Positions 1 through 64,000 of a stretch of 64,000 bases of DNA are shown piece after piece. The stretch is from Thermoanaerobacterium aotearoense (GTDB lineage: Bacteria > Bacillota > Thermoanaerobacteria > Thermoanaerobacterales > Thermoanaerobacteraceae): assembly GCF_009905255.1 (NCBI RefSeq), contig NZ_CP047602.1, forward strand, positions 186,001 through 250,000. The letters run 5' to 3'. The notes under the pieces are model-generated. The model searched no databases and had not been told where the DNA came from. It saw only the letters and a program-made list of their open reading frames with translations. Both the position numbers and the translations under genes were made by a program. Within the stretch, counting starts at the first letter, position 1. Each line of letters begins with the position of its first letter.

Positions 1-2435
1 GTGCACCGTATGCGAGTGCAGTTGCTCGTCTGCAATCGTTGGGTTTAGTATCTGGTATGCCAGATGGTACATTCCAACCCGACGGTGTTGTGACAAGAGC
101 ACAGATGATCGCTTTTGTTAATGCAGCAGAAGGTTTGCAACAAGCTGCAAAAGTATCAGCTGGTCCTACAAAGTTCAGCGATGTTCCAGCAAATTTCTGG
201 GCAGCAGGTGATATAAACGTTGCTGATCCAAGTGGTTATCCAGATGGTACATTTAGACCAAATAATCCTGTAACATATACAGAAGCTCTTGCAATGATCT
301 TAAGAGCATTAGGTTATACACAAGATTATTCATGGCCATATGGCGTTATATCTAAAGCTACAAGTGTAGGTATAACAAAGGGTGTTGTTTTATCTGCTGG
401 CACAACAATAACACGTGGCGAAATGGCTATGTTAATAAACAATGCATTAGATCTTGACATTAACACATATGTCAACGGTGCAGAAAGCGACACAGGCAAA
501 ACATTGTTAAGCAGAGTTGGAAATTCAACAACATACTATGTATATGCAACACATGATGTTGATAGCAGTGTAACTACAGGCTATGTAAAAGTAGTACCAG
601 TTACAGAAACTAATGGCTTATATCAGATGACTTATAATAATGGCAATTTAGTTTATACATTGATTCCTACAGGTTCTGTAAACTTCAACAATTATCTTGG
701 ACAGATAGTTACAGTTAATGAAGATACAAATGGCAATCCATTAGCTGCAACGCCTGTTACAACAGATATAAAGACATTTACAGCTACAACAAATAGTGAA
801 GTTTCATTTAATGCTACTACTCAAAAATATTCATTCTATGATGCTTCGGTATCTGTTGATAATATCCCAGTTGTGGTTGATGGTGTATTGACAACAATGG
901 CAGATGTTTATAAGAGCCAAGTGGTTGACAATGGTTCAAAGATTACATTAATTGATCCAACTAATGTATCTGGTTATGGATATGCTGTTATAACTGACGC
1001 AACAGGAAATGCTCAAAGTTTGTTAGTAAATAACAATGTGACATCTTCGTCTAGTTATATAGACAATAGATTTGCAATAAATGACAGTAATGGCAATCCA
1101 TATCCTGTAGTAGGTGCAGTATCAAAAGCTACAGATATTAAAGCTGGAGATGTAGTATATCAAGTAAGTATTCCAGTTGACAATCAGGATGTGACTAATG
1201 GAACAGCAACAGTATTGTATGTTGTAAGGCAGTCTGTAACTGGTACAATATCACAAGTATCAGTAAGTGGTTCTACAACAACTGTTACAATTAATGGTAC
1301 TAATTACACAGTTGGTTCAGCGATACCTGGTAGTACAGGAGTATCAGTAAGCGCTGGTTCAACAGGTACTGCTATAGTAGGTAAAAATAATACTATAGTT
1401 CAATGGAGTGGTACATCAACTGCTACAAATTATGCTGTAGTACAATATGGTAATACTTTTACTCCATATAATACGTCAGTTTCATTGGCGTTGCCAGATG
1501 GTACAAGTAAAGTATTTAATGTAGTATATAGTGATATTCCATCAACTGTAGTTGCTAATGTATATGCTGGAGATGTAGTCACATATTCACTTGATTCAAA
1601 TGGCAATATTAGCAATTTAGCTGAAATTACAGTTAATTCAGTACCAAGTACAGGTGTTTTGACAGACAAAACGGATAATCTTATTAAGATAAATGGAACA
1701 CCATACTATGTAAGTTCTTCAACGGTTTTCTATAACTATGATCCTACTGACAAGACATTGACACCAGTCAACTGGTCAGATGTAGCTGACAGTTCACATC
1801 CAGCTATATATGCTTATTCATTATCAAGCAGTAGTTATGGAACATTGAGCTTAGTGATATTTAATAATGTAGCAAGCTTAACAAGTACAACAACTCCTGT
1901 TGATTATGTAACAGGTATAAATGAAGTTGTAACATCGTCAACTTCATACATTTCATTAAATGTAATTGAGAACGGCGTATCAAAGACATATAATGCACCA
2001 GCAGGCACATTAAATCTTGGCGATATTGCAGTTAATAGTAATGGCACAATAGCAACAGGTGCTACAAATGCAGCATATCAATTAACAATTAATGCTTCGG
2101 GTAATGTAATTGGTGCAACATTATTAAGTAAAGCTGATACAACTGCAAAGACTGTATATGCTGAGGGTACTACAGTATACTTCAATTATCAAAATAATAG
2201 TATATACACAAGTGCTGGTTTTATGCCACTTGATAACAATGTAGTTGTTATAAATGCTGTAAATGGTGCTAATACAGTAGTTGGTCTTGGTAGCATAGTT
2301 CAAGATACTGTAACAAAAGATGCAAACGGCAATATTACAGGCTTGAATGGTGTTACGGGTAGTTCAGTAGTTGATGTATATACAAATCCATCAACGGGCA
2401 AAGCTGTGCTGATTATAATAAGAGGCACAAAATAA
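1..2435 (+). CDS. SLH-domain S-layer/surface protein, 3' part (5' end outside window)
   Basis: The reading frame is open to the left edge (codons from base 3), so the true start lies outside; the in-frame TTG at 39 is internal. The visible N-terminus holds SLH repeat sequence: one repeat with GLVSGMPDGTFQPDGVVTRAQ near residues 12-35, a second with PSGYPDGTFRPNNPVTYTEAL, then a TKGVVLSAGTTITRGEMAMLINNAL segment that looks like a third. SLH repeats bind pyruvylated secondary cell-wall polymer. The remaining roughly 650 residues are Thr/Ser/Asn/Val-rich, predicted beta-strand, without recognisable catalytic motifs or cysteines, which suits an S-layer or other abundant surface protein. A strong terminator follows the stop. 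Family SLH is sure; the structural S-layer role is inference. Confidence 0.85.
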   Translation, partial: APYASAVARLQSLGLVSGMPDGTFQPDGVVTRAQMIAFVNAAEGLQQAAKVSAGPTKFSDVPANFWAAGDINVADPSGYPDGTFRPNNPVTYTEALAMILRALGYTQDYSWPYGVISKATSVGITKGVVLSAGTTITRGEMAMLINNALDLDINTYVNGAESDTGKTLLSRVGNSTTYYVYATHDVDSSVTTGYVKVVPVTETNGLYQMTYNNGNLVYTLIPTGSVNFNNYLGQIVTVNEDTNGNPLAATPVTTDIKTFTATTNSEVSFNATTQKYSFYDASVSVDNIPVVVDGVLTTMADVYKSQVVDNGSKITLIDPTNVSGYGYAVITDATGNAQSLLVNNNVTSSSSYIDNRFAINDSNGNPYPVVGAVSKATDIKAGDVVYQVSIPVDNQDVTNGTATVLYVVRQSVTGTISQVSVSGSTTTVTINGTNYTVGSAIPGSTGVSVSAGSTGTAIVGKNNTIVQWSGTSTATNYAVVQYGNTFTPYNTSVSLALPDGTSKVFNVVYSDIPSTVVANVYAGDVVTYSLDSNGNISNLAEITVNSVPSTGVLTDKTDNLIKINGTPYYVSSSTVFYNYDPTDKTLTPVNWSDVADSSHPAIYAYSLSSSSYGTLSLVIFNNVASLTSTTTPVDYVTGINEVVTSSTSYISLNVIENGVSKTYNAPAGTLNLGDIAVNSNGTIATGATNAAYQLTINASGNVIGATLLSKADTTAKTVYAEGTTVYFNYQNNSIYTSAGFMPLDNNVVVINAVNGANTVVGLGSIVQDTVTKDANGNITGLNGVTGSSVVDVYTNPSTGKAVLIIIRGTK

Positions 2436-2447
2436 CACAAGCCTAAC

Positions 2448-2480
2448 AAAAAAGTCCTCCTCCTCTGGGGGACTTTTTTA
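2448..2480 (+). terminator. Rho-independent terminator after the SLH protein gene
   Basis: A 13-bp stem (AAAAAAGTCCTCC against GGGGGACTTTTTT, one wobble) ends in a T-run, 12 bases after the stop codon. Confidence 0.85.
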
Positions 2481-2552
2481 TATTTAAAAATCAAATTATT
2501 CTACAAAAACATGGCAATCTTCCTTTGAAGTTTATTCGCCATGTTTTTTATT

Positions 2553-2608
2553 TTCACACACCTTTCACACAATTTCTTTATACATTTGTTATTTTTATGT
2601 GATAAAAT
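2553..2608 (+). promoter_or_regulatory. OmpR/PhoP-type direct-repeat box and -10 before the two-component system
   Basis: TTCACA (2553-2558) and TTCACA (2564-2569) are direct repeats with an 11-bp period, the usual geometry for OmpR-family response regulators. A -10-like TAAAAT starts at 2603, 34 bases after the last base of the second repeat. The same layout occurs at 4726, 37213 and 38087. This suggests autoregulation of the following response regulator; a PhoP-like regulator is the alternative because TT(A/C/T)ACA repeats are PhoP boxes in Bacillus. Confidence 0.5.
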
Positions 2609-2648
2609 AATAGACGAAGTAAGTATAGTGTAAAAGCTGGTGATTAAA

Positions 2649-3326
2649 TTGCCAAGAAAAATATATCTTGTAGAGGATGAAAGAAGCCTAAACCTTCTTT
2701 TGCAGAAGTATCTTGAGAGGGAAGGCTATAGTGTCACTACCTTTTTTGATGGAAGTACGGCGATGGAGCGGATAAACGACATGCCAGATCTATGGATACT
2801 TGACATAATGCTTCCTGATGTAGATGGATATGAGCTTATAAAGGCCATAAAGGAGCACAATAAGTCTACGCCTGTCATATTTATGTCTGCAAGAAATGAG
2901 GAGCTTGACAGGGTGGTAGGATTAGAGCTTGGAAGCGACGACTACCTTTCGAAGCCTTTTTTGCCTCGTGAGCTTGTCATTAGGACAAACAAGCTTATGG
3001 AGAGGATATACGGGAAAGAAGAAGGCGGCAGCGATGATGCTTTGCAAGTGGGGGATTATACGCTTTATGAGAAGCAAAGGACTGTCTATTTAGGTGATAA
3101 TGAGATACAGCTTACGAATAAAGAATATGAGCTTTTTTGCTACCTTGTAAAGAATAAAAATATTGTGGTTTCGAGAGATCAGATATTGAATAATGTCTGG
3201 GGAGAGGACTACTTCGGCTCTGACAGGGTGGTTGACGACACCATAAGAAGGCTTAGGAAAAAAGTGGATAGATTAAATATAGAGACCGTATACGGATACG
3301 GCTATAAATTGGTGTGTAAATCATGA
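2649..3326 (+). CDS. OmpR/PhoB-family DNA-binding response regulator
   Basis: An N-terminal receiver domain (VEDE acidic pocket, phospho-acceptor Asp about residue 52 in WILDIMLPDVDGY, switch Ser in FMSARNEE, conserved Lys in LSKPF) is followed by a C-terminal winged helix (residues about 130-225, with YELFCYLVKNKNIVVSRDQILNNVWG and the VDDTIRRLRKKV recognition helix). I chose TTG at 2649 because GGTGAT sits at good spacing before it; the in-frame GTG at 2640 has no ribosome binding site. It overlaps the downstream kinase by 4 bases (ATGA), so the pair is co-transcribed and translationally coupled. Stimulus unknown; the shared TTCACA boxes suggest it controls the adjacent glycosyltransferase cluster and the sigma/MacAB region. 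Confidence 0.93.
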   Translation: MPRKIYLVEDERSLNLLLQKYLEREGYSVTTFFDGSTAMERINDMPDLWILDIMLPDVDGYELIKAIKEHNKSTPVIFMSARNEELDRVVGLELGSDDYLSKPFLPRELVIRTNKLMERIYGKEEGGSDDALQVGDYTLYEKQRTVYLGDNEIQLTNKEYELFCYLVKNKNIVVSRDQILNNVWGEDYFGSDRVVDDTIRRLRKKVDRLNIETVYGYGYKLVCKS

Positions 3327-4699
3327 AGAAGATATTTAGATTTAGATCACTTGCAATGAGAATATGGATGACATTTACTGCTGTCATACTTATCATAGTG
3401 TGCAGCCTGTCGATGCTTTATATCTTTGCATACAGGAGAGTAGAAGAAAACAACAAGATACAGGATTTAAAGGTCTCACATGAGATGCTTCTTAAAAATA
3501 ATAATTTTGGCGGCAACTACAACAATTTTTCGAGATTGAGAAATCTAAAAGGCGGAGATAACTTCATTGTTGATTTTGATACTGCAAATAGACCTTTGAT
3601 CATAGACATAAATCACAGAGAACCTCCGCCAGACGTTCATAATCCATCCTTTGATTCACTTGGCGTTAAGCTTTGGATGTCCAGTTTTATAAAAGGCGGA
3701 AACATGAATGAGAAGCTTTATAGGGAAGTCTACAACAACATGGAGTATTTCTTTATCATAAGCACAGTAAATTACGATTCGTCCAATAAAGCTTATCTTG
3801 TGTCGTACGTGCCAAACATGGTGGACAATACCATTCTTTATCTGGTCATTGCTATAGGAATAATATTCATCATCATTGGATTTTTTACGTCTATAATCAT
3901 CGCAGGATACATCTCAAAGCCATTAAAGAAATTAGAGGAGTATACCATGAGGATAGCTCACAAAGATTGGAAAGAGCCTATAAACATAGACAGGGAAGAC
4001 GAGATAGGTATGCTGGCAAATTCCATGAATATAATGCAGAAAGAGTTGAAAAGGGCGGACGAGGAGGAAAAGCTGTTTTTGCAAAGCATATCACACGACC
4101 TAAAGACACCTGTCATGGTGATAATGAGTCATGCCGATGCCATAATAGACGGTGTGTACATCGATTCGCTGGAAAAGACGGCAGGCATAATTAAGGACGA
4201 AGCCATAAGGCTTCAAAAGAAAATAAACCAGATGCTTTACTTGAATACACTTGACTATGTGCTGGAGAATGATACCAAAAATGACTATATAAATTTAAAG
4301 GATCTTGTGAACAACATAATAAGCAGGTTTGAAATCATAAAAAGCGATATTGAGTGGGACTTAAGCTTGGATGAGGTTATAATAAAGGGCGATAGGGACA
4401 AGATAGAGGTCAGCATAGAAAACATCCTTGACAATGCCCTAAGATATGCCAATGAAGTGATAAAAGTGACACTTAAAAAAGAAGGTCAGTATGCTTATCT
4501 TGACATATACAATGACGGGCCAAAGATCGATGAGAAGCATATAGGACATATATTTGACAGGATGTACAAGGACAAGACGGGAAATTTTGGCTTAGGACTT
4601 GCCATAACGAAGAAAATCGTAGACTTTTATAATGGCGAGATAAAAGCTGTAAATAGAGATAAAGGCGTAAGCTTCATAATAAAATACCCTTTAAAATAA
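3323..4699 (+). CDS. Membrane sensor histidine kinase (HAMP, HisKA, HATPase)
   Basis: Autophosphorylating sensor partner of the preceding response regulator. Two membrane segments (about residues 12-36 and 166-194) bracket an extracytoplasmic sensor region of about 130 residues with no family I recognise. A HAMP linker follows, then the H-box SISHDLKTP with the phospho-His near residue 252, an N-box (ENILDNALRYANE), and the G2 box GLGLAITKKIVDFYNG of the ATPase domain. The length (458) is usual for class I kinases. It starts with ATG overlapping the regulator stop and ends just before a terminator. Confidence 0.93.
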   Translation: MKKIFRFRSLAMRIWMTFTAVILIIVCSLSMLYIFAYRRVEENNKIQDLKVSHEMLLKNNNFGGNYNNFSRLRNLKGGDNFIVDFDTANRPLIIDINHREPPPDVHNPSFDSLGVKLWMSSFIKGGNMNEKLYREVYNNMEYFFIISTVNYDSSNKAYLVSYVPNMVDNTILYLVIAIGIIFIIIGFFTSIIIAGYISKPLKKLEEYTMRIAHKDWKEPINIDREDEIGMLANSMNIMQKELKRADEEEKLFLQSISHDLKTPVMVIMSHADAIIDGVYIDSLEKTAGIIKDEAIRLQKKINQMLYLNTLDYVLENDTKNDYINLKDLVNNIISRFEIIKSDIEWDLSLDEVIIKGDRDKIEVSIENILDNALRYANEVIKVTLKKEGQYAYLDIYNDGPKIDEKHIGHIFDRMYKDKTGNFGLGLAITKKIVDFYNGEIKAVNRDKGVSFIIKYPLK

Positions 4700-4727
4700 G
4701 CAATCAGCGTATGCTGGTTGCTTTTTT
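4698..4727 (+). terminator. Rho-independent terminator after the two-component operon
   Basis: An 11-bp stem (AAGCAATCAGC against GCTGGTTGCTT) with loop GTAT and a T-run. Its distal end touches the regulatory box of the next operon. Confidence 0.85.
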
Positions 4728-4781
4728 CACACAGAAATCACACATTTTTTTAATTTTTTTGCAACATTTAAGTTTTATAAT
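4726..4781 (+). promoter_or_regulatory. Direct-repeat box and -10 for the glycosyltransferase cluster
   Basis: TTCACA (4726-4731), N5, ATCACA (4737-4742), then TATAAT at 4776-4781, starting 34 bases after the second repeat as at 2553-2608. A T-rich tract fills the -35 region and no -35 hexamer is obvious, which suits an activated promoter. Confidence 0.5.
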
Positions 4782-4817
4782 TTCTATAGGCAGGATAAAA
4801 GAAAAGGAGATAAGGCG

Positions 4818-6425
4818 ATGGGCAAAAAGGTGGTAAAGTACAGTTTGGCATTTGTCTTGGTTTTATTGGTGATTTTAAGTGCGTACGCACTGTACCATTA
4901 CAGTGGAAGTACAGAGGGGTTTAGGGGGAATTTTCAACATAATTTCGCGCAAGGCAGCACAAATAGAAGTTGGGGCAGTGGAAACACAAATCAAGGTGTC
5001 TGGCAAAGAGGCAATCCTCCTCAAGTAAATGGACAGAATAGCCAATCCCAATGGCAGATGCCTCGCAGTAGAGGGAATTTTGGAGGGTTCAGGGGAACAT
5101 CATCAAGGTACGGCGTGTATATAATGGCGTATGCGGCAGTGGTGTTTTTGTTGTTTATTTTAAGTTACTATGCATTGAAGAATAAAAAGTTTAAGTTAGA
5201 TTTGCAAAGCGACAAATTCATCATAGCAACACTATTTTTGATAGGATTTTTCATGCGGCTTTATATAGCTGCAACTATTGAAGGTTATTCAGGTGATATA
5301 GGGCTTTTTAGAAGCTGGGCACAGTCTGCATCGCAGGACATATTAAACTTCTACAAAAATACTCCAAGCTGTGATTATCCACCGCTTTACATCTACGTGC
5401 TTTATTTAATAGGCAAGATAGCGTCAATCGGAAATCTATCGCATTATTACAATGTGCTATTGAAGCTTCCATCGATTTTAGCTGATATTGCATCATCTTA
5501 CATCATATACAAAATAGCAAATAAGCATTTTGCAAAAAGCATAAGTGCGTTTGTGTCGGCTTTGTACATCTTCAATCCAGCCGTATTCATAAATTCATCT
5601 GCTTGGGGACAGGTTGATTCGTTTTTCACGATGCTTGTGATAATAGCAGTGTATTTTCTGTCGGAGAAAAAACTTTGGCTTTCATCGGTGTTTTTTACAG
5701 CAGCAGTGCTTATGAAGCCGCAGGGAATCATATTTGCACCTGTCTTGTTTTTTGAGATTGTGAATGAGAGAAGCTTTAAAAATTTATTAAAGGCTTTTGT
5801 GGCGTCATTGGTTACGGCAGTTATCGTCTTGGTGCCGTTTGCTATAGGTCAAGATCCTTTGTGGATATTTAAGTTGTATGAAAAGACTATTTCAGAGTAC
5901 CCTTATGCATCTGTAAATGGCTTTAATTTCTACGGATTGTTGGGAGCAAACTATGTGAATTCTGGCACAAAATTGCTTGTATTTAGCTACAGCACATGGG
6001 GATTTATATTCATAGTTTTGGCTACATTGTTCTCCTGGTTTATATACATCAAAGGGAAAAACAGCGACCTTGCGTATCTTGCAGCGCTTTTGCAGATCGC
6101 TTTAGTATTTACATTTTCGACAGGGATGCATGAAAGATACTTATTCCCTGCTGCAGCGTTAGCAATATTGGCATTTTTGTATGTGAAAGACATGAGGCTG
6201 TTTGGGCTTTTTGTCGGTTTCAGCATAACAAGCTTTTTAAACATGTACTACGTTTTGTTTGGAGGTTTGAGAAATTCTTTTGGATTTGTGCCTATGATGG
6301 TTTCATTGGCAAATGTGGTGATGGCAATTTACCTTGTAAAAGTATCTTACGATGTAGCTGTCATAAATAAGATATGTGCGTTTGATTTAGGTTTAGAATC
6401 ACACGAAATTCACACAACTATTTGA
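4818..6425 (+). CDS. Multi-spanning GT-C glycosyltransferase, Gpi18/PMT-like
   Basis: Probably transfers a sugar from a lipid-phosphate donor on the outer face of the membrane. Residues 8-28 form a membrane segment; residues about 33-100 are an unusual Gly/Asn/Gln/Arg-rich low-complexity stretch (RGNF, NFGGF motifs); 9-11 further membrane segments follow. The first large loop carries GYSGDIGLFRSWAQ, placing an Asp where GT-C enzymes have their catalytic acidic residue, and CDYPPLYIYVLYLIG is typical of the Gpi18-like mannosyltransferase group (COG5542 style). ATG at 4818 follows AAGGAGATAAGGCG. First gene of the cluster, behind a TTCACA box. Acceptor and sugar cannot be told from sequence. 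Confidence 0.75.
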   Translation: MGKKVVKYSLAFVLVLLVILSAYALYHYSGSTEGFRGNFQHNFAQGSTNRSWGSGNTNQGVWQRGNPPQVNGQNSQSQWQMPRSRGNFGGFRGTSSRYGVYIMAYAAVVFLLFILSYYALKNKKFKLDLQSDKFIIATLFLIGFFMRLYIAATIEGYSGDIGLFRSWAQSASQDILNFYKNTPSCDYPPLYIYVLYLIGKIASIGNLSHYYNVLLKLPSILADIASSYIIYKIANKHFAKSISAFVSALYIFNPAVFINSSAWGQVDSFFTMLVIIAVYFLSEKKLWLSSVFFTAAVLMKPQGIIFAPVLFFEIVNERSFKNLLKAFVASLVTAVIVLVPFAIGQDPLWIFKLYEKTISEYPYASVNGFNFYGLLGANYVNSGTKLLVFSYSTWGFIFIVLATLFSWFIYIKGKNSDLAYLAALLQIALVFTFSTGMHERYLFPAAALAILAFLYVKDMRLFGLFVGFSITSFLNMYYVLFGGLRNSFGFVPMMVSLANVVMAIYLVKVSYDVAVINKICAFDLGLESHEIHTTI

Positions 6426-6508
6426 AACTTATAAGACATTCTGAGGGTATATTGAGATATATGGAATAAGCCTATATGAGCGATAAATTTCAACCAAGTA
6501 CTTAATTT

Positions 6509-6690
6509 GTAATAATTTTATGAGCGAATATATTGCGGAGTGTTCGTTAATGTATCCGATGAACGTAGCGAAGTTTTGCGTATGAGCGTTAGCGAAAGCC
6601 GTCACAACGCATAGACGGCGTTAGCAAAACGAGAGAAGTGAATCGAAGATACATAGAACACGAAGCTTATATGAGCAATAAAATTATTAC
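6509..6690 (+). repeat. Palindromic noncoding element, copy A (182 bp)
   Basis: This fills the 293-bp gap between two glycosyltransferase genes. Outer 13-bp arms are perfect inverted repeats (GTAATAATTTTAT at 6509-6521, ATAAAATTATTAC at 6678-6690). Nested inside are GTGTTC/GAACAC, ATGTATC/GATACAT, GTTTTGC/GCAAAAC and a central GCCGTC/GACGGC stem. The core from about 6580 to 6630 is nearly identical to copy B at 13974-14157. There is no open frame of note. It may be a MITE-like element or a structured RNA domain within the operon transcript. A sequence resembling its right end (CCTATATGAGCGATAAA) also lies just upstream at about 6471-6487. Confidence 0.75.
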
Positions 6691-6718
6691 AATTAGTTAA
6701 TAGATTGGAGGATGAACC

Positions 6719-8884
6719 ATGAAAAGATTGAAGTTTAACAAAGACAATATTGGGTTATATTTGATTTTACTATTATCAGCTATATTAAATTTTACCAATT
6801 TAAGCATCGAAGGATATGCAAACCAGTATTACGCTGCAGGCGTAAAAAGCATGAGCATGAGTCTTAAGAATTTCTTCTTTGTATCATACGATCCGGCTGG
6901 ATTTGTCACTATAGACAAGCCTCCATTGGGATTTTGGATACAGACTATTTTTGTCAAGATATTTGGATTTAATGGCATAAGCATATTGCTGCCACAGGCC
7001 ATAGCAGGTGTAATATCAGTAGCCTTAATATACGTCCTCGTTAAAAAGTATTTTGGCAAGGCAGCAGGGCTTATAGCAGCATTGGTTTTAGCCACAACGC
7101 CTGTATTCGTGGCAGACAGCAGAAATAATACGATTGACAATATGTTGCTTATGACCCTTTTGTTTGCAGTTTTAGCCCTTATGAAAGCCTTAGATACAGG
7201 TAAACTTAAGTATTTGCTATTAAGCTTAGTTTTAGTAGGCGTTGGCTTCAATGTAAAGATGCTGGAAGCTTATATGATAATTCCGGCAGTGTATATAACA
7301 TACGTTTTAGCGTCAAAGATAAGTTTTAAGAAAAGGATAGGCTATTTGTCATTAGCTACCGTTGTTTTACTTATTGTATCTCTTTCATGGGCCATCATTG
7401 TTGACATGACTCCTCAAAGCATGAGACCTTATGTAGGCAGCAGTACAGACAACTCGGAGTTAGAGCTCATAATAGGTCACAATGGGCTTGAAAGGCTTGG
7501 CCTTGGCAGAAATACAGGTTTTGGAGGCGGATTTGGCGGCCGCGTAGGAAATTTCAATGGTGGAGAATTCCGTAGAAACTTTGGAGATTTCAACGGTCAA
7601 TTTAATAGGCAGTCTAATCAAGGCACGTCACAATTAAGTACGTCAGTAGATACGGTATCAAGCGCTACTAAGAATGGCAGTAGTTCAAATGCCACTCAAA
7701 ATACACCACCTGCAAACCAAGGTAATTTCCCAAGGTTTAATGGGCAAAATGCGCCAAATCCAAATTTCGTAGGTGGCAATTTTGAAAGGCCAAATGGCAA
7801 TAGAGGCGGCATGGGCGGCATGTTCGGCGGAGACGAAAAAGCCAGCGTATTAAGGCTTTTTTCAAACAACAGCCTGTCTGATCAGATAATATGGCTTTTC
7901 CCGATGGCTATTTTCGGATTTTTAGCAGAAATTTTGAGAAAAAGGCTTAAAAGGCCATTTGATGACGGTAGGAAGCTTTCTCTGATACTGTGGATTTCAT
8001 GGCTTGTACCTGTGTTTATATACTTCAGTTTTACCACAGGCATGTTCCATCCGTACTATTTGACGATGATGGCACCTCCTATAGCGGCACTTACAGGCAT
8101 AGGCATCGTTTCAATGTGGGAGATGTACCAAGAAGGCAGTGCAAAGTCATGGCTTTTACCTCTATCACTTGTGGCTGACGGCTTGGTTGAGCTTTTAATA
8201 TTGTACTACCACTACAATACGTCTAATCTTACGAAGTACATCATGTTATCTGTTGCAGTGCTTTCTATCGATTCGGCAGTAGTCTTGTCATTGATGATTT
8301 TTGCTAAAAATAGTGGATTTAAAGTCAAAAAGGCTATGCTTACAGTAGGTGTAATAGGGCTTTTGATAGCGCCTACTATCTGGTCGGCTACGACGCTGTT
8401 TTATCCTATGAATGGCACAATGCCGTCTGCCGGATTAGAGCTTTCTACAGGTAGAAATAGGTTTGATTTCGGAGGTGGAGATATAAACAGCAGTACAAAT
8501 TCTAAGCTTATAAGCTTCCTTGAGAAAAACAAAGGCAATGCAAAGTACCTTTTAGTCGTATCATCATCACAAAGTGCAGATAGCATAATCATAAAGACAG
8601 GTGAGCCTGTGATGGCGTTGGGTGGTTTTTCAGGATCTGACAATATTTTGACACTGAGTCAGTTTAAAGAGCTTGTGAAAAAAGGAGAAGTAAGGTACGT
8701 GATGACAGGAGGAATGGACAGAGGTTCCAACAGCGAGATAATGAACTGGGTAAGAGAAAATGGGAAGCTTGTGCCGACAAGCGAGTGGAGCAACACAAAT
8801 TCTACCCAAAGCGGCAATGGCTTCGGAGGTTTTGGCAGAGATTTTGGAGAACTTTATGATCTTAAAGGTGTCAATGTCAACTGA
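6719..8884 (+). CDS. GT39 (ArnT/PMT-like) membrane glycosyltransferase
   Basis: A 721-residue polytopic membrane protein of the dolichyl/undecaprenyl-phosphate-sugar glycosyltransferase family. Recognisable ArnT/PMT features are the first outside loop DPAGFVTIDKPPLGFW (about residues 58-74) and NNTIDNMLLMTLLFAVLALMKAL (about 139-161). A Gly/Asn/Phe/Arg-rich insertion at about residues 257-370 (GGGFGGR, NGGEFRRNF, GNFERPNGNRGGMGG) interrupts the membrane domain and resembles the low-complexity stretch of the upstream enzyme. A soluble C-terminal part (about 580-721) is probably extracytoplasmic. The start ATG follows GGAGGATG. The palindromic element precedes it inside the cluster. Substrate unknown. 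Confidence 0.8.
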   Translation: MKRLKFNKDNIGLYLILLLSAILNFTNLSIEGYANQYYAAGVKSMSMSLKNFFFVSYDPAGFVTIDKPPLGFWIQTIFVKIFGFNGISILLPQAIAGVISVALIYVLVKKYFGKAAGLIAALVLATTPVFVADSRNNTIDNMLLMTLLFAVLALMKALDTGKLKYLLLSLVLVGVGFNVKMLEAYMIIPAVYITYVLASKISFKKRIGYLSLATVVLLIVSLSWAIIVDMTPQSMRPYVGSSTDNSELELIIGHNGLERLGLGRNTGFGGGFGGRVGNFNGGEFRRNFGDFNGQFNRQSNQGTSQLSTSVDTVSSATKNGSSSNATQNTPPANQGNFPRFNGQNAPNPNFVGGNFERPNGNRGGMGGMFGGDEKASVLRLFSNNSLSDQIIWLFPMAIFGFLAEILRKRLKRPFDDGRKLSLILWISWLVPVFIYFSFTTGMFHPYYLTMMAPPIAALTGIGIVSMWEMYQEGSAKSWLLPLSLVADGLVELLILYYHYNTSNLTKYIMLSVAVLSIDSAVVLSLMIFAKNSGFKVKKAMLTVGVIGLLIAPTIWSATTLFYPMNGTMPSAGLELSTGRNRFDFGGGDINSSTNSKLISFLEKNKGNAKYLLVVSSSQSADSIIIKTGEPVMALGGFSGSDNILTLSQFKELVKKGEVRYVMTGGMDRGSNSEIMNWVRENGKLVPTSEWSNTNSTQSGNGFGGFGRDFGELYDLKGVNVN

Positions 8885-8927
8885 CATTGGCACTTGGACA
8901 TAAATATTTTGGGAAGAAGGGATAGAT

Positions 8928-9896
8928 ATGTTTCATATAAGATATTCTGTTGTGGTACCTGTGTACAACGAAGAACTTCTTATCGAAGAATCGTACAGGC
9001 GGCTTAAAAAAGTCATGGACTCAACTGATGAGACTTACGAGCTTATATTTGTAGACGATGGAAGCCATGACAAATCAGCGGAGATTTTGAGTAGGATAAG
9101 CATGAGTGATAAAAACGTGAAGCTTATAAGCTTTTCGAGAAATTTTGGGCATCAGACAGCCATAACAGCCGGTATGGACAATGCCAAAGGTGATGCTGTC
9201 GTTGTCATCGATGCGGATCTGCAAGATCCACCTGAAGTGATACTGAAGATGATCGAGAAGTGGAAAGAAGGATACGATGTCGTGTACGGCAAAAGGGCAG
9301 AGAGAAAAGGGGAGTCATTCTTTAAGCTCTTTACAGCAAGGGTTTTCTACAGATTGCTAAAAAGCCTTACAAATGTAGACATACCTGTTGATACAGGAGA
9401 TTTCAGACTTATTGACAGAAAAGTCTGTGATGTGATGAATTCTCTTAATTCCATAAAGGAAAAAAACAGGTATATAAGAGGGCTTGTAAGCTGGGTAGGC
9501 TTTAAGCAGATAGGTGTAGAATACGTGAGAGATCCGAGGCTTGCAGGTGAAACAAAGTACACGCTTAAAAAGATGCTTAAGCTGGCCATGGACGGTATAA
9601 CGTCGTTTTCTTACGCTCCGCTTAAATTGCCTTTGAACTTGGGCATTTTCCTGTTAGCTGCAGGTTTTGTGTACTTGATTGTAGAGCTTGTCTTAAAAGT
9701 CGCAGGCGTAGATGTGTCGATGGAGAATACAGTCATGGCTATAAATATGATCTTATTTGGTCTAAACTTTTCGGTCTTAGGGGCATTTGGAGAGTATATC
9801 GGAAGGATATACGACGAGGTAAGGGATAGACCATTGTACATCATAGCGAGAAAGGTGGGGTTTGATGATGGAAAGACAGGAGAAAGGATGGAATAA
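8928..9896 (+). CDS. GT2 polyprenyl-phosphate glycosyltransferase (GtrB/YfdH-like)
   Basis: Cytoplasmic GT-A enzyme with two C-terminal membrane segments, expected to load a sugar from a nucleotide donor onto undecaprenyl phosphate. YSVVVPVYNEE marks the start of the fold, FVDDGSHD the nucleotide site, VVVIDADLQDPPEVI the DXD metal site, and membrane helices lie at about residues 230-257 and 263-290. Length 322 is normal for GtrB. The gene overlaps the following GtrA-like gene by about 30 bases, the classic GtrA/GtrB pairing: GtrA flips the product and the GT39 enzymes use it as donor. The sugar is not predictable. Confidence 0.9.
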   Translation: MFHIRYSVVVPVYNEELLIEESYRRLKKVMDSTDETYELIFVDDGSHDKSAEILSRISMSDKNVKLISFSRNFGHQTAITAGMDNAKGDAVVVIDADLQDPPEVILKMIEKWKEGYDVVYGKRAERKGESFFKLFTARVFYRLLKSLTNVDIPVDTGDFRLIDRKVCDVMNSLNSIKEKNRYIRGLVSWVGFKQIGVEYVRDPRLAGETKYTLKKMLKLAMDGITSFSYAPLKLPLNLGIFLLAAGFVYLIVELVLKVAGVDVSMENTVMAINMILFGLNFSVLGAFGEYIGRIYDEVRDRPLYIIARKVGFDDGKTGERME

Positions 9897-10272
9897 CAAG
9901 GCAGGATTTGTGCAGTTTATAAAGTTTAATCTGGTAGGCATAGTAAATACTTTGGTGGACTTTTCGGTCTTTACCGTCCTTACGTTTTTTGGAATGTACT
10001 ACATGGCAGCGCAGGTAATATCTTATAGCTGTGGCGTTGTAAACAGCTTTATCATGAATAAGTATTGGACATTTGGCGACAAATCAACTCCGCATGGATA
10101 CGAAGTATTCAAATTTATCGCTGTAAATGGTGTGTCATTAGCGGTATCTCTTTCTATCCTGTATCCATTAAAACCCATTTTAGGCGTGATTTCTGCCAAA
10201 GTGATTGCCACATTGTTTTCAATGATGATAAACTTTGTAGGCAGCAAACTTTGGGTGTTTAAGAAGGCATAA
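9865..10272 (+). CDS. GtrA-like membrane protein (putative lipid-linked sugar flippase)
   Basis: About 135 residues with four membrane segments; the start FVQFIKFNLVGIVNTLVDFSVF is diagnostic for the GtrA/DPMS family, as is YWTFGDKSTPHGYEVFKFIAVN. The family is proposed to move polyprenyl-phosphate sugars across the membrane. ATG at 9865 or 9868 follows AGGTGGGG; the TTG at 9862 is less likely. The overlap with the preceding GT2 gene implies translational coupling. Confidence 0.88.
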   Translation: MMERQEKGWNNKAGFVQFIKFNLVGIVNTLVDFSVFTVLTFFGMYYMAAQVISYSCGVVNSFIMNKYWTFGDKSTPHGYEVFKFIAVNGVSLAVSLSILYPLKPILGVISAKVIATLFSMMINFVGSKLWVFKKA

Positions 10273-10326
10273 CGTAGATTCTTATGTAAAAATGAGGAAA
10301 AATTTATTTATGTGATAAATTTATGA

Positions 10327-10332
10327 TATAAT
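10327..10332 (+). promoter_or_regulatory. Possible internal promoter -10
   Basis: TATAAT lies about 35 bases before the next start in an 80-base gap, without a clear -35 hexamer. It could give separate expression of the second half of the cluster. Confidence 0.3.
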
Positions 10333-10366
10333 GTAATGTGTATTAATGTGATGGGAGTTGAATAAA

Positions 10367-11077
10367 TTGCCAAATGTCATTGTCATCATTCCGGCTTACA
10401 ACGAGGAGAAGACCATCGACAGCGTCATCAACAATATAAAGTTAACAAATAAAGATGTAGATATACTCGTTGTTAATGACGGTTCCAGCGATAAGACATC
10501 TCTTATCGCTAAAAACAATGGTGTCATAGTCATAGATCTCCCTTTTAACCTTGGAATCGGTGGATGTATGCAGACAGGATATAAGTATGCTTATAAGTAT
10601 GGCTACGACATAGCGATACAGATTGACGCAGATGGGCAGCACGATGCAAGATTCATAGATAAGCTTATAAAGCCCATATTAGAAGATAAGGCTGATCTTG
10701 TGATAGGGTCAAGGTATGTTTCAAAGACCAATTACAAGGGATCGTATCTAAGGCGGACAGGTTCATACTTTTTTACGCTTTTATTAAAAGCTCTGACAGG
10801 CAAAGCCATATATGATACCACATCAGGTTTTAGGGCAGCTAACAGGAAAGTCATCAAATACTTTAGCGAAAGCTATCCTCAAGATTACCCTGAAGTTGAA
10901 GTTGTAGCAAGGCTCAGCAAAGGCGGGTTTAAAATCGTGGAAATACCTGTGGAGATGTATGAGAGATTAGGCGGACGTTCTTCTATCAATTTTAGGCGTT
11001 CAATTTATTACATGGTAAAGGTGACGCTGGCGATACTGATAAATTGCATCAAAGCCAAAGAACAACAAAAAGCATAG
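10367..11077 (+). CDS. GT2 family glycosyltransferase (DPM1-like)
   Basis: Soluble GT-A enzyme, about 236 residues, of the dolichol-phosphate-mannose-synthase type: NVIVIIPAYNEEKTI at the start, VNDGSSDKT, and QIDADGQHDARFI with the DXD motif. There are no strong C-terminal membrane helices, unlike the first GT2 enzyme. It probably makes a second polyprenyl-phosphate sugar. TTG at 10367 is chosen because GGGAG at 10353-10357 is nine bases upstream; the in-frame TTG at 10358 directly abuts that site. The DUF2304 gene follows, a common pairing for this GT2 subtype. Confidence 0.88.
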   Translation: MPNVIVIIPAYNEEKTIDSVINNIKLTNKDVDILVVNDGSSDKTSLIAKNNGVIVIDLPFNLGIGGCMQTGYKYAYKYGYDIAIQIDADGQHDARFIDKLIKPILEDKADLVIGSRYVSKTNYKGSYLRRTGSYFFTLLLKALTGKAIYDTTSGFRAANRKVIKYFSESYPQDYPEVEVVARLSKGGFKIVEIPVEMYERLGGRSSINFRRSIYYMVKVTLAILINCIKAKEQQKA

Positions 11078-11088
11078 GAGGTCTTTTT

Positions 11089-11460
11089 GTGTTTTTTAAT
11101 GTCTATAGTTTTTCTTTAATTTTTAGCATACTGTTTTTAGTTATAATCATAGTTGAGATAAAAAAAGGCAATCTTTTAGAGAAGTACAGCTTATTTTGGA
11201 TATTTTTTTCTATAGTGATGATTGTAATATCAGCTAACTTGAAATTTTTAAATCTTTTAAGCCGTATGCTTCACATTTATTATGCTCCGTCTGTCCTGTT
11301 TCTCTTAGGACTTTTATTTATCATCTCATACTGTTTTCATCTTACGTTGATAATATCTAAACAGACGGAAAGCATTGTTAAACTGACGCAGGAAGTAGCC
11401 ATATTAAAGAATATGGTAGAAAATGTAAGCAGAGATGTAGAAGGAGGCAAAGGCGATTGA
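11089..11460 (+). CDS. DUF2304 small membrane protein
   Basis: About 123 residues with three hydrophobic segments (NVYSFSLIFSILFLVIII, FWIFFSIVMIVISA, YAPSVLFLLGLLFIISYCF) and a C-terminal hydrophilic, coiled-coil-like tail (SIVKLTQEVAILKNMVENV). This matches DUF2304, usually encoded beside DPM1-like GT2 enzymes. GTG at 11089 follows AGGAGGT; upstream codons of the frame overlap the previous gene and lack a binding site. A membrane partner of the preceding GT2 is the likely role (inference). Confidence 0.75.
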   Translation: MFFNVYSFSLIFSILFLVIIIVEIKKGNLLEKYSLFWIFFSIVMIVISANLKFLNLLSRMLHIYYAPSVLFLLGLLFIISYCFHLTLIISKQTESIVKLTQEVAILKNMVENVSRDVEGGKGD

Positions 11461-11795
11461 TATACGTACTTGTTTTAGTGAATGTTTTGCTTTTGGTGAC
11501 AGGGCAAGTGCTTTGGAAAATAGGCATTGGAAGTGCCAGTAGTTTTAAAAGCGTACTTATGTCACTTACGTCACCGTACGTCATAAGCGGGATAATAATA
11601 TATGCATTGGCTACTGTCCTGTGGCTGTATATTCTTGCAAAAGGCAAGTTCAGCATTGTCTACCCTTTGCAGAGCACCGCTTATGCCTTAGGAGTATTTG
11701 TGGCGTGGCTCATATTTAAAGAAGCTATACCAATGACAAGGTGGATTGGCGTAGTTCTCATCTTTGCAGGTGCATCGTTGATTGCATTAAGATAG
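11457..11795 (+). CDS. Small SMR/EamA-like membrane protein (ArnE/F-like)
   Basis: 112 residues and four membrane helices; the end TRWIGVVLIFAGASLIALR and the middle FSIVYPLQSTAYALGVFVAWLIFKE match the small multidrug resistance/ArnE-ArnF group, some of which flip undecaprenyl-phosphate sugars. The TTG start overlaps the DUF2304 stop (TTGA). The context supports a lipid-sugar flippase rather than a drug pump. Confidence 0.75.
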   Translation: MIYVLVLVNVLLLVTGQVLWKIGIGSASSFKSVLMSLTSPYVISGIIIYALATVLWLYILAKGKFSIVYPLQSTAYALGVFVAWLIFKEAIPMTRWIGVVLIFAGASLIALR

Positions 11796-11804
11796 GAGGT
11801 AATC

Positions 11805-12989
11805 ATGGATATCAAACTGAAGCTTAGCTCAAAGAAGTTTTTTGTCGCTGTTTCATTGATTGCTGTTTTGGCTATTGCTTTGTATTTGAGATTCCTCTTC
11901 GTCTACAAGGTAATTCAGCCGCCTCTTTCAGGCGATGCCAAGAATTACGACATAATGGTGAAACAGTTTTTGACAAAAGGCTTCTTAGGTTATATGTCGG
12001 ACACTCCAAATGCCTATGTGACACCAGGGTATCCTTTATTTCTCGCTTTAATCTACAAGATTTTTGGCTTTTCTAATGGTAGTCCGCTTCAAGCTATAAG
12101 GATCGTGCAAAGTGTATTAAGCGTATTGACGGTTTTACTTATTTTCTTAATAGGTAGAGAAATCAAAAATAACAAAGTGGGTCTTATGGCTGCCTCAATA
12201 TCAGCCATTTATCCTACATTCGTCTGGGCATCTACGCTAATTCTTACAGAGACGGTGTATACTTTTGTTTTTATGGTGTATTTGTATTTGCAGATTATTG
12301 CGCTTAAAAGACCTAAAGTGTATATAAATGTTTTAACAGGTATCTTATTTGGACTGGCAATCTTAATAAGACCTGCTGCAGCACCGCTTATAGTGATACC
12401 TTACATTTTAATGTACATTCAAAATAGGGATCTAAATTACACCGCAAGAAACTTTTTGCAGGTTTTAATCGGGTTTATAGTGATCATGATGCCTTGGTGG
12501 ATTAGAAATATTGTCACGCTTCACAAGCTTATTTTATTTGCAACTCAAACTTGGAATCCTATGTTGGGAGGCGCCTTCCCTTTCTTCAATGGAATTGAAC
12601 ATGTTCCTCAGAACATTCGCTCCACTATGGATGTCATCAAATTCATCATAAAAGGGTTCGAAAAAAGCCCCATCTATTATTTTAAATGGTATACCATAGG
12701 CAAGTTCAATATAATTTTTGGCAGCATGTGGTATGATCTTGACCCGAAATATCAATACTTGCGAAATATATATCTTCTTCACAGCTTTGTTATGGCTATA
12801 GGTTGGCTTGGAACATTTTATTCTTTAAGAAAACGCGAAATACGTTTTATCGGCATATATGCCATACTATTGACGCTTATTCAGCTTATGTTTATACCGA
12901 CTAATAGATATGCGTTCTCAATCATGCCGCTTCTCATAATTCTCGCATCTTATGTGATTGATAAGCTGCTATTTGAAAAAGGCATTTGA
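11805..12989 (+). CDS. GT39/PMT-like membrane glycosyltransferase
   Basis: 394 residues with 9-11 membrane helices. The first loop (IQPPLSGDAKNYDIMVKQF, about residues 36-54) contains the acidic residue expected in GT-C enzymes, and TPGYPLFLALIYKIFG is typical of the PMT_2 domain. ILTETVYTFVFMVYLYLQII (about 145-164) is the family's conserved membrane segment. AGGAGGTAATC precedes the ATG. Last gene of the cluster; its TGA (12987-12989) directly abuts the stop of the convergent gene with no terminator between them. Third GT-C enzyme here, so the polymer or glycan likely carries several sugars. Confidence 0.8.
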   Translation: MDIKLKLSSKKFFVAVSLIAVLAIALYLRFLFVYKVIQPPLSGDAKNYDIMVKQFLTKGFLGYMSDTPNAYVTPGYPLFLALIYKIFGFSNGSPLQAIRIVQSVLSVLTVLLIFLIGREIKNNKVGLMAASISAIYPTFVWASTLILTETVYTFVFMVYLYLQIIALKRPKVYINVLTGILFGLAILIRPAAAPLIVIPYILMYIQNRDLNYTARNFLQVLIGFIVIMMPWWIRNIVTLHKLILFATQTWNPMLGGAFPFFNGIEHVPQNIRSTMDVIKFIIKGFEKSPIYYFKWYTIGKFNIIFGSMWYDLDPKYQYLRNIYLLHSFVMAIGWLGTFYSLRKREIRFIGIYAILLTLIQLMFIPTNRYAFSIMPLLIILASYVIDKLLFEKGI

Positions 12990-13922
12990 TTATTGTCGAG
13001 TCCTCTTTCTTGACACTTCCAATAGCTTTCTTTCCAGTTCATCTACGTCGTACTTCCTCTGCGGGTATGAATTGAAGTAGTTTCTTGGTGCCGTATTTGA
13101 CGATGCGGCATCTTTTAGTATTGATTTGTCTTTTAAGTAGTTTTGTATGACTTTCTCTAAAAACTTTGCTGGGTATTTTATGTCTTTTCCTTTCATGCGA
13201 GATATGCACAAATTCATTTCGTCATCTGTAAGATGGTACCTATTTTTAAGCAAATCTTTATCTATGTACTTAGGCGCATTTTCACCTTTTTGATGCATCA
13301 TATCATTGATATGATTGATAGATATACTATAAGAATTAATATCTATCATATCATTCATATCTGATATGATCATATTGTCTTCACTTTTTGAAAGTGGAAT
13401 GTTTTCAATGGTTTTAACTTCTTCTACCTTTTCACTATCTGAAATACGGTTTTCACTTTCTTTATCCATGCATTCATTTTTGTCGATATATGATATACCA
13501 GCGAAATCACCAGTTGTCATATTTTGCCAATCACAAAATTCGATTATTCTACCGTTTTCGCCATATTTGTATGTGATGCTTTCGATGGATGTATTTTGTC
13601 TTAATGTGTAGTATTTCTTCTGACGCAATTTGTCCTCGTTATCGACGTAGCACACCAAAAATCCGTCTTTTATGGCATTTTTCAAGCTTTTACTTATGAT
13701 GCCTGTAGATAGACCGGTGCCGCTGTCTATTCTCTTGCCATTTTCGTATTTTCCTTTTTGTATTTCATCGATAGTGAGCTTCACTGGAATGCACTTTCCA
13801 TTGTTTATTGTATGCTTTGCGATGTACATTATGATTTTTAACTGTGAACCGGATATTGAAGATAGACTTTCAAAAAAATTCTTTGGCACTATCCCATATT
13901 CTTTCTCAAAACCGTTTATCAT
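12990..13922 (-). CDS. Phage/plasmid-type replication-initiation-like protein
   Basis: 310 residues from the ATG whose complement is at 13920-13922, preceded by GGGGGGT; the frame stays open to 14072 but that part is the palindromic element. The N-terminal 110 residues look like a winged-helix replisome-organiser domain (FEKEYGIVPKNFFESL, SGSQLKIIMYIAKHT, STGIISKSLKNAIKDGFL), the middle is a charged linker, and the C-terminus (YHLTDDEMNLCISRMKG, FLEKVIQNYLKDK) resembles the small helical domain of DnaD-like proteins. Such genes usually sit in prophages or integrative elements, but no other phage gene is nearby, so this may be an orphan remnant or a domesticated gene. The family call is moderate; function is inferred. 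Confidence 0.5.
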   Translation of the reverse strand: MINGFEKEYGIVPKNFFESLSSISGSQLKIIMYIAKHTINNGKCIPVKLTIDEIQKGKYENGKRIDSGTGLSTGIISKSLKNAIKDGFLVCYVDNEDKLRQKKYYTLRQNTSIESITYKYGENGRIIEFCDWQNMTTGDFAGISYIDKNECMDKESENRISDSEKVEEVKTIENIPLSKSEDNMIISDMNDMIDINSYSISINHINDMMHQKGENAPKYIDKDLLKNRYHLTDDEMNLCISRMKGKDIKYPAKFLEKVIQNYLKDKSILKDAASSNTAPRNYFNSYPQRKYDVDELERKLLEVSRKRTRQ

Positions 13923-13973
13923 TTTTAAACCCCCCATTTTCATTTTTAAATAGATCTTAAATAGATGTTGCTT

Positions 13974-14157
13974 GAAAAATATTATTATAAGCGAACGATT
14001 AATGGAGTTTTCGTGATATATCACGATGAATATAGCGCAGTTTGGCGTATGAGCGAAAGTGAAAGCCGTCACAACGCATAGACGGCGTTAGCCAAACAAG
14101 CGAAATGAATCGCTGATATATAGAAAACGAAATTTGTGAGCGTTAATAATATTTTTC
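13974..14157 (+). repeat. Palindromic noncoding element, copy B (184 bp)
   Basis: Outer arms GAAAAATATTATTA (13974-13987) and TAATAATATTTTTC (14144-14157) are perfectly complementary over 14 bp but unrelated to the arms of copy A. Inner pairs correspond to those of copy A with compensating changes: GTTTTC/GAAAAC, ATATATC/GATATAT, GTTTGGC/GCCAAAC; the centre GCCGTC/GACGGC is unchanged. It lies between the divergent replication-like gene and the fructose operon. Confidence 0.75.
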
Positions 14158-14216
14158 GAATTTTTCGATTTACATTTATAATGTAGTAAAAAAGTGAAAA
14201 TCTTATATATAGGCGA

Positions 14217-14245
14217 TTGACAAAAAAACATTTTCAATGTATAAT
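14217..14245 (+). promoter_or_regulatory. Consensus sigma-A promoter of the fructose operon
   Basis: TTGACA (14217-14222), 17-base spacer, TATAAT (14240-14245); the start codon is 57 bases downstream. The AT-rich leader with TCAATCAAA is a possible site for the DeoR-type repressor encoded next (weak inference). Confidence 0.85.
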
Positions 14246-14301
14246 CATAATTAAGCAAAATCAATCAAAAAATATCATCTGTTTTGAATGGATGTGATTG
14301 A

Positions 14302-15129
14302 ATGTTTGGGGAAGAGCGCAGGATGAAGATAGCCGAGATACTAAGCAAGGATAAAAGCATTACAGTGTCTCAGCTTAGCGAAATCTTAGGCGTATCTGAG
14401 TCCACTATAAGACGAGATCTAAAGATGTTGGAGATTGACGGGTTTATACAGAGGACACATGGTGGCGCTATATTGAATACGCATACACACTACGAGCCGT
14501 CTTTTGTGGAAAAAGAGGATTACGAGCTTCCATCAAAGATGCAGATTGGCAAGATGGCAGCTTCACTTATAGAAGAAGGCGATTCTGTAATCCTTGATGC
14601 CGGCACTACTACGTTGATGATTGCAAAATCACTTGAAGACATACATCTTACAGTTGTCACAAACTCTCCTATTATCGCTATAGAGCTTTCGAACCGCAAC
14701 AATATTGAGCTTATAGTTACAGGCGGCATAGAGCGGTTAAACACAAAAGCGCTTGTTGGTCCTATAGCTGAGATGGTGATAAGAAATTTTAAGGTTGACA
14801 AAGCCTTTATTGGTGCTAATGCCATATCGTATGAGAATGGGCTTATGACACCAGATATTATAGAGGCAAACACGAAAAAGGCCATGATAGATGTATCAAA
14901 TGAGGTTTACGCAGTTGTAGACCACACCAAGTTTGGGAAGAAATCTTTTGTAAAATTTGCAGATTTAAGCGATATAACTGCCATTATAACCGATGACGAG
15001 CTGGACTACGAGATAGTTAGAAAGTACGAGCAAGCCAATGTGGATGTACTAAACTTTGGAAAGGATGTATTAGATGGTTACGACGGTGACGGTAAATCCG
15101 GCGATAGACAGGACGCTAATAGTAAATGA
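14302..15129 (+). CDS. fruR: DeoR-family transcriptional regulator of the fructose operon
   Basis: 275 residues. The N-terminal DeoR helix-turn-helix (ERRMKIAEIL, VSQLSEILGVSESTIRRDLKMLE, about residues 5-50) ends in the family signature IQRTHGGAI. The C-terminal sugar-phosphate-sensing domain shows DAGTTTLMIAKSL, VTNSPIIAIEL, TGGIERLNTKALVGPIAE and VDHTKFGKKSFV. As in Bacillus FruR it is expected to repress the operon until fructose 1-phosphate accumulates. First gene of a four-gene operon; it overlaps fruK by 56 bases. Confidence 0.9.
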   Translation: MFGEERRMKIAEILSKDKSITVSQLSEILGVSESTIRRDLKMLEIDGFIQRTHGGAILNTHTHYEPSFVEKEDYELPSKMQIGKMAASLIEEGDSVILDAGTTTLMIAKSLEDIHLTVVTNSPIIAIELSNRNNIELIVTGGIERLNTKALVGPIAEMVIRNFKVDKAFIGANAISYENGLMTPDIIEANTKKAMIDVSNEVYAVVDHTKFGKKSFVKFADLSDITAIITDDELDYEIVRKYEQANVDVLNFGKDVLDGYDGDGKSGDRQDANSK

Positions 15130-16006
15130 TTTTAGATTAGGTGCAGTAAACAGGGTGTCAAGAACCATAATTGATGCAGGCGGGAAAGGCATAAATGTCG
15201 CAAAAAATTTAAAAAATTTAGGTTGTGACGTCAAGTGCTTAGGCTTTATGGGACCAAACGGCAAGTACATCGAAAATGTCTTAAAGGAATCAGGGATTGA
15301 CTGCAGGTTTGTCCAAATCAAAAGTGACATAAGGACAAATATAAAGATAGTTGATGAGATTAACCATACTTATACTGATATAAACGAAGCTGGTCCAGAT
15401 GTTTCTCAAAGTGAAATAGAAAAGCTAATTTCGAGCATAAATGAGCATGCTGATTTATCGGATGTGATTGTTCTATCAGGAAGCCTGCTTCCTAATATGG
15501 AGGAGGATTTTTATAGACAAATAATTGAGAAGGTCAACGAAAAAGGCGCAAAAGTCATATTAGATGCTGATGGTGATGCTTTAAAGCTTGGCATAGAAGG
15601 AAAGCCATACATGATAAAGCCCAATATCCATGAACTTCGAAGGGTATCAAAGAAAAATCTTGAAAGTGTTGATGAGATTATTGAAGAAGGCGTGAGAATA
15701 ATTGAAAGTGGAATTTCAATTGTGGCAGTATCGATGGGTGGCAGTGGAAGCATGGTGGTGACCAAAGAGAGGGCGTACAAAGTAAGACCGATAAAGGTTC
15801 AAGTGAAAGGGACGGTAGGAGCTGGAGATGCCTACGTGGCAGGTTTTGCCTATGGACTAAGCGAGAATCTTCCTGTAGAAGACACTATAAAGATAGCATC
15901 ATCTGCGTCTACATCAGTTATCATGAGGGAAGGCACTAAGGCATGTTCTTTAAAAGATGTGGAAGAACTTAAGAAAAAGGTTGAAATTGAAGTAATAGAA
16001 AGGTGA
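15074..16006 (+). CDS. fruK: 1-phosphofructokinase
   Basis: PfkB-family kinase converting fructose 1-phosphate to fructose 1,6-bisphosphate. VTVNPAIDRTLIV opens the protein, IDAGGKGINVAKNLKNLG is signature 1, and GTVGAGDAYVAGFAYGL (about residues 246-262) holds the anion hole and catalytic Asp. Length 310 is usual. The gene starts inside the end of fruR in another frame and is followed after 6 bases by the IIA gene, so it belongs to the PTS operon. The family also contains tagatose 6-phosphate kinases, but the context points to fructose. Confidence 0.92.
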   Translation: MVTTVTVNPAIDRTLIVNDFRLGAVNRVSRTIIDAGGKGINVAKNLKNLGCDVKCLGFMGPNGKYIENVLKESGIDCRFVQIKSDIRTNIKIVDEINHTYTDINEAGPDVSQSEIEKLISSINEHADLSDVIVLSGSLLPNMEEDFYRQIIEKVNEKGAKVILDADGDALKLGIEGKPYMIKPNIHELRRVSKKNLESVDEIIEEGVRIIESGISIVAVSMGGSGSMVVTKERAYKVRPIKVQVKGTVGAGDAYVAGFAYGLSENLPVEDTIKIASSASTSVIMREGTKACSLKDVEELKKKVEIEVIER

Positions 16007-16012
16007 TAAACG

Positions 16013-16462
16013 ATGATTGAAGAGATACTTGACAAAGACATGATGATATTCGATTTGAAATCGAAAGATAAATTATCTGTATTAAAAGAGCTTATAAGGC
16101 CATTGGCAGAAAAAGGAGCCATTGAGGACGAAGGAAAGTTTTTGGAGGTAGTGCTAAAAAGGGAAGAGGAGTACTCCACAGGCATTGGAATGGGTGTTGC
16201 AATACCGCATGGGAAAAGCAACTTAGTGAAAAAGGCGTCATTAGTTTTTGGAAAGTCGAAAGATGGCATAGACTATAATTCCATGGATGGGAAACCAGCA
16301 TATCTGTTCTTTCTTATTGCAGCACCTGAGGATTCTGACAATTTGCATCTTAAGATTTTAGCTAAGCTTTCAAGGTCATTGATGCATGAGGAGGTGAGAG
16401 ATGAACTGAATAAGGCTGAGACTTATGAGGATGTCATAAATGCTTTCAAAAAATATGAGTAA
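16013..16462 (+). CDS. PTS fructose-specific EIIA component
   Basis: 149-residue PTS_EIIA type-2 domain. The phospho-accepting His is in GIGMGVAIPHGKSNLVKKA (His about residue 65), and FFLIAAPEDSDNLHLKILAKLSR is the conserved second half. It receives phosphate from HPr and passes it to the IIB domain of the next gene. GTGATAAACG precedes the ATG. It is a separate polypeptide here rather than fused to IIBC as in many Gram-positives. Confidence 0.92.
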   Translation: MIEEILDKDMMIFDLKSKDKLSVLKELIRPLAEKGAIEDEGKFLEVVLKREEEYSTGIGMGVAIPHGKSNLVKKASLVFGKSKDGIDYNSMDGKPAYLFFLIAAPEDSDNLHLKILAKLSRSLMHEEVRDELNKAETYEDVINAFKKYE

Positions 16463-16474
16463 GGGGGATTTTTG

Positions 16475-17833
16475 ATGAAAAAGATTGTTGCCATTACTGC
16501 ATGCCCTACAGGTATAGCCCATACCTATATGGCTGCAGAAAACTTAGAAATGGCAGGCAAAGAGCTTAATGTGGCTATAAAAGTGGAGACACAAGGGTCT
16601 ATAGGGGCAGAAAATCAATTGACAGAAAACGACATAAATGAAGCGGATGCAGTCATAATTGCTGCTGCGACAAAAGTCGACAAGTCCCGCTTCGAAGGTA
16701 AACCTATACTGGAAGTTCCGGTTGAGGAAGCTATAAAAAATCCAAAAGAATTGATTGAAAAAGCATTGAAGATGGAAAAACCGAAAAATTACGTAGAAAA
16801 AGTGGAAAAGATTCATGAAGAAAGGGCCAGCCAAAGGACAGGTGCTTACAAGCATTTGATGACAGGTGTATCCTACATGATTCCATTTGTCGTCGCTGGT
16901 GGTATATCCATAGCACTTTCATTCCTATGGGGCTACAAGGCATTTCAGGTACCGGGCACATTGCCTGCTGCATTGATGCAAATCGGCGGTGGATCTGCAT
17001 TCGCACTTATGGTTCCAATACTTTCTGGATTTTTGGCTTATTCTATAGCAGATAGACCTGGACTTGTACCAGGTATGGTAGGAGGTATGTTGGCAGTATC
17101 AACTGGTGCAGGATTTTTAGGCGGCATCATATCTGGTTTTCTCGCTGGTTATACAGTCTACTACCTGAAAAAGACCATAAAATTGCCTAAGACGATGGAA
17201 GGCCTAATGCCGGTCCTTATACTGCCGGTATTATCGACGCTTATCGTAGGTCTTCTCATGATATACGTTGTTGGCACACCGATGAAGACCATAATGACAG
17301 GTCTTACAAATTGGCTTAAGGGAATGAGCTCCACAAATGCAGTCATATTTGGCGCACTATTAGGACTTATGATGGCGTTTGACATGGGTGGCCCTGTCAA
17401 CAAGACAGCATACACATTTGCAACAGGTCTTTTGGCGTCAAATGTGTTTATGCCTATGGCTGCGGTTATGGCTGCAGGAATGACACCGCCTTTAGGTTTA
17501 GCGCTTGCAACAGTCATATTTAAAAATAGATTTACAAAAGAGGAAAGAGAAGCAGGCAAAGCAGCATGGGTTTTAGGTGCATCATTTATAACAGAAGGCG
17601 CTATACCGTTTGCTGCAGCAGATCCATTTAGAGTAATACCTTCCATTATGGTAGGATCCGCGGTTACAGGCGCACTTTCCATGTTGTTCCATATAGAACT
17701 TAGAGCGCCTCATGGCGGGATATTTGTAATACCAATCGCTGTATCAAATCCGCTCTTATACATTTTTGCTATACTTGTAGGTATGGTTGTGACAGCCTTC
17801 ATGATAGGGCTTCTGAAAAAGAAAGTATCGTAA
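16475..17833 (+). CDS. fruA: PTS fructose-specific EIIBC permease
   Basis: 452 residues. IIB domain at residues 1-100 with the phospho-Cys in [19 protein letters not shown] membrane domain from about 120 ([20 protein letters not shown]) with eight or more helices, [14 protein letters not shown], and the fructose-IIC motifs [14 protein letters not shown] and [11 protein letters not shown]. It transports and phosphorylates fructose at C1, feeding fruK. ATG at 16475 follows GGGGGAT. The last codons and the terminator downstream are duplicated at about 18429. Confidence 0.92.
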
Positions 17834-17910
17834 TTGATATAAAACATCGCTCCAAAATATGGGGCGATTTTTTTATTGTTATTGACATTTATTGTGATAA
17901 GATATATATA
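17822..17910 (+). repeat. Direct repeat copy 1: fruA 3' end, terminator and promoter
   Basis: About 87 bases from the last fruA codons through the terminator to a promoter-like TTGACA (17882-17887), 17-base spacer, TATATA (17905-17910). The second copy is at 18429-18518 with about three differences. Confidence 0.85.
17846..17874 (+). terminator. Rho-independent terminator of the fructose operon
   Basis: Stem ATCGCTCC/GGGGCGAT with loop AAAATAT and a T-run. A near-identical second copy lies at 18453-18482. Confidence 0.85.
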
Positions 17911-18072
17911 AAATGACGGAAAATTCATTTACTTTTTATAGCAATGGTTTATAATATAATGTGTAAATTATATCCGAAAAAAATTTATATAGGAAGATAA
18001 AAACTTTTGGACATGGCTACAAGTGGTGCAAAATAAATCAATACTAAATTTTCAATAACGGAGGAGTATATG

Positions 18073-18318
18073 ATGAGAAAAAGTCTATCTAAAAATGACA
18101 TTGTTTTTGGCACTATATATTTCTTAGCTGCAACATTATATTTTATTTCAGCAGAAACAATATGGAAACCATCCGCAGAAATAAATTTATTTGCCAGTTT
18201 AGGTTTTATTGCTGTTGCGACTGTATATAGATACACTAAGAAGAAAAGATTTTTAAGGCAAAAAAATAATGTGGTTACAGTTTTAAAAAGAGGCAATTTT
18301 TCAAATTGCAGCAGATAG
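18073..18318 (+). CDS. Small two-helix membrane protein, unknown function
   Basis: 81 residues from the ATG at 18073 (18070 also possible), with a strong GGAGGAG site. Two hydrophobic segments (VFGTIYFLAATLYFISA and INLFASLGFIAVATVYRY) are followed by a basic tail. I recognise no family. It lies alone between the two direct-repeat copies, behind the promoter in copy 1, so it may have been enclosed by the duplication. The ribosome binding site makes translation credible. Confidence 0.5.
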   Translation: MRKSLSKNDIVFGTIYFLAATLYFISAETIWKPSAEINLFASLGFIAVATVYRYTKKKRFLRQKNNVVTVLKRGNFSNCSR

Positions 18319-18428
18319 GGGAACTGGCGTGTGTGAGCCATGATTGCATAATTTATACATATACAGATGTACCCGGATATAAAAATATAAGCTATAAATA
18401 TTATTAATAAAGAGTATAATTTATATAA

Positions 18429-18518
18429 AAAGTATCGTGATTGATATAAAACATCGCTCCAAAATATGGGGCGATTTTTTTTATTATTATTGACATTTAT
18501 TGTGATAAGATATATAAT
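18429..18518 (+). repeat. Direct repeat copy 2: terminator and promoter before the pectinase gene
   Basis: Second copy of 17822-17910, including the fruA-end relic (AAAGTATCGTGA) and the terminator stem at 18453-18475. Its promoter half has TTGACA (18490-18495), 17-base spacer, TATAAT (18513-18518), a better -10 than copy 1. Confidence 0.85.
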
Positions 18519-18737
18519 TAAATACAAGAAAAGTGTTCACGTTAACAATTAATTAGATACAGTTACATAAGAAGCTGAATGAGACGATTCGACCTAAAAT
18601 ATGTAAATCTAATGATTTTAACATTATATTATTATTTATTCATGGTATTATTTGTCGTTGTTTTTATGTTGCTTTGCGAAATTTCTAAATCTTTGCATTT
18701 TTCACGAGAATTTTTAGCAACCAAAATTGTTAACGTG
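18490..18737 (+). promoter_or_regulatory. Consensus promoter with two inverted 13-bp operator-like sites
   Basis: TTGACA-17-TATAAT is followed 20 bases later by CACGTTAACAATT (18538-18550), and its exact reverse complement AATTGTTAACGTG lies at 18725-18737. One site sits just past the predicted transcription start and the other about 190 bp downstream, an arrangement suited to a looping repressor. The leader to the pectinase gene is about 390 bases; I see no other strong promoter in it. Confidence 0.5.
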
Positions 18738-18910
18738 TGCATAAATTTAGCAGTCTTGCAATAGGCTTTACAAGTGTGTCTAAAAAACTCATTTCGCACA
18801 ATTTTGTTAAATGATGTAAATTTTAAAGATGGGGGGTGAAAAGGTTTATAAGTATATTTGGCAAATTAAAATGATTTAAAAATCAATATAATGTTTTAGG
18901 AGGGGAAATG

Positions 18911-21900
18911 ATGGGTATAGGAAAGAAACTCAATAGCTTCGTTTCATTTTTATTGGCATTTTTAATGGTGTTTACAATGCCAATGAGTAAAGCATTTGCA
19001 GATACGACTTCTTCTGGACCGGCTGCACCTGTTGATCTTCAAGTCTTATCAGGTTCTGTAACCGATACAGGTTTTACGCTTGTTTGGCATAAACCAGACA
19101 ATTACAGTGATATTACCGACTACAAGATTACTGTAAGCGATAGTGTATATGAACAAGTGTACTATGCAAGTGAAAATCAAACAGTGGCAAGTCCATATAT
19201 TAAGCAATTTTACGATAAGAATGTTGGAGATTTAAAGGATGACAGTGGAAATACTGTTAAGAGTGCATATAAGATTTCGATGCATTCATTTGTGCTTACA
19301 GGGCTTAAGCCTGATACGTTGTATACGATTCAAGTACAATCTGTAGATACTAATGGCAATACATCAACACCGGTTACAATCACGCAAAGCACTGCACCTT
19401 CAACGCCAAGTGAAAACATCATAAATATAGAGTCAACAGGCGCTGTAGGTGATGGTGTGCTGGCTGACGATGCAGATGATATACCATCATCAGGCACTTT
19501 AAATACTGCAGCAATACAAAAGGCAATTGACGAATGTCCAGACGGCGGCGTTGTATTGGTGCCTGCTGGAAAGATATTTGTCACAGGACCTATACATCTT
19601 AAAAGCAATATGACACTTGATGTAGAAGGTACGCTTTTAGGCACTACGGATCCTGATCAATATCCCAATCCATACGATACTGATCCGAGTCAAGTAGGAC
19701 AGAAGTCAGCACCTCTTATTTCGACAGTTAATACAGATGTATATGGCAATACAATACAATATCAAAACATAAGAATTGTAGGACATGGCGTAATAAATGG
19801 CAATGGATGGGCACAAGTTTCCAGCAAAGATACCAGTGTGCCGATTGATGATCAATTTGACCAGTATCAAAAGGGAAATAGCAGCAACATATCGACTACT
19901 GCGAAAAACCACCTTGCCTTAAATCAGTTTAATAAATATTCATCTCAAGGTACCAGCAATGCTTATGCTACAAGGTCTAACTTGATGGTATTTAACAATG
20001 TCAATGGACTTTACATCGGCGACGGACTTACAGTGACTAATCCGTCTTTCCATACAATATCTGTTTCAAACTCGCAAAATGTAGTTTTAAATCAATTGAT
20101 TGCTTCAACTTATGACTGCAACAATGGCGATGGTATAGATTTTGGCAACAGTACAGGCTTGACTGTTGTAAATTCTGTATTCAATACAGGGGATGACGAT
20201 GTCAATTTCGATGCAGGCGTCGGACTTTCAGGTGAACAAAATCCTCCGACTGGAAATGCATGGGTGTTTGACAACTACTTTGGCAGAGGACATGGTGTAA
20301 TAGCGATGGGCAGCCATACTGCAGCGTGGATTCAGAACATTTTAGCTGAGGACAATGTCATAAATGGAACTGCTATAGGACTAAGAGGTAAATCTCAAAG
20401 TGGCAATGGAGGTGGTGCAAGAAATATTACATTTAGAGATAGTGCTCTTGCGTATATAACAGATAATGACGGATCGCCATTTTTGCTAACAGACGGATAC
20501 TCAAGCGCATTGCCTACAGATACCAGCAATTGGGCTCCAGATGAACCGACATTCCACGACATCACGGTGGAAAATTGTACGGTAAATGGATCTAAAAAAT
20601 ACGCCATAATGTTCCAGGGTGCTCCAGATGGATTTGATTACAATATTACTTTCAACAATGTATTTTTTGGCGCTGGAACGTATCAGACGAAGATTTACTA
20701 CTTAAAAAACAGCACATTTAACAATGTAGTTTTCTATGGTTCTACTCCTAATTATGACGGTGACCAAACGACTCCTGTAAATCCATGGCATTTTGTTCAT
20801 TCAACTAATATACAGTTTACGGGAAATACTACACAGCCGCAGATTCCGGAGTGGCCATCAAATAGTACAGCTACGGTATCAAATGTGACGTACGACAGTG
20901 CAACAGTAACTTGGACAAGTGCAGTTTCTGGCACTTATACAGGATATCAGCTTGTAGGTGCAGACGGCACCATATTGGGGAAAGTTGATGCAAGTACTAC
21001 GGCTTACGATCTTACAGGACTTAATCCAGATACTCAGTACACAATAACTGTTGAAGCAACAGATGACCAAAACAATACTATCTTTGGGCCAATAGTTACA
21101 TTTACTACTACCAAGGCAAGTAGCACCGGACAGGAAGGTGGTGGAACGGAGACGATAGATTACAACAAGATAGATGTATGGGACTTTGGCGCAGAACAGC
21201 TTGATCCAACAAAATACAACAATAAATTAACGGTGGACATTATAAATAGCTTGTATCCAGGTGTTACTCCGGGAACATCAGGCGTTACAATAAATGGATT
21301 TACGCTTAACAATGGAGAATTTGTATTTAGCGATGGAGGAAAATTAAATACACATAGGCTAAGGACAATAAATACAAATCTAACTCGGTATGATTCAAAA
21401 TCTTTGAAAAGCAGTGATGGAAGCATAACTTATTCAGGATATCTTTATTCAAATTCAAGCGCAAATCCTAATGTATATATAGGAGTTTATTTACAAAAAG
21501 ACGACATTGTTACTTTGGTAGTAGCATCAAACGGAAATCCATCTACGATTGTTTTTCAGTCGCCCAGCGGAAATATCTCTACTCAAGTTCATACGTTAGG
21601 TTCAAGTACAGCAAGTGTGATGACGTTTTATGCATCAGAAGAAGGACTTTACAAGATATATTCTAAAGATGAGAAACTTGTAGTGGCCAGAGTTTATAGG
21701 CAGCATACGAGACCAGTGACTGTCAGCGGCACAGTGTCAGCACCATCAGATCTTTCGAATTATGGAATTACATTCACAAATAAAGAAAACGGAGAAGTTA
21801 CAACGGCAGATGTTGTCAATGGGAAATACACAGTGACATTAAACGAAAATTATGATTATGATGTAAGCCTAAACAATGCCAATGGATACCTTATTACAAG

Positions 21901-24900
21901 TGCGAAGACTCTATCAATAGCAAATGGTGCAGGCGATCAGACATTTGATGTTAGTGTGGAAAAGGCATCTCTCGTAACTTTGACGGGTCATATTACAGGG
22001 CTCTCGCAGGATGCGCTGGCAAAGTTGAAACTGAACTTTATATCTTCAAATACTTATGTACCACAAATAAATATATCAAGTGACGGCTCTTACACTGTTC
22101 AGCTTGAAACTGGTGTAACTTATACCTTGGATGCGGAAGGTGTTAATGATTATACCCTTAATGAAAATACAATAAGTGCGAATAGCGATGGAACGCATGA
22201 TTTTATGTTTACAAAAAAGCCTACTTATCAAATTACCGTAAATACAACAGGACTTGACGACTCTATAAAAAGCAGTGCTACAATCACATTTACAAATATA
22301 AATGAGCCAGGCTATAGCTATACGTTTAATCTAACTGATAGCAATATTAATTTAAGAGATGGACAATATAAGATTAGCATAAAAGGAACGGGTGAATACC
22401 CTGTTGTATTGACTCCAACACCTGATTTAATAGTAAAAGACGCACCTAATACAGTTGATTTGAATTTTAAACCTATAACAAAATGGGATTTTGCTATGTA
22501 TAACTCCATTGCATTGGGACCAGGTATTGAGACAATTAATGGGTCTAACTACTATTTGGGTCTCAAGCTTTCAAGCAGTGGAGTCTCTGAAAATAATTAT
22601 TACCTACTGCTTTCTAAAGGAGGAACTATAGATGTTCCTGTAAAATCAGGAGATATAGTCTTTGTAAGTTACACAAGTAGTGCAGCATTTAACTTTAATA
22701 ATGATAATACTACAAATGTAGATGTTAACTTAGGTAGTACAAATCAAATCAAGACAGCTACTTATGTTGCACAAAGCGACGGATACGTGACCTTAACGGG
22801 TATTGCTGGCAATAATGCATCGCAAACATATTTGACAAGTATTAGAGTCTATACACAGATTCCTTATAAAGAAACTATAACTGTAGGTCCAAAAGATTGT
22901 GACTATACTTCGATTAGTGATGCATTAGATGCTGTTAGAGCAATGTATCGTCCAAATAACGAAAGAGTCACTATTGAAGTTCAACCCGGTAATTACGAAG
23001 AAATGCTGGTTATAGATGTGCCGAACGTTACAATAAAAAATGCAAGCACACAACCAAGTATTAATTTGACCAATCAGGGTGTCGGAATTGACAAAAATGC
23101 CGTAAGGATAACTTCATATTACGGTACAGGGTATAGTTACTACAGTATGGGACCAGATGGCAAATATCATGCAGATTTATTAGCTGTAAATAAGGAAAAT
23201 GGTTATTTGGCATACCATAACCCTGGTGCAGGCACTACGAATGGTAGTTTTTGGAACGCAACAGTAGTTGTCTATGCAGATGGGTTCGAGGCAGATGGGA
23301 TTATATTTGAAAATTCATACAATCAATATATATCTGATAAAGAAGCCAATGATGTGGTAGTGCCTGATGTCGGCAATAAAGGTGTGAGACCTACAGATGT
23401 AGGAGATACTGCAGTCCAAAATAAATCATTTGTAGAAAGAGCTGCTGCGCTTGCAATAGCTGATAATGCGAAACAAATATACTTTAACAATTGCAGATTT
23501 GTTGGAAGGCAAGATACACTATATGGTGGAAACAATTCAATAGCAGCATTTAATAAATGTGCAGTTATGGGTTCTACTGATTATATATTTGGTCCAATGA
23601 CGGCTGTATTCTATAAGTGTCAGCTTGTTTTTAACACAAGCGATGCAAGCAACGATGTAGGGTATATTACCGCTGCCCAGCAATCATCTGGGAGAGGTTT
23701 CTTGATGTACAATTGTACTGTAACATCAACAACACCTGGTGTTGATACTGCATCTACAAAGCATTCTAAACCGGGATATTTTGGTAGGCCTTGGTTGGCT
23801 AATACCAGTGAAGTTGTATTTGATAAGACTATAATAGAACCTACTGATTATTCCGGCACTATGCAATCGCTGATACAACCAGCAGGATGGCTTTCAACAC
23901 TTGGAGGAACATCACCAAAGATGTATGAATATGACACTATGGAAGCCTTAGCGGGTGTTGACAATACATCTCAAAGAGTTTCATGGGCTACAGTAATAAA
24001 AGACGGAAAATTATTGGACGGCACAGATATTTCCACTGCAGATAAGGCTATAACAGCATTTCTTGGAGATTGGATACCTTTTAATATAGATCCTCAGGAT
24101 GATGTTGCGGTTATAGTAAACCCAAGCGATAATGGTAGCAATGGTAATGGTACTACAGGTCAAGAAGGTGGAAGCACTGGCGGCAGTACCGGCAATAATG
24201 GCAGTAACACAGGCAGTGCAAATAATACCAGTGGAAGTGTCAATACAACTACTACAAATAACAATGGTGCTGTAAACAATACAATAGGTGTAATCACAAA
24301 GAACGGCAACGTTATTACATTGACGCTTGATGCAGGAAAAGCTAAAGACCTTATAGTAAATTCAAAGGACAAGAAAGTCATATTTGACATAACAACAATA
24401 GGTGAGGGACAACAGAAAGTCGTGCAGATTTCTAAGGACATTTTAGACACAAGCGCTGCCAACGGCAAAGACATCGTCATAAAATCAGACAATGCATCGA
24501 TAGCACTCACGAAAGATGCACTTAATCAAAACCAGATACAAAACGGTGTCAATGTATCAATAAAAGACAATGGAAAGCCTAATGTGACAAATTATGTGCC
24601 ACTTTCTAATGTAGTTGACATAACAATAAGCGGTAGCAGTGGGAATGTAACATTGGCAAAACCAGTAGAGGTGACATTAAATATATCAAAAGCTAACGAT
24701 CCAAGAAAAGTAGCAGTTTACTACTACAACTCAACGACAAACCAATGGGAGTACGTAGGTGGTAAAGTAGACGCATCATCTGGAACAATAACATTCAATG
24801 CAACACACTTCTCGCAATATGCGGCATTTGAGTACGACAAGACATTTAATGACGTAAAAGACAGTTGGGCGAAAGACGTAATAGAAGTATTAGCGTCAAG

Positions 24901-25387
24901 GCACATAGTAGAAGGAATGACAGACACTCAGTATGAACCAAACAAGACAGTGACGAGAGCAGAATTTACAGCAATGATACTGAGGCTATTAAACATAAAA
25001 GAAGAAGCATACAGTGGAGAATTTAGCGATGTAAAAAGTGGAGACTGGTATGCAAACGCGATAGAAGCAGCATACAAAGCAGGGATAATCGAAGGTGACG
25101 GAAAGAACGCAAGGCCAAATGACAGCATAACAAGAGAAGAGATGACAGCAATAGCCATGAGGGCATACGAGATGCTGACACAGTACGAAGAAGAGAATAT
25201 AGGTGCGACAACATTTAGCGACGACAAATCCATAAGCGATTGGGCAAGAAATGTAGTGGCAAATGCAGCGAAATTAGGAATAGTAAATGGGGAGCCAAAT
25301 AACGTATTTGAACCTAAAGGAAATGCCACAAGAGCAGAAGCAGCAGCTATCATATACGGCTTATTAGAAAAAAGCGGAAACATATAA
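18911..25387 (+). CDS. SLH-anchored bifunctional polygalacturonase/pectin methylesterase
   Basis: About 2158 residues, roughly 230 kDa, secreted (signal peptide 1-30, FLLAFLMVFTMPMSKAFA). In order: Fn3 (about 35-165); GH28 polygalacturonase (about 170-650) with NGDGIDFGN, TGDDDVNFD, FGRGHG and IGLRGK motifs carrying the catalytic Asp residues; Fn3 (655-735); two related beta-rich modules opening IDVWDFGAEQ (about 755) and TKWDFAMYNS (about 1195), separated by carboxypeptidase-regulatory-like repeats; CE8 pectin methylesterase (1317-1720) with GRQDTLYGG, DYIFG and FGRPW; a Gly/Asn/Thr linker; a beta module; three SLH repeats (1976-2158). It would demethylate pectin and cut polygalacturonate at the cell surface. 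ATG at 18911 is better spaced from AGGAGGGG than 18908. Confidence 0.92.
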   Translation: MGIGKKLNSFVSFLLAFLMVFTMPMSKAFADTTSSGPAAPVDLQVLSGSVTDTGFTLVWHKPDNYSDITDYKITVSDSVYEQVYYASENQTVASPYIKQFYDKNVGDLKDDSGNTVKSAYKISMHSFVLTGLKPDTLYTIQVQSVDTNGNTSTPVTITQSTAPSTPSENIINIESTGAVGDGVLADDADDIPSSGTLNTAAIQKAIDECPDGGVVLVPAGKIFVTGPIHLKSNMTLDVEGTLLGTTDPDQYPNPYDTDPSQVGQKSAPLISTVNTDVYGNTIQYQNIRIVGHGVINGNGWAQVSSKDTSVPIDDQFDQYQKGNSSNISTTAKNHLALNQFNKYSSQGTSNAYATRSNLMVFNNVNGLYIGDGLTVTNPSFHTISVSNSQNVVLNQLIASTYDCNNGDGIDFGNSTGLTVVNSVFNTGDDDVNFDAGVGLSGEQNPPTGNAWVFDNYFGRGHGVIAMGSHTAAWIQNILAEDNVINGTAIGLRGKSQSGNGGGARNITFRDSALAYITDNDGSPFLLTDGYSSALPTDTSNWAPDEPTFHDITVENCTVNGSKKYAIMFQGAPDGFDYNITFNNVFFGAGTYQTKIYYLKNSTFNNVVFYGSTPNYDGDQTTPVNPWHFVHSTNIQFTGNTTQPQIPEWPSNSTATVSNVTYDSATVTWTSAVSGTYTGYQLVGADGTILGKVDASTTAYDLTGLNPDTQYTITVEATDDQNNTIFGPIVTFTTTKASSTGQEGGGTETIDYNKIDVWDFGAEQLDPTKYNNKLTVDIINSLYPGVTPGTSGVTINGFTLNNGEFVFSDGGKLNTHRLRTINTNLTRYDSKSLKSSDGSITYSGYLYSNSSANPNVYIGVYLQKDDIVTLVVASNGNPSTIVFQSPSGNISTQVHTLGSSTASVMTFYASEEGLYKIYSKDEKLVVARVYRQHTRPVTVSGTVSAPSDLSNYGITFTNKENGEVTTADVVNGKYTVTLNENYDYDVSLNNANGYLITSAKTLSIANGAGDQTFDVSVEKASLVTLTGHITGLSQDALAKLKLNFISSNTYVPQINISSDGSYTVQLETGVTYTLDAEGVNDYTLNENTISANSDGTHDFMFTKKPTYQITVNTTGLDDSIKSSATITFTNINEPGYSYTFNLTDSNINLRDGQYKISIKGTGEYPVVLTPTPDLIVKDAPNTVDLNFKPITKWDFAMYNSIALGPGIETINGSNYYLGLKLSSSGVSENNYYLLLSKGGTIDVPVKSGDIVFVSYTSSAAFNFNNDNTTNVDVNLGSTNQIKTATYVAQSDGYVTLTGIAGNNASQTYLTSIRVYTQIPYKETITVGPKDCDYTSISDALDAVRAMYRPNNERVTIEVQPGNYEEMLVIDVPNVTIKNASTQPSINLTNQGVGIDKNAVRITSYYGTGYSYYSMGPDGKYHADLLAVNKENGYLAYHNPGAGTTNGSFWNATVVVYADGFEADGIIFENSYNQYISDKEANDVVVPDVGNKGVRPTDVGDTAVQNKSFVERAAALAIADNAKQIYFNNCRFVGRQDTLYGGNNSIAAFNKCAVMGSTDYIFGPMTAVFYKCQLVFNTSDASNDVGYITAAQQSSGRGFLMYNCTVTSTTPGVDTASTKHSKPGYFGRPWLANTSEVVFDKTIIEPTDYSGTMQSLIQPAGWLSTLGGTSPKMYEYDTMEALAGVDNTSQRVSWATVIKDGKLLDGTDISTADKAITAFLGDWIPFNIDPQDDVAVIVNPSDNGSNGNGTTGQEGGSTGGSTGNNGSNTGSANNTSGSVNTTTTNNNGAVNNTIGVITKNGNVITLTLDAGKAKDLIVNSKDKKVIFDITTIGEGQQKVVQISKDILDTSAANGKDIVIKSDNASIALTKDALNQNQIQNGVNVSIKDNGKPNVTNYVPLSNVVDITISGSSGNVTLAKPVEVTLNISKANDPRKVAVYYYNSTTNQWEYVGGKVDASSGTITFNATHFSQYAAFEYDKTFNDVKDSWAKDVIEVLASRHIVEGMTDTQYEPNKTVTRAEFTAMILRLLNIKEEAYSGEFSDVKSGDWYANAIEAAYKAGIIEGDGKNARPNDSITREEMTAIAMRAYEMLTQYEEENIGATTFSDDKSISDWARNVVANAAKLGIVNGEPNNVFEPKGNATRAEAAAIIYGLLEKSGNI

Positions 25388-25394
25388 TCATTTC

Positions 25395-25430
25395 AACTGC
25401 CAACAACTTCTTAAGAAGCTGTTGGCAGTT
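25395..25430 (+). terminator. Inverted-repeat terminator of the pectinase gene
   Basis: AACTGCCAACA against TGTTGGCAGTT, with an inner CTTCTTAAGAAG palindrome; the T-run after it is short (CTTTT), so termination may be partial. Confidence 0.65.
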
Positions 25431-25491
25431 AGCTTTTGCACGTTTCTTATAAATAATAGTGGAAATGCTTTTTATTAAATAGAATTTATGT

Positions 25492-25518
25492 TATAATAAA
25501 ATGTAAACACGAGTTTAT
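25492..25518 (+). promoter_or_regulatory. Promoter -10 and LacI-type operator before the LacI gene
   Basis: TATAAT (25492-25497) is followed by GTAAACACGAGTTTAT (25503-25518), 14 of 16 matches to the perfect palindrome at 26671-26686. Its position over the transcription start suggests autoregulation. Confidence 0.65.
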
Positions 25519-25549
25519 AATTTTGTTGATTTTTGGAGGAGAAGTAAAT

Positions 25550-26590
25550 ATGAATAGCAAAGAAATAGCAAAAATTGCTGGTGTTTCACGCAGTACTGTT
25601 TCAAGAGTAATAAATAATTATCCAAATGTTCCTCCTGATACAAGAGAGAAAGTATTAAAAGTTATTAAAGAATATAATTATGTTCCACATGCATCGGCGA
25701 GAATGTTAAGAGGAAAATCGTCTAAAACAATAGGTCTTGTCATAGTTGATATAAAAAAAGACTCAGATATACATAAGATATATGACAATGTTTATTTTGG
25801 ACCATTTACTACTGCAGTAGTGGATTTTGCAAATAGAATTGGTTATAATGTCCTTATAACAACGGTTTTTAAAGTTAAAGATTATAAAAAAGTAAAGGAG
25901 ATTTTTTATAACAAAACTATCAGTGGTGCTATATTTATTGGTGTGAGAAATAGTGATCCTGAAATAAAAAGTCTTATCGAGGAAGGATTCAAGATAGCAA
26001 TTGTAGATCAGGAAATAAAAGAAGAAGACGAAATATTCAATAAAAGTATTATTGTAAATATGGACAACTTAAATGGAGCTTATGAAGCAACAAAATATCT
26101 TATAAATTTAGGACATAAGGAAATAGCTCATATATCAGGAGATTTGGATAAGCTATCGGGATTTGCACGGTTAGAAGGATATAAAAAAGCATTAAAAGAA
26201 GCAGGTATTACGTATGATAATCACTATATAGTAAAAGGCAGTTTTGTTGAGGAAAGTGGGTATAATGCTACACATAAGTTATTTAAAAAAATAAAACCAA
26301 CTGCAATTTTTGCAGCAAATGATCAAATGGCAATAGGTGCTATGCAAGCACTTCAAGAATTAGAATATAATGTACCTGATGATGTTTCAATAATTGGCTT
26401 TGATGATATAACTATTTCGCGTTATATAAAACCTGCGTTAACAACTATGAGCGTTTCGCTCTTGCAAATGGCAGAATTATGTGTAGAAAATTTAGTTAAA
26501 TCGATTGAAGGTGAATCTGAAATTATAGCTAAATTTCTTGTTTCTGCAAAGCTGATAGAAAGAGAGTCTTGCAGAAAAATTAGTGAGTAG
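25550..26590 (+). CDS. LacI-family transcriptional regulator of the beta-glucoside locus
   Basis: 346 residues. The N-terminal HTH (SKEIAKIAGVSRSTVSRVINNYPNVPPDTREKV in outline, residues 3-35) and hinge YVPHASARMLRGKSSKTIGLV are canonical LacI; the C-terminal periplasmic-binding-like domain senses a sugar, with IFAANDQMAIGAMQALQE and DDVSIIGFDDI motifs. ATG at 25550 follows GGAGGAG; the frame opens earlier at 25523 without a binding site. Palindromes with central CACGTG or CACGAG before this gene and before the ABC transporter operon are its probable operators. The inducer is probably cellobiose or a beta-glucan oligomer, inferred from neighbours. Confidence 0.9.
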   Translation: MNSKEIAKIAGVSRSTVSRVINNYPNVPPDTREKVLKVIKEYNYVPHASARMLRGKSSKTIGLVIVDIKKDSDIHKIYDNVYFGPFTTAVVDFANRIGYNVLITTVFKVKDYKKVKEIFYNKTISGAIFIGVRNSDPEIKSLIEEGFKIAIVDQEIKEEDEIFNKSIIVNMDNLNGAYEATKYLINLGHKEIAHISGDLDKLSGFARLEGYKKALKEAGITYDNHYIVKGSFVEESGYNATHKLFKKIKPTAIFAANDQMAIGAMQALQELEYNVPDDVSIIGFDDITISRYIKPALTTMSVSLLQMAELCVENLVKSIEGESEIIAKFLVSAKLIERESCRKISE

Positions 26591-26637
26591 GTTATTTTTA
26601 TAAAAGTTTTTTAAAATTATAAAATAATAAGATGCTA

Positions 26638-26686
26638 TTGACAATGCAAAAAAACATAGTATATAATTAAATAAACACGTGTTTAT
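26638..26686 (+). promoter_or_regulatory. Promoter and perfect LacI operator, distal site
   Basis: TTGACA (26638-26643), 18-base spacer, TATAAT (26662-26667), then the 16-bp perfect palindrome ATAAACACGTGTTTAT (26671-26686) covering the expected start. It leaves a leader of about 260 bases before the binding-protein gene. Confidence 0.7.
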
Positions 26687-26894
26687 ATCAGCTTATCAAA
26701 GTTGACGATAATTAATAAAAAATGAGCAAAAAATCATTATTATAAAAATATTTTTTGGTATTATTATCAAAAATAAAAATACATATAAATGCTTTTTAAC
26801 TGGTCATCTATTGAGATTAAGACTCTTTAATTAAAAACCTTATTTTTAATTTTATAAAATAACATTGTATAATAAAGGTATAACCTTTATTATA

Positions 26895-26917
26895 TATAAT
26901 TATTAACACGTGTTAAT
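26895..26917 (+). promoter_or_regulatory. Second -10 and LacI operator, proximal site
   Basis: TATAAT (26895-26900) is followed by the perfect palindrome ATTAACACGTGTTAAT (26902-26917), 22 bases before the start codon of the binding-protein gene. Two operators 231 bp apart centre to centre allow looping. Confidence 0.65.
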
Positions 26918-26939
26918 TTTATTTAGAGGAGGTTTATTT

Positions 26940-28319
26940 ATGTACAAAAAAATTCTTGTTGTTTTGCTGGTATTGATGTTAGCATTAGGATCTTTGACTG
27001 GTTGTGGTAGTTCATCAACTCAAAGTAATGGTGGTAGCAGTAATCAATCTAAAAGCACATCTTCGGAGAAAGTCACTTTACAAGTATGGATTATGCCTAA
27101 TAGTCCTCAAACTGTTGATGATTTTTTAAATGTCGTAAAACCGTTTACAGATGCTAATCCAAATATCAAGATAAAAGTAACAGTTTTGGATTGGGGTTCT
27201 GCGTGGACAAAAATTACTACAGCTGCAACAAGCGGAGTTGGACCTGATGTTTTGCAGCTTGGAACTACATGGGTTCCTGCTATTGCTTCAATGGGTGCAC
27301 TTGAGGATTTAACAGATAAAGTTTCTGATTTAGGAGGAGCAAGTGCTTTCTTGCCTGCTGCGTGGAATTCAACAGGTATTAAAAATTCTGGAAAAACATC
27401 TGCAGTACCTTGGTTTGTTGATACGAGAGGAATATTTTATAGAACAGATGTGTTTGAGAAAGCTGGGATAGATCCGAAACAAGCTTTTGCAACGTGGGAT
27501 TCTTTTTTAGATGCTGCTAAAAAGATTAATAATATGGACATTAACGGTCAGAAGATAGCTGCTATAGGCCTTCCTGGTAAAAATGACTGGAATGTAGTGC
27601 ATAATTTTGCTTCTTGGATATGGGGTGCAGGTGGAGATTATCTATCGCCAGATGATCAACATGCAGTATTTAACAGCCAAGCAGCTTTGAAAGGAATAGA
27701 TTTTTATACGGGTCTTGCGCTACAAGGTTTAGTACCAAAAGCTGTTCTTGAAAAAAATAGTACAGATGTTGAAAACCTATTCGCTAAAGGTCAATTTGCG
27801 ATGATCTTTTCAGGTCCGTGGTTAGTAAAGAACTTTTCAACACCTGCAGATAAAGGCGGATTATCTGATACTATAGCGGCGAAAAATTATGCGGTTGCTA
27901 ATTTGCCTGAAGGCCCTGCTGGAAGGTTTTCCTTCTTTGGAGGTAGTGATTTAGCAATATTTAAAGCGTCAACACATAAAACAGAGGCTTACAATTTGAT
28001 TAAATATCTTGTAACAAAAGAAGCACAAGTAAATTATGCAAAAGTGTCAGGTATGCTTCCAGCATTGAAAGAAGCACTTGACGACCCTTATATAACATCA
28101 GATCCTCATATGGCTGTATTTAAGGAAATTGCCCAATATGGACGTTCTTATCCTGCTGTACCTGCATGGGGACAAATAGAGAATATATTGCTTACTCATT
28201 TAGGTAATGTATGGGATGACGTGAGTGGAGTTAAAGGACCGTTTAATGAGAATATGATAGTTGACGAAATGAACAAAGCAGCAGAAGAAGTGGATGGGGT
28301 TTTACAGCAATCTAAATAG
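26940..28319 (+). CDS. ABC sugar transporter substrate-binding lipoprotein
   Basis: 459 residues. The lipoprotein signal peptide ends LTGC at residues 22-25 (Cys is the lipidation site), followed by a Ser/Gly/Asn linker. The rest is a family-1 extracellular solute-binding protein (LQVWIMPNSPQTVDDFLNVV, WGSAWTKITTAATSGVGPDVLQLGTTW, KGQFAMIFSGPWLVKNF, FFGGSDLAIFKAS). It captures an oligosaccharide for the two permeases downstream; the GH1 and GH5 genes point to cello- or beta-gluco-oligosaccharides. ATG at 26940 follows GAGGAGG. No ATPase gene is present in the operon, so a shared MsmX/UgpC-like ATPase elsewhere must energise it (inference). Confidence 0.9.
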   Translation: MYKKILVVLLVLMLALGSLTGCGSSSTQSNGGSSNQSKSTSSEKVTLQVWIMPNSPQTVDDFLNVVKPFTDANPNIKIKVTVLDWGSAWTKITTAATSGVGPDVLQLGTTWVPAIASMGALEDLTDKVSDLGGASAFLPAAWNSTGIKNSGKTSAVPWFVDTRGIFYRTDVFEKAGIDPKQAFATWDSFLDAAKKINNMDINGQKIAAIGLPGKNDWNVVHNFASWIWGAGGDYLSPDDQHAVFNSQAALKGIDFYTGLALQGLVPKAVLEKNSTDVENLFAKGQFAMIFSGPWLVKNFSTPADKGGLSDTIAAKNYAVANLPEGPAGRFSFFGGSDLAIFKASTHKTEAYNLIKYLVTKEAQVNYAKVSGMLPALKEALDDPYITSDPHMAVFKEIAQYGRSYPAVPAWGQIENILLTHLGNVWDDVSGVKGPFNENMIVDEMNKAAEEVDGVLQQSK

Positions 28320-28326
28320 ATTTGAA

Positions 28327-28359
28327 AGGAGTATTATTGCAATTTGCAATAATACTCCT
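28327..28359 (+). promoter_or_regulatory. Intercistronic hairpin between binding-protein and permease genes
   Basis: A perfect 16-base inverted repeat, AGGAGTATTATTGCAA and its complement around a single T, without a T-run. Such hairpins commonly stabilise the binding-protein mRNA or reduce readthrough so that this protein exceeds the permeases. Confidence 0.65.
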
Positions 28360-28379
28360 AATAAAAGGAGTTGATTTAA

Positions 28380-29312
28380 TTGGATTATCTAAAACAAAAT
28401 TTCAAGAAAAATAAGTTAGCTTACCTACTTATATTACCAGCCATTATTGCAATGCTTATGATACACTTTGTTCCTATGGCTGAAGGTCTATATATTTCGT
28501 TATTAAAATTAAATCAATATACGCTATTAAAATTTTTACATGCACCTTTTATTGGATTAGAAAATTTTTATACAATATTATTTGATCCATCAAGCACACT
28601 AAGAATTGGGTTTATGGATGCAGTTAGAAATACAGTTATTTATACTATTGTTGTCAATCTCTCAGTTTTAATTATTGGGTTATGGCTTGCTCATGTTTTA
28701 AAGCAACAATTTAAAGGTAGAGGTATAGCGCGTACTTTGCTTTTGTTACCTTGGGTCGTACCTTCATATGTAGTAGGATTGCTTTGGGGATTTATGTGGA
28801 GACAAGATAGTGGTATAATAAACAAGATTCTTGTGGATTATTTACATATCTTGCCAAATAAACCGTTTTGGCTTATTGGCCCAAATGTTTTAATAGCAAT
28901 AATCATTCCAACGGTTTGGAGATCATTCCCAATGACTATGATAATGCTACTTGCAGCTTTACAGACGATATCGGATGATTACTATGAAGCAGCTGAAATT
29001 GATGGTGCTACAGGCTGGCAAAAACTTATATATGTTACGTTACCATTTTTAAAACCGGTAATTGGAACTCTAATACTTTTTGGCATGATAGGAAGCATTT
29101 ACTCTTATAATATCGTTGCAATGATGTTTGGAAATGGTGCTGGATACCCAGGTGATTGGGGAGATTTAGTTATGACAAATATTTCGAGGAATTCATTTAA
29201 TATGTGGCAATTTGGTACTGGTGCAGCTGCATCTGTCATGCTAATGATAGCTGTACTAACATTAACAGGCATTTGGTATAAAATATTTAAAGATTCATTG
29301 TCAATGGAATAA
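28380..29312 (+). CDS. ABC sugar permease, MalF/UgpA type
   Basis: 310 residues, six membrane helices (first LAYLLILPAIIAMLMIHFVPM). The inner-membrane EAA loop is YYEAAEIDGATGWQKLIYVTLPFLKP (about residues 202-227), the contact site for the ATPase. TTG start behind AAAAGGAG. It pairs with the next gene as a heterodimeric channel. Confidence 0.92.
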   Translation: MDYLKQNFKKNKLAYLLILPAIIAMLMIHFVPMAEGLYISLLKLNQYTLLKFLHAPFIGLENFYTILFDPSSTLRIGFMDAVRNTVIYTIVVNLSVLIIGLWLAHVLKQQFKGRGIARTLLLLPWVVPSYVVGLLWGFMWRQDSGIINKILVDYLHILPNKPFWLIGPNVLIAIIIPTVWRSFPMTMIMLLAALQTISDDYYEAAEIDGATGWQKLIYVTLPFLKPVIGTLILFGMIGSIYSYNIVAMMFGNGAGYPGDWGDLVMTNISRNSFNMWQFGTGAAASVMLMIAVLTLTGIWYKIFKDSLSME

Positions 29313-29326
29313 GAGGAGGTATTAAT

Positions 29327-30226
29327 TTGATCACAAATAAAGCGAATACACAAAAAGTACAAAAAAAATATTTAACTTATAGACAAAAGAAAAAAATAAA
29401 GAGATTTATTTCTCTCACCATGTTGTGGATGTTCATTGTAATTACTATATTTCCTTTGATATGGATGGTAATATCATCAATGAGCAATCAAGAAGGATTG
29501 CTGACAGGTAAAATACAACCACAATTAAAAAATATTTTAATAAATTATCATGATATGTGGACAAATATAAACTTTGGATTATATTTCAAAAATAGCCTTA
29601 TTATTGATGCTTCAACTACAATAATTGCTTTATCAATTGCAGTTTTAGCCGGTTATGCATTAGCTAGGTTTAAATTTATAGGGTCGAATTTATTTGGTAT
29701 AGCAACGCTTGGTACACAGATGATTCCAGGTATATTGTTTTTACTTCCTCTATATTTGATATTTCTTCAAATTCAGCAGACGTTTGGCATAAAAATGGTT
29801 AATACTTATCATGGGATAATCATAACTTATTCTGCATTTTATATTCCATTTAGCATATGGATTTTAAGAGGTTTTTTTGCATCCATACCTTTAGAAATAG
29901 AAGAAGCGGCAAGAATAGATGGATGTACGCAGTTTAGTGCATTTATCCGTGTTATTTTGCCATTAGCTATACCAGGTATAATAGCAGCTGCTATTTATAT
30001 TTTCTTGATGGCATGGGATGAGCTATTATTTGCCTGGGTATTAACAACATCAGCAGATGTTCAAACCATACCTGTTGGCATAAGGCTTTTTGTAGGTAAT
30101 TATCAAAACAGATATGATTTGCTTATGGCAGCATCCACAGTTGTTACAATACCAGTTGCTTTAATATTTTTCTTATTGCAGAAATATTTTATTAGTGGAA
30201 TGACTGCAGGAGCTGTAAAAGGCTAA
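29327..30226 (+). CDS. ABC sugar permease, MalG/UgpE type
   Basis: 299 residues, six helices, with an N-terminal basic stretch before the first helix (SLTMLWMFIVITIFPLIWMV). The EAA loop is EIEEAARIDGCTQFSAFIRVILPLAIPG. TTG start behind GAGGAGGT, 14 bases after the previous stop. Second half of the importer channel. Confidence 0.92.
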   Translation: MITNKANTQKVQKKYLTYRQKKKIKRFISLTMLWMFIVITIFPLIWMVISSMSNQEGLLTGKIQPQLKNILINYHDMWTNINFGLYFKNSLIIDASTTIIALSIAVLAGYALARFKFIGSNLFGIATLGTQMIPGILFLLPLYLIFLQIQQTFGIKMVNTYHGIIITYSAFYIPFSIWILRGFFASIPLEIEEAARIDGCTQFSAFIRVILPLAIPGIIAAAIYIFLMAWDELLFAWVLTTSADVQTIPVGIRLFVGNYQNRYDLLMAASTVVTIPVALIFFLLQKYFISGMTAGAVKG

Positions 30227-30255
30227 GTTTATTATAAAAGACAGGAGTGATTATA

Positions 30256-31596
30256 ATGGCTAATTTTCCAAAAGGTTTTTTGTTTGGAACAGCAACATCA
30301 TCATATCAGATAGAAGGAGCGGTAAATGAAGATGGCAGAACGCCTTCTATATGGGATACATTTTCAAAAACTAGTGGCATGACATACAACGGTGATACAG
30401 GAGATATTGCTTGTGACCATTATCACAGATATAAAGAAGATGTAGTAATATTAAAGGAAATAGGCGTAAAAGCTTACAGGTTTTCTATAGCATGGCCGAG
30501 AATTTTTCCGGAGAAAGGCAATTTTAATCCTAAAGGAATTGATTTTTATAAAAGATTAGTAGAGGAGCTATTAAAGAATGATATAATTCCTGTGGCCACA
30601 ATATATCATTGGGATTTACCACAGTGGGCTGGAGATTTGGGAGGATGGTTAAATAGGGACTTAATATATTGGTATTCAGAATACTCTCAAAAATTGTTTA
30701 AAGAAATAGGCAATGTGGTTCCAATGTGGATAACACATAATGAACCGTGGTGTGCATCAATATTAAGCTATGGGATTGGTGAGCATGCACCAGGGCATAA
30801 AGACTATAGAGAAGCGTTAATTGCGGCACATCATATATTACTATCTCATGGTGAGGCAGTAAAGATTTTTAGAGATATGAATATAAAAGAAAGTCAAATT
30901 GGAATAACCTTAAATTTAACACCTGCGTATCCGGCAAGTGAAAGAGATGTAGACAGATTAGCAGCTCAATATGCAGACGGTTTTTCTAATAGATGGTTTT
31001 TAGATCCAATATTCAAAGGGAACTATCCAGAAGATATGATAGAATTATACAAAGAAGAAATTGGAAAATTTGATTTCATAAAAAGCGAAGATTTAGGTAT
31101 TATAAGTCAACCGATAGACTTTTTGGGAATTAATTTTTATAGCAGATCGATTGTTAAGTATAGTGAAAAATCTATGCTAAAATGGATAGGAGTGGAAGGA
31201 CCTGGTGCTAAGACAGACATGGGTTGGGAGATAAGACCTGAATCACTGTATGATCTTTTGAAAAGACTTGATAAAGAGTATACAAGAATACCAATCTATA
31301 TAACTGAAAATGGAGCAGCATTTAAAGATATAATAACAGAAGATGGCAAGGTTCATGATCAAGAAAGGATAGAATATATAAAAGAACATCTAAAATATGC
31401 CAATAAATTTATTAAAGAAGGAGGAAATTTAAAAGGATATTTTTTATGGTCGTTTTTGGACAATTTTGAATGGGCCTTTGGATATTCAAAGAGATTTGGT
31501 ATAGTTTATGTGGATTATAAAACACAAAAAAGAATTTTAAAAGATAGTGCATTATGGTACAAAGAAGTGATAAATAGAGCTTCAATTGTTTTTTAA
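30256..31596 (+). CDS. bglA: GH1 beta-glucosidase
   Basis: 446-residue cytoplasmic GH1 enzyme that hydrolyses cellobiose and other beta-glucosides. FLFGTATSSYQIEGA is the N-terminal signature, ITHNEPW carries the acid/base Glu (about residue 163), YITENGAA the nucleophile Glu (about 352), and GYFLWSFLDNFEWAFGYSKRFG the substrate-binding Trp residues. There is no signal peptide, so its substrate is imported, presumably by the upstream ABC system. ATG at 30256 follows AGGAGTGATTATA; the in-frame GTG at 30247 overlaps the binding site. Confidence 0.94.
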   Translation: MANFPKGFLFGTATSSYQIEGAVNEDGRTPSIWDTFSKTSGMTYNGDTGDIACDHYHRYKEDVVILKEIGVKAYRFSIAWPRIFPEKGNFNPKGIDFYKRLVEELLKNDIIPVATIYHWDLPQWAGDLGGWLNRDLIYWYSEYSQKLFKEIGNVVPMWITHNEPWCASILSYGIGEHAPGHKDYREALIAAHHILLSHGEAVKIFRDMNIKESQIGITLNLTPAYPASERDVDRLAAQYADGFSNRWFLDPIFKGNYPEDMIELYKEEIGKFDFIKSEDLGIISQPIDFLGINFYSRSIVKYSEKSMLKWIGVEGPGAKTDMGWEIRPESLYDLLKRLDKEYTRIPIYITENGAAFKDIITEDGKVHDQERIEYIKEHLKYANKFIKEGGNLKGYFLWSFLDNFEWAFGYSKRFGIVYVDYKTQKRILKDSALWYKEVINRASIVF

Positions 31597-31830
31597 GTTT
31601 CTATGTCTTAGTGTAAAATTTTATCTAGTTAAAAAACATGAAAATTTTAATGAGGATTAGATTTAGAAATGAGCTCTACTATTTATCTCTGTAAGATGCT
31701 GTGTTAAAATAAAAACTTAAAACAAATAGAACTGCCAAAAACCAATGTATAAAGCAAAAGAAAATTAAATCAATTTATGGAAGTATGATAAGTTTGCTAA
31801 TATTAAAAAAATTTGGAGGAGGACGAGGCT

Positions 31831-32988
31831 TTGAATAAATTGCATATTAATAAATGGTACTTTTTTGTAGGTATGCTTGCTATGTTTGCTGTAATTATGA
31901 GTCTAATCTTAAAAGATACATCTTTAACCTTTGGTGGTTATGAACAGGAAAAATTTCCACATTTAATAGGAAATTCTATGGTAAAAAAACCTTCATTAGC
32001 GGGTAGACTTAAAATTATAGAAATAGATGGTAGAAAGACACTGGGGGATCAGCGCGGTAATCCAATACAGTTGAGAGGAATGAGCACGCACGGATTACAG
32101 TGGTTCCCGCAAATTATTAATAACAATGCTTTCTCTGCTTTATCGAAAGATTGGGAAGCAAATGTAATCAGATTGGCTATGTATGTTGGTGAAGGTGGTT
32201 ATTCTACAGATCCAAGTGTTAAAGAAAAAGTTATAGAAGGAATAAATTTAGCGATTAAGAATGATATGTATGTAATAGTTGACTGGCATGTTTTGAATCC
32301 TGGCGATCCAAACGCAAAGATATATAGTGGTGCAAAAGAATTCTTTAAAGAAATAGCTAGTAAATATCCAAATGACTTACATATTATATATGAGCTCACT
32401 AATGAACCAAATTCAACAGAATCAGATATAACAAATGATATTGCAGGGTGGGAAAAAGTAAAAAAATATGCAGAGCCAATTATAAAAATGTTAAGAGATA
32501 TGGGAAATGAAAATATAATAATTGTTGGAAGCCCAGAATGGAGTACAAGACCTGATTTAGCGGTAAATGATCCTATCGATGACAAAAATGTTATGTATAG
32601 TGCTCATTTTTATACTGGAAGTGCTAGTGTGTGGGAAAATGGCAATAAAGGAAATATTGCTAGAAACATTGAAAAAGCACTTGAAAATGGCTTAGCCGTA
32701 TTTGTTACAGAATGGGGAACCAGTGAAGCAAGTGGAGATGGAGGCCCGTATTTAAATGAAGCAGATGAATGGCTGGAGTTTTTAAATTCTAATAATATTA
32801 GCTGGGTTAATTGGTCATTAGCTAATAAAAATGAAGCTTCAGCCGCATTTTTACCAAATATTTCTTTGGATCCTGGTAATGGTAAAGTGTGGACAGTAAA
32901 TCAATTGAGTCTTTCAGGAGAATATGTAAGAGCTAGAATAAAGGGAATTCCTTATAAACCTATTTCTCGCGAGACGATGGGAAAATAA
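31831..32988 (+). CDS. Membrane-anchored GH5 glucanase (endoglucanase-like)
   Basis: 385 residues. An N-terminal signal anchor (WYFFVGMLAMFAVIMSLIL, about residues 7-25) has no clear cleavage site, so the enzyme is probably tethered outside the cell. The GH5 domain shows LRGMSTHGLQWFP, VIRLAMYV, YVIVDWHVL, the acid/base Glu in YELTNEPN (about 190) and the nucleophile Glu in VFVTEWGTSEASG (about 294), as in bacterial GH5_2 cellulases. TTG at 31831 follows GGAGGAGG by eight bases. It would release oligosaccharides for the upstream transporter and beta-glucosidase. The gap of 234 bases before it shows no clear promoter. Confidence 0.88.
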   Translation: MNKLHINKWYFFVGMLAMFAVIMSLILKDTSLTFGGYEQEKFPHLIGNSMVKKPSLAGRLKIIEIDGRKTLGDQRGNPIQLRGMSTHGLQWFPQIINNNAFSALSKDWEANVIRLAMYVGEGGYSTDPSVKEKVIEGINLAIKNDMYVIVDWHVLNPGDPNAKIYSGAKEFFKEIASKYPNDLHIIYELTNEPNSTESDITNDIAGWEKVKKYAEPIIKMLRDMGNENIIIVGSPEWSTRPDLAVNDPIDDKNVMYSAHFYTGSASVWENGNKGNIARNIEKALENGLAVFVTEWGTSEASGDGGPYLNEADEWLEFLNSNNISWVNWSLANKNEASAAFLPNISLDPGNGKVWTVNQLSLSGEYVRARIKGIPYKPISRETMGK

Positions 32989-33280
32989 TTTATCAAAATT
33001 TATAAAACTGAAGATAGCATCAAGATTGAAAAGAACCACCGCTCTCTAGGACATTGAAAACATAAAAGATGAGTTTATTATTCTGAGAGGTCACGGATAT
33101 GAAGCAGTAGGCAAGTTTGTTCTCCTCGATTAGTGAAGGTAAATTGAAATTAAAGTTTTTAATAATATTATTGATAATAATAGTCATAACTTTCTAATAG
33201 CTATTATTTTTAAAATACATATAGAAATATGATATAGACAAGAAAAGAAAGCTGATCATTAAGGGTTTTTTTACAAATTT
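32989..33280. other. Intergenic region with decayed coding remnant
   Basis: No intact gene. A 27-codon open stretch, about 33052-33132, translates to DIENIKDEFIILRGHGYE followed by AVGKFVLLD and a stop; it looks like debris of a lost gene, but I cannot name the family. The rest is AT-rich. No terminator for the GH5 gene is evident. Confidence 0.3.
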
Positions 33281-33281
33281 G

Positions 33282-33311
33282 TTGCAATCGTTTTGTCCTA
33301 AATGGTATAAT
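33282..33311 (+). promoter_or_regulatory. Promoter of the ABC exporter operon
   Basis: TTGCAA (33282-33287), 18-base spacer, TATAAT (33306-33311); predicted start about 33318, giving a leader of roughly 285 bases. Confidence 0.65.
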
Positions 33312-33344
33312 ATCTATAGTTTCTCTTTGAAAGGAAAGATTGTG

Positions 33345-33368
33345 ATGATTAAGGGTGTTCTTAAATAA
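33345..33368 (+). CDS. Putative 7-residue leader peptide MIKGVLK
   Basis: ATG ATT AAG GGT GTT CTT AAA TAA with AAAGGAAAG six bases upstream (33330-33338). Its codons 4-7 are the 5' strand of an 11-bp long-range stem (33355-33365 with 33463-33473). This is the arrangement of antibiotic-responsive leader peptides, in which ribosome stalling changes leader folding. Translation is not proven. Confidence 0.5.
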   Translation: MIKGVLK

Positions 33369-33544
33369 GCCATTAGATTGAAAATGGCAAAAGTATGGCA
33401 TTTTGCTTTGAAGCCGTAAATTTATGGTAATTTATTGGCTTTGTTTGCTGTACTTTAAATTGTTTAAGAACACAGTCAAACACGATCTTTGCTTTTATGC
33501 ACGATAATTGTACCTACGATTGTTGTGTGTCAAAGTTTGCTTAA

Positions 33545-33588
33545 AAAGACTGTATAAGACTATGTTCTTGTACAGTCTTTATTTTTTA
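33545..33588 (+). terminator. Intrinsic terminator (attenuator) directly upstream of the ABC exporter
   Basis: AAAGACTGTA (33545-33554) and TACAGTCTTT (33571-33580) form a perfect 10-bp stem with a 16-base loop, followed by ATTTTTT. It ends about 14 bases before the TTG start at 33602 and shares the space with the GGGGGG ribosome binding site, so it can only be regulatory for this operon. Confidence 0.75.
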
Positions 33589-33601
33589 AGGGGGGATTCT
33601 T

Positions 33602-35350
33602 TTGAGGAGAGTTTTAAAATACGTCTTAAGGTACAAATTGTATGTGATAGTGCCGTCTATTGCCATGGTACTGGCAATCGCACTTGATATGTTTAATCCA
33701 TATCTACAGGAGATAATTACCGACAAAGTATTTATAGGCGGTGACAAGAGCCTTCTTTGGCCAATTTTGTGGGCTTTTATTGCAATTACAGCAGTGAGGA
33801 CCGTATTAGGATATTTAAGAGAGTATATATTTGATGTGCTTTCAGCTAAGATAAGCGTAGACATAAAGAAGGATCTTTTTGATCACATTCAAAGCCTTCC
33901 TTTTAGCTTCTTTGATAATATGAATACAGGTGAGCTTATGTCAAGGATAGGCGAAGATGTTGACAATGTGTGGAGGAGCGTTTCGTTTGGCATAAGGCTG
34001 TTTATTGAAAATATGATATATTTTATCACAGCATCCACAATACTCTTTTTTATAAATTGGAAGCTTACTTTAGTAAGTCTTTTGGGAATGCCTATCATTG
34101 GGTATCTTGCACTTCAGTTTAAAAAAAAGATTGGCATATCTTATGGGAAGCTAAGTGATCAAGGTGTGCTTATGAATACGGCGGCACAGGAGAATATAGC
34201 TGGCGTAAGGCTTGTGAAGGCTTTTGCGAGAGAAAAGTACGAGATCATGAAATTTCTAAGCTTAAATAATGAAAATTTTGAGCTTAGAATGGAGCAAAAC
34301 AGGATAGTGGCCAAGTATTTTCCGCCCATAGATTTTTTGACGAATTTCTCTATCGTCATATTGGTGGTATTTGGCGGCATGCTGGTCATTAAAAGTTCTC
34401 TATCTATTGGGGAATTGGTGGCTTTTAGCGGATATATATACATGCTTATATGGCCTATGAGGATGTTGGGATTTTTGACGAATCTTATTGCGCAGTCAGA
34501 TGCGTCAGCTAAAAAGATAATGAGGATCATGGATATCGTTCCGTCTATTAAAGACAGTGAAGATTCTATAAGGATAAAGGAATTAAAAGGCAACGTGGAA
34601 TTTAAGCATGTGTTTTTTAAATACCATGATGATATGGTCTTAAAAGACATAAATTTCAAGGTTTCAGCGGGTCAAACTGTTGCCATAATGGGTACTACTG
34701 GCTCTGGAAAGTCGTCTTTGGTAAATCTCATCGGGAGGTATTATGATGTCTTTGATGGGGCTGTGTACATTGACGGCCATGACGTAAGAAGCATAAATCT
34801 TCACGATTTGAGAAGCCAGATGGCGGTAGTGCAGCAGGATACATTTTTGTTTTCTGAAAGTATCGAAGAAAATGTCAGATTTGGAAAAGAAGATGCGTCA
34901 TTCGAAGAAGTAAAGGAAGCATTAAGACTGGCTTGCGCAGATGACTTTGTGGAGGAGTTTGACGACAAATACGATACGATAGTAGGTGAAAGGGGTATAG
35001 GACTGTCAGGTGGGCAAAAGCAAAGGATATCTATTGCGAGAGCACTTATAAGGGATGCAAAGATATTGATACTTGATGATGCCACATCTGCTCTTGACAT
35101 GGATACGGAATTTAGGCTTTTAAAAAATCTAAGCGAAAGGCGGAAAAACGCTACGACGTTTATCATTGCTCACAGGATATCGGCTGTCAAAAATGCAGAC
35201 ATGATACTTTACATGGAAGATGGACGAATCGTCGAGAGAGGGACACATGATGAGCTTTTAGAAAAAAGAGGCAGATACTATGAGATTTACTTAGAGCAGT
35301 TTAAAGATTTTAGCGACGAAGAATACGGCATACCTGATGCCTTAAGCTAA
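33602..35350 (+). CDS. Heterodimeric ABC exporter subunit with degenerate ATP site (BmrC/TM287-like)
   Basis: 582 residues: six-helix exporter domain (about 1-320) then an ATPase domain with Walker A MGTTGSGKSSLV, Q-loop VVQQDTFLF, canonical signature LSGGQKQRISIARAL, Walker B ILILDDATSALD and switch His in IIAHRIS. The residue after Walker B is Asp instead of the catalytic Glu, as in the inactive half of heterodimeric exporters. TTG start behind GGGGGG. It partners with the next gene, 29 bases on, to export drugs, peptides or lipids; the attenuator suggests antibiotic-type induction. Confidence 0.9.
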   Translation: MRRVLKYVLRYKLYVIVPSIAMVLAIALDMFNPYLQEIITDKVFIGGDKSLLWPILWAFIAITAVRTVLGYLREYIFDVLSAKISVDIKKDLFDHIQSLPFSFFDNMNTGELMSRIGEDVDNVWRSVSFGIRLFIENMIYFITASTILFFINWKLTLVSLLGMPIIGYLALQFKKKIGISYGKLSDQGVLMNTAAQENIAGVRLVKAFAREKYEIMKFLSLNNENFELRMEQNRIVAKYFPPIDFLTNFSIVILVVFGGMLVIKSSLSIGELVAFSGYIYMLIWPMRMLGFLTNLIAQSDASAKKIMRIMDIVPSIKDSEDSIRIKELKGNVEFKHVFFKYHDDMVLKDINFKVSAGQTVAIMGTTGSGKSSLVNLIGRYYDVFDGAVYIDGHDVRSINLHDLRSQMAVVQQDTFLFSESIEENVRFGKEDASFEEVKEALRLACADDFVEEFDDKYDTIVGERGIGLSGGQKQRISIARALIRDAKILILDDATSALDMDTEFRLLKNLSERRKNATTFIIAHRISAVKNADMILYMEDGRIVERGTHDELLEKRGRYYEIYLEQFKDFSDEEYGIPDALS

Positions 35351-35379
35351 AATATTTGTAAAAAGAGGGAGGCACGAAA

Positions 35380-37164
35380 ATGGCTAAAAATACGGTGAAG
35401 CAAGACGAAGACTTAAGGCGAATGTCAAATTTCGTCATATTGAAAAGGCTATTTAGTTACCTTGGCAAATATAAATTAAAGGTATTTGTAGTGATAATGT
35501 TTTTAATATTTGAGATGGCTGTAAGCTTGGTAAATCCAGTTCTTATGAAGACAGCAATCGATAAAAACATACGAAATGGCGATATAAACGGATTGTTTGT
35601 CATCGGGATTTTGATGGTGTCATTAAATTTTTTATCAATGATGGCATCAAGAACCAGGATAGTAAAGATGGCTTCTGTCACAAATGACATACTTTTAAAT
35701 ATAAGGCATGAACTTTATAGCCACATACAGAAGCTTTCGTTTTCGTTTTTTGACTCGAGGCCAGTAGGCAAAATCTTAGCAAGGGTTATAGGAGATGTGA
35801 ATTCACTGCAGGATTTGTTTAACAACAGCGTTACAAATTTTATACCACAGATTCTTACAGTAATATGCGTTGGTGCCATGATGTTTTATTTAAACAGCAA
35901 ATTGGCTTTAGCATCTATGATTTTGTTGCCGATGCTTGTGGTTGGGCTTTTTTCAATAGAGACTTTGTCAAGAAGAAGATGGCAGGAATTTAGAAGAAAG
36001 AGGTCTACGTTTAATGCTTACACACATGAAGATTTTTCAGGGATAAAAGTTGTGCAGGAGTTTGCAAATGAAGACAAGACTTCTTCAGTGTTCTTTAAGC
36101 TTGTCAAGGATATGATGGACAGCTTCATTAAAGCTGTAAGACTTAATGACCTTTTTTGGCCTATGGTTGACGCGTCTTATGGAATTGGAGCTGTAATACT
36201 TTATTATTTTAGTGCGAAGTTTATGGGATACGGCGTCACAATCGGGACAATAATAGCATTTACCATGTATATAGGCATGTTCTGGAGGCCGATCCTCGAC
36301 ATAAGCAATTTTTACAATAGCTTAGTAATGTCTTTCGCATCTGCAGAGAGAATATTTGAGATAATGGACATTGAGCCAGATATTGTAGACATGAAAAATG
36401 CCATTAAGATGCCTAAGATAAAAGGGAATGTTGAGTTTAAAAATGTCACATTTGGCTATGAAGATGGCAGTGTTGTATTAGATGATGTAAGCTTTAAAGT
36501 GAATGCTGGGGAGACTATTGCGCTTGTAGGACCTACTGGTGCAGGAAAGACTACGATTGTAAATCTCATAAGCCGTTTTTACGATCCATCTAAAGGTGCT
36601 GTCTTGATAGATGGCAAAGACATAAAGCATGTGGAGCTGGAGTCACTGAGAAGCCAGATGGGCATAATGCTGCAGGATACGTTTCTGTTTTCGGCTACAA
36701 TAAAGGAAAATATAAGGTACGGTAAGCTTGATGCTACAGACGAGGAAATCATAGCTGCGGCAAAAGCCGTAAATGCTCATGAGTTTATAATGAAGATGGA
36801 AAAAGGATACGACACAGAGGTAAACGAGAGGGGCTCAAGGCTTTCTGTGGGACAAAGACAGTTAATATCATTTGCAAGAGCGCTTTTGGCAAATCCTCGC
36901 ATATTGATTTTGGATGAAGCCACATCTAACATAGATACACAGACGGAAAGGCTCGTGCAAAAAGGCATAAAAAGACTTCTTTCGGGAAGAACGTCTTTTG
37001 TCATAGCTCACAGGCTTTCTACCATTAGGGATGCCGATAGGATAATGGTGGTAGATGGAGGAAGGATTGTCGAGACAGGCACACACGATGAGCTTATGAA
37101 TCTTAGAGGCCTTTATTATGACCTCTACATGTCACAGTACAAATTTTTAAGTGAAGGAGCTTAA
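35380..37164 (+). CDS. Heterodimeric ABC exporter subunit with active Walker B (BmrD/TM288-like)
   Basis: 594 residues: exporter membrane domain (about 25-340), ATPase domain with Walker A VGPTGAGKTTIV, Q-loop MLQDTFLF, Walker B ILILDEATSNID with catalytic Glu, and IAHRLS switch. The signature is LSVGQRQLISFARAL, with Val instead of Gly, so this subunit contributes the poor signature to the degenerate site. Together with the Asp in the partner this gives one active and one degenerate ATP site. A terminator follows. Confidence 0.92.
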   Translation: MAKNTVKQDEDLRRMSNFVILKRLFSYLGKYKLKVFVVIMFLIFEMAVSLVNPVLMKTAIDKNIRNGDINGLFVIGILMVSLNFLSMMASRTRIVKMASVTNDILLNIRHELYSHIQKLSFSFFDSRPVGKILARVIGDVNSLQDLFNNSVTNFIPQILTVICVGAMMFYLNSKLALASMILLPMLVVGLFSIETLSRRRWQEFRRKRSTFNAYTHEDFSGIKVVQEFANEDKTSSVFFKLVKDMMDSFIKAVRLNDLFWPMVDASYGIGAVILYYFSAKFMGYGVTIGTIIAFTMYIGMFWRPILDISNFYNSLVMSFASAERIFEIMDIEPDIVDMKNAIKMPKIKGNVEFKNVTFGYEDGSVVLDDVSFKVNAGETIALVGPTGAGKTTIVNLISRFYDPSKGAVLIDGKDIKHVELESLRSQMGIMLQDTFLFSATIKENIRYGKLDATDEEIIAAAKAVNAHEFIMKMEKGYDTEVNERGSRLSVGQRQLISFARALLANPRILILDEATSNIDTQTERLVQKGIKRLLSGRTSFVIAHRLSTIRDADRIMVVDGGRIVETGTHDELMNLRGLYYDLYMSQYKFLSEGA

Positions 37165-37174
37165 ATATGATCAG

Positions 37175-37208
37175 GCGGAGGATGAATATTTCATCTTCCG
37201 CTTTTTTT
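37175..37208 (+). terminator. Rho-independent terminator of the ABC exporter operon
   Basis: GCGGAGGATGAA against TTCATCTTCCGC, loop TAT, then a run of seven T. Confidence 0.9.
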
Positions 37209-37212
37209 ATCT

Positions 37213-37268
37213 ATCACATAAATTTCACAAAATTTTCACATCAAAACTATAAAGTCCGGTTGTAGTAT
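37213..37268 (+). promoter_or_regulatory. Triple direct-repeat box and -10 of the sigma gene (repeat copy 1)
   Basis: ATCACA (37213), TTCACA (37224) and TTCACA (37235) with 11-bp period; TAGTAT starts at 37263, 34 bases after the end of the second repeat, matching the spacing at 2553 and 4726. The whole 56 bp recurs at 38087-38142 with two mismatches. Confidence 0.55.
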
Positions 37269-37309
37269 TGTTTACATAGAAAATAAGTGATAATGATGGG
37301 GATGATAGG

Positions 37310-38095
37310 ATGCCAAAATTATTGACAAAAGAAGAGGAAAAAAATTTATTTGAAAGGCTTAGAAATGGAGATGAAAGCGCTAAAGATGTATTGGTGGAAT
37401 GCAACATAAGGCTTGTTGACAAAGTTGCTGCTGGCTTTTTAAAGTCTGGCGTGGAGTTTGATGACCTTGTTCAAGAAGGATTGATAGGCCTTCTTACAGC
37501 GATAGACAAGTTTGACCACACCAAAGGTTACAAATTTTCTACTTATGCTACTTGGTATATACAGCAAAGCATGAGAAGATATATAGGCAATTACGGCAAA
37601 ATCATTAGGCTTCCAATCCATATAAATGAAAAAATAAACCGAATATTGAAAGCGCGGTATTTGATAGAGCAGAAAAAAGGAAGTCTTGCTACAACAGAGG
37701 AAATATCCAGATTGACAGGATATACTGAAGAAGAGATAGAAGGTTATCTGTCATACGCTACAGATGTCATAAGTCTAAATCAATACGTCAATGATGAAAG
37801 AGTCGATGCAGAGCTTATAAATTTTATACAAGACGATACAATTGATGTAGAGGAGATGGCCATAGAAAAAGAGATTAAAAAAGAAATCAGAAAGATTTTA
37901 GATAGTCTTCCAGAGAGGGAAAGAATGATACTTAAAATGCGATTTGGCTTTGGCTGCAATTTAAAGACACTGACGGAGATCGGAAATATCTTTGGACTGA
38001 CTCGAGAGCGAATACGCCAGATACAGAACAATACCATAAAAGAATTAAGGCACAATCGGAAAGTGAAAGAGAGATTGAGAGAGATTATCACATAA
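37310..38095 (+). CDS. Sigma-70 family RNA polymerase sigma factor
   Basis: 261 residues without region 1.1. Region 2 (about 25-105) has FDDLVQEGLIGLLTAIDKFD for core binding and YKFSTYATWYIQQSMRRYI for -10 recognition; region 3 follows with RLPIHINEKINRI; region 4 has LPERERMILKMRFGFG and the -35-binding helix LTEIGNIFGLTRERIRQIQ. It is closest in style to group 2/primary-like sigma factors, but the short length suggests an alternative sigma. ATG is preceded by GGGGATGATAGG. It stands alone between two export operons and is flanked by 56-bp direct repeats; its own stop codon lies inside the second. Confidence 0.9.
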   Translation: MPKLLTKEEEKNLFERLRNGDESAKDVLVECNIRLVDKVAAGFLKSGVEFDDLVQEGLIGLLTAIDKFDHTKGYKFSTYATWYIQQSMRRYIGNYGKIIRLPIHINEKINRILKARYLIEQKKGSLATTEEISRLTGYTEEEIEGYLSYATDVISLNQYVNDERVDAELINFIQDDTIDVEEMAIEKEIKKEIRKILDSLPERERMILKMRFGFGCNLKTLTEIGNIFGLTRERIRQIQNNTIKELRHNRKVKERLREIIT

Positions 38096-38142
38096 ATTTC
38101 ACAAAATTTTCACATCAAAACTCTAAAGTCCAGTTGTAGTAT
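38087..38142 (+). promoter_or_regulatory. Triple direct-repeat box and -10 of the MacAB-like operon (repeat copy 2)
   Basis: ATCACA (38087), TTCACA (38098), TTCACA (38109), TAGTAT (38137), with the same spacing as copy 1. The first repeat overlaps the last codons of the sigma gene. Confidence 0.55.
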
Positions 38143-38176
38143 ATGTGTAATAAATTGATGAGAGGAAGACGGTGTC

Positions 38177-39904
38177 ATGAATAAAAAGGTAATAATTATA
38201 ACCAGCATTATTTTGGTAGTTGCAGCAGGCGCTACTTACTACTTTACAAAAAGCAAAGCCACGCCTACATCGGCCAGAACTTCCTATGTAGAGGCCACAA
38301 AAGGCAACATTTCGATGACGGTTGATGGAACAGGAAACCTTGATACAGACAAGAGAGTGATTACACTGAAAGGAAGTGGGACAGTCAAGAAAGTTTATTT
38401 TAAAGTAGGCGATAAAGTAAAAGCAGGCGATCTTCTTTATCAAATACAGGATGATGATCTTAATTCACAGTTAAATGATGCGTTGATTAGTTTGGAAATA
38501 GCACAACAGCAGCTTCAAAATGATACAAAATCATACAATGATACGATATCAAAGCAAAACATAGTATCTCCATACTCAGGCATTGTAGACAGCATCGACG
38601 TAAAAGTAGGGCAGGTTGTAAATTCTGGCACCACAGTGGCAACTGTCAGCGATTATTCTACTGCTACTATAAAAGTGCCGTTTAACGGTTCTCAGATAGG
38701 CAGTATTCATAATGGACAGACAGCAGATGTCTATTTGTACAATTCATTTGCAACAGTAGAAGGGACTGTGACAGATGTTTCAACCCAAGCAATACCTGTC
38801 AATGGTGCATCATATTACTATGTCACTGTAACTTTATCAAATGCTGGTGCATTGACGGACGGTGCTTCAGCACAGGTGACGATACATACGAGTAATGGTG
38901 ATATAAGGGCTATTGAAAATGGCACATTAAGTGTCAAGAACACAAATGTAGTAACATCTCAAATTCAAGGAACGGTTGCATCGATAAATGTGAAGGAAGG
39001 GCAGAAGATTAATGCAGGTGCATTGATTGCTACGATAACTACAACAGTAGATGATTCTACTATTAAGAAAGATCAGCTTAATCTGCAACAAGCACAAAAT
39101 AACTACAATAACATTTTAAGCGAAGTTAACAATTTGAATATTTATGCGCCTATTGACGGAATAATTATCTCACAGAATATAAATGAAGGAGATCAGCTTT
39201 CTAACTCAAATTCTTCTGCGTCAACATCTTCAAGCAGTAGCAGTAGTTCTAATACGGCATCTTCAAGTAGTAGCTCTAATTCTAATACTGGCAGCAGCAC
39301 GTCTATAAGCAATCTTTCATCTGTCTACAACCAAGCCGATACTGCGGTTATAGTAAGCAACAGCGGTTATTCAATAGATGTTCCAATAGATGAAACCGAT
39401 ATAAGCAAAATCAAAATAGGGCAGAAAGCCAATATTACAACAGACGATTTGCAAGGCCAAACATTTGAAGGAACTGTGACGGAAATATCATCGGTGCCTA
39501 CAATACAAAATAATGTAGCATCTTATGATGTTACTGTATCACTGCCGTATACAGACAAGTTGAAGTTAGGTCAAAGCATGAATGTATCTATTGTAGTGGC
39601 ACAAAAAGAAAACACATTGTTGCTTCCGATAGAAGCAGTTCAGACAAATGGAAATAGCAAATATGTGATATTGTATGATGAAAGTAATTCAAATAGCAAT
39701 GGGAAAAATATGAAAAATATAAGGCAAGTAACAACTGGCATATACAATGACAAATATATTGAAATTTTAAGCGGATTGAGTGAAGGAGATAAAGTCGTTG
39801 TACCAACAGCGACAAGTACCAGCAGTACAAACTCCAGTAGTAAAAGTAATCAAGGTGGGGGATTTGGAGCTTTAGGTGGAGTAGGAGTGCCTCCTATGCA
39901 CTAA
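38177..39904 (+). CDS. HlyD/MacA-family adaptor with tandem duplicated modules
   Basis: 575 residues: one N-terminal membrane anchor (KVIIITSIILVVAAGATYYF), then two successive adaptor modules. Module 1 has a lipoyl half GSGTVKKVYFKVGDKVKAGDLLYQI (about 57-81) and YSGIVDSIDVKVGQVVNSGT; module 2 has QGTVASINVKEGQKINAGALIATI (about 268) and IDGIIISQNINEGDQLS, interrupted by a Ser/Asn-rich stretch (about 345-380), then DETDISKIKIGQKANIT and a C-terminal barrel. The tail is Gly-rich. Duplication of the adaptor in one chain is unusual. First gene of a MacAB-like export operon under the TTCACA boxes. Confidence 0.82.
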   Translation: MNKKVIIITSIILVVAAGATYYFTKSKATPTSARTSYVEATKGNISMTVDGTGNLDTDKRVITLKGSGTVKKVYFKVGDKVKAGDLLYQIQDDDLNSQLNDALISLEIAQQQLQNDTKSYNDTISKQNIVSPYSGIVDSIDVKVGQVVNSGTTVATVSDYSTATIKVPFNGSQIGSIHNGQTADVYLYNSFATVEGTVTDVSTQAIPVNGASYYYVTVTLSNAGALTDGASAQVTIHTSNGDIRAIENGTLSVKNTNVVTSQIQGTVASINVKEGQKINAGALIATITTTVDDSTIKKDQLNLQQAQNNYNNILSEVNNLNIYAPIDGIIISQNINEGDQLSNSNSSASTSSSSSSSSNTASSSSSSNSNTGSSTSISNLSSVYNQADTAVIVSNSGYSIDVPIDETDISKIKIGQKANITTDDLQGQTFEGTVTEISSVPTIQNNVASYDVTVSLPYTDKLKLGQSMNVSIVVAQKENTLLLPIEAVQTNGNSKYVILYDESNSNSNGKNMKNIRQVTTGIYNDKYIEILSGLSEGDKVVVPTATSTSSTNSSSKSNQGGGFGALGGVGVPPMH

Positions 39905-39929
39905 TTTTAAAAGATGGGAGCAATTGACG

Positions 39930-40607
39930 ATGGAAAACAAAAATGTGATCACCATGAAAAACCTGTCAAAGATATACAAGATGGGAGACAACGAAGTAAG
40001 AGCTTTAGACAACATAAACTTAACCGTCGACGAAGGAGAATTTGTATCAATAGTAGGACCATCAGGCTCAGGGAAATCCACACTGATGAATATAATAGGG
40101 TGTTTAGACGTAATGACAGAAGGAGAATACTACCTAAACGGAAACGACACAAGCAAGCTAAATGAAAACAAACTGGCTGAACTAAGATCCAGCGAAATAG
40201 GATTCATATTCCAAAGCTTCAACCTGCTTCAAAAACTTACAGCATTAGAAAATGTAGAACTTCCAATGATATACAAAGGCATACCGGCAAAAGAAAGGTA
40301 CAATAGAGCAGTAGAGCTCCTTACCATGGTAGGTCTGGAAAAAAGAATACACCATAAACCTACAGAACTATCAGGAGGACAGCAGCAGAGAGTAGCAATA
40401 GCAAGAGCCTTAGCCAACAATCCGCATCTTATACTGGCAGACGAACCGACAGGAAACTTAGACTCCCAAAGCGGCAAAGAAGTCATGAAAATAATAAAAG
40501 AATTAAACGAAAGAGGCAACACCATAATACTCATAACCCACGACATAAACGTAGCAAACCAAGCAAAAAGGACTGTAAAAATAATGGACGGCAAAATATA
40601 TGAATAA
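39930..40607 (+). CDS. MacB/LolD-type ABC transporter ATPase
   Basis: 225 residues. Walker A GPSGSGKSTLMN, Q-loop FIFQSFNLL, signature LSGGQQQRVAIARAL, Walker B LILADEPTGNLD, His switch ILITHD. It belongs to the mechanotransmission (type VII) ABC group that works with FtsX-like permeases. ATG at 39930 is nine bases after GGGAG; TTG at 39924 is too close. The permease gene follows after 15 bases. Confidence 0.93.
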   Translation: MENKNVITMKNLSKIYKMGDNEVRALDNINLTVDEGEFVSIVGPSGSGKSTLMNIIGCLDVMTEGEYYLNGNDTSKLNENKLAELRSSEIGFIFQSFNLLQKLTALENVELPMIYKGIPAKERYNRAVELLTMVGLEKRIHHKPTELSGGQQQRVAIARALANNPHLILADEPTGNLDSQSGKEVMKIIKELNERGNTIILITHDINVANQAKRTVKIMDGKIYE

Positions 40608-40622
40608 AAGGAAGTGCGTAGA

Positions 40623-41795
40623 ATGGCATTGATGCAGGCAATAAAAATGTCCTTAAAAAGCATAATAGACAACAAACTAAGATCATTTCTAACCATGCTT
40701 GGAATAGTAATAGGCGTAATGTCAGTAATAGGACTGGTAAGCTTAGGACAAGGAGCCACAGAAGGAGTAACATCGCAGATAAAAAGCATGGGTTCAAACC
40801 TAATAATGGTATCAATAATGGGCAGGGGTATGGACACATCCCTGTCCTACAGCCAAGCCATGTCAATAGGAGACTCACCGTACATATCGCAAATATCCCC
40901 AATAATGAGTGCCAACGCATATGCCAAGTACGGTGACCAATCATACGAAGAAAACATAAGCGGAGTAAACGAAAACTATGCCACACTGAGAAATTTAAAA
41001 TTAAGAGAAGGTAGGTTCATACTATCAATAGACAATGACATGAGGCAAAAAGTAGCGGTAATAGGCAGTAACGTAGCCAGCGATTTGTTTGGATTCACAG
41101 ATCCCTTAGGCAAAACAATACAACTGGATGGAAACAACTTCACAGTAGTAGGAGTATTAGCATCAGGAGGCTCATCAATATCAAACTCCTATGACGACTC
41201 GATATTCATCCCAATAAAGACGATGTTCGTATTCCAGAGAAACAGAGGAATAACTCAGATATACCTAAGCGCATCATCAGAACAATACGTAAACATAGCA
41301 CAATACCATGTAGAAAACATGCTAAACACAATATTCAAAGGTGACACAAACGCATATAGAATATTAAACCAATCAGACCTATTATCAACAGTAAACAGCG
41401 TCAGCAACACACTGTCCATGATGCTGGGCGGAATAGCAGGCATAGCATTAATAGTAGGCGGCATAGGCATAATGAACATAATGTTAGTATCAGTCACAGA
41501 GAGGACGAGAGAAATAGGCATAAGAAAAGCATTAGGAGCTAAGAAAAGGGACATACTACTGCAGTTCATGATAGAATCGCTGACCATAAGCGGAGTAGGA
41601 GGGATAGTAGGAGTAATCTTTGGATTTATAGCATCGTATCTGATGGGACATTTCATGAACATGACGGTAAGCCCATCAATAAACACGATATTAATATCAT
41701 TCTCATTTTCCCTCTTGATAGGCTTATTCTTTGGGATGTATCCTGCAAACAAGGCAGCGGGGCTTAAACCGATTGAGGCTTTACACTATGAATGA
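40623..41795 (+). CDS. MacB-like ABC permease (FtsX domain)
   Basis: 390 residues: N-terminal membrane helix (FLTMLGIVIGVMSVIGLVSL), a large extracytoplasmic MacB_PCD domain (about 45-260), then three C-terminal FtsX helices (IALIVGGIGIMNIMLVSVTERTREIGIRKALGA in outline, ending GLKPIEALHYE, the family's end motif). It exports peptides, lipids or toxic compounds with the ATPase and adaptor. ATG at 40623 follows AAAGGAAG; GTG at 40614 overlaps that site. The ATPase and permease genes use A-ending codons more than neighbours. Confidence 0.92.
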   Translation: MALMQAIKMSLKSIIDNKLRSFLTMLGIVIGVMSVIGLVSLGQGATEGVTSQIKSMGSNLIMVSIMGRGMDTSLSYSQAMSIGDSPYISQISPIMSANAYAKYGDQSYEENISGVNENYATLRNLKLREGRFILSIDNDMRQKVAVIGSNVASDLFGFTDPLGKTIQLDGNNFTVVGVLASGGSSISNSYDDSIFIPIKTMFVFQRNRGITQIYLSASSEQYVNIAQYHVENMLNTIFKGDTNAYRILNQSDLLSTVNSVSNTLSMMLGGIAGIALIVGGIGIMNIMLVSVTERTREIGIRKALGAKKRDILLQFMIESLTISGVGGIVGVIFGFIASYLMGHFMNMTVSPSINTILISFSFSLLIGLFFGMYPANKAAGLKPIEALHYE

Positions 41796-41837
41796 TTAAG
41801 ACTGAGAAATTTATATTCAAATATAGACAAATCATGA

Positions 41838-41843
41838 TATAAT
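41838..41843 (+). promoter_or_regulatory. Putative -10 of the FAD oxidoreductase gene
   Basis: TATAAT, preceded by ATGA, lies 38 bases before the TTG start; no clear -35 is visible. Confidence 0.35.
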
Positions 41844-41875
41844 CAACATATGAGAAATATGTTGAGGTGATTTTT

Positions 41876-43789
41876 TTGCCTAAGAAGTATTTTATAATCA
41901 TCATTACGCTTTTCATCGTGTCAGTGTTAATAATAACAGCAGTAGGCGGTTACTTTTACGTAGAAAAGTACAAAAAATCGTCACAGGAGGCTAAAGCTAA
42001 AGTCATAGAGGGAAATGCAAATCTTCCTAGCCCTATAAAGCTTAACCTTCCTAAAGACGGAAGCCAGTACGATGTCATAGTGGTAGGAGCAGAGCCGGAA
42101 GGCGTTGCTGCTGCAAGGTCCGCAGCAAAAAACGACGCTAAAGTCTTAATCATTGACAAACACGATGGCCCTGGAGGCCTCATGACTTACGGAATGTTAA
42201 ATACTATAGACATGAGCAAAGGTCCTGACGGCACATTGCTTACGCAAGGCACATTTAAGGAGTTTTTTAAAGGCATAGGCTCAAAAAACTCCTTTGATGT
42301 AAAAAAGGCAAAAGAAGTATTCTTGAAGCTTTTAAACCTTCCAAACATCACTCAGTCGTACAACACTGTATTTGAAAAGCCTATAATGGATGGCAACAAG
42401 ATAATAGGCATAACAGCGTTAAAGGATGGAAAAGAAGTAAACTACTATGGCAAAAGGATAATCGACGCAACACAGGATGCTTCAGTCGCAGCATCTGCAG
42501 GTGTGCCGTACACAATCGGCGCAGAAGACATGGGTGTAAAAGGCAAAGTACAGGCATCGACACTTGTATTTAGATTAAAAGGCATAGACTGGAACAACCT
42601 AATAAAAATAATAAAATACGAGAAAAAGATACCAGCAACGTATATAAACGATACATCCGCAAACGGATTTCTATCAATCACAAAAAACTACAAGCCTTCA
42701 ACGCCTATGCTTAGGTTAAGAGGGCTTAACCTTGGCAGGCAAGATGATGGCACAGTATTAGTAAACGCCCTTTTGATATACGGCGTAGACGGACTTGACC
42801 AATCATCAATAGAAAAAGGAATGGAACTGGCAAAAAAAGAACTTCCAAGGATAGTGCAGTTTTTTAGAGAAAACATCCCTGGTTTTGAGAAAGTGCAGCT
42901 TGACGGCACAGCAGACGAACTGTATATAAGAGAGACGAGGCATATAAAAGGATACTACACACTTGACATAAACGATGTGGTATTCAATAGAGATTTCTAC
43001 GACAGGATAGCAATAGGCTCATATCCAGTAGACATACAAGCCACATCACCGGAAGACACAGGATATGTGTATGGAAAGCCTGTAGAGTATGCCGTGCCAT
43101 TTAGGTGCATAGTGCCTGAGAAAGTAGAGAACCTGCTTGTAGTAGGGCGATCAGCCTCCTACAGCCACTTAGCAGCAGGGTCAGCCAGAACGATACCGAT
43201 AGGCATGGCAGAAGGAGATGCGGCAGGTGTAGCGTCAGCGTACTCCATAGCCAAAGACAAATCATTTGCTGACATCGCAAAAAGCGAAGAAGATATAAAA
43301 AACATACAGTCCATATTAGTAAGCCAAGGAGCGTACCTTAAGCCGTTTAAAGTAGAAGAAGCTGTAGAAAAAAGTTGGGCATTTGACGGTCTAAAGTTTG
43401 TCCTCCATTGGGGTCTTGTAGTGCCTGGATATACAAATGATTTTAAGCTTAGTGAAAACATAAAAAGCATATCGTTTTATTATATGACGTACAAAATGAT
43501 AGAAAGGTCTATGCCATCTAAGCAACAGCTATTAAGCGAAGGTAGTCAGTATTTGCAAAAATACATTGTAGACAAGCCTCTTACAAAGGAAGAAGCTGCG
43601 GATATACTTTTGACATACGCTGGATATAGAAATGAGGCTGATGGCAATAGTGGAGATCTTTTTAAATTGGCTTATGAGAAAGGGCTTGTATCTAAAGAAG
43701 CGTATATGGACGTTTTGAAAAGTGGATACGTTAAATGGCAGGATGCCTATGACATGACATTGACATTGTATAAATATCTGAACAAATAA
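41876..43789 (+). CDS. Membrane-anchored FAD-dependent oxidoreductase
   Basis: 637 residues from TTG at 41876, which follows GAGGTGATT; the GTG at 41867 lies inside that site. N-terminal membrane anchor (FIIIITLFIVSVLIITAVGGYFY), then an FAD_oxidored-type domain: dinucleotide fold YDVIVVGAEPEGVAAARSAAKND (G-A-E-P-E-G in place of GxGxxG), LIIDKHDGPGG, RIIDATQDASVAASAG, VGRSASYSHLAAGSARTIPIGMAEGDAAGVA. The anchor places the flavin domain outside the cytoplasm, unless the segment only tethers it. The substrate is unknown; the C-terminal 170 residues are helical and contain KPLTKEEAADILLTYAGY, reminiscent of an SLH-like helical repeat. A single-gene unit ended by a terminator. Confidence 0.75.
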   Translation: MPKKYFIIIITLFIVSVLIITAVGGYFYVEKYKKSSQEAKAKVIEGNANLPSPIKLNLPKDGSQYDVIVVGAEPEGVAAARSAAKNDAKVLIIDKHDGPGGLMTYGMLNTIDMSKGPDGTLLTQGTFKEFFKGIGSKNSFDVKKAKEVFLKLLNLPNITQSYNTVFEKPIMDGNKIIGITALKDGKEVNYYGKRIIDATQDASVAASAGVPYTIGAEDMGVKGKVQASTLVFRLKGIDWNNLIKIIKYEKKIPATYINDTSANGFLSITKNYKPSTPMLRLRGLNLGRQDDGTVLVNALLIYGVDGLDQSSIEKGMELAKKELPRIVQFFRENIPGFEKVQLDGTADELYIRETRHIKGYYTLDINDVVFNRDFYDRIAIGSYPVDIQATSPEDTGYVYGKPVEYAVPFRCIVPEKVENLLVVGRSASYSHLAAGSARTIPIGMAEGDAAGVASAYSIAKDKSFADIAKSEEDIKNIQSILVSQGAYLKPFKVEEAVEKSWAFDGLKFVLHWGLVVPGYTNDFKLSENIKSISFYYMTYKMIERSMPSKQQLLSEGSQYLQKYIVDKPLTKEEAADILLTYAGYRNEADGNSGDLFKLAYEKGLVSKEAYMDVLKSGYVKWQDAYDMTLTLYKYLNK

Positions 43790-43794
43790 GTCGA

Positions 43795-43820
43795 AAAATA
43801 CCTGGAGACAGGTATTTTTT
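43795..43820 (+). terminator. Rho-independent terminator after the FAD oxidoreductase gene
   Basis: AAAATACCTG, loop GAGA, CAGGTATTTT plus T-run. Confidence 0.88.
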
Positions 43821-43900
43821 ATAATATGGCGGCGAAATGAGCCTATTAATGGCATGCGGGAAATCAAGAAATTCTGGTTATCCATAAGAAGTTAATAAAT

Positions 43901-43928
43901 TGTAATGTGTCTGTAACTTATCTGTAAT
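43901..43928 (+). promoter_or_regulatory. WalR (YycF)-like direct-repeat box before the amidase gene
   Basis: TGTAAT (43901), TGTAAC (43912) and TGTAAT (43923) with 11-bp period each fit the WalR consensus TGTWAH-N5-TGTWAH. WalR controls cell-wall hydrolases in Firmicutes, which matches the amidase encoded 66 bases downstream. Confidence 0.65.
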
Positions 43929-43993
43929 AAAAATAGGCTATCATGTAAATATGTTTATAAATAATAGAATTTTTGTCGAAAGGGGGTAGAGAA

Positions 43994-45424
43994 TTGAGAA
44001 AAGCCATCGCGATCCTATCTATTTTGCTTTTTATTTTTATACTTCATTCTACTTCGTACGCATTAAGCGGGAATATCGTTGTAGACGGCAAAGTTGTAAA
44101 TTACAACGTGCCTGATGTCACCATAACTGTAGATAGGAATCCATTTAATACAGGCAGCAATCCGCCGCTTATATTGGACGGAAACACCATAGTGCCATTA
44201 AGGTCGATTGCACAAGGATTAGGAGCCAGTGTAGACTGGGATGGGACTACTCAGACGATAACTATAGTAAAGGGAAAAGTCTTCAAATTTTTCATAGGCA
44301 AAAATTACGCCACTGTCGACGGAAATCAAGTACAGCTTCCAGCGCCTGCAAGACTCATAAACTACAATACATCTTACGTTCCTATGAGATTTTTGTTTGA
44401 AAGCTTAGGGTATGATGTGAAGTGGATAGGTGATAAGTATTTAATACAGGTCACATCAAAAACACCAGATCCTTCTGCGTCAAACAATGTAAACATCACA
44501 AGTTTTAGTTCAACTTATGCAAATGGCGTTTACACAGTGACTTTAAAAGCAGACGGTCCATTGGTGTACCAAAAAGGGATTCTGACTGACAGCTCTGGCG
44601 TAAGGGTGTACTTTGATTTTGATAATGCCATAAATGCGGTCACTAATAAGCAGATCTCCATAAATCAAGGTGGACTTAACATGGCTTATATTGGACAGAA
44701 CCAACTTCAGCCTGCCATAACAAGGCTTGTTGTAAGTATGTCTTCAAGTCTTCCATATACGATAACACAATCACAGGACAAAAAGGAATTTGACATTTCA
44801 TTTAATATTGGCAGTCCCAGACAGACTTCCAATAACGGTCCGCTTATATATATAGATCCGGGACATGGAGGCTCTGATCCAGGGGCAATAGGAGTTGGAG
44901 GTATACACGAAGCAGATATAGCATTGGCAATCGGGCTTAAGCTAAAGACACTTCTTGACAACGGCGGATTTCGTACCATGATGTCCCGCACCACAGATAC
45001 ATATGTAGGACTTTATGATAGACCTGATCAGGCAAATAGTGCAGGTGCAGATGCGTTTGTAAGCATTCACTGCGATGCTTTTGACTCACCATCTGCAAAT
45101 GGGACGACAGTTCTTTACTATCCAAATGGATACAATGGCGACACGAGGGATGACAAGACGTTTGCGCAAATAATACACGACAACTTGATGCAGGAAATAA
45201 ACACGACGGATAGAGGTTTATCAGAGAGGCCTAATTTGGTGGTATTAAACCAGACGAAGATGGTTGCTGTCTTGGTGGAGACGGGATTTGTTACAAGTCC
45301 TACGGATGCTCAGCTTCTCACAGATGATAATTTTCAGTGGAAAGTGGCGCAAGGCATATACAATGGCATAGTACAGTATTTCAACGAATTAAAGAGTGGA
45401 ACTATCAAATCTACTATTTCATAA
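43994..45424 (+). CDS. N-acetylmuramoyl-L-alanine amidase with Cu-amine-oxidase-N-like and AMIN domains
   Basis: 476 residues, exported (signal segment IAILSILLFIFILHSTSYA). A copper-amine-oxidase-N-like domain (about 30-150: LDGNTIVPLRSIAQGLGASVDWD, PMRFLFESLGYDVKW), common in clostridial surface proteins, is followed by an AMIN domain (about 165-265) that binds wall polymers and by Amidase_3 (about 280-470) with zinc ligands in IDPGHGG, IHEADIA and SIHCDA, and the catalytic Glu in VLVETGFVTS. It cuts the bond between MurNAc and L-Ala. TTG at 43994 is seven bases after AGGGGGT; TTG at 43973 precedes that site. The WalR-like box suggests control with wall growth. Confidence 0.9.
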   Translation: MRKAIAILSILLFIFILHSTSYALSGNIVVDGKVVNYNVPDVTITVDRNPFNTGSNPPLILDGNTIVPLRSIAQGLGASVDWDGTTQTITIVKGKVFKFFIGKNYATVDGNQVQLPAPARLINYNTSYVPMRFLFESLGYDVKWIGDKYLIQVTSKTPDPSASNNVNITSFSSTYANGVYTVTLKADGPLVYQKGILTDSSGVRVYFDFDNAINAVTNKQISINQGGLNMAYIGQNQLQPAITRLVVSMSSSLPYTITQSQDKKEFDISFNIGSPRQTSNNGPLIYIDPGHGGSDPGAIGVGGIHEADIALAIGLKLKTLLDNGGFRTMMSRTTDTYVGLYDRPDQANSAGADAFVSIHCDAFDSPSANGTTVLYYPNGYNGDTRDDKTFAQIIHDNLMQEINTTDRGLSERPNLVVLNQTKMVAVLVETGFVTSPTDAQLLTDDNFQWKVAQGIYNGIVQYFNELKSGTIKSTIS

Positions 45425-45445
45425 TATATAAAGACCATCGTTTAG

Positions 45446-45475
45446 AAGGGCGGAGAAACATCCGCTCTTTTTTTA
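45446..45475 (+). terminator. Rho-independent terminator after the amidase gene
   Basis: AGGGCGGA, loop GAAACA, TCCGCTCT, T-run. Confidence 0.85.
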
Positions 45476-45611
45476 AAAAAATTTTTTTAGATTAGAGGAA
45501 TATTAAAATTTTTGTAGAATATATATATTTGTGTGTGCGTTGGTAGAAAAACGTTTGAATTTGTTGAAAAATTAATTTATGAGGAAGCCAGCAGTAGGGA
45601 GGTTTTTGTAG

Positions 45612-45965
45612 TTGGGGAGGATTTTTATTGTAGATGATAACAAAGGTGTCTGTTCTCTCTTAAAAGAACTTTTTACGATGGAGGGACACCTTGCAAAAAC
45701 ATGCAGTGAAATTGAAAAAGTGCACGAAAAGTTGGAAAGCTTTAAGCCTGATGTGAGCATTTTTGACATACATATAGGGAAATGTGATGTTTTGGAGTTT
45801 ACAAAGACTTTGAAGATGCGACATCCAGACATGGAAATCATTTTCATGTCTGCTGATGATCCTGATGAATGCTTTAAAGGGCAGAGATTTATAAAAAAAC
45901 CTTTCGATATTTTCAAAGTCAAGGAATACGTAAATAAAATTTTACTGGAAAGAGTAGCAGTGTAA
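45612..45965 (+). CDS. Stand-alone response-regulator receiver, Spo0F-like
   Basis: 117 residues, receiver domain only. Acidic pocket Asp8-Asp9 (IFIVDDN), phospho-acceptor Asp52 (VSIFDIHIG), switch Ser80 (FMSADD), Lys96 (IKKPFDIFKVKEYV). No output domain. The KPFDI end and the position immediately before fba and tal are those of Bacillus spo0F, so it is probably its positional homologue; a role in sporulation relay is inference because clostridia generally lack the full phosphorelay. TTG start about eight bases after AGGGAGGT. A terminator follows, so it is separate from fba. Confidence 0.8.
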   Translation: MGRIFIVDDNKGVCSLLKELFTMEGHLAKTCSEIEKVHEKLESFKPDVSIFDIHIGKCDVLEFTKTLKMRHPDMEIIFMSADDPDECFKGQRFIKKPFDIFKVKEYVNKILLERVAV

Positions 45966-45989
45966 AGGTGCCGCATAGGCACCTTTTTT
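45964..45989 (+). terminator. Rho-independent terminator after the receiver gene
   Basis: AAAGGTGCC, loop GCATA, GGCACCTTT and T-run; the stem begins within the stop codon. Confidence 0.88.
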
Positions 45990-46038
45990 CTTGATTTATA
46001 CACGTCAATTGGGTAAAATATATTAAGGAGGTGTTATG

Positions 46039-46890
46039 ATGTTAGTAACAGGTATAGAATTATTAAAAAAAGCCAATGAAGAAGGCTATGCAGTAGGTGC
46101 TTTTAATACGAGCAATCTTGAGATAACACAAGCCATTGTTGAGGCTGCAGAAGAAATGAGATCTCCTGCCATAATCCAGGTTAGTGAAGGCGGTTTAAAA
46201 TATGCTGGCATAGAGACAATTTCTGCAATCGTAAGAACATTGGCAACTAAAGCATCAGTTCCCATCGCATTACACTTAGATCACGGTACAGATTTCAACA
46301 ATGTCATGAAATGTCTTAGAAATGGTTGGACTTCCGTAATGATGGACGCATCAAAGTTACCCCTCGAGAAAAACATTGAAGTGACAAAAAACGTTGTAAC
46401 TATTGCACACGGCATGGGTGTATCTGTAGAGGCAGAGATAGGCAAAATTGGCGGTACAGAAGACAATGTAACTGTTGATGAAAGGGAAGCATCTATGACA
46501 GATCCTGATGAAGCTTTTAAGTTTGCAAAAGAGACAGGTGTTGACTACTTGGCAATATCCATCGGTACTGCACACGGCCCATATAAAGGTGAGCCTAAAC
46601 TCGATTTTGACAGGCTTGTAAAGATTAAAGAGATGCTTAAGATGCCTATAGTTCTCCACGGTGCATCAGGAGTTCCAGAAGCTGATATAAGGAAGGCAGT
46701 AAGCTTAGGTGTAAATAAGATAAATATCGATACTGACATAAGACAAGCTTTTGCTGCAAGGCTTAGAGAGCTATTGAAAAACGATGAGGAAGTGTACGAT
46801 CCAAGGAAGATTTTAGGTCCATGCAAAGAAGCTATGAAGGAAGTAATAAAGAATAAGATGAGGATGTTTGGCTCAGAAGGAAGAGCTTAA
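46039..46890 (+). CDS. fba: Class II fructose-bisphosphate aldolase
   Basis: 283 residues; cleaves fructose 1,6-bisphosphate in glycolysis. GAFNTSNLEITQAIV, zinc and catalytic site in ALHLDHGTDF, VEAEIGKIGGTEDN, DYLAISIGTAHGPYKG (zinc His), IVLHGASGVPE (zinc His) and KINIDTDIR. ATG at 46039 is six bases after AGGAGGT; ATG at 46036 is closer than usual. The transaldolase gene follows. Confidence 0.95.
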   Translation: MLVTGIELLKKANEEGYAVGAFNTSNLEITQAIVEAAEEMRSPAIIQVSEGGLKYAGIETISAIVRTLATKASVPIALHLDHGTDFNNVMKCLRNGWTSVMMDASKLPLEKNIEVTKNVVTIAHGMGVSVEAEIGKIGGTEDNVTVDEREASMTDPDEAFKFAKETGVDYLAISIGTAHGPYKGEPKLDFDRLVKIKEMLKMPIVLHGASGVPEADIRKAVSLGVNKINIDTDIRQAFAARLRELLKNDEEVYDPRKILGPCKEAMKEVIKNKMRMFGSEGRA

Positions 46891-46956
46891 GTTTTAGATT
46901 CATAAGGGACGGTTTTCGCCCCTATGGGATAAATTTGTTTTAAAGGAGTGTGCAAT

Positions 46957-47604
46957 ATGAAGTTTTTTATTGATACTGCCAATGTCGATGAGATAAGGGA
47001 AGCAAATGAGCTTGGCGTAATATGCGGTGTTACCACGAATCCTTCTCTTATAGCTAAAGAAGGCAGAGACTTCATAGAGGTAGTAAAAGAGATAACTACG
47101 ATTGTCGACGGTCCTATTAGCGCAGAAGTCGTATCAGAAGATCACGACGGCATGGTGAAAGAAGCATTAGAGCTTGCTAAGATTCACAAAAATATCGTCA
47201 TAAAGATACCTATGACGGCAGAAGGTTTAAAGGCAGTTAAAATACTTACTGAAAAAGGCGTAAAGACGAATGTCACACTGGTTTTTTCAGCGACACAGGC
47301 ACTTCTCGCAGCAAGAGCAGGCGCTACATACGTAAGTCCTTTTGTAGGCAGGCTTGACGATATTTCCACAGACGGATTACAGTTGGTGTCTGACATCGTC
47401 CAGATATTTGACATATATGGAATTGAGACAGAAGTTATAGCGGCAAGCATAAGACATCCAATGCACGTGTTAGAAGCGGCTAAAGTGGGAGCACATATAG
47501 CTACAGTGCCGTACAAAGTGATCATGCAAATGATAAAACATCCATTGACAGATATAGGCATTGAAAGATTCTTAAAAGATTGGGAGACAGTTCCTAAGAA
47601 ATGA
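46957..47604 (+). CDS. tal: Transaldolase (FSA/TalC type)
   Basis: 215 residues, the short transaldolase form. [15 protein letters not shown] opens the barrel, [14 protein letters not shown] is the signature, the Schiff-base Lys is in [16 protein letters not shown] (about residue 83), and [12 protein letters not shown]-like [16 protein letters not shown] closes the fold. It moves dihydroxyacetone units between sugar phosphates. ATG at 46957 has AAAGGAG at good spacing; GTG at 46948 overlaps it. Followed by a terminator. Confidence 0.94.
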
Positions 47605-47608
47605 TTTT

Positions 47609-47639
47609 AAGTCAGGGGATATTTCCTCTGACTTTTTTA
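47609..47639 (+). terminator. Rho-independent terminator after tal
   Basis: AAGTCAGGGGA against TTCCTCTGACTT with T-run. Confidence 0.88.
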
Positions 47640-47740
47640 ATATTATTTTAAGAAAAAATTACATAAGCTGAATATTTTTATAAAATGTGTCGATAATATT
47701 AACAGGATGTTAAAAAATTATTAAAATTATGCTGCGTTAC

Positions 47741-47951
47741 TTGACTTTTTTAAAAGGTATAATAAAATATAAATAGTGTATAACGTTTGAGGGCTCAAGA
47801 ATACATCATTGCCTATTTGCAAATATTATAACCGTGTATTCTAAGACCAATCTAAAACAATTCTTTTTTTATTAAAAATATTATTTATAAATTTTTTAAT
47901 AAAATCCCATTTACAATTTAAATAATAATTTTGTTCAGGAGGTGCCTTTTT
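47741..47951 (+). promoter_or_regulatory. Promoter and long leader of rho
   Basis: TTGACT (47741-47746), 16-base spacer, TAAAAT (47763-47768). The leader of about 175 bases contains an 8-bp inverted repeat AGAATACA/TGTATTCT (47798-47805, 47835-47842) and otherwise AT-rich sequence. Long leaders before rho usually serve autogenous control; no terminator is visible here. Confidence 0.45.
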
Positions 47952-49808
47952 TTGGATTTTAATGATTTAGAAGGGAAATCCCTTGCAGAACTTAGGGACA
48001 TAGCCAAAAGATATGGCGTAAAAAGCATTACGAAGTACAGAAAACAACAGCTAAAAGAGCTTATCGTAGAGAAGTCAAAACAGATTGAGCTTAAGGAGAT
48101 GACGGATAAAGAGGCAAAAGACCTACAGAATCTGCCATCAGAAGAAATTCATGATGAAGAAGCAATATTAGAAAGACAAGAAGATGAAAAGGATTCTGAA
48201 AAAGGTGTGGAAGAAAAAGCATCTGATACTGAAAAAATCATAGAAACGGTGCCAGATGTAAATGACGAAAAGGCAAAAGATGCAGAATCCATTAAAGACG
48301 ATAAAAGTGAAAGCAGTGAAGAAAAAAAGACAATAGGGAAAATAAGCATACCAGTTGAAGAGCTTGAAAAATCAGATGCAGATTATGAAGAGCTTAGAAG
48401 AAAGCTAAGGATGCGTCTAAGAAGCAAAGAAAATATCACTGAAAATGTGGAGGAAGCCAAAAAGGATATAGATGAAGCAATAAAGGTTAAGCATGAAGAC
48501 GAAGCTTATGAAGACGAAGAAGATGTCAAGGAAGACGTATCTTTAGATGTGACAGAGGAAAAGAAAGAGGAAGAAAAGACCGAAGAAAAGGAAAAAGAGC
48601 CGAGGAAGAATAACAGCATATTTATAAAAGAAGGGCTTCCACTTATAAGTGATGTATCTGAACCGTTGAAAGAGCTTATAGAGACGCAGGGGGACGTGGT
48701 TGCAGAAGGCGTCCTTGACATAATGCCTGATGGATATGGATTTTTAAGAGTTGAAAATTTTATACAAGGCAATAAAGATATTTATATATCCCAGTCGCAG
48801 ATTAGAAGATTTGGGCTTAAAGTTGGTGATAAAGTAAAAGGCATCACCAGGATTCCGAGAGAAGGAGAAAAATATTCTGCAATTCTTTATGTAGAGTCTA
48901 TAAACGGTGAAAGTCCAGATCTTGCTAAGAAAAGAGTTCCATTTGACGAGCTTACACCTATTTTCCCAGATGAAAAATTGAGACTTGAAACGATTCCAAC
49001 AGAGCTTGCTATGAGGCTTGTGGATATAATAGCGCCTATTGGAAAAGGCCAAAGGGGAATGATCGTGGCTCCGCCGAAAGCTGGCAAGACCACCCTTTTA
49101 AAGAAGATAGCCAATAGCATTTCTATAAATCATCCTGAAGTTCACCTTATTGTGCTTCTCATCGATGAAAGACCTGAAGAAGTCACAGACATGAAAAGGT
49201 CTATAAAAGGCGAAGTTGTCTACTCCACTTTTGATGAACTTCCAGAGCATCACACAAAAGTGGCAGAGATGGTATTGGAATACGCAAAAAGATTGGTAGA
49301 ATATGGAAAAGATGTCGTCATTCTGATGGACAGCATAACAAGGCTTGCAAGGGCGTATAATCTTGTGACGCCACCATCTGGCAGGACTCTATCTGGTGGT
49401 CTTGATCCGTCAGCACTTCATCCGCCTAAGAGATTTTTTGGCGCCGCCAGAAATATTGAGGAGGGCGGAAGTTTGACAATCTTAGCTACAGCTTTAATCG
49501 AGACTGGAAGCCGTATGGATGATGTCATATTTGAAGAATTTAAGGGAACTGGCAACATGGAGCTGCACCTTGACAGGAAACTGCAAGAAAGGCGTATATT
49601 CCCTGCAATTGATATATACAAATCAGGTACAAGGAAGGAAGAATTGCTGCTTTCACAAAAAGAGCTGGAAGCTATGTGGATGATAAGAAAAGCCATGAGC
49701 AGCATTGCGCCTAATGAAGTCACTGAGGTGTTGATAGATAGGCTTATGAGGACAAGGACTAATGCAGAGTTCATAGAGGCCATAAGATCCCAGCTTTATA
49801 AATCTTGA
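47952..49808 (+). CDS. rho: Transcription termination factor Rho with acidic insertion
   Basis: 618 residues, longer than the about 420 of E. coli Rho. Rho_N domain ([23 protein letters not shown] in outline, residues 1-45), then about 180 residues rich in Glu/Lys/Asp, then the RNA-binding cold-shock-like domain ([34 protein letters not shown]) and the RecA-type motor with [20 protein letters not shown] (Walker A), [32 protein letters not shown] (Walker B) and [16 protein letters not shown]. Such insertions between RNA-binding regions occur in several Gram-positive lineages. TTG at 47952 follows AGGAGGTG; TTG at 47931 precedes it. Confidence 0.95.
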
Positions 49809-49871
49809 TATTATATATTATGTATGATATAATCATTTAAGTGTAATTTCGGTTTGAAAGAGGTGAAGGCG

Positions 49872-50081
49872 ATGAAAGAAGGAATACATCCAACTTATTA
49901 TCACGATGCAGTTGTAAGGTGTGCATGTGGAAATACATTTGTGACAGGCTCTACAAAGAAAGAACTTAGAGTTGAAATATGCTCAAAGTGCCATCCACTT
50001 TTTACTGGTCAGCAGAAGTTGATTGATACAGGTGGAAGGGTAGAAAGGTTTAAGAAAAAATACAATATGGATGCAAAATAA
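49872..50081 (+). CDS. rpmE: Ribosomal protein L31, zinc-binding form
   Basis: 69 residues. [20 protein letters not shown], then [26 protein letters not shown]; the four Cys ligands (CxC and CxxC) mark the zinc-containing type. ATG at 49872 follows GAGGTGAAGGCG. It follows rho as in other Firmicutes, with its own terminator. Confidence 0.96.
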
Positions 50082-50087
50082 TGAAGT

Positions 50088-50116
50088 GGTTAGAGTTGTT
50101 GCTCTAACCTTTTATT
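50088..50116 (+). terminator. Rho-independent terminator after rpmE
   Basis: GGTTAGAG, loop TTGTTG, CTCTAACC, TTTTATT. Confidence 0.85.
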
Positions 50117-50165
50117 GTATGAAGCATGGGTAAATACTAAAATTCTAAATTTAAATTCATAATAT

Positions 50166-50211
50166 GAAAAATTTATCAATGCTCACAAATTTCGCTTATG
50201 ATAAATTTTTC
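50166..50211 (-). repeat. Mini copy C of the palindromic element (46 bp)
   Basis: Read on the minus strand, arms GAAAAATTTATCA/TGATAAATTTTTC enclose TAAGCGAA joined directly to ATTTGTGAGCAT. These are the exact left (ATAAGCGAA) and right (ATTTGTGAGCGT) subterminal sequences of copy B, with the inner about 120 bp missing. It lies between rpmE and tdk. Confidence 0.6.
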
Positions 50212-50269
50212 TATATTTTATCAATAAACTTTTTGTGGTTTTAAACTATTTTCTAAGAGGTGGATTATG

Positions 50270-50848
50270 ATGTATGGGCCTAAAGACCACGGGTACATAG
50301 AAGTTGTAACTGGTCCCATGTTCAGTGGAAAAAGTGAGGAACTTATAAGAAGGATAAAGAGAGCTAAGATTGCCAGGCAAAAAGTTCAGGTTTTCAAACC
50401 GGCTATAGACGATAGGTATTCCATAGACAAAGTCGTATCTCATAACGGCGACAACATGCACGCCATTGCCATAGTAAAGGCTTCTGACATATTGGCTTAT
50501 GCTGAAGAAGATACGGATGTATTTGCTATAGATGAAGTTCAATTTTTTGATTCTGAAATAGTCGACATCGTAAAAGAGATTGCCGATAGCGGGAAAAGAG
50601 TCATATGTGCAGGGCTTGACATGGACTTTAGAGGTGAACCATTTGGTCCGACTCCAGAATTGATGGCCATAGCTGAATTTGTCGATAAGCTTACTGCTAT
50701 ATGCATGAAGTGTGGCAATCCTGCTACTCGCACGCAAAGGCTTATAAATGGGAAGCCTGCCAATTACGACGATCCCATTATAATGGTTGGAGCAAAGGAG
50801 TCTTATGAAGCAAGGTGTAGAAAGTGCCATGAAGTCCCGCGGACTTAA
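50270..50848 (+). CDS. tdk: Thymidine kinase
   Basis: 192 residues; phosphorylates thymidine in salvage. Walker [18 protein letters not shown], Walker [12 protein letters not shown] with the catalytic Glu, lasso region, and a zinc site from [13 protein letters not shown] and CRKCHEV. ATG at 50270 is seven bases after GAGGTG; 50267 is possible. Confidence 0.95.
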
Positions 50849-50872
50849 GCGGATTTTTAAGGAGGTGCAGCA

Positions 50873-51802
50873 ATGAAGAAGACAGACATAGGCGGACAAG
50901 CGGTAATAGAAGGCGTAATGATGAGAGGGCACAACAGCATAGCTACTGCTGTAAGGTGTGGAAATGACATAGTTGTAAAAAAAGACATGGTAAAGCCTTT
51001 GACCAGAAGGTATAAGATATTGTCGCTTCCATTTATAAGAGGAACAGTTGCACTTATAGATTCTTTGATAATTGGAATCAAGACATTAAGCTATTCTGCT
51101 GAATTGATAGAAGGTGAAAGTGAAGATGAGGAGCCTTCTAAGTTTGAGCTTTTTTTGAAGAAGGTCTTTGGTGACAAACTGGATGATGCCATAATGTACC
51201 TTTCTGTGGCTCTATCATTGGCTATATCCATAATCATATTTTTCATAGGGCCAACTTATGTGGCAGGCTTTTTAAAGAGGTACACTGAAAATACGTTTCT
51301 CATAAACCTTTTTGAAGGTGTACTTAGGGTCGCGATATTTATTGCGTATCTTGCGCTCATATCCAGGATGGAAGACATAAAGAGGGTTTTCCAATACCAC
51401 GGTGCCGAACATAAGACGATTCACTGCTTCGAACATGAAGAAGAGCTTACCGTTGAAAATGCCAGAAAGTATACGACGCTTCATCCAAGGTGCGGCACAA
51501 ACTTCTTGTTTATAGTCATGATTGTATCAATTATCGTATTTTCGTTTTTAAGATGGCCATCATTATACGTAAGGATAATATCCAGAATACTGCTTTTGCC
51601 TGTCGTCGCAGGCATATCGTATGAAGTGATAAAGATAGCAGGCCATAGCGACAATAAAGTCATAGCTGCATTTGTTTACCCTGGGCTCATGCTTCAGAAG
51701 CTTACTACAAAAGAGCCTGATGACAGCCAGTTGGAGGTAGCCATAGCATCTTTGAAAAGCGTCTTGGAAGACGAGGGAGGAAAAGCTTTTGAAGATATTT
51801 GA
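50873..51802 (+). CDS. DUF1385 membrane protein (YqhQ-like)
   Basis: 309 residues. TDIGGQAVIEGVMMRG is the hallmark N-terminal motif; EYHGAEHKTIHCFEHEEELT-like YHGAEHKTIHCFEHEEEL (about 181) and LHPRCGTNFLFIVM (about 203) are the conserved core, with four or five membrane helices. Function is not established. It is widely found next to prmC and prfA in clostridia; it overlaps prmC by 14 bases, so they are translationally coupled. Confidence 0.88.
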   Translation: MKKTDIGGQAVIEGVMMRGHNSIATAVRCGNDIVVKKDMVKPLTRRYKILSLPFIRGTVALIDSLIIGIKTLSYSAELIEGESEDEEPSKFELFLKKVFGDKLDDAIMYLSVALSLAISIIIFFIGPTYVAGFLKRYTENTFLINLFEGVLRVAIFIAYLALISRMEDIKRVFQYHGAEHKTIHCFEHEEELTVENARKYTTLHPRCGTNFLFIVMIVSIIVFSFLRWPSLYVRIISRILLLPVVAGISYEVIKIAGHSDNKVIAAFVYPGLMLQKLTTKEPDDSQLEVAIASLKSVLEDEGGKAFEDI

Positions 51803-52628
51803 CGCTTTAAACTTTGGGATACAGTACCTTAAAAGTCATGTTTCAGAGCCGCGGCTTGAAGCGGAAGGGCTTTTATCTTTTGCATTAGGTGTGGAAAGGG
51901 AATATATCATTGTAAATAGGGATAAAGAGATAAGCGAAGATATTTTTGAAAGATACAAAGGTTTATTGGATTTACGCATAAGTGGCATGCCTTATCAATA
52001 TATAGTTGGAAAAAAGCATTTTATGGGACTTATATTTAAAGTAAGTCCTAAAGTTTTAATACCGAGGAACGACACCGAGATATTGGTAGAGGAAGTCTTA
52101 AAGAGGCTTAAGAAAAGCGATGTGGTATTGGATATAGGCACCGGAAGCGGTGCTATTGCCGTAAGCATAGCGAAATACAAAGATGTGAAAGTATACGCTT
52201 TAGATATAAGCGACGATGCTTTATCTGTGGCGAGAGATAATGCTTATGAGAACGGTGTCTTAGACAAGATCGTCTTTTTAAAAAGCGATTTATTTTCTTC
52301 GGTGCCGAAAGATGTGAAGTTTGATGTGATTGTGTCTAATCCGCCGTATATTAGAAGCGGTGATATAGACAAATTGCAGGAGGAAGTTAAAAAAGAGCCT
52401 AAGATAGCTCTTGACGGTGGAGAAGACGGCCTTTTATTTTACAGAAATATAGTCAGAGATTCTAAAGGATATATTAAAAGGGGCGGTATAATAGCGTTTG
52501 AAGTAGGATATGATGAGGCGTTTGATGTATCACAGATACTTTTAGATGGTGGATATGGCGATATAGAAATCGTGAAAGATCTTCAAGGTATAGACAGGGT
52601 AGTCTTAGGGAAATGGCTTGGCCCTTGA
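51789..52628 (+). CDS. prmC: Peptide chain release factor glutamine methyltransferase
   Basis: 279 residues; N5-methylates the Gln of the GGQ motif in release factors. N-terminal helical domain (RLEAEGLLSFALGVER, GMPYQYIVGKKHFMGL), SAM-binding VVLDIGTGSGAIAVSIA, and the catalytic NPPY in VIVSNPPYIRSGDI. TTG start behind GGGAGG. It precedes its substrate gene prfA. Confidence 0.94.
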   Translation: MKIFDALNFGIQYLKSHVSEPRLEAEGLLSFALGVEREYIIVNRDKEISEDIFERYKGLLDLRISGMPYQYIVGKKHFMGLIFKVSPKVLIPRNDTEILVEEVLKRLKKSDVVLDIGTGSGAIAVSIAKYKDVKVYALDISDDALSVARDNAYENGVLDKIVFLKSDLFSSVPKDVKFDVIVSNPPYIRSGDIDKLQEEVKKEPKIALDGGEDGLLFYRNIVRDSKGYIKRGGIIAFEVGYDEAFDVSQILLDGGYGDIEIVKDLQGIDRVVLGKWLGP

Positions 52629-52679
52629 TACTTTTAAAAATGTTATTTATATGATATAATCAGCTTTTGAGGTGAGATG

Positions 52680-53741
52680 ATGATAGATAAACTTAAGGCA
52701 ATTGAAGATAGATATGTGGAGCTTAGCCAGAAATTAAGCGATCCTGAATCAATGAAAGACATGGATGAATGGAAAAGGATGGCGAAAGAGCAGGCTGGAT
52801 TAGAGGAAATCGTCCAAAAGTATCGGGAGTACAAGAAGGTCAAAGATGATATAGAGTCTACTAAAGAGCTGATTGAGACCGATGACGAGCTAAAAGACAT
52901 GGCGGAGGAGGAGCTTAAAAGCCTTGAGGAGAAAGAGGAAAGCCTCCTAAATGAGATAAAGCTTTTGCTGCTTCCTAAAGATCCCAACGATGAGAAAGAT
53001 GTCATCATGGAGATAAGGGCTGGTGCTGGCGGCGAAGAAGCTGCGCTTTTTGCATACGACCTTTTTAGGATGTACACTATGTACGCAGAGAAAAAGCGCT
53101 GGAAGTACGAGATAATGAGCTCAAATGCTACGGAGCTTGGTGGTTTTAAGGAAGTCATATTCAGTATAGCCGGTAAAGGAGCGTATAGCAGGCTTAAATT
53201 TGAAAGCGGCGTTCACAGGGTTCAAAGGATACCTACTACGGAAGCTGGAGGAAGGATACACACATCTACCGCGACGGTTGCAGTATTGCCGGAAGTGGAA
53301 GATGTGGACATCGAGATAAATCCAAATGACATAAAGATAGACGTGTTTAGGTCTGGCGGACATGGCGGGCAGAGCGTAAACACAACTGATTCGGCAGTAA
53401 GGCTTACCCACATACCCACAGGCATAGTAATATCGTGTCAAGATGAAAGATCACAGCTTCAAAACAGGGAAAGAGCCATGAAGATACTTAGAGCAAAGCT
53501 CTATGAGATGGCGAGAGAAGAAAAAGAAAGAGAAATTTCCATGACGAGAAAGCTGCAGGTTGGCACAGGGGACAGAAGCGAAAGGATAAGGACTTATAAC
53601 TTCCCGCAAGGCAGAGTTACAGATCACAGGATAGGGCTTACGCTTTACAAATTGCAGATGGTTTTAGATGGCGATTTAGATGAGATAATCGATGCGCTTT
53701 TAGCAGAAGATCAGGCGGAAAGGCTTGAAAGCATGCAATGA
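52680..53741 (+). CDS. prfA: Peptide chain release factor 1
   Basis: 353 residues; recognises UAA and UAG. N-terminal coiled region, the codon-recognition element [17 protein letters not shown] (PxT type of RF1), and [19 protein letters not shown] with the catalytic GGQ. ATG at 52680 (or 52677) after GAGGTGA. No intrinsic terminator is obvious directly after it. Confidence 0.96.
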
Positions 53742-53834
53742 TGCTTTGAAGCCTTTTCTTTTAGCCTTAAATGAATTATTTTATGGAGATTATTGCTGCT
53801 TACACAACTTTTTAAATTGTTAAATTTTTTTAAC

Positions 53835-53982
53835 TTGACCCACTATTGATTTCTCATTTATAATAAAGAAAACACTTTAATGATTCACATTATGAAAATA
53901 CAAATATTGCCCCCCAGCTGTCCTCATTGAGGGCGCTTTTCTACCCGGATGGACCTCCTACCATCCGGGTAGATTTTATTTT
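53835..53982 (+). ncRNA. Short promoter-terminator unit before the ZIP gene (leader or small RNA)
   Basis: TTGACC (53835-53840), 18-base spacer, TATAAT (53859-53864), and a perfect 12-bp terminator stem CTACCCGGATGG/CCATCCGGGTAG (53941-53972) followed by ATTTTATTTT. This predicts an RNA of about 110 bases from about 53871. It also contains a CCTC-ATT-GAGG hairpin at 53921-53931. The transport gene starts 58 bases later, so it may be a metal-responsive attenuator or a small RNA. I do not recognise a known riboswitch class. Confidence 0.55.
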
Positions 53983-54040
53983 GCCACATATCATATTATG
54001 CTTTTTTGCGGAATAAATTTTACTTAGATGAGGTGATATT

Positions 54041-54760
54041 GTGAGCAATTTTCATGTTGTTGTGCTGGGCTTTCTTATAGGCATAGTAGGCACTGGTACA
54101 GGTGGTGCCATGACATTTTTTTTGAGGAAACCATCCAAGCGATTTTTAAGCACGATATTGGGTTTTGCAGGTGGTCTCATGCTGTCTGTAGTAACATTTG
54201 ATTTGCTTCCACATGCCTTTGAGACGGGCGGATTGAATGTGGGCATGTTAGGACTTATAGCAGGTGTCTTAATCGTGGTTTTTTTTGAAGATATACTGCC
54301 TGATAAGGAGAGAATAAACAATTATTTAAAAGAGGGAATAATAATGGGATTCGCCATTGCAATACATAATTTTCCTGAAGGGCTTGCTGTAGGCTCTGGC
54401 TTTATGGCATCCAGCAGTTTCGGCTTAAGCATTGCACTTGTCATTGCCCTTCATGACATACCTGAAGGAATAGCAATGGCCACACCTCTATCTATAGGAG
54501 GTGTAACGCCATTTAAGAACGTGATGTATGCAATACTGGCAGGTATACCTACAGGCTTAGGAGCTATTGCTGGTGTTTATATGGGAGAGATATCACCTTT
54601 TTTCATAGCTTTAAATCTGGGGATTGCCGGTGGCGCCATGCTTTATGTGACTTGCGGAGAGATGATACCGGAATCAAGAGACTTGTACAGAGGAAGGATT
54701 TCTGTATTTGGAATGATTGCGGGAATCATTAGTGGTATAATAATTACGAGAGTTTTATGA
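54041..54760 (+). CDS. ZIP-family divalent metal transporter
   Basis: 239 residues, eight predicted helices. The metal-binding motifs HNFPEGLAVGSGF (about residue 110) and HDIPEGIAMATPL (about 145) in helices IV and V are those of ZIP transporters for zinc or related metals. GTG start at 54041 behind GAGGTGAT. It sits where Bacillus has a manganese exporter gene (ywlD), between prfA and the sua5 gene. The preceding short transcription unit may regulate it. Confidence 0.92.
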   Translation: MSNFHVVVLGFLIGIVGTGTGGAMTFFLRKPSKRFLSTILGFAGGLMLSVVTFDLLPHAFETGGLNVGMLGLIAGVLIVVFFEDILPDKERINNYLKEGIIMGFAIAIHNFPEGLAVGSGFMASSSFGLSIALVIALHDIPEGIAMATPLSIGGVTPFKNVMYAILAGIPTGLGAIAGVYMGEISPFFIALNLGIAGGAMLYVTCGEMIPESRDLYRGRISVFGMIAGIISGIIITRVL

Positions 54761-54783
54761 AATGATTGAAAGGGTTGTGACAA

Positions 54784-55833
54784 ATGACAAAGGTAGTTAA
54801 GCTTGATAGAGATAATCCAGATATGAATTTAATTGACGAGGCAGCGGCTATACTTCTAAATGGAGGTCTTGTGGCTTTTCCTACAGAGACGGTTTACGGC
54901 ATTGGCGCCAATTCACTAAATCCGGATGCTGTGGCCAAGATATTCGTAGCCAAAGGCAGACCTCAGGATAATCCTCTTATCTTGCACATCGCAGAGTTTC
55001 AAGATCTCTTTAAATACGCTAAAAATGTCTCCAATGATTCATTAAAGCTGGCGCATCAGTTTTGGCCGGGACCATTGACAATGATATTTGAAAAGTCTGA
55101 TATAGTTCCATCTATAAATACAGCCGGAATGAATACTGTAGCCATTAGAATGCCGTCTAATAAGATTGCACATACACTCATAAAAAGAGCTGGTGTGCCT
55201 GTGTCTGCTCCAAGCGCAAATCTATCTGGTAAGCCAAGTCCTACAGATGCTTCACACGTGATCAGCGACCTTTACGGCAGAGTAGACATGATAATAGACG
55301 GCGGAAGCTGTGATGTAGGGGTGGAGTCTACAGTGGTAGACATGACAGGAGAGATTCCTACCATTTTAAGGCCTGGCGGAATCACGAAAGAGATGATAAT
55401 GGACGTAGTCGGCAGTGTTGATGTAGATCCTGTTGTCTACAAAAAACCTTCTTTGGACGTGAAGCCTAAATCACCAGGCATGAAGTACAAACACTATTCT
55501 CCAGATGCAGAAGTTTACATAGTCAAGGGAAATATAGGCGATGTTATAAAAAAAATACAAGAGTTGACAGAATTTCAATTGAATAATGGCAAAAAAGTTG
55601 GTATAATGGCAACAGAGCAAACATGCGAAAAATATCGAAACGGGGAAGTTTTAGTAGTAGGCAACAGGGAAAAGCCTGAAACTATCGCCAAAAATCTTTT
55701 TAGGTGTCTTAGAGAATTCGACAAAAAAGGCGTTGACGTAGTTTATGCGGAAGGATTTGACTACGATGAAATTGGACTGGCTATTATGAATAGGCTTGAA
55801 AAAGCCGCTGGATACAGGGAAATCAACGCATAA
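54784..55833 (+). CDS. L-threonylcarbamoyladenylate synthase (Sua5/TsaC)
   Basis: 349 residues, the long Sua5 form: YrdC domain (LLNGGLVAFPTETVYGIGANS, KGRPQDNPLILHI, VPVSAPSANLSGKPSPT, GVESTVVDM) plus the C-terminal Sua5 domain (from about 225, KYKHYSPDAEVYIV). It makes the TC-AMP used for t6A37 modification of tRNAs. ATG at 54784; the following gene begins just after its stop. Confidence 0.95.
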   Translation: MTKVVKLDRDNPDMNLIDEAAAILLNGGLVAFPTETVYGIGANSLNPDAVAKIFVAKGRPQDNPLILHIAEFQDLFKYAKNVSNDSLKLAHQFWPGPLTMIFEKSDIVPSINTAGMNTVAIRMPSNKIAHTLIKRAGVPVSAPSANLSGKPSPTDASHVISDLYGRVDMIIDGGSCDVGVESTVVDMTGEIPTILRPGGITKEMIMDVVGSVDVDPVVYKKPSLDVKPKSPGMKYKHYSPDAEVYIVKGNIGDVIKKIQELTEFQLNNGKKVGIMATEQTCEKYRNGEVLVVGNREKPETIAKNLFRCLREFDKKGVDVVYAEGFDYDEIGLAIMNRLEKAAGYREINA

Positions 55834-55840
55834 GGAGAAA

Positions 55841-56290
55841 ATGTATTTTATGAAAATATTATTTGTTTGCACAGGGAATACATGCAGAAGCAGCATGGCC
55901 GAAGGCATATTTAACCATATAGCAAAGGAGAAAGGCATTTCTCATGTGGCGGAATCAGCAGGGACTATGACGTACGACGGATTGCCAGCTACAGATGAGG
56001 CTATTAAGGTTTTGAAAGACCAGTATGGCATTGACATATCAAATCACAAGTCCAGAAGCATAAAAAAAGAGCACATAAAGGACGCTGATTTGGTTTTGAC
56101 CATGACAGCTTCGCAAAGAGAATTCATCTTAAAAAGGCATCCCGAATTTGCAGATAAGGTCTTTACATTAAATGAATTTGCGGATAAAAGTGGAGATATT
56201 GAGGATCCATTTGGAAGAGGTTTAGATGTATACAAAAAGACTGCAGAAGAAATATATGCATCTATAATGCGTATAATAGAAAAATTGTAG
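55841..56290 (+). CDS. Low-molecular-weight protein arginine/tyrosine phosphatase (YwlE-like)
   Basis: About 149 residues. The active-site loop ILFVCTGNTCRSSMAEG has Thr in the position that makes YwlE arginine-specific (CTGNTCRS), and the general acid Asp is in DIEDPFGRGLDVY. It would reverse protein arginine phosphorylation. Start uncertain: ATG 55841 is three bases and ATG 55850 twelve bases from AAGGAG. Confidence 0.9.
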   Translation: MYFMKILFVCTGNTCRSSMAEGIFNHIAKEKGISHVAESAGTMTYDGLPATDEAIKVLKDQYGIDISNHKSRSIKKEHIKDADLVLTMTASQREFILKRHPEFADKVFTLNEFADKSGDIEDPFGRGLDVYKKTAEEIYASIMRIIEKL

Positions 56291-56304
56291 AAAGGAGCTT
56301 TTCA

Positions 56305-56751
56305 ATGATTGCGATAGGTTCTGATCACGGTGGCTATGAGCTTAAAGAGGCTATAAAGAAACATCTTGAGGAAAGAGGGATAGAATACAAGGATTTTGGC
56401 ACATTTAGTGAGGATTCTGTAGACTATCCTGATTACGCCAGAGAAGTGGCAGAAGCTGTAGCCAGTGGACAGTTTGAGAAAGGCATACTTTTGTGCGGCA
56501 CAGGCGTTGGCATATCCATTGCTGCCAATAAAGTGCCTGGCATCAGGGCAGCACACGTATCTGATGCCTTTTCAGCAAGGTACTCAAAAGAGCACAACAA
56601 TGCAAATGTGCTTTGCATGGGGGGAAGAGTTGTAGGGCCAGGTCTTGCAACCCTTTTGGTGGATGAATGGCTTGACGCAGAATTTCAAGGCGGAAGGCAT
56701 CAAAAGAGGATTGACAAGATTTCTGAGATTGAAAAAAAATACTCGAGATGA
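56305..56751 (+). CDS. rpiB: Ribose-5-phosphate isomerase B
   Basis: 148 residues; interconverts ribose 5-phosphate and ribulose 5-phosphate. IAIGSDHGGYELKEAI, DYPDYAREVAEAV, GILLCGTGVGISIAANKV with the catalytic Cys, and RAAHVSDAFSARYSKEHNNANVL. AAAGGAGC precedes the ATG. Confidence 0.95.
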   Translation: MIAIGSDHGGYELKEAIKKHLEERGIEYKDFGTFSEDSVDYPDYAREVAEAVASGQFEKGILLCGTGVGISIAANKVPGIRAAHVSDAFSARYSKEHNNANVLCMGGRVVGPGLATLLVDEWLDAEFQGGRHQKRIDKISEIEKKYSR

Positions 56752-56767
56752 CATAGGAGGTAAATGA

Positions 56768-57400
<633 letters not shown>

Positions 57401-57426
57401 TGAACAAGATTTGAAAGGAATGAAAG

Positions 57427-57873
57427 ATGAGACCGTCGTGGGATGAGTATTTTATGATGGTGGTAGATGTGGTAAAGACCAGATCTACCTGTTTAAGAAG
57501 GCAGGTTGGTGCTGTCATTGTGAAGGACAAGCATATCATATCGACAGGGTACAATGGTGCACCGACAGGGCTTAAACACTGTGAAGAAGTAGGATGTATG
57601 AGGGAAAGCCTAAACATACCATCAGGCGAAAGGCATGAGCTTTGTAGAGGCACTCACGCTGAGCAGAACGCCATAATACAAGCGGCGTTAAACGGTGTAA
57701 GCACAAAAGATGCAACCATCTATATAAGTGCAAGCCCATGCTCTATGTGCGCCAAGATGATCATCAATGCAGGTATAAAAAGAGTTGTCTATGAAGGGGA
57801 TTACCCTGATAACCTTTCATTTGGGTATTTGAAAGAAGCTTCTGTAGAAGTTGTGAAGATGGAAAGACGATAA
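57427..57873 (+). CDS. comEB: dCMP deaminase (ComEB-like)
   Basis: 148 residues; deaminates dCMP to d[45 protein letters not shown], the zinc site [15 protein letters not shown] (His plus catalytic Glu) and [16 protein letters not shown] (two Cys). It completes a pyrimidine-salvage pair with upp. Confidence 0.94.
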
Positions 57874-57877
57874 ATAG

Positions 57878-57907
57878 TTGACAATAACGACGTTGGTGGA
57901 ATATTAT
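57878..57907 (+). promoter_or_regulatory. Promoter of the tagO-mnaA unit
   Basis: TTGACA (57878-57883), 18-base spacer, TATTAT (57902-57907), immediately after the comEB stop. Confidence 0.6.
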
Positions 57908-57940
57908 ATAATTATGTAATAAGTTCAGGGGAGTGTTAAA

Positions 57941-58975
57941 ATGAGAATATACATTTTGTCGTTTGTTGTGGCTTTTGTGGCTGCACTTATGGCTACACCA
58001 GCGGCAAAGAAGTTGGCTTATAAAATTGGAGCCATTGATATACCAAAGGATAAAAGGCGTGTTCACAGTAAGCCAGTACCGCTTATAGGCGGATTGGCCA
58101 TATACCTTGGTACAGTTTTAAGCATGCTTTTGTTTTTGCCAAAGTCAGAGACTAACATCGGAATAATAGCTGGAAGCACGATAATAGTGGCTTTAGGCAT
58201 ATTTGATGATAAATACGAATTAAAAGCTAAAGTGAAGCTATTAGGACAGCTTTTGGCAGCATTTGTGGTTGTCTTAAGCGGTGTAAGGATTGATTGGCTT
58301 ACAAACCCATTTGGCGATGGCATGATAAACATTGGTGTTTTTGCTATTCCCCTTAGCATATTTTGGATCGTAGGTATCACAAATGCCATGAACCTTATTG
58401 ATGGGCTTGATGGACTTGCTGCAGGCATAGCATCTATATCGTCTGGATCTCTATTTGTAGTGTCTTTATTAAACGGACGATATGCTACTGCGATTATTAC
58501 CGTTGCTGTCACAGGAGCTGCACTGGGCTTCTTACCATACAATTTCAATCCTGCTAAGATATTCATGGGAGATACTGGCGCCATGTTTTTGGGCTTCATC
58601 CTGTCGGCGGTGTCTATCCAAGGTGCAGTAAAATCTGCTGCTGCCATTGCGATTGCTGTTCCGATTTTGGCGTTAGGTGTCCCGGTGTTTGACACCATAT
58701 TTGCAATAATAAGGCGGTTGGCCAATAAAAAGCCAATCATGGAGGCAGATAAAGGACATTTGCATCATAGGCTTTTAGCGCTGGGCCTTTCACAGAGACA
58801 GGCTGTCTTTGTCATGTACGGTGTAAGTTTGTTCTTGGGTTTAAGCGCAATACTTATATCCTCCACAAATGGTGCAAAAGGTTACATCATATTGATTGTT
58901 GCGATTTTAGCCGTATTATGGGGCGCTGACAAGATGGGACTTTATGGACACAAAGCTAAAAATATGAATGTGTAA
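57941..58975 (+). CDS. tagO: Undecaprenyl-phosphate GlcNAc-1-phosphate transferase (TagO/WecA)
   Basis: 344 residues, about ten helices. It starts synthesis of secondary wall polymers by joining GlcNAc-1-P to undecaprenyl phosphate. DIPKDKRRVHSKPVPLIGGLA, LGIFDDKYELKAKVKLLGQL with the DD metal motif, NAMNLIDGLDGLAAGIA, PAKIFMGDTGAMFLGF and DKGHLHHRLLALGL (HxHH motif) are all present. Because SLH proteins attach to such polymers, it may link to the surface proteins in this window. Confidence 0.94.
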   Translation: MRIYILSFVVAFVAALMATPAAKKLAYKIGAIDIPKDKRRVHSKPVPLIGGLAIYLGTVLSMLLFLPKSETNIGIIAGSTIIVALGIFDDKYELKAKVKLLGQLLAAFVVVLSGVRIDWLTNPFGDGMINIGVFAIPLSIFWIVGITNAMNLIDGLDGLAAGIASISSGSLFVVSLLNGRYATAIITVAVTGAALGFLPYNFNPAKIFMGDTGAMFLGFILSAVSIQGAVKSAAAIAIAVPILALGVPVFDTIFAIIRRLANKKPIMEADKGHLHHRLLALGLSQRQAVFVMYGVSLFLGLSAILISSTNGAKGYIILIVAILAVLWGADKMGLYGHKAKNMNV

Positions 58976-58993
58976 ATATAAGGAGCTGAAGAC

Positions 58994-60145
58994 ATGCTAA
59001 AAGTAATGCCTATTTTCGGCACAAGACCAGAGGCGATTAAGATGGCGCCACTTGTGAAAGAGCTTCAGTGTGCCGATGGAATAGAGACAGTCGTATGCGT
59101 TACAGCTCAGCACCGGGACATGCTTGATCAGGTGCTGAGGCTTTTTAATGTCATTCCTAAGTATGACCTTGATGTGATGAAGGAAAGTCAGTCATTGTCA
59201 GACATAACATCATCTGTCTTAAGAGGGCTTGATGATGTCTTGGAGAAGGAAAAGCCTGATTTGATTTTGGTTCACGGTGATACCACCACGACGTTTGTTG
59301 CTGCTTTGTCGGCCTTTTACAAAAAGATAAAAGTAGGCCATGTGGAGGCAGGGTTAAGGTCTTTCGACAAGTGGTTTCCGTATCCTGAGGAGATGAATAG
59401 AAAGCTTACAGGAGTTCTTACGGATTTGCACTTTGCACCGACACAGACGGCAAAGGATAACCTTATAAAAGAAGGAGTAGATGAAAGCAGCATATTTGTA
59501 ACAGGCAATACCGTCATAGATGCAATGAAATACACTGTAAAGGAAAATTACGTCTTTCGTGATGATAGGTTAAATAGCGTTGATTATAAAAACAAGAAAG
59601 TCATCGTTGTTACGGCACATCGCAGAGAAAATTGGGGTTTGCCAATAGAAAATATATGCAACGCATTGAGGAAAATAGCCATTGATTTTAAGGATACGTA
59701 CATTATATACCCAGTTCACAAAAATCCCGTCGTAAGGGATACGGTATTTAGCGTCCTTGACAACCTTGACAATGTGTTACTGCTTGATCCAATCGATACA
59801 GATGAGATGCACAACCTTTTGAAAAGATGTTACATGGTCATGACAGACTCAGGAGGGCTTCAGGAGGAAGTTCCATCATTAGGAAAACCTGTCTTGGTCT
59901 TAAGAGATGTTACAGAAAGGCCTGAAGCGGTTAAAGCAGGCACTGTAAAGATAATAGGGACGGATTTCGACAGAGTTTACAATGAAGCAAAACTGCTACT
60001 TACAGATAAAGATGAATACGACAGGATGGCAAATGCAGTAAACCCATATGGGGATGGCAATGCATCAAAGCGCATTGTACAAGCCATAAAATACGCATTT
60101 GGCATGACAGATGAAAAAGTGGATGAATTTAAAAGCAGCTTATGA
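58994..60145 (+). CDS. mnaA: UDP-N-acetylglucosamine 2-epimerase
   Basis: 383 residues; interconverts UDP-GlcNAc and UDP-ManNAc for wall polymer synthesis. IFGTRPEAIKMAPLV, VHGDTTTTFVAALSAFY, VGHVEAGLRSFDKWFPYPEEMNR, VTAHRRENWG and MTDSGGLQEEVPSLGKPVLVLRDVTERPE in parts. Follows tagO by 18 bases. Its last codons form the start of the terminator stem. Confidence 0.95.
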   Translation: MLKVMPIFGTRPEAIKMAPLVKELQCADGIETVVCVTAQHRDMLDQVLRLFNVIPKYDLDVMKESQSLSDITSSVLRGLDDVLEKEKPDLILVHGDTTTTFVAALSAFYKKIKVGHVEAGLRSFDKWFPYPEEMNRKLTGVLTDLHFAPTQTAKDNLIKEGVDESSIFVTGNTVIDAMKYTVKENYVFRDDRLNSVDYKNKKVIVVTAHRRENWGLPIENICNALRKIAIDFKDTYIIYPVHKNPVVRDTVFSVLDNLDNVLLLDPIDTDEMHNLLKRCYMVMTDSGGLQEEVPSLGKPVLVLRDVTERPEAVKAGTVKIIGTDFDRVYNEAKLLLTDKDEYDRMANAVNPYGDGNASKRIVQAIKYAFGMTDEKVDEFKSSL

Positions 60146-60203
60146 AGCTGCTTTTAAAATTTTATGGAGTTTAAGCATCCATCGTTGATTGGTGGATTTT
60201 TTT
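60131..60203 (+). terminator. Two consecutive terminator hairpins after mnaA
   Basis: First: AAAAGCAGCTT/AAGCTGCTTTT (60131-60155), overlapping the stop codon, followed by AAAATTTT. Second: ATCCATC/GGTGGAT (60177-60197) followed by a run of seven T. Confidence 0.75.
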
Positions 60204-60215
60204 ATGTATAAATAA

Positions 60216-61085
<870 letters not shown>

Positions 61086-61094
61086 CAATAGAGG

Positions 61095-62348
61095 GTGGTA
61101 TACACGAGGATTATCGTTGAAAATAGCCCTGCGCTGAAGGGCACTGTAAAGGTAAGTGGAGCGAAAAATTCAGTTTTGCCTATCATCGCAGCATCTTTGC
61201 TTTCGGAAGGAGAAGTAATTATAGATGATGTGCCAGAGCTTAAAGATGTGAATGTGATGATAGAGCTTATCAAGTTTTTAGGTGCCAAATGCACATTTCA
61301 GGATGGAAGGCTTAAGATAAATGTGGACATAAAAGATGTTGAGGCGCCGTATGAACTTGTTAAAAAGATGAGAGCATCATTCCTTGTGATGGGGCCTATT
61401 CTGGCAAAATTGGGTCATGCAAAGATATCGCTGCCGGGTGGCTGCGCCATAGGGACAAGGCCTATAGACTTACACTTAAAGGGATTTCAAACGCTGGGTG
61501 CAGAGATAGACATAGGTCATGGATATGTAGAAGCAAAAGCTAAAAAGCTTGTAGGGAAGAAGGTTTATCTGGACTTTCCAAGCGTTGGAGCAACTGAAAA
61601 CATCATGATGGCTGCTGTATTTGCAGATGGTCTTACTACCGTTGAAAATGCAGCCGAAGAACCTGAAGTGGTGGATCTTGCCAATTTTCTCAATAAGATG
61701 GGCGCTAACATAAAAGGCGCTGGCACAGATACAATAAGGATAGAAGGCGTAAAAGAGCTTAAAGCTACGGAGCACACTGTCATACCAGATAGAATTGAAG
61801 CCGGTACGTACATGGTTGCATCAGCCATGACAGGCGGTGATGTGCTTATAGAAAATGTCATAGTTGATCACGTCAAGCCTATAATTGCCAAGTTAACTGA
61901 GTGTGGCATCGAAGTGTATGAAGAAGGTACAGGCGTAAGAGTAAGAGGCTGTAAGAGCTATAAAGCAGTTGACATGAAGACGCTGCCGTATCCGGGTTTT
62001 CCTACAGATATGCAGGCTCAGATGATGGCAATGATGGCTGGAGCGAAAGGCACCAGCGTAATCATAGAGACAGTGTTTGAAAACAGATTTATGCATGTAG
62101 ATGAATTAAAAAGGATGGGCGCGGATATAAAGATCGAAGGAAGAACTGCAGTAGTAACAGGTATTGATCATTTATCAGGTGCAGAAGTGAAGGCAACGGA
62201 TTTGAGAGCCGGAGCTGCACTCATATTAGCAGGACTTATAGCGGATGGAAAGACTATTATAAACGATGTATATCATATAGACAGAGGTTATGTAAACATC
62301 GAGGATAAGCTTAGAAGTCTTGGAGCAATTATATACAGAGTTGATTAA
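61095..62348 (+). CDS. murA: UDP-N-acetylglucosamine 1-carboxyvinyltransferase
   Basis: 417 residues; first committed step of peptidoglycan synthesis. [23 protein letters not shown], the fosfomycin-binding Cys in [49 protein letters not shown] and [19 protein letters not shown]. The start is odd: the GTG at 61095 lies within the only ribosome-binding-like sequence GAGGGTGG (61091-61098). Homologues normally begin about where ACG stands at 61104, five bases after that site. Confidence 0.94.
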
Positions 62349-62352
62349 AACG

Positions 62353-62374
62353 GTGTACTTATGTACACTTTTTT
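62353..62374 (+). terminator. Rho-independent terminator after murA
   Basis: GTGTAC, loop TTAT, GTACAC, six T. Confidence 0.82.
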
Positions 62375-62517
62375 GTTGTGCTTATTTTGCTTGATTGAGT
62401 AAATTTTATTTTATCTTGTATAAGTAAACATAAGATCAGAATTTATTTGTTAAGTCACAGCAAAAGAATTATAATATTATAGGCGTTTTGCAAAGTTAAA
62501 AAAGGAGCTTAGAAATC

Positions 62518-62637
62518 ATGGTTTACATATCTGTATCTATGTATGTGGAAGCAAAGCCTATTATAGATTATTACAATTTGAAGAAAGATGTGGATGAAAG
62601 ATACCCTAGTTTTGCAGCAAAATTTTATGTAGCGTAA
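62518..62637 (+). pseudogene. N-terminal fragment of a nucleosidase/phosphorylase-like gene cut by an IS
   Basis: 39 codons from an ATG with AAAGGAG and an upstream promoter (TTGTTA 62447, 17-base spacer, TATAAT 62470). The peptide begins MVYISVSMYVEAKPIIDYYN, similar in style to the N-terminus of family-1 purine phosphorylase/MTA-SAH nucleosidase-like proteins (IxxxxAMxxEAKPxIxxxxLKK). The stop lies at the junction with the insertion element. Well-preserved expression signals before such a short frame indicate recent disruption. The family call is tentative. Confidence 0.4.
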
Positions 62638-62702
62638 CCCGGAACCAGCAATTTTACTAACGATTTTGGGTAAAATTTTTTTAAATTTTTGTCATATTTT
62701 GG

Positions 62703-62731
62703 TTGCGGATTATTATGGATTGTGGTATAAT
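62703..62731 (+). promoter_or_regulatory. Transposase promoter
   Basis: TTGCGG (62703-62708), 17-base spacer, TATAAT (62726-62731). Confidence 0.6.
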
Positions 62732-62765
62732 ATAGTTATATTGAATTTTATTGGGGGAGTTTAAT

Positions 62766-64000
62766 GTGTATTTAAAGAAAAGTAGACGCAGTTCCGGAAG
62801 AATATACCTATCTATTGCAGATGGATATCGTGATAAAGAAAGAGGGCATACAAGGACTGTTACTATTGAATCGCTTGGATACCTCGATGAGCTTCAAAAA
62901 CAATACGATGATCCAATCGCTTTTTTTGAACAAAAGGTTAAAGAATTGAATGAACAAAAAGCCATGAAAAAGACTCCAATTACTCTTAGTTTTTCTCCTA
63001 ATGAAAGACTTTTGATTAATACGAATAATCGTAAAAACTTTGGCTACGCTGCATTTAGTAAGATTTATCATGAACTTGAATTGGACAAATTTTTGAAAAA
63101 CAGGCAGCGTCATTCAAAAGAAGAGTATGATTCTAATGCTATTATGAAACTTCTCGTATTTTCACGTTTATTGTATCCTGCTTCAAAGAAAAAGACTTAT
63201 GAGAATAGAGATATATTCTTTGAGAGGTTTGATTTTTCTTTGGATGATGTCTACAGATGTCTATCTTTTTTTAACAAACATAGTAATGCTTTGCAACTTT
63301 GGGTTCATGAGCATATTAAGTCTTTATATGAACGAAATACTAATCTGGTTTATTACGATGTTACCAACTATTATTTTGAAATTGATGAACAAGACGAATT
63401 GCGTAAAAAAGGCGTTTCTAAAGAACACAGGCCAGATCCAATTGTGCAGATGGGATTATTTATGGACACCAATGGTATACCTATTACATATAAACTTTTT
63501 CCTGGCAATGCTCTAGATAAAACTACATTTATGCCTATGTTAAGGAAAATACAACATGATTATTCTTTGGGAAGAATTATTGTAGTTGCTGATAAAGGTA
63601 TCATCACTGGCGATAACATTTGGTATACTTTATCTGCTGGTAATGGTTATGTATTCAGCTATTCTGTTCGTTGTGCAGATAAGGAATTTAAGAAATATGT
63701 CCTTGACGAAAACGGATATACACACAGAGGAGATAGCTTCAAGATAAAATCCAGACTTTATCCAAGAGAAATATTAGTAACCACCACTAAAGGCAAAAAA
63801 ATGAAAAAGGTAGTTGATGAAAAACAGGTTATTTTCTATAGTGAAGAATATGCTTTAAAAGCAAAATATGAACGAGCTGCTACCATAGAGAAAGCAAAAG
63901 ACCTAATTAAAAATCCAGCAAAATACAATAGAGCTACATCATACGGTGCTTCCAAATATGTAAAGAATCTCATTTTTGATGAAGAAACCGGCGAAATATT
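62766..64000 (+). CDS. IS1634-like (DDE) transposase, 3' end outside window
   Basis: Open frame to the last base, about 411 residues visible. GTG at 62766 is six bases after GGGGGAG. The DDE core shows NLVYYDVTNYYFEIDE with the first Asp (about residue 200), HRPDPIVQMGLFMDTNGIPI, and IIVVADKGIITGDN with the second Asp (about 277); the third acidic residue is presumably beyond the edge or near it. FPGNALDKTTFMPML is typical of the IS1634/IS1549 group. No stop or frameshift is seen, so it may be active. Confidence 0.85.
   Translation, partial: MYLKKSRRSSGRIYLSIADGYRDKERGHTRTVTIESLGYLDELQKQYDDPIAFFEQKVKELNEQKAMKKTPITLSFSPNERLLINTNNRKNFGYAAFSKIYHELELDKFLKNRQRHSKEEYDSNAIMKLLVFSRLLYPASKKKTYENRDIFFERFDFSLDDVYRCLSFFNKHSNALQLWVHEHIKSLYERNTNLVYYDVTNYYFEIDEQDELRKKGVSKEHRPDPIVQMGLFMDTNGIPITYKLFPGNALDKTTFMPMLRKIQHDYSLGRIIVVADKGIITGDNIWYTLSAGNGYVFSYSVRCADKEFKKYVLDENGYTHRGDSFKIKSRLYPREILVTTTKGKKMKKVVDEKQVIFYSEEYALKAKYERAATIEKAKDLIKNPAKYNRATSYGASKYVKNLIFDEETGEI

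Follow-up and report, generated by a model that had tools for sequence, protein, structure and literature searches.

A family of palindromic repeats found mainly in the rRNA-operon spacers of Thermoanaerobacterium

In a 64,000-nucleotide stretch of Thermoanaerobacterium aotearoense DNA (contig NZ_CP047602.1, positions 186,001 to 250,000, forward strand; hereafter the window), two palindromes with a common core raise the question of what kind of element they are and what keeps their arms paired. An earlier note, made from the sequence alone, had proposed a new MITE-like or REP-like family or a structured RNA, with pairing maintained by selection or by the way the element is copied. The features concerned, in window coordinates, were as follows.

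6507..6692, + strand: copy 1, subfamily B, locus I1, full palindrome; this strand carries the G·A steps
6507..6521, + strand: outer left arm of copy 1, TTGTAATAATTTTAT, 15 bp
6678..6692, + strand: outer right arm of copy 1, ATAAAATTATTACAA, 15 bp
6578..6627, + strand: apical core of copy 1, common with copy 2, GCGTATGAGCG..GCCGTCACAACGCATAGACGGCGTTAGC
6468..6490, + strand: AAGCCTATATGAGCGATAAATTT, direct repeat of the copy 1 right end
13974..14157, + strand: copy 2, subfamily A, locus I2, full palindrome flanked by divergent genes
13974..13987, + strand: outer left arm of copy 2, GAAAAATATTATTA, 14 bp
14144..14157, + strand: outer right arm of copy 2, TAATAATATTTTTC, 14 bp
50166..50211, - strand: 46-bp mini-element, locus I4, between rpmE-like and tdk-like genes, consisting of arms and AAGCGAAATTTGTGAGC

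The outer arms were perfectly complementary within each copy (15 bp in copy 1, 14 bp in copy 2), and the core common to both copies was found together with all of the named inner helices, namely GTGTTC/GAACAC, ATGTATC/GATACAT and GTTTTGC/GCAAAAC in copy 1, and GTTTTC/GAAAAC, ATATATC/GATATAT and GTTTGGC/GCCAAAC in copy 2. Compared with dinucleotide shuffles, the DNA fold gave z scores of -6.0 (copy 1) and -4.2 (copy 2) and the RNA fold -7.0 and -5.8, respectively, and no shuffle equalled either copy. Searches of Rfam yielded no match in the window at the gathering cut-off and none for copies 1 and 2 at E values up to 1. The sequence AAGCCTATATGAGCGATAAATTT at 6468..6490 represents either a remnant of another copy or a duplicate, and in G003 the stretch separating it from the right-end repeat is gone. 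A mechanically called minus-strand ORF (window 12990-14072) starts at a GTG at 14072, within copy 2; its real start is likely further in, which makes copy 2 intergenic.

With copy 1 as the BLAST query, a third copy was found in the window's genome (G000), between the 16S and 23S rRNA genes, and many copies were found in its relatives. A covariance model built from 17 copies detected 64 copies (49 distinct sequences) in nine genomes, nearly all at E values of 1e-20 to 1e-40; eight of the nine Thermoanaerobacterium genomes and one genome of a sister genus carried them, and no copy was detected by the model in genus g3 or in the remaining sampled class. The number per genome was 2-16. For G000 it was at least 3, a lower bound because one of its rRNA operons reads N upstream of the end of a slot-2 element (contig C1 near 1535000, L201). 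Scanning about 85,000 species genomes, a set from which the window's own genome may be absent, for the core pattern gave matches in Thermoanaerobacterium records only. The plasmids, phages and viral contigs searched contained no copy, and an origin from such sequences was rejected on that ground. Six further matches (L004, L013, L014, L015, L024 and L031) were discarded as chance similarities in unrelated DNA.

Elements were about 170-190 bp long and, apart from a single outlier, fell into subfamilies A-D. The earlier note would have been refuted by a lack of further copies, of significant covariation or of conserved ends; all three were found, the ends being AAGCGAAC..GTGAGCG. Inverted arms occurred in every full copy, and arm sequence was common only within subfamilies; many A-type loci had outer arms of the GGAAAATATTATTA type, while the TTGTAATWATT type was repeatedly seen in B and D. 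The outer arms of the two window copies, described as unrelated, thus do differ from each other but belong to types that recur across the family. Both window copies are confirmed as genuine members of one scattered element family, which is apparently restricted to Thermoanaerobacterium and the sister genus and apparently undescribed, no description having been found in a literature search that covered few subscription journals.

Covariation was examined in the 49 distinct copies. Both sides had changed in 21 of 31 pairs, and 96.9% of cells were paired, compared with 85.6% after shuffling and 22-44% when the partner was slid. None of 500 shuffles reached the observed covariation score; relatedness inflates such scores, yet the slid controls, which retain the relatedness, scored far lower. 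In the most divergent copy (L078), nearly all helices had been replaced and the junction motifs were kept. Covariation alone cannot tell selection from template-switch correction, a published route to compensatory changes and loop inversions (PMC8794818).

The two strands were not equivalent. On the + strand, 125 of 177 symmetric internal loops had G·A closing pairs at both ends, and 87 of these 125 were exact tandem GA; for the complementary strand the count was 0 of 116. The + strand was also the more stable in 52 of 53 copies. Conservation of tandem G·A steps on one strand only points to selection on the fold of the single-stranded + strand, and these steps argue that selection contributes. 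Mismatch events at pair positions comprised 19 G·U and 15 A·C; as there was no G·U excess, correction between arms at the DNA level probably restores pairing as well. A strong claim of G·U depletion, drawn from 7 one-sided versus 188 double-sided cells at consensus pairs, was softened, since G·U made up 3.6% of all predicted pairs, the corresponding share in tRNAs from these genomes being 6.1%.

When rRNA genes were mapped around the matches, about two-thirds of the copies lay in three fixed slots of rRNA operons, the remainder (about 20 copies at about 10 sites) being intergenic. Slot 1, about 44 nt downstream of the 16S end, held subfamily C or D, and slot 2, directly upstream of 23S, held subfamily A, both in the sense orientation in every case. 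Slot 3 is the loop of a native hairpin in the 23S-5S spacer, seen as GTTCATTT-AGAAGG-AAATGAAC in operons without a slot-3 element, and it held subfamily A or D in either orientation. The earlier view of a repeat family with a covarying fold is borne out as regards the scattered family and the covariation, but it had missed the rRNA-spacer home. In L068 (G005) the 23S-5S spacer holds a D-type element in antisense and, after it, an apparent A-type right-arm remnant (TTAGATAAGATTTTTTCGAAAGATG), an arrangement which suggests that this slot was hit more than once.

Constant distances to 16S and 23S and the uniform orientation in slots 1 and 2, together with the one-strand G·A structure and the strong covariation, would suit a host RNA-processing element, in which spacer hairpins serve as functional RNase III/Mini-III substrates or pre-rRNA chaperones and intergenic copies are secondary escapes. 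Such a role is unlikely, in our estimate, since several operons lack elements in genomes where others have them, slot 3 accepts different subfamilies in both orientations, and in G009 slot 1 was without an element in all operons seen and slot 2 was filled in only one of three.

Occupancy differed among species and among operons of one genome: in G005 one slot 2 was empty (GAGTTACAAGAAACCAAAAGA) and another filled, and in G000 slot 1 held an element in one operon and none in two. Comparison of sites between genomes, which had been suggested earlier, revealed empty or deleted counterparts of the intergenic loci in other species. Several "empty" sites are probably deletions between short direct repeats. 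At locus I1 of G003 the DNA between two direct repeats (AAGCCTATATGAGCGATAAA) was gone, the empty slots 1 of G000 fitted deletion between GATAA repeats, and 46-bp mini-elements, including that at 50166-50211, which is the product of internal deletion, arose by recurrent deletion between AAGCGAA repeats. Candidate target duplications were AACCAA-like at slot 2 of G005 and TTCCAT-like at I3, with none clear at L082; no clean or consistent duplication was found at the sites compared, several empties being equally explained by deletion. The idea that an outer arm is an inverted copy of the target, prompted by one-armed slot-1 spacers in G000, was not accepted because deletion between GATAA repeats yields the same product.

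Copies were also exchanged between sites. In the element tree, copies from one locus were split up: at I2, those of G001 and G005 fell in a supported slot-2 clade, apart from those of G000 and G007, and the G003 copy there was identical to that of G007. Slot 3 (in G001, G003, G004 and G005) and loci I2 and I4 were each occupied by more than one lineage and in both orientations. At I2 and I4 it was the copies of G005 that were reversed, and inversion in situ was disfavoured because these reversed copies came from other lineages, the inverted I4 copy differing at 5 positions from the I2 copy of G003 and at 8-11 from other I4 copies. This I4 copy (L070:4990-5157) appears chimeric, its right half I2-like (CGCTGATATATAGAAAACG) and its left half like other A copies, and one of its helices is left with a C·A mismatch. 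At I3, the G005 copy differed from the slot-2 copy in the 16S-23S spacer of G003 at 1 of 168 positions and carried about 22 bases of rRNA-spacer flank (TTAACCAATAAACATTGTTATG), which empty I3 sites do not have. Copying between the rRNA spacer and this intergenic site has therefore taken place and included flank outside the palindrome; the spacer looks like the source, given that empty spacers have AATAAACCAA at that position.

Exchange of this kind would also be expected of inert palindromes paired solely through template switching between arms and dispersed by homologous recombination of rRNA operons with occasional ectopic copying. To this the absence of a surplus of G·U among the mismatches (19 events, against 15 of A·C) and the documented ability of template switching to generate compensatory changes and loop inversions (PMC8794818) may be added. 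We nevertheless judge it distinctly improbable, since the one-strand G·A steps outlast helix replacement, even in L078, and pure template switching would erase them. The rRNA-spacer home, the spacer sequence outside the palindrome at I3 and the one-strand structure could be accommodated if a reverse transcriptase copied excised pre-rRNA spacer hairpins back into DNA, but antisense copies in slot 3 and reuse of intergenic sites require a further step and DNA copying, too, would bring flank along; we judge this explanation highly improbable.

Among known classes, ERIC/IRU is a 127-bp, long palindromic, extragenic repeat without its own transposase, whose transcripts form a stable long stem-loop (PMC2229807). 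The present family likewise is a long imperfect palindrome, extragenic, lineage-restricted, found in both orientations, stably folded as a single strand and without its own transposase; it differs in having no visible sequence relation to ERIC/IRU, rRNA spacers as its main home and tandem G·A on one strand, and TA-bounded ends or duplication were not found in it. The Correia/NEMIS elements of Neisseria, which are palindromic and MITE-like, measure 107-155 bp, and RNase III has been proposed to act on their transcripts (PMC2229807); these too are lineage-restricted long imperfect palindromes with a stable single-strand fold; they have 24-bp terminal repeats and target duplication, whereas the arms here are subfamily-specific and no consistent duplication was seen. 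REPs are 20-40 bp long, often of very high copy number, mostly GTAG/CGTC-tagged and tied to RAYT transposases (PMC3733652, PMC2817692). REP and REPIN sequences are palindromic, extragenic and present in both orientations, as here, but the element is 170-190 bp long, occurs in 2-16 copies per genome and has no GTAG/CGTC tag at its aligned ends. Y1 domains were present in all nine genomes (mostly 138-158 aa, some 173-215 aa); any RAYT among them would be a candidate partner. A search of 20 genomes turned up neither a transposase nor a longer relative sharing the ends, and end-only matches considered as longer autonomous relatives proved to be mini-elements, truncations, contig ends or chance. 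Of the earlier label, the REP part therefore fails as tested, and the MITE part is unproven, there being no transposase-bearing relative or clean target duplication.

Intervening sequences and expansion segments of Thermoanaerobacterales lie inside 16S, 23S and 5S rRNA (PMC2672173, PMC7812874). Like the present elements, they form hairpins inserted into rRNA operons in this bacterial group and vary among the operons of one genome; the copies described here are instead in spacers or outside rRNA operons, not inside mature rRNA, so that as tested the family falls outside the definition of an intervening sequence, and their arms are not those of the 23S inserts found in these genomes. Among those inserts, one of about 300 nt with arms CCGGCACTCAACT/AGTTGAGTGCCGG occurs in the 23S of L062, L069, L079 and L106 (Thermoanaerobacterium G004-G006) and encloses a GIY-YIG nuclease ORF (Pfam PF01541, E 8e-17). 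Two other 23S helices bear ORF-less inserts with very similar arms, and the two kinds look like an autonomous/non-autonomous pair. In G009 (L086, L087) a different 23S insert, starting TAAGCAGAGGTCAGATGTGAGAGGT, measures about 430 nt in one operon and about 100 nt in the other.

The best reading of the family is a non-autonomous palindromic repeat, ERIC/MITE-like in its behaviour and unusual in its rRNA-spacer home, its reuse of sites in either orientation, its subfamily-specific arms and its one-strand G·A architecture. The lodging of these repeats mainly in rRNA spacers, their exchange between sites and their decay by direct-repeat deletion are shown by the comparisons above; the reading as a whole we consider rather probable. 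An insert in an rRNA spacer would be harmless once transcribed, as the hairpin would fold on itself and depart with the spacer during RNase III-type processing. Spread would need an enzyme supplied in trans and recombination between copies via their inverted ends, and arm pairing would be kept partly by selection and partly by arm-to-arm DNA correction during replication template switching. Counting against this reading, beside the negative results for a transposase, for copies in plasmids, phages or viral contigs and for a clean target duplication, site swapping could be due to homologous recombination alone, with no transposition, and the copy number per genome is low. A bolder reading, highly improbable in our view, has excised pre-rRNA spacer hairpins spreading as RNA and landing in hairpin loops and AT-rich sites; if true, it would explain the rRNA-spacer home, the structural selection on one strand and the roughly 22 nt of spacer on the I3 copy.

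The family is a repeat that has settled in the spacers of bacterial rRNA operons, and a single genome can show its replacement and reversal from operon to operon. As a natural system it could help to tell selected RNA covariation from template-switch correction of DNA, and its polymorphic hairpins confound both the typing of 16S-23S spacers and the assembly of rRNA operons in these industrial thermophiles.

Follow-up and report, generated by a model that had tools for sequence, protein, structure and literature searches.

A putative ribosome-mediated transcription attenuator ahead of an ABC exporter in Thermoanaerobacterium, with leaders of similar logic in other clostridia

In the 64-kb stretch of Thermoanaerobacterium aotearoense DNA analyzed here (the window), an intrinsic terminator stands between a promoter-like site and two ABC exporter genes. 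Sequence comparison and folding models point to a ribosome-mediated transcription attenuator controlling the exporter, a reading to which we assign a probability of roughly 80%. Exporter subunit 1 (582 aa, 33602–35350, start TTG at 33602; all features are on the + strand) has a Walker B motif ending in DD (ILILDDATS, a degenerate catalytic site), while that of subunit 2 (594 aa, 35380–37164) ends in DE (ILILDEATS). Such a DD/DE pair is typical of heterodimeric exporters in which one site is degenerate, and, judged by sequence, the regulated genes encode a heterodimeric, multidrug-type ABC exporter, whose bacterial relatives with solved structures are MsbA, Sav1866, and TM_0287/0288. Neither subunit reached the cut-off in an NCBIfam equivalog search, and a plasmid search with the exporter gave no match. 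Directly downstream lies a gene for an RpoD-like sigma factor (261 aa, 37310–38095) that also falls below NCBIfam equivalog cut-offs.

Transcription probably begins near 33318, judging from a promoter-like site (33282–33311, TTGCAA-18-TATAAT with an extended TG) that carries 10 of 12 consensus bases. The leader 5' UTR (33318–33344) contains a weak Shine-Dalgarno (SD) sequence, AAAGGAAAG, preceding an ATG at 33345, and the frame at 33345–33368 reads directly as ATG ATT AAG GGT GTT CTT AAA TAA, a 7-codon ORF encoding MIKGVLK. About 95 nt past its stop codon lies a switch strand (33460–33490) and about 177 nt past it an intrinsic terminator (33545–33587), which consists of a 15-bp stem (33545–33580) followed by ATTTTTT. 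The predicted fold places internal hairpins P2 (33369–33388) and P3 (about 33393–33458) in the leader-to-switch interval (33369–33458) and a further hairpin, D (33491–33538), between the switch strand and the terminator, where it is present in both states. The exporter SD region, AAGGGGGG (33589–33601, with the SD at about 33589–33596), follows the terminator. A first-pass annotation made from the letters of the window had already named the promoter, the SD, the MIKGVLK frame, and a terminator abutting the exporter, and each was read where it had placed them.

A single strand in this leader has two alternative partners. TTTAAGAACAC (33463–33473) is the exact reverse complement of GTGTTCTTAAA (33355–33365) within the ORF, giving a perfect 11-bp stem, and AAGAACACAGTC (33466–33477) pairs at 11 of 12 positions with GACTATGTTCTT (33558–33569) in the terminator. 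Both matches had been proposed in the first-pass annotation and both are real, but the second had been assigned to the terminator loop, whereas GACTATGTTCTT also covers the top of the 5' arm and the beginning of the 3' arm. The switch strand is likewise larger than had been drawn, extending to 33490 and covering either the SD region or the base of the terminator. In the predicted OFF fold, 33463–33490 is paired with the ORF (33355–33365) and with the SD region just 5' of the start codon (33335–33344 with 33481–33490). In the predicted ON fold, a first helix joins ACGATCTTT (33482–33490) to AAAGACTGT (33545–33553) at the base of the terminator 5' arm and a second joins TTGTTTAAGAACACAGTC (33460–33477) to 33558–33575; the terminator 5' half with its loop imitates the leader (AAAGATTGTG...GTGTTCTT against AAAGACTGTA...ATGTTCTT).

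The predicted folding energy of the 278-nt leader is −103 kcal/mol (z = −10.6), a value that none of 200 shuffles reached. When the middle region was shuffled 1000 times, pairing of the leader (33335–33365) with the downstream region (−23.1 kcal/mol) was equaled by none of the shuffles (−12.2, sd 2.2), and pairing of the switch strand with the terminator 5' half (33545–33575; −18.5 kcal/mol) by 16 of them (−12.4). The best sites for the two pairings coincide on one strand, 33460–33490, which is supported as the switch strand by folds, shuffles, and nine-genome pairing alike. By these models, the leader has two mutually exclusive folds, one of which is opened by a ribosome on the leader.

We compared nine Thermoanaerobacterium genomes: the window genome and eight others of the genus (relatives matched by search include T. 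saccharolyticum NTOU1 and T. butyriciformans). Conservation in relatives had been set beforehand as one test of the first-pass reading, and the leader, switch strand, and terminator were found in 9/9 genomes, with both switch-strand pairings kept in each and 47 invariant columns among the 51 that run from the start site through the leader stop codon. The peptide is MIKGVLK in eight genomes and MLKGVLK in the remaining one. Invariant columns numbered 22/24 in the leader ORF, 11/13 in the −10 box and start-site region, 25/25 in the terminator 5' half and loop (33545–33569), 11/13 in the exporter SD region, and 21/48 in hairpin D; conservation is highest in the leader and the terminator. The OFF structure was paired in 94.1% of cells and the ON structure in 95.4%, compared to 36–51% when partners were slid; the leader:switch stem was paired in 99.2% and the ON helices with the switch strand in 99.3% and 100%. 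The base helix of P3 was 100% paired with two compensatory pairs, and hairpin D 93% paired with two pairs changed on both sides. The leader:switch stem is invariant, without compensatory changes, and a covariation score over the nine genomes was not clearly above shuffles. Covariation is scarce because the key strands hardly vary, and these nine genomes alone therefore cannot prove base pairing; since the stem never varies, codon and RNA constraints on the leader are also inseparable, the ORF being conserved, yet in letters that are constrained as RNA too. The parts, their two exclusive pairings, and the conservation of both are nevertheless established by sequence and comparison within the genus. 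Among 28 other genomes of the class, no DNA homolog of the leader element was found; the sole match outside the genus (in G022) was rejected as a chance promoter-like match inside a gene.

A fold this strong could instead belong to a ligand- or protein-sensing RNA switch, in which the leader:switch stem would be broken when the leader, P2, and P3 bound a metabolite, drug, or protein, the ORF being incidental. Conservation of P3 would suit such a switch, and translation of the short ORF is something we infer. However, the most conserved stretch is the SD plus ORF (invariant fraction 0.92 vs 0.55 and 0.63 for the internal hairpins), and no Rfam 15 family (riboswitch, T-box, or leader) matched the leader region at the gathering score. 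Near-start changes in genome G001 (GTG to ATG, ATT to CTT) preserve the ORF at the cost of a weaker pairing (−14.6 kcal/mol), and orthologous exporters in other clostridia (discussed below) have clear leader ORFs, strong SDs, and an in-frame switch motif. We consider a sensing RNA of this kind improbable, and still more so a constitutive small RNA or plain upstream terminator that does no switching. The latter would account for the promoter and strong terminator, and a weak match to the staphylococcal sRNA RsaD spans 33443–33582, though at 27.5 bits against a threshold of 50 (E 0.007) that identity was rejected as probably a chance match. A strand fitting both leader and terminator in 9/9 genomes is not expected of a constitutive RNA, however, and the leaders of orthologous exporters follow the same logic.

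Folding models suggest how an attenuator would choose between its states. With the leader free, the terminator was favored in every genome and at every RNA length tested, by 5–20 kcal/mol in 9/9 genomes for RNAs ending at 33572–33576. With the leader covered, the antiterminator was better by 1.5–7 kcal/mol at these ends and was favored until polymerase was near 33576. It was also the minimum-energy fold of RNA to 33570 and 33577, with another fold slightly better in G001 and G007 at the latter end. In most species the completed terminator was the more stable form, by +3 to about +6 kcal/mol, despite the covered leader, so the ON state must be kinetic, and the modeled energy profile is that of a kinetic switch. 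At 60 °C the direction was unchanged and the margins were smaller; at end 33576 one genome stood at +1.4. A modeled ribosome footprint of 30 nt biased the window genome toward ON with codons 1–4 in the P site and toward OFF at codons 6–7 or the stop (codon 8) at 37 °C, while, also at 37 °C, every footprint position gave ON in the most diverged genome for RNAs ending at 33572 and 33576. The codon 1–4 result supports the earlier proposal that a ribosome on the leader frees the switch strand for an antiterminator.

In the attenuator we propose, transcription would begin near 33318 and a ribosome would start on the 7-codon leader. If it finished and left before 33460–33490 was made, the switch strand would pair with the leader SD region and codons, hiding the SD from further initiation and leaving the terminator free to form (OFF). 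A ribosome detained on the opening codons, as might happen with an antibiotic that targets the ribosome, would instead cover the leader strand, and the switch strand could then capture the emerging terminator 5' half and loop, in which case polymerase would read through and the heterodimeric exporter would be made (ON). We infer that the leader is translated and that stalling on it leads to readthrough, the inducer probably being a ribosome-targeting antibiotic.

Orthologs of the exporter (about 50–74% identity) occur in 84 of 207 genomes of the Clostridium rhizosphaerae family, and a survey of their leaders covered 89 loci. A strict rule (strong SD, ORF of 20–60 codons) identified a leader ORF at 65 of these 89 loci (one, L067, probably spurious), although the loci are related by descent and such counts are not independent trials. 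The clostridial plan runs in order from SD and ORF through a switch strand to tandem terminators, two of which are present in 47/65 leaders. The SD is strong, typically GGAGGTAGGA, and the strand that pairs with it, typically CCTATCTC or CCTGCCTC, lies in the second half of the ORF and encodes P-x-S. This SD:switch pairing reached p ≤ 0.05 in 45/65 leaders, compared to 1/65 in a control using the exporter's own SD and gene. With its upstream neighbors (e.g., AATAGCCC, CATTAGCCC, TATTAATAACCC, and GATAGTCC), the switch strand finds partners in the 5' arm and loop of the first terminator (e.g., GGGCTATT, GGGCTAAT, GGTTATTAAT, and GGACTATC); this pairing reached p ≤ 0.05 in 39/65 leaders and outranked most other leader stretches in 60/65. 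The two partner strands co-vary between species, with many base changes. Of 56 switch motifs, 49 lie in frame with the leader, 17–45 codons from the start, and this in-frame position at variable distance is a sign that the clostridial leaders are translated.

These leaders have no sequence in common with MIKGVLK, and an nhmmer search with the nine-genome profile gave no significant match outside Thermoanaerobacterium. Not being sequence-homologous, they support the logic of the attenuator rather than the MIKGVLK ORF itself. In both groups the switch strand is complementary to the leader SD and to the terminator, but it lies outside the ORF in Thermoanaerobacterium and within it in the clostridial leaders. 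The pattern GGAGGTAGG...CCTRYCTC was matched in 33/207 clostridial genomes, and the exporter adjoins it at 29 of 30 loci checked (the remaining locus stops at a contig edge), indicating that the clostridial element is specific to the exporter. A further match to this pattern, in G617, resembles 23S rRNA by eye. Evidence from outside the genus thus lends support to the attenuator first suggested for the window: control through a leader ORF acting with a switch strand and a terminator appears to be common among orthologous exporters, with two competing pairings in leaders of unrelated sequence. An amino-acid attenuator like those of trp or ilv, with the ribosome stalling when an amino acid of the leader peptide is scarce, would share this stalled-ribosome logic but can be set aside as the least probable reading: MIKGVLK lacks a run of any single regulated residue, no run is common to the clostridial leaders apart from the P-x-S codons that the switch strand imposes, and what is controlled is an exporter.

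Several clostridial loci depart from the common plan. One or two genes for 41-aa peptides occupy the attenuator–exporter interval at L098, L099, L102, L104, and L106, behind leaders of the SPT type (read at L098, L099, L104, and L106); the peptides contain ..TYWAKPLFSNTFKC.. and ..SRYRRKPLYLCNTC.., and an in-frame upstream start would add an LGG motif. They are possibly pump cargo or a second type of leader. L014 (C. magnum) and L094 lack a leader ORF though their exporters are 72–73% identical, and each retains one CATGG terminator; by eye, L014 apparently has a divergent TetR-like gene upstream of the exporter. This suggests that exporter regulation was exchanged at these two loci. The related loci L060 and L061 keep both CATGG terminators and have no strong-SD leader ORF. 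At L003/L048 (G003), exporter subunit 1 seems broken into two pieces, with one TGA and one TAA inside, possibly through sequencing error.

If the attenuator reading is right, uncatalogued ribosome-sensing attenuators guard one exporter in Thermoanaerobacterium and dozens of other clostridia, and drugs or natural products that stop translation at an early stage would be expected to induce the pump. The same gene under the same logic with unrelated leaders would also provide a set for asking how switches arise and are replaced. A broader synthesis is speculative, and we consider it rather unlikely in full: the leader would be a position-sensitive ribosome sensor (stalling on the first few codons, but not at the stop codon, giving ON) whose SD the switch strand then seals, letting each transcript be queried only once; its logic would have arisen independently, or diverged beyond recognition, before one orthologous exporter across Clostridia; and an endogenous peptide could be cargo of the pump, given the small peptide genes seen in a few Clostridium species.

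The element was absent from the literature searched, most subscription papers lying outside that search; most likely it is a ribosome-mediated transcription attenuator, itself new but of a kind already known. The ABC-leaders of Naville and Gautheret (2010) are likewise predicted attenuators upstream of ABC transporter genes, including those of a lactobacillar multidrug exporter; the part of that paper considered here does not describe the clostridial group or its pairing scheme (PMC2965389). Closer likeness, in modeled anatomy and exclusive folds, is to bmrB, cplR, and msrDL. The six-codon msrDL leader (MYLIFM) of the mefA/msrD operon is comparably short and lies upstream of an intrinsic terminator that polymerase passes when a ribosome is stalled by drug, but stalling with erythromycin occurs there at the stop codon, whereas our model at 37 °C gives ON for codons 1–4 and not for the stop (PMC10314930). 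In Clostridioides difficile, the cplR uORF (MRI) is hidden in a 5' hairpin, and stalling on it favors an antiterminator over a terminator ahead of the gene; a start-codon mutant is inactive, and lincomycin and retapamulin were the inducers used (PMC10201436). The Thermoanaerobacterium leader shares this plan of a very short uORF within a 5' pairing, an antiterminator, and a terminator before the gene, although the cplR target is an ABC-F ribosome-protection factor whose main SD is hidden by the terminator, rather than an exporter (PMC10201436). In bmrB-bmrCD of Bacillus subtilis, a leader ORF and an intrinsic terminator precede a heterodimeric multidrug ABC exporter, leader translation is required, and the 50S inhibitors lincomycin, erythromycin, and chloramphenicol induce (PMC4191407). 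The bmrB leader is much longer (162 bp in reporter constructs) with its terminator inside the coding region, whereas the Thermoanaerobacterium leader has 7 codons and a terminator beyond the stop; compared by organization rather than sequence, the two systems share a heterodimeric exporter, an upstream leader ORF, and an intrinsic terminator between them (PMC4191407).
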